A stretch of DNA of 11,666 nt from positions 1-11,666 of the forward strand of contig JAUXFG010000123.1 in assembly GCA_030620115.1 (NCBI GenBank), read 5' to 3'. The notes beneath the pieces are model-generated. The model did not search any database, was not told the DNA's origin, and worked only from the letters and a program-made list of their open reading frames with translations. Shown here piece by piece: positions 1 to 11,666 of this stretch. Numbering within the stretch: position 1 is the first letter of the stretch; every line of letters begins with the position of its first letter. Source of the stretch: Candidatus Fermentibacterota bacterium. GTDB taxonomy: Bacteria > JAFGKV01. The position numbers and the translations under genes were made by a program.

Positions 1-1
1 A

Positions 2-1162
2 TTAACCCATCTCCCCATCTTCGGCGTGTTCATCTAGAAAAGAAGCGCATTCCAGTTCAGCGGCCACTCGATCTCTGATGACGGCGAGATCATCAGGCGT
101 ACGAATGATCTCTCCACGCCTGATCCATTGGACCATCTTCCCGCTTCCCGCAGCATCGCCCCACGGCGCCACGACTCTCTGCCCGTCTCTGTCCACAATC
201 TGTTTCTTGCCCGATGCTTTGCCCTTCTTAGCAACAGGGGAGCCATCGACCTCCACGATATCCATAGCGTAATCCAACACCGGCGCATTGGCCAACGCGG
301 TACCGACCCCGTAGGCATCGGCGGCCGGATTCAGGCGTCGGATTTGGTCTTCATCAATACCCCCCGAAGCGAAGAGTCGGACATGTTGGTACCCCCGGAG
401 ATCCAGCTCCCACCGGATCTCCCTGAGGATCGACAAGAGATCCCCCCTCCGATTGGCGGGCGTATCGAGCCGTACGGCAACGAGCTTCTCGCCTAGGGCG
501 GCTGCAACGCGAAGCGTCTCGACTTTCTCATCCCCGAATGTGTCGATGAGTGCCACGCGCGGTATCGCCTTGTTCACATTTCGATCGAATGCCAAAACCG
601 CATCCAGCGTATCCTCCAGCAAGATGACCAGGGCGTGAGGCATCGTTCCCACGGGCTCGAGACCAAGGCGGGCGGCGCTTTCTACTACAGCCACACCATC
701 CACGCCTCCTGCGTAGGCGTTCCGATCAATGAGTGGGGCGATGGCCGGGTGCATCCGTCGTGCGCCGAAGCTATACACTTTGCGCGACCCAGCGGCACGG
801 CGAAGCCGCGCCGCCTTGGTGGCCACACCTGAGGCTTGGCAAATCAAACCAAGCACCGCTGTCTCGAAGGCCCCGAACTCCAGATATTCTCCTTCGATAA
901 GCATCACGGGATCATGGGCGCGAAAGAAAAAACCTTCCGGAAGAGCCCATAGGTCGATAGCTTTGCCCTCGAGGACTTCCAACACGTCCGCAAGTCCTGT
1001 GAAAACCCCGAATTCATAGGCATGTGGTAATGACTTCACCGTGAACTCGGCTGCCACCACCCGCCGGACCCCCTCTGCCTCCAGGATCTCCTTGGTCCTC
1101 AGGAAGTAGACATCGGTGATCCGCCCTGCCTTTATCTCTTCAGGTGTAGCGAGATACCGCAT
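2..1162 (-). CDS. pncB: Nicotinate phosphoribosyltransferase (short, archaeal-like form)
   Basis: This enzyme converts nicotinate and PRPP (with ATP) to nicotinate mononucleotide, the entry step of NAD+ salvage (Preiss-Handler pathway), in the cytoplasm. The 386-residue product shows TDVYF (residues 16-20) near the N-terminus, SFGARRMHP (131-139), GTMPHAL (172-178) with the candidate phosphorylated His176, DTFGDE (207-212) and ASGGIDE (265-271), which match the NAPRTase/quinolinate-PRTase type-II fold. The length fits the compact form rather than the longer E. coli-type enzyme. The ATG at 1162 is chosen because AGGGAGG lies 4 nt upstream; an in-frame ATG at 1180 would make that Shine-Dalgarno part of the coding sequence. 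The TAA stop is at 2-4, so the gene is complete. It lies 233 bp downstream of ligA behind a repeat element, so it may be transcribed separately. The fold could also accept related substrates, but the motifs favour nicotinate. Confidence 0.9.
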   Translation of the reverse strand: MRYLATPEEIKAGRITDVYFLRTKEILEAEGVRRVVAAEFTVKSLPHAYEFGVFTGLADVLEVLEGKAIDLWALPEGFFFRAHDPVMLIEGEYLEFGAFETAVLGLICQASGVATKAARLRRAAGSRKVYSFGARRMHPAIAPLIDRNAYAGGVDGVAVVESAARLGLEPVGTMPHALVILLEDTLDAVLAFDRNVNKAIPRVALIDTFGDEKVETLRVAAALGEKLVAVRLDTPANRRGDLLSILREIRWELDLRGYQHVRLFASGGIDEDQIRRLNPAADAYGVGTALANAPVLDYAMDIVEVDGSPVAKKGKASGKKQIVDRDGQRVVAPWGDAAGSGKMVQWIRRGEIIRTPDDLAVIRDRVAAELECASFLDEHAEDGEMG

Positions 1163-1166
1163 AGGG

Positions 1167-1173
1167 CCTCCCT
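1167..1173 (-). promoter_or_regulatory. Shine-Dalgarno site of the nicotinate phosphoribosyltransferase gene
   Basis: On the minus strand AGGGAGG lies 4 nt before the ATG at 1162. It decides between that start and the in-frame upstream ATG at 1180, whose extra residues (MRKGGP) are simply the translated ribosome-binding site. Confidence 0.75.
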
Positions 1174-1196
1174 TCCGCACTTCGTGGGCGCGAGTT

Positions 1197-1289
1197 TGTC
1201 ATTCTGAGCGTACGCGAAGAATCTCAAGACACATGATCTCGGATGCAATGAGAGAGATTCTTCGCTCCCTTAGGTCACTCAGAATGACA
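1197..1289. repeat. MITE-like bipartite inverted-repeat element
   Basis: The element has perfect 12-bp outer arms, TGTCATTCTGAG (1197-1208) and CTCAGAATGACA (1278-1289). It also has perfect 12-bp inner arms, GCGAAGAATCTC (1214-1225) and GAGATTCTTCGC (1254-1265). The 28-bp centre is unpaired and non-coding. The sequence 'CATTCTGAGC...GAAGAATC' is of a kind seen as dispersed intergenic repeats in many bacterial genomes. A half copy lies at 7323-7360. It sits between ligA and the NAD salvage gene and could fold in RNA from either strand. There is no ORF and no target-site duplication I can be sure of. Confidence 0.85.
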
Positions 1290-1362
1290 GCGGCGCGATA
1301 CATGTGCATCCGGGTTGGGAGCTGTCATCTGTCTACCGCCTACCCGGTCGGAACAGCCGGTT

Positions 1363-1388
1363 TCATTTCCGCGAAACCCTGGAAATGA
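1363..1388 (-). other. Inverted repeat just after ligA (possible weak transcript 3' end)
   Basis: TCATTTCC (1363-1370) and GGAAATGA (1381-1388) form a perfect 8-bp stem with a 10-nt loop, starting 8 bp past the ligA stop codon. On the transcribed strand it is followed by AACCGG, not a T-run, so it is not a classical intrinsic terminator. It may stabilise or mark the 3' end of the smc-ligA mRNA. Confidence 0.4.
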
Positions 1389-1395
1389 CCGCGCT

Positions 1396-6983
<5,588 letters not shown>

Positions 6984-7041
6984 GCGCGTTCCTTCACCCA
7001 GCCCATCTTTCGGATTGATATTCGCGTGACAGATTGACGCA

Positions 7042-7090
7042 AGCCCACACTTCTCGTCCCGCGACGGACGCGGGACGAGAAGTGTGGGCT
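7042..7090. repeat. Perfect 22-bp inverted repeat upstream of smc
   Basis: The arms 7042-7063 and 7069-7090 are exact reverse complements of 22 bp around a 5-nt centre (ACGGA). The outer end reads AGCCCACACTTCTCG and the inner core is TCCCGC-N7-GCGGGA. No T-run follows on either strand, so it is not a standard intrinsic terminator. It lies about 60 bp upstream of the smc start codon and is related to the two hairpins at 9069-9119, which share the TCCCGC-N7-GC(G/A)GGA core. The flank GAGAAGTGTGGGCTA resembles GAGAAGTTCGGGCTA at 9123-9137. Confidence 0.85.
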
Positions 7091-7124
7091 AAGCTACGGT
7101 CTTGGAGCCCATGTGCAAGAGAGA

Positions 7125-7144
7125 GAGCCTCGGTTCGTCGGCTC
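7125..7144. other. Small inverted repeat
   Basis: GAGCC (7125-7129) and GGCTC (7140-7144) can form a 5-bp stem with a 10-nt loop next to the repeat cluster. It is short and could be chance. Confidence 0.25.
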
Positions 7145-7153
7145 GTCTGAGGG

Positions 7154-7207
7154 AAGGAATGTGTACGTCTTGTCCTATGGAGGGACGCGCTCCGTCGCGT
7201 CCGAAGG
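7154..7207 (+). repeat. 54-bp direct repeat, copy 1, with CTCCGT-loop hairpin
   Basis: This copy is identical to 7250-7303 except for one base (TCCTATGG here, TCTTATGG there), at a period of 96 bp. It contains the hairpin GGACGCG-CTCCGT-CGCGTCC at 7183-7202. The unit has no convincing coding function. Confidence 0.85.
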
Positions 7208-7222
7208 ATTGGCGCCGCCAGC

Positions 7223-7242
7223 GGCCATGACGGAGCATGGCC
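7223..7242 (-). repeat. CTCCGT-loop hairpin, inverted copy with a different stem
   Basis: On the minus strand this reads GGCCATG-CTCCGT-CATGGCC. The loop is the same six bases as in the two flanking hairpins. The 7-bp stem differs at three positions on each side and stays perfectly paired. The left flank ATGGAAGG also resembles ATGGAGGG of the plus-strand copies, so this looks like the same family in opposite orientation. Confidence 0.8.
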
Positions 7243-7249
7243 TTCCATC

Positions 7250-7303
7250 AAGGAATGTGTACGTCTTGTCTTATGGAGGGACGCGCTCCGTCGCGTCCGA
7301 AGG
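7250..7303 (+). repeat. 54-bp direct repeat, copy 2, with CTCCGT-loop hairpin
   Basis: This is the second copy of the 54-bp unit, with 53 of 54 bases identical to copy 1. Its hairpin GGACGCG-CTCCGT-CGCGTCC lies at 7279-7298. Confidence 0.85.
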
Positions 7304-7322
7304 CCGCCTCAGGCACTACCAC

Positions 7323-7360
7323 TGTCATTCTGAGCGAGAAGCAAGGAGCGAAGAATCTCT
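7323..7360 (+). repeat. Half copy of the TGTCATTCTGAG element
   Basis: TGTCATTCTGAGCG (7323-7336) and GCGAAGAATCTC (7348-7359) match the left outer and inner arms of the complete element at 1197-1289. The right arms are absent, so this is a solo left half or a decayed copy. Confidence 0.75.
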
Positions 7361-7437
7361 CCATACTCCATCATCTCAACGCTGAACGCTCTCTTCTTCC
7401 CAATCCCCCATTCCCCCAATCCGCAGATTCCAGATTC

Positions 7438-8289
7438 CTACGGGCACTCCACATCCTCGAGGTCGCTGTCCCAGCAGTGCCACTCATCATCGCTGAAATG
7501 CTGGATGTCGCGGACGCGCCCATCCTTGCTCGTTCGATTCCACTCGATATCGGTGTGATTGTCGTCACCCTTGTTGTAAATATCGTAGAACGCATCATAG
7601 GGCTCTTCCGTGGTGATGCCATAGAAGATGTACCCGCCGTTCTCGGGCCCGTCAGGTACGATATTGGTGTACTTGATGTCACCAGTGGCGTTCTCCACAT
7701 CGCGATTCCAGGCGATATCGAGCAGCTCATGCGGCTCGACGGGGCTCTCATAAAGCCTCCAGCTTCCGTGCGTGAGAAGGAGATCGGCTTCTCCGGTGTA
7801 CCAGAGGAAGTCCTGGTAGTCACCTTGCTTGCTCACATACATCTCCCACGTGGTGCCGATGCCGCCGAATCGGCCGTACAAAGCTGCCGTGTACACATTG
7901 CTTCCCACGGATACGCTGTATGTCCAGAGCCACGACCCATCTTCCTGCAATGTAGGCTCGTGGTTGAAGGACTCCACGAAGGTCGCCACGGGAACGGCCA
8001 GGCCCACGGTGATGATCGTGTTCCAGAACGTCACGTTGAGCGCGGCCCATCCCCAGTTCACCTTGATCATCGCTTCACCGGGCTTCGCAGCGGCGGGGAA
8101 AGAGAAAGCAGTGACTGATGAAGAAGCAAAATCCGAGAAATCCATGAGAAACGTGTCTTGGGGTGGGATCTCAGGAGCATCCGAGACGTCCGGCCCCGTG
8201 CTCTCGTCACTGCAGCCGAGCTGGATAACCAGAAAAGCTGGAACGAGAACCGCCACCCACCTCCGATACGGTCGAAGCAGATTTTTCAT
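7438..8289 (-). CDS. Putative secreted lipoprotein of unknown function
   Basis: I do not recognise a named family. The 283-residue product starts with a positively charged N-terminus and a hydrophobic stretch (about 11-24), followed by GC at 25-26. This suggests lipidation at Cys26, although the lipobox IQLGC is imperfect (Gln at -3). Ser at the next position would fit outer-membrane sorting. The mature part begins with a short acidic/proline linker and MDFSDF (about 49-54). It continues as a Trp/Tyr/Gly-rich region with no internal membrane segment, probably beta-rich. It ends with a Cys pair, Cys272 and Cys282, in HCW...ECP, which may form a disulfide. Acidic runs such as KGDDNHTD could bind metal, but this is a guess. 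The ATG at 8289 is chosen because a strong AGGAGG lies 6 nt upstream and the signal peptide begins there. It stands alone, with 273 bp and 454 bp gaps on its two sides. Confidence 0.85.
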   Translation of the reverse strand: MKNLLRPYRRWVAVLVPAFLVIQLGCSDESTGPDVSDAPEIPPQDTFLMDFSDFASSSVTAFSFPAAAKPGEAMIKVNWGWAALNVTFWNTIITVGLAVPVATFVESFNHEPTLQEDGSWLWTYSVSVGSNVYTAALYGRFGGIGTTWEMYVSKQGDYQDFLWYTGEADLLLTHGSWRLYESPVEPHELLDIAWNRDVENATGDIKYTNIVPDGPENGGYIFYGITTEEPYDAFYDIYNKGDDNHTDIEWNRTSKDGRVRDIQHFSDDEWHCWDSDLEDVECP

Positions 8290-8295
8290 CGCATA

Positions 8296-8301
8296 CCTCC
8301 T
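8296..8301 (-). promoter_or_regulatory. Strong Shine-Dalgarno site of the lipoprotein gene
   Basis: AGGAGG on the minus strand, 6 nt before the ATG at 8289. It rules out the upstream in-frame ATG at 8361, which would put 24 residues before the signal peptide. Confidence 0.85.
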
Positions 8302-8331
8302 CAGTTCGGCCTCATGATAGTCTTGCACGCA

Positions 8332-8344
8332 CGGCGTAGCGCCG
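8332..8344. promoter_or_regulatory. Small GC palindrome upstream of the lipoprotein gene
   Basis: CGGCG-TAG-CGCCG forms a 5-bp stem with a 3-nt loop about 43 bp upstream of the start codon. A TATCAT (-10-like) lies at 8314-8319 on the minus strand, but no good -35 is spaced correctly from it. The palindrome could be an operator; evidence is weak. Confidence 0.2.
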
Positions 8345-8562
8345 AACCATCCTGTTGACACCGTGTTTCACGCTCGGCCGCTTCACCTACAGCAAACACC
8401 GCATACCGACAATTCCGTCACCTTCCCCCATCACAAGAATCAATCAAGAAGATACCGGGCACCCACAACAATGGCAATGTGGTGAGTGAGCAGTGATTCC
8501 CGATCGAGTATCGAACTCGCTTCTTCCTCCTTCGTGATCCACGGACCCTCCTCAAACAGTCT

Positions 8563-9015
8563 TCATCTGCCTCGTCTGCGTCGTCCCTGCCCACATTGCC
8601 TTCCCCAGCCGGCTCGGCCATGCCGACGTATGGTGGACGAAGCCTTTCTCCATGGACGAACCCGGCGCGACTCTCGGTCTGTCAGCAGCTCCGCGGCCCG
8701 GGGCACTACTTCTCTTCCAATAAAGGAGAGTGCAGCGCCAACCATGGGCAAGACGCCGGCAAACCGCCGGGAGCCCACCGCTACCTCCTTGGCTTGACCA
8801 GAGATAGGCATTGGATTACGAGTGATCTGGTCTCTGGCTATATCTCCGATCACCAGGATGACGCCATTGGGACAGACCGTAAGGCAAGCCTCGCATTCCG
8901 TACAAAGACTCTGCTCTATCAAGGCAACGCCGTTATCCAGTTTGATCGCTTGTTGGGGGCATGCTTCCACGCACATACCGCAGCCCGTGCAGCCCGTTTG
9001 GTCAACGTAGATCAT
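8563..9015 (-). CDS. 2x[4Fe-4S] ferredoxin-like protein with Arg-rich tail
   Basis: This is probably an electron-transfer or cluster-carrying protein. Two classical binding motifs are visible: Cys9, Cys12, Cys15 and Cys19-Pro, then Cys38, Cys41, Cys44 and Cys48-Pro, so it should hold two cubane clusters. After the ferredoxin domain (1-60) comes an extension not found in small clostridial ferredoxins: a hydrophobic/amphipathic stretch (about 85-111, FAGVLPMVGAALSFIG) and a strongly basic tail ending RRRRGR. The stretch might touch the membrane or a partner. The product is 150 residues. The ATG at 9015 begins right at MIYVD, as is common in such proteins; its ribosome site (AGAGAAG-like) is weak. 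It follows the DUF5320-type gene by 119 bp and belongs with the Mrp cluster by context. Its redox partner is unknown. Confidence 0.88.
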   Translation of the reverse strand: MIYVDQTGCTGCGMCVEACPQQAIKLDNGVALIEQSLCTECEACLTVCPNGVILVIGDIARDQITRNPMPISGQAKEVAVGSRRFAGVLPMVGAALSFIGREVVPRAAELLTDRESRRVRPWRKASSTIRRHGRAGWGRQCGQGRRRRGR

Positions 9016-9032
9016 TGGTTCAACTTCTCTCT

Positions 9033-9038
9033 ATTGTA
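9033..9038 (-). promoter_or_regulatory. Possible -10 element of the ferredoxin gene
   Basis: TACAAT on the minus strand matches five of six bases of TATAAT and lies 17 bp upstream of the ferredoxin start codon. No matching -35 is present at 16-18 bp, so it is only a weak candidate. Confidence 0.2.
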
Positions 9039-9068
9039 ACTATCCCGCGTTTTTCACCGGTCGTCAGC

Positions 9069-9119
9069 TGCAGTCCCGCAACGAACGCAGGATTGCAGTC
9101 CCGCGGTCGACGCGGGATT
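9069..9119. repeat. Two tandem 26-bp hairpin repeats (TCCCGC family)
   Basis: Unit 1 (9069-9094) and unit 2 (9094-9119) both begin TGCAGTCCCGC and end GGATT, with six differences between them, at a 25-bp period. Unit 2 folds as TCCCGC-GGTCGAC-GCGGGA with a perfect 6-bp stem; unit 1 has one mismatch in the same stem. They belong with the inverted repeat at 7042-7090. The flank after unit 2 (GAGAAGTTCGGGCTA, 9123-9137) supplies the stop codon of the upstream gene. Confidence 0.75.
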
Positions 9120-9134
9120 GGTGAGAAGTTCGGG

Positions 9135-9509
9135 CTATTCCGCCTTCTCGAGCTCCTGAAGGCGCGTGCTGATACCCTCGAGCTGCTCTTTGAGCCATTC
9201 AGCTTGCGTCTTCAAGGTCTCTGCCTCCTGCTCCCCTGTCGGCGGTGCGCCGTAGGCAGGAAATGGCGGTGCGCCCCAGGGTCCTTCTCCATACCCGGAT
9301 TGCGCCCAACCCGGCATGCCTGTCGCGTAAAACTGATTGCGGTGGCGCCATCCGCGGCCTCCTCCGCCACCACGCCCCCAACCCAAGCCAAAGCCCCGAC
9401 CCGGGATCGGATTCGCGTAGCCTGGCATGCCGTAGCCAACACAGAAGCCTGCAGCACGCCCTGTCCTCGGTCCAAATCCACTTGGACCTGTACGGTCTCC
9501 TCTTGGCAT
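9135..9509 (-). CDS. DUF5320-type Gly-rich small protein
   Basis: The function is not known. The 124-residue product begins MPRGDRTGPSGFGPRTGRAAGFC, with the first 20 residues typical of the DUF5320 family, whose members often sit beside Mrp/NBP35 ATPases and NifX/NifB-like iron-molybdenum cofactor proteins. After this header (Cys23 is its only cysteine) comes a Gly/Arg/Trp/His-rich low-complexity part (about 36-60), a Pro/Gly/Tyr-rich part (61-91) and a C-terminal coiled-coil helix (about 92-124). The ATG at 9509 is chosen because the family header starts there and GGAGA lies about 9 nt upstream; a start at 9542 would add 11 unrelated residues. It may be a scaffold or metal-handling partner of the Mrp protein, inferred from context only. 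The TAG stop (9135-9137) lies inside the edge of a repeat. Confidence 0.8.
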   Translation of the reverse strand: MPRGDRTGPSGFGPRTGRAAGFCVGYGMPGYANPIPGRGFGLGWGRGGGGGRGWRHRNQFYATGMPGWAQSGYGEGPWGAPPFPAYGAPPTGEQEAETLKTQAEWLKEQLEGISTRLQELEKAE

Positions 9510-9547
9510 CGTACCATTCTCCTTTCCGGCAAAATACTTCAATGACA

Positions 9548-9561
9548 GCGCCTCATGGCGC
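9548..9561. other. Short GC hairpin between the Mrp and DUF5320 genes
   Basis: GCGCC-TCAT-GGCGC forms a 5-bp GC stem with a tetraloop. No T-run follows it on the transcribed strand. It could be a minor RNA structure between the two coding regions. Confidence 0.3.
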
Positions 9562-9578
9562 CTCTACTAACCACGTCC

Positions 9579-9655
9579 TCAACCCTGAACCTCCGAACCT
9601 CTGAACCCCGACTCCTGACCCTTGACCCCTGAACTCCGAACCCTGAACGCTGAAC
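9579..9655. repeat. Degenerate 7-bp tandem repeat
   Basis: The plus strand is built from drifting units of the form CTGAACC (variants CCGAACC, CTGACCC, TTGACCC, CTGAACG), with a period near 7. On the minus strand this is GTTCAGG-like. It fills the gap between the Mrp stop and the DUF5320 start. Heptameric short tandem repeats of this kind are known in other bacteria (for example the STRR repeats of filamentous cyanobacteria); the sequence here is its own. Confidence 0.75.
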
Positions 9656-9663
9656 GATTACCT

Positions 9664-10737
9664 TCATTGTTCACTTGTGCCGGCCGTTGCCGGCTTGGCT
9701 ATCCTGTTCACAATCGCTTCGGCGATGGGCAGGAATTCATCTGTTTGATACGTCTCGATTTCTCCGGCATCACACTTCTCGGCAAGCAAAGGATCCAGCG
9801 GGAGTTGACCCAAGAGCGGAACAAACAGCTGCTGTGCGGTCGCCGCCGACCGACTAGGGCCAAAGACCAGAATGCGCATACCGCATTTAGGGCACGTGAC
9901 ATGGCTCATGTTCTCAACCATACCCAGGATGGGAGCACCGAGATGGCGAGCCATTCCAGCTGCCTTGCGCACCACCATGCCTGCCAAGTCTTGAGGCGAG
10001 GTAACAAGAACTATCCCGCCCAGAGGAATAGACTGCATTACCGTGAGCGATGCATCTGAGGTCCCAGGCGGGAGATCAACAATCAGGTAGTCCAGTTCGC
10101 CCCAATGGACATCCTGCCAGAACTGCTTGATCGCACCACTGATGCGGGGACCACGCCAGATGACGGCCTCGTCTTCGCCGGGCAGCAGCAGATTGATGGA
10201 CATTATCTTGATGCCCATCTTGGTTTCTACCGGCAGAATGCCGGACTCACTCATCATCGGTGGTTTCGTAAGACCAAACATTTTCGGAATACTCGGGCCG
10301 GTGATATCGGCATCGAGAACGCCGACTCTCTTCTTCTGTCTGCTCAGGGCAACCGCAAGCAGCGATGCCACCGATGATTTGCCCACGCCCCCCTTGCCAC
10401 TCAGTACCGCGATGACATTACCGATCTTGTTCTGCAATTGTGCCGTCTTGGGGCCTCCATCGGCCTCGGACATGAACACGGCACGTTCCTTCTGGCTCAT
10501 CTCCACGACCACCAAATTTACCTTGAGGTTGGGATCGATCCCTTTGATGGCCTCTCGTACTTCCCGCTTCAGACGATCTCCGATGGGAATGCCTTTGTAG
10601 GGCAGGGCGAGAATCACCTTTGCGCCATCATTCTCAATAGCCACATCCTTGATCATCCCCAATTCGACCAGATTGCGTTTGATCTCGGGATGGGAGATCT
10701 CACGCAAAACGTCGAGAACCTCGTTCGATGTCGTCAT
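9664..10737 (-). CDS. Mrp/NBP35-family Fe-S carrier ATPase with N-terminal MIP18 domain
   Basis: Proteins of this family bind a [4Fe-4S] cluster at a dimer interface and deliver it to apo-proteins, using ATP. The 357-residue product has an N-terminal MIP18/DUF59 domain (about 4-85, with HPEIKRNLVELGMIKDV) followed by the deviant Walker A GKGGVGKS (114-121). LDADITGPSIPKMFG (141-155), WRGP (194-197) and DLPPGTSD (221-228) come next. The cluster-binding pair Cys282 and Cys285 (CPKC) is intact. The start is fixed by GGGAGG 4 nt upstream (10742-10747). It follows the PadR gene by 84 bp and precedes the DUF5320 gene by 154 bp. A dyad in the PadR-Mrp gap suggests PadR control. The names Mrp and ApbC are used for such proteins, but the exact orthology is uncertain, so no symbol is given. 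Confidence 0.95.
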   Translation of the reverse strand: MTTSNEVLDVLREISHPEIKRNLVELGMIKDVAIENDGAKVILALPYKGIPIGDRLKREVREAIKGIDPNLKVNLVVVEMSQKERAVFMSEADGGPKTAQLQNKIGNVIAVLSGKGGVGKSSVASLLAVALSRQKKRVGVLDADITGPSIPKMFGLTKPPMMSESGILPVETKMGIKIMSINLLLPGEDEAVIWRGPRISGAIKQFWQDVHWGELDYLIVDLPPGTSDASLTVMQSIPLGGIVLVTSPQDLAGMVVRKAAGMARHLGAPILGMVENMSHVTCPKCGMRILVFGPSRSAATAQQLFVPLLGQLPLDPLLAEKCDAGEIETYQTDEFLPIAEAIVNRIAKPATAGTSEQ

Positions 10738-10774
10738 TTATCCTCCCACAGTAGCATTTTCATGGCTGGGCGTG

Positions 10775-10792
10775 CATGGGATTGATACCATG
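10775..10792. promoter_or_regulatory. Candidate PadR operator upstream of the Mrp gene
   Basis: CATGG (10775-10779) and CCATG (10788-10792) are inverted and separated by 8 bp. PadR-family regulators are known to bind ATGT-N8-ACAT type dyads, and here the same spacing appears as ATGG-N8-CCAT. The dyad is 37-55 bp upstream of the Mrp start, in the gap behind the PadR gene. CATGG also occurs alone at 10761 and 10810. Confidence 0.4.
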
Positions 10793-10821
10793 TGCTATTC
10801 TTGGGTCTGCATGGGAGAGGG

Positions 10822-11223
10822 TTAGTGATGCTCACCTTCCCCCTCCTCCATGTGGTGCCGATAGCTACCCAAGAGATGATCGATGATCCCTCTCGTTTCC
10901 CTCAGGTCGCGTGTCCATGATGCAAGGACCTCGTTCCCCACGCTTGTCAGACGATATACTCGTCGAGGCGGCCCGTGGGTCTGGTCACTATCCCAATCAG
11001 AGGCGATCCATCCTCGATCTTCCATATCCCGCAAGGTGCGATACACGACACTAGGATTCAGCCCGTTCAAGCCGAACTCTCCCAGCCGTTCCAGCAACGT
11101 GTACCCGTGAACCCGCTCATAATGCAGGAGCAACAACAGAGTCGGCTCGAGCATCCGAACCGCCCGACGCGAGAATCCACGCCCTCGCCATTCTCCCCCA
11201 TGTCTATGTCGGCGTCCGTGCAT
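10822..11223 (-). CDS. PadR-family transcriptional regulator with His-rich ends
   Basis: This is a small DNA-binding repressor of 133 residues. The winged-helix part shows a leucine-rich first helix (LEPTLLLLLHYERVHGYTLL, 25-44), then LNPSVVYRTLRDMEDRGWI (55-73) as recognition helix region and GPPRRVYRLT (84-93) as the wing, all typical of PadR. The C-terminal helix (about 94-122) should mediate dimerisation. Unusual are the ends: the N-terminus is rich in His, Arg and Gly (MHGRRHRHGG) and the C-terminus is rich in His and Glu (YRHHMEEGEGEHH), which might bind metal. The ATG at 11223 is chosen because AGGAG lies 8 nt upstream (11232-11236); the ATG at 11253 would add 10 residues across that site. 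It heads the Mrp-DUF5320-ferredoxin cluster and most likely regulates it and itself. The ligand is unknown. Confidence 0.92.
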   Translation of the reverse strand: MHGRRHRHGGEWRGRGFSRRAVRMLEPTLLLLLHYERVHGYTLLERLGEFGLNGLNPSVVYRTLRDMEDRGWIASDWDSDQTHGPPRRVYRLTSVGNEVLASWTRDLRETRGIIDHLLGSYRHHMEEGEGEHH

Positions 11224-11231
11224 CTTTCTTT

Positions 11232-11236
11232 CTCCT
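11232..11236 (-). promoter_or_regulatory. Shine-Dalgarno site of the PadR gene
   Basis: AGGAG on the minus strand, 8 nt before the ATG at 11223. It decides this start over the in-frame ATG at 11253. Confidence 0.7.
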
Positions 11237-11253
11237 ACGAGGCAAGAAAACAA

Positions 11254-11276
11254 ACTATGTGCGAATTGTCAATAGT
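11254..11276 (-). promoter_or_regulatory. Possible PadR promoter -35 with overlapping dyad
   Basis: A consensus -35, TTGACA (11267-11272, minus strand), lies 43-49 bp before the PadR start codon. It is inside the inverted pair ACTAT (11254-11258) and ATAGT (11272-11276), 13 bp apart. This arrangement fits self-repression. The -10 at the right distance (TTTTCT) is poor, so the promoter call is uncertain. A 10-bp palindrome TGATCGATCA lies at 11291-11300. Confidence 0.4.
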
Positions 11277-11313
11277 CATTACGCAAATAGTGATCGATCA
11301 TATCCTCCCCACA

Positions 11314-11561
11314 AACTTCGTCCCGAACTTTGCTTGCCACGCCGAAGCCATCCGACGAAGGCGGGTCCCGAACTTCCCTCATCTCTTCCCCTAACTCCCA
11401 ACTTCGATGTTGGATGTTGGATGTTGAATGTTCGATGTTGGATGTTTTCCTCCTCAATTCCCCTCGCCTTCCCCCAAATTCAAGATTCAGAATTGAGAAT
11501 TCAAAATCGCCCTCCCAACTCCCCAAAACTTCGTCTCGAACTTTGTCCCGAACTTCCCTCA
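11314..11561. repeat. Dispersed TCCCGAACTT repeats
   Basis: AACTTCGTCCCGAACTTTG (11314-11332) recurs at 11527-11545 with one change. GTCCCGAACTTCCCTCA (11365-11381) recurs exactly at 11545-11561. The shared core is TC(C/T)CGAACTT, four copies in all. Confidence 0.75.
11404..11448. repeat. 7-bp tandem repeat (GATGTTG)
   Basis: About six consecutive 7-bp units, GATGTTG with variants AATGTTC and GATGTTT, run through this stretch. A shorter relict (GATATTGAATGTTC) is seen at 11588-11601. Confidence 0.8.
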
Positions 11562-11628
11562 CTCCTCCCCTCCAAACTCTGACCTTCGATATTGAATGTT
11601 CTCCTCCTCAATTCCCCTCGCCTTCCCC
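11448..11628. repeat. Exact 27-bp repeat pair
   Basis: A 27-bp block beginning TCCTCCTCAATTCCCC and ending CGCCTTCCCC is identical at 11448-11474 and 11602-11628, 154 bp apart. Each copy follows a GATGTTG-type stretch and precedes an AATTCAAAATTC-type stretch, so a larger composite unit appears to be duplicated and decayed. Confidence 0.8.
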
Positions 11629-11632
11629 TCTC

Positions 11633-11666
11633 AATTCAAAATTCAAAATTAAGCATTCAAAATTGA
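11633..11666. repeat. A/T-rich AATTCAAA tandem repeat at the window edge
   Basis: AATTCAAAATTCAAAATTAAG and similar units repeat with a period near 9-10 and run off the end of the window. A related stretch lies at about 11476-11508. Confidence 0.65.

Follow-up and report, generated by a model that had tools for sequence, protein, structure and literature searches.

The window analyzed here is an 11,666-nucleotide stretch from a Candidatus Fermentibacterota bacterium (genome G000; contig JAUXFG010000123.1, forward strand), in which an array of three short hairpins lies in an intergenic region next to an smc-like gene (Table 1). The initial annotation placed the hairpins at 7183-7202 (+), 7223-7242 (-), and 7279-7298 (+), and both coordinates and sequences were exact. 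In the predicted fold of the single-stranded DNA, each forms a 7-bp stem with a 6-nt loop (-8.5, -7.2, and -8.5 kcal/mol for copies 1, 2, and 3, respectively), and the A(+)/B(-) pair folds into one long hairpin. A tag is located directly at the foot of each stem (GGAG in both plus copies and the variant GGAA in the minus copy). The flank ATGGA(G/A)GG, which had been described as kept, was retained as T-GGAG at the stem foot, but the preceding A showed no conservation. The two 54-bp direct repeats share 98% identity, and the repeat unit of the array is approximately 96 bp, as in the array on contig C160 described below.

Table 1. Positions of the hairpin array and neighboring features in the window
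Feature	Position	Strand	Description
smc-like gene	3426-6983	-	Named from its own sequence
Intergenic region housing the REP array	6984-7437		Between the start of the smc-like gene and the end of the minus-strand ORF
54-bp direct repeat, first copy	7154-7207	+	Holds REP copy 1
REP copy 1, A type	7178-7203 (tagged hairpin 7179-7202)	+	T-GGAG, stem GGACGCG, loop CTCCGT, stem CGCGTCC, G
A(+)/B(-) pair	7178-7247		Tags outward, REPIN-like unit; 20 nt between tagged hairpins
REP copy 2, B type	7222-7247 (tagged hairpin 7223-7246)	-	T-GGAA, stem GGCCATG, loop CTCCGT, stem CATGGCC, G
54-bp direct repeat, second copy	7250-7303	+	Holds REP copy 3
REP copy 3, A type	7274-7299 (tagged hairpin 7275-7298)	+	Hairpin identical to copy 1
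Minus-strand ORF	7438-8361	-	Its end borders the array region

Further copies were sought genome-wide, as the initial annotation had proposed. Using the pattern GGARGG-N5-CTCCGT-N5-CC, 125 exact matches were found in the genome of the window (4.1 Mb, 98% complete) and none with the reversed pattern as a control; the inner stem was left free in the search, and the recurrence of the hairpin is not due to chance. When the tag was left free and the loop and stem were fixed, GGAG was recovered at 92-99% per position and the preceding T at 86%; conservation spanned T-GGAG before the stem and a single G after it, and then ended abruptly. When the loop was left free and the tag was fixed, CTCCGT, CTCTGT, and CTTCGT were the commonest loops, and CTTTGT was also present. 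The whole element can be written as TGGAG-[7-bp stem]-CTYYGT-[stem]-G. Stems in the 100 listed copies were GGCCATG (B type, 42 copies), GGACGCG (A type, 24), GGCCACG (12), and rarer types. Inner stem pairs in these copies were Watson-Crick in 481 of 500 cases (96%), against a mean of 348 (70%) and a maximum of 379 when the 3' arms were shuffled among copies, and the 20 distinct sequences gave 85 of 100 pairs (shuffled mean, 60.5; maximum, 75). The earlier proposal that stem changes are compensated while the loop is kept holds for most pairs, with the loop written as CTYYGT.

The copies are placed mainly outside genes, since 3 of 49 lay inside an ORF ≥200 aa long, whereas 67% of positions drawn at random from the same loci did so. 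Among 24 neighboring pairs less than 120 bp apart, 23 were on opposite strands and separated by 17-21 nt with outward tags or by 28-29 nt with inward tags; the single same-strand pair was 82 nt apart. All opposite-strand pairs between A- or B-typed copies join A to B, and the arrangement with tags outward seen at 7178-7247 is the commonest paired arrangement genome-wide. The alternating, BIME-like orientation recognized in the window was thus also found in the A/B arrays of the genome, with opposite strands and regular spacings. In the broad sense, the elements belong to the REP/BIME class, being high-copy short palindromes that are extragenic, regularly spaced in alternating orientation, and present on both sides of a RAYT gene. 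The tag at the hairpin foot is GGAG and not the GTAG or GTGG of canonical REPs, and CGTC was not found at one end when the tag was left free.

A Y1-type (TnpA-REP) gene, the presence of which had been suggested as a check, was found in the same genome. A RAYT of 159 aa is encoded at C160:20649-21128 between two A/B hairpin arrays, so that hairpins of both types occur on either side. It was detected by phmmer over the fetched loci of this genome; the Pfam Y1_Tnp search of the genome missed it and matched four other Y1 genes. The protein contains the motifs DHVH (HUH), WQ (W motif), and YVRHNP (Y with NP) and scored 93.3 bits against NF047646 (cut-off, 80), and by these motifs and this score it is a member of the RAYT/TnpA-REP family. 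The best solved match by sequence was 4er8, a complex of TnpA-REP with a REP hairpin (E 5e-6), which was also the best Foldseek match (E 1.5e-8) of the predicted fold (pLDDT 84.5). There is a single copy of the gene for more than 100 copies of the repeat. The C160 RAYT is likely the cognate transposase of the GGAG hairpins, which it would bind and cleave. Two RAYT-like proteins of approximately 320 aa (loci L019 and L020, contigs C187 and C118) carry a C-terminal stretch matching the C-terminal region of DnaA, and no tagged hairpins were found near their genes.

The GGAG repeat family crosses several phyla. An exact pattern scan detected the repeat in at least 105 stretches of species genomes, with up to 404 copies per genome; the MAG labels among the matches listed were Lentisphaerae, Kiritimatiellae, Verrucomicrobia, Opitutae, Pirellulales and Phycisphaerae (Planctomycetes), Desulfobacterales and Syntrophaceae (deltaproteobacterial), and Armatimonadetes. 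A blastn search of phage records gave no similar sequence, and the pattern occurred in only two viral contigs. Thirty-two repeat-bearing genomes were searched with a two-sequence RAYT profile. GGAG-N7-CTYYGT-N7' was located on both sides of all six RAYTs scoring above 230 bits, as well as of that of the window's genome (7/7), and of none of the 24 lower-scoring RAYTs, many of which carry other hairpins (GTAG-tagged or, in some, GGAG-tagged with a different loop). The profile had no match in 10 of the 32 genomes, and NF047646 had none in two of eight re-searched genomes (G003 with 344 copies and G013 with 100 copies); these genomes are MAGs, in which arrays break assemblies, and RAYTs that were lost or absent are also possible. 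In one Desulfobacterales MAG (L089, L104, L123, L171, and others), GGAG- and GTAGG-tagged hairpins have the same CTCCGT loop, so that tag and loop act as separate modules. Base pairing between the GGAG tag and CTCC in the loop was considered as a general reason for loop conservation and was rejected because CTYYGT occurs with GTAG tags and GGAG occurs with unrelated loops, for example TTTCA, TGTCA, and CCCT.

In a tree of 40 RAYTs, those with GGAG grouped in a single clade of 13 rows (support 99/98), and its sister clade was a GTAG one. For a wider comparison of tag and protein, 387 genomes were sampled from the phylum of genome G008, the RAYT flanks were fetched, and each tag was assigned from hairpins that lay within 400 bp of the RAYT and had a stem of at least 6 bp. 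When all 4-mers at the hairpin feet were counted openly, GGAG or GTAG ranked first in most of the loci that had a recurrent tag. A tag could be called for 93 RAYTs (50 GGAG and 43 GT[AG]G). In the column corresponding to H101 of E. coli TnpA-REP, the GGAG RAYTs had T (32), R (15), V (1), or H (2), that is, T, R, or V in 48 of 50, and the GT[AG]G RAYTs had H in 40 of 43, with R in two and T in one. This residue lies in the region discussed as involved in tag recognition, together with W94, Q95, E100, and R104 (Quentin 2018, PMC6006769). In a RAYT tree built without the columns around the residue 101 site, a GGAG group designated 'FDRY' was placed inside a supported and mostly GTAG clade, and therefore the tag and the residue appear to have changed jointly at least twice. 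Three independent pairs were supported by starred branches; on average, the residue was concordant in 1.4 of these pairs, and it was opposite in none. The association of tag and residue is tied to phylogeny, and three pairs are too few for the sign test to reach significance, so the trend is suggestive and not significant. Because profile columns 96, 91, 70, and 6 likewise separate the GGAG and GT[AG]G groups, residue 101 can be regarded as a candidate tag reader but not as a proven one. The balance tips slightly toward a REP tag code in which RAYTs with His101 would use GT[AG]G and those with Thr or Arg101 would use GGAG, the GGAG class being spread across several phyla, having arisen at least twice, and having a loop and stem that vary independently of the tag. 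The related RAYTs of L337 (GGAG) and of L324 and L343 (GTAG/GTGG) share the hairpin GCGGGGTG-CCCT-CACCCCGC and all have H at 101, and here the tag may have switched without, or before, a change in the protein.

The system resembles REP/BIME and REPIN families that have a TnpA-REP, such as the y and z REPs of E. coli (Nunvar 2010, PMC2817692; Quentin 2018, PMC6006769; Corneloup 2021, PMC8266576) in having a tetranucleotide tag at the hairpin foot, a high copy number, and extragenic placement, and it shares with them the two subtypes alternating in opposite orientation and the RAYT flanked by the same hairpins. It differs from these families in the tag (GGAG instead of GT[AG]G) and in the stem, which is perfect over 7 bp, lacks a bulge, and carries a 6-nt CTYYGT loop, and the C160 RAYT has T where the E. 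coli protein has H101. The GTAG and CGTC palindromic superfamilies (Di Nocera 2013, PMC3733652) are similar in size, stem length, inverted dimers, and occurrence in Planctomycetes and Verrucomicrobia, but the present family has neither tag; the variants given in that study are GYAG, GYRG, GTRG, GTMG, and GTGG, and GGAG is absent from the variants and the text. GTAG REPs with the same CTCCGT or CTCTGT loop on a perfect stem were observed in Desulfobacterales, Pirellulales, Verrucomicrobia, and others, and differ in that the tag is GTAG, which either lies at the foot or is separated from it by one spacer base; the RAYTs that such REPs adjoin (L212, L304, L333, and L348) have H at 101. Published REP tags are GT[AG]G or CGTC. 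The GGAG tag was not found in a search of openly licensed publications on REP tags, although an earlier notice is possible, and a literature search for the letters of the repeat returned unrelated papers only. What appears to be new is the GGAG tag. The automatic REP search of Quentin 2018 (PMC6006769) was filtered on GT[AG]G, and surveys filtered in this way would miss the GGAG class.

The hairpins of the window very probably belong to a high-copy REP family organized in REPIN/BIME units and maintained by a cognate RAYT encoded once elsewhere in the genome, with GGAG replacing GT[AG]G as the tag. This reading is based on copy number, covariation, strand arrangement, extragenic placement, physical linkage to a specific RAYT clade, and the joint variation of tag and residue 101, from which we infer binding, cleavage, and mobility, as well as tag reading by residue 101. 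The REP/BIME-like element named in the initial annotation is well supported by the copies, the covariation, the arrays, and the RAYT, whereas the structured RNA offered there as another choice is weaker. Hairpins kept as terminators or mRNA stabilizers would likewise be stable, intergenic, and covarying, and known REPs can act secondarily on mRNA. However, the strand of the copies alternates within the array, no T-run follows the hairpins, an Rfam search of the window gave no match at the gathering score, and conservation stops sharply at T-GGAG and at the single G past the stem; a transcriptional role would also leave the linkage to one RAYT clade unexplained, and we regard it as improbable.

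Two other sources of the repeats within the transposase family are more improbable still. The Y1/HUH fold is common to the IS608 and ISDra2 transposases, and MITE-like repeats derived from an ordinary IS200/IS605 element would be spread by an active insertion sequence and not by a single-copy RAYT; the numerical excess of the repeats over one RAYT gene, together with the RAYT-type Y motif with NP and the score of the C160 protein over the RAYT cut-off, makes such an origin very doubtful. Recognition of the GGAG repeats by another RAYT of the same genome was weighed as well. The gene on contig C200 is the sole classic RAYT among the four Y1 genes found with Pfam, is intact, and has the higher score against the general RAYT model (195 bits). 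It is flanked, however, by its own inverted REPs of the form GTAG-GTCGGGTTA-GCGCAGCG-TAACCCGAC (L021, 1409-1440 and 2003-2035), and no GGAG hairpin was found within 400 bp of its domain, so that it has very little chance of being the partner enzyme. That each RAYT has its own REP family within one genome is a feature of known REP systems.

For the REP family maintained by the C160 RAYT, the following course may be proposed. The 7-bp hairpin would fold when its strand becomes single-stranded, for example as the lagging-strand template, and the HUH/Y1 enzyme would recognize the tag at the hairpin foot and the CTYYGT loop. The enzyme would then cleave next to the element and copy or move A(+)/B(-) pairs into intergenic sites, and arrays such as that of the window might expand further via tandem duplication of the approximately 96-bp unit. 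REPs are among the commonest bacterial repeats, and their choice by domesticated transposases is partly known, from a few GTAG systems. With a one-base difference in the tag, a candidate specificity residue, and close relatives across the switch, tag reading is testable by single swaps.

Other repeats were also observed in the window. Adjoining the REP array is a perfect inverted repeat (7042-7090) whose 22-nt arms enclose a 5-nt loop, and no second copy was found in the genome when up to 3 mismatches were allowed over the central 41 bases. A second dispersed repeat, GTCATTCTGAGCG-N(~8)-AGCGAAGAATCT, is located at 7324-7358 (+), and two further copies form an inverted pair, face to face, at 1199-1225 (+) and approximately 1257-1289 (-); the pattern has 155 copies in the genome of the window, against none for the reversed pattern.
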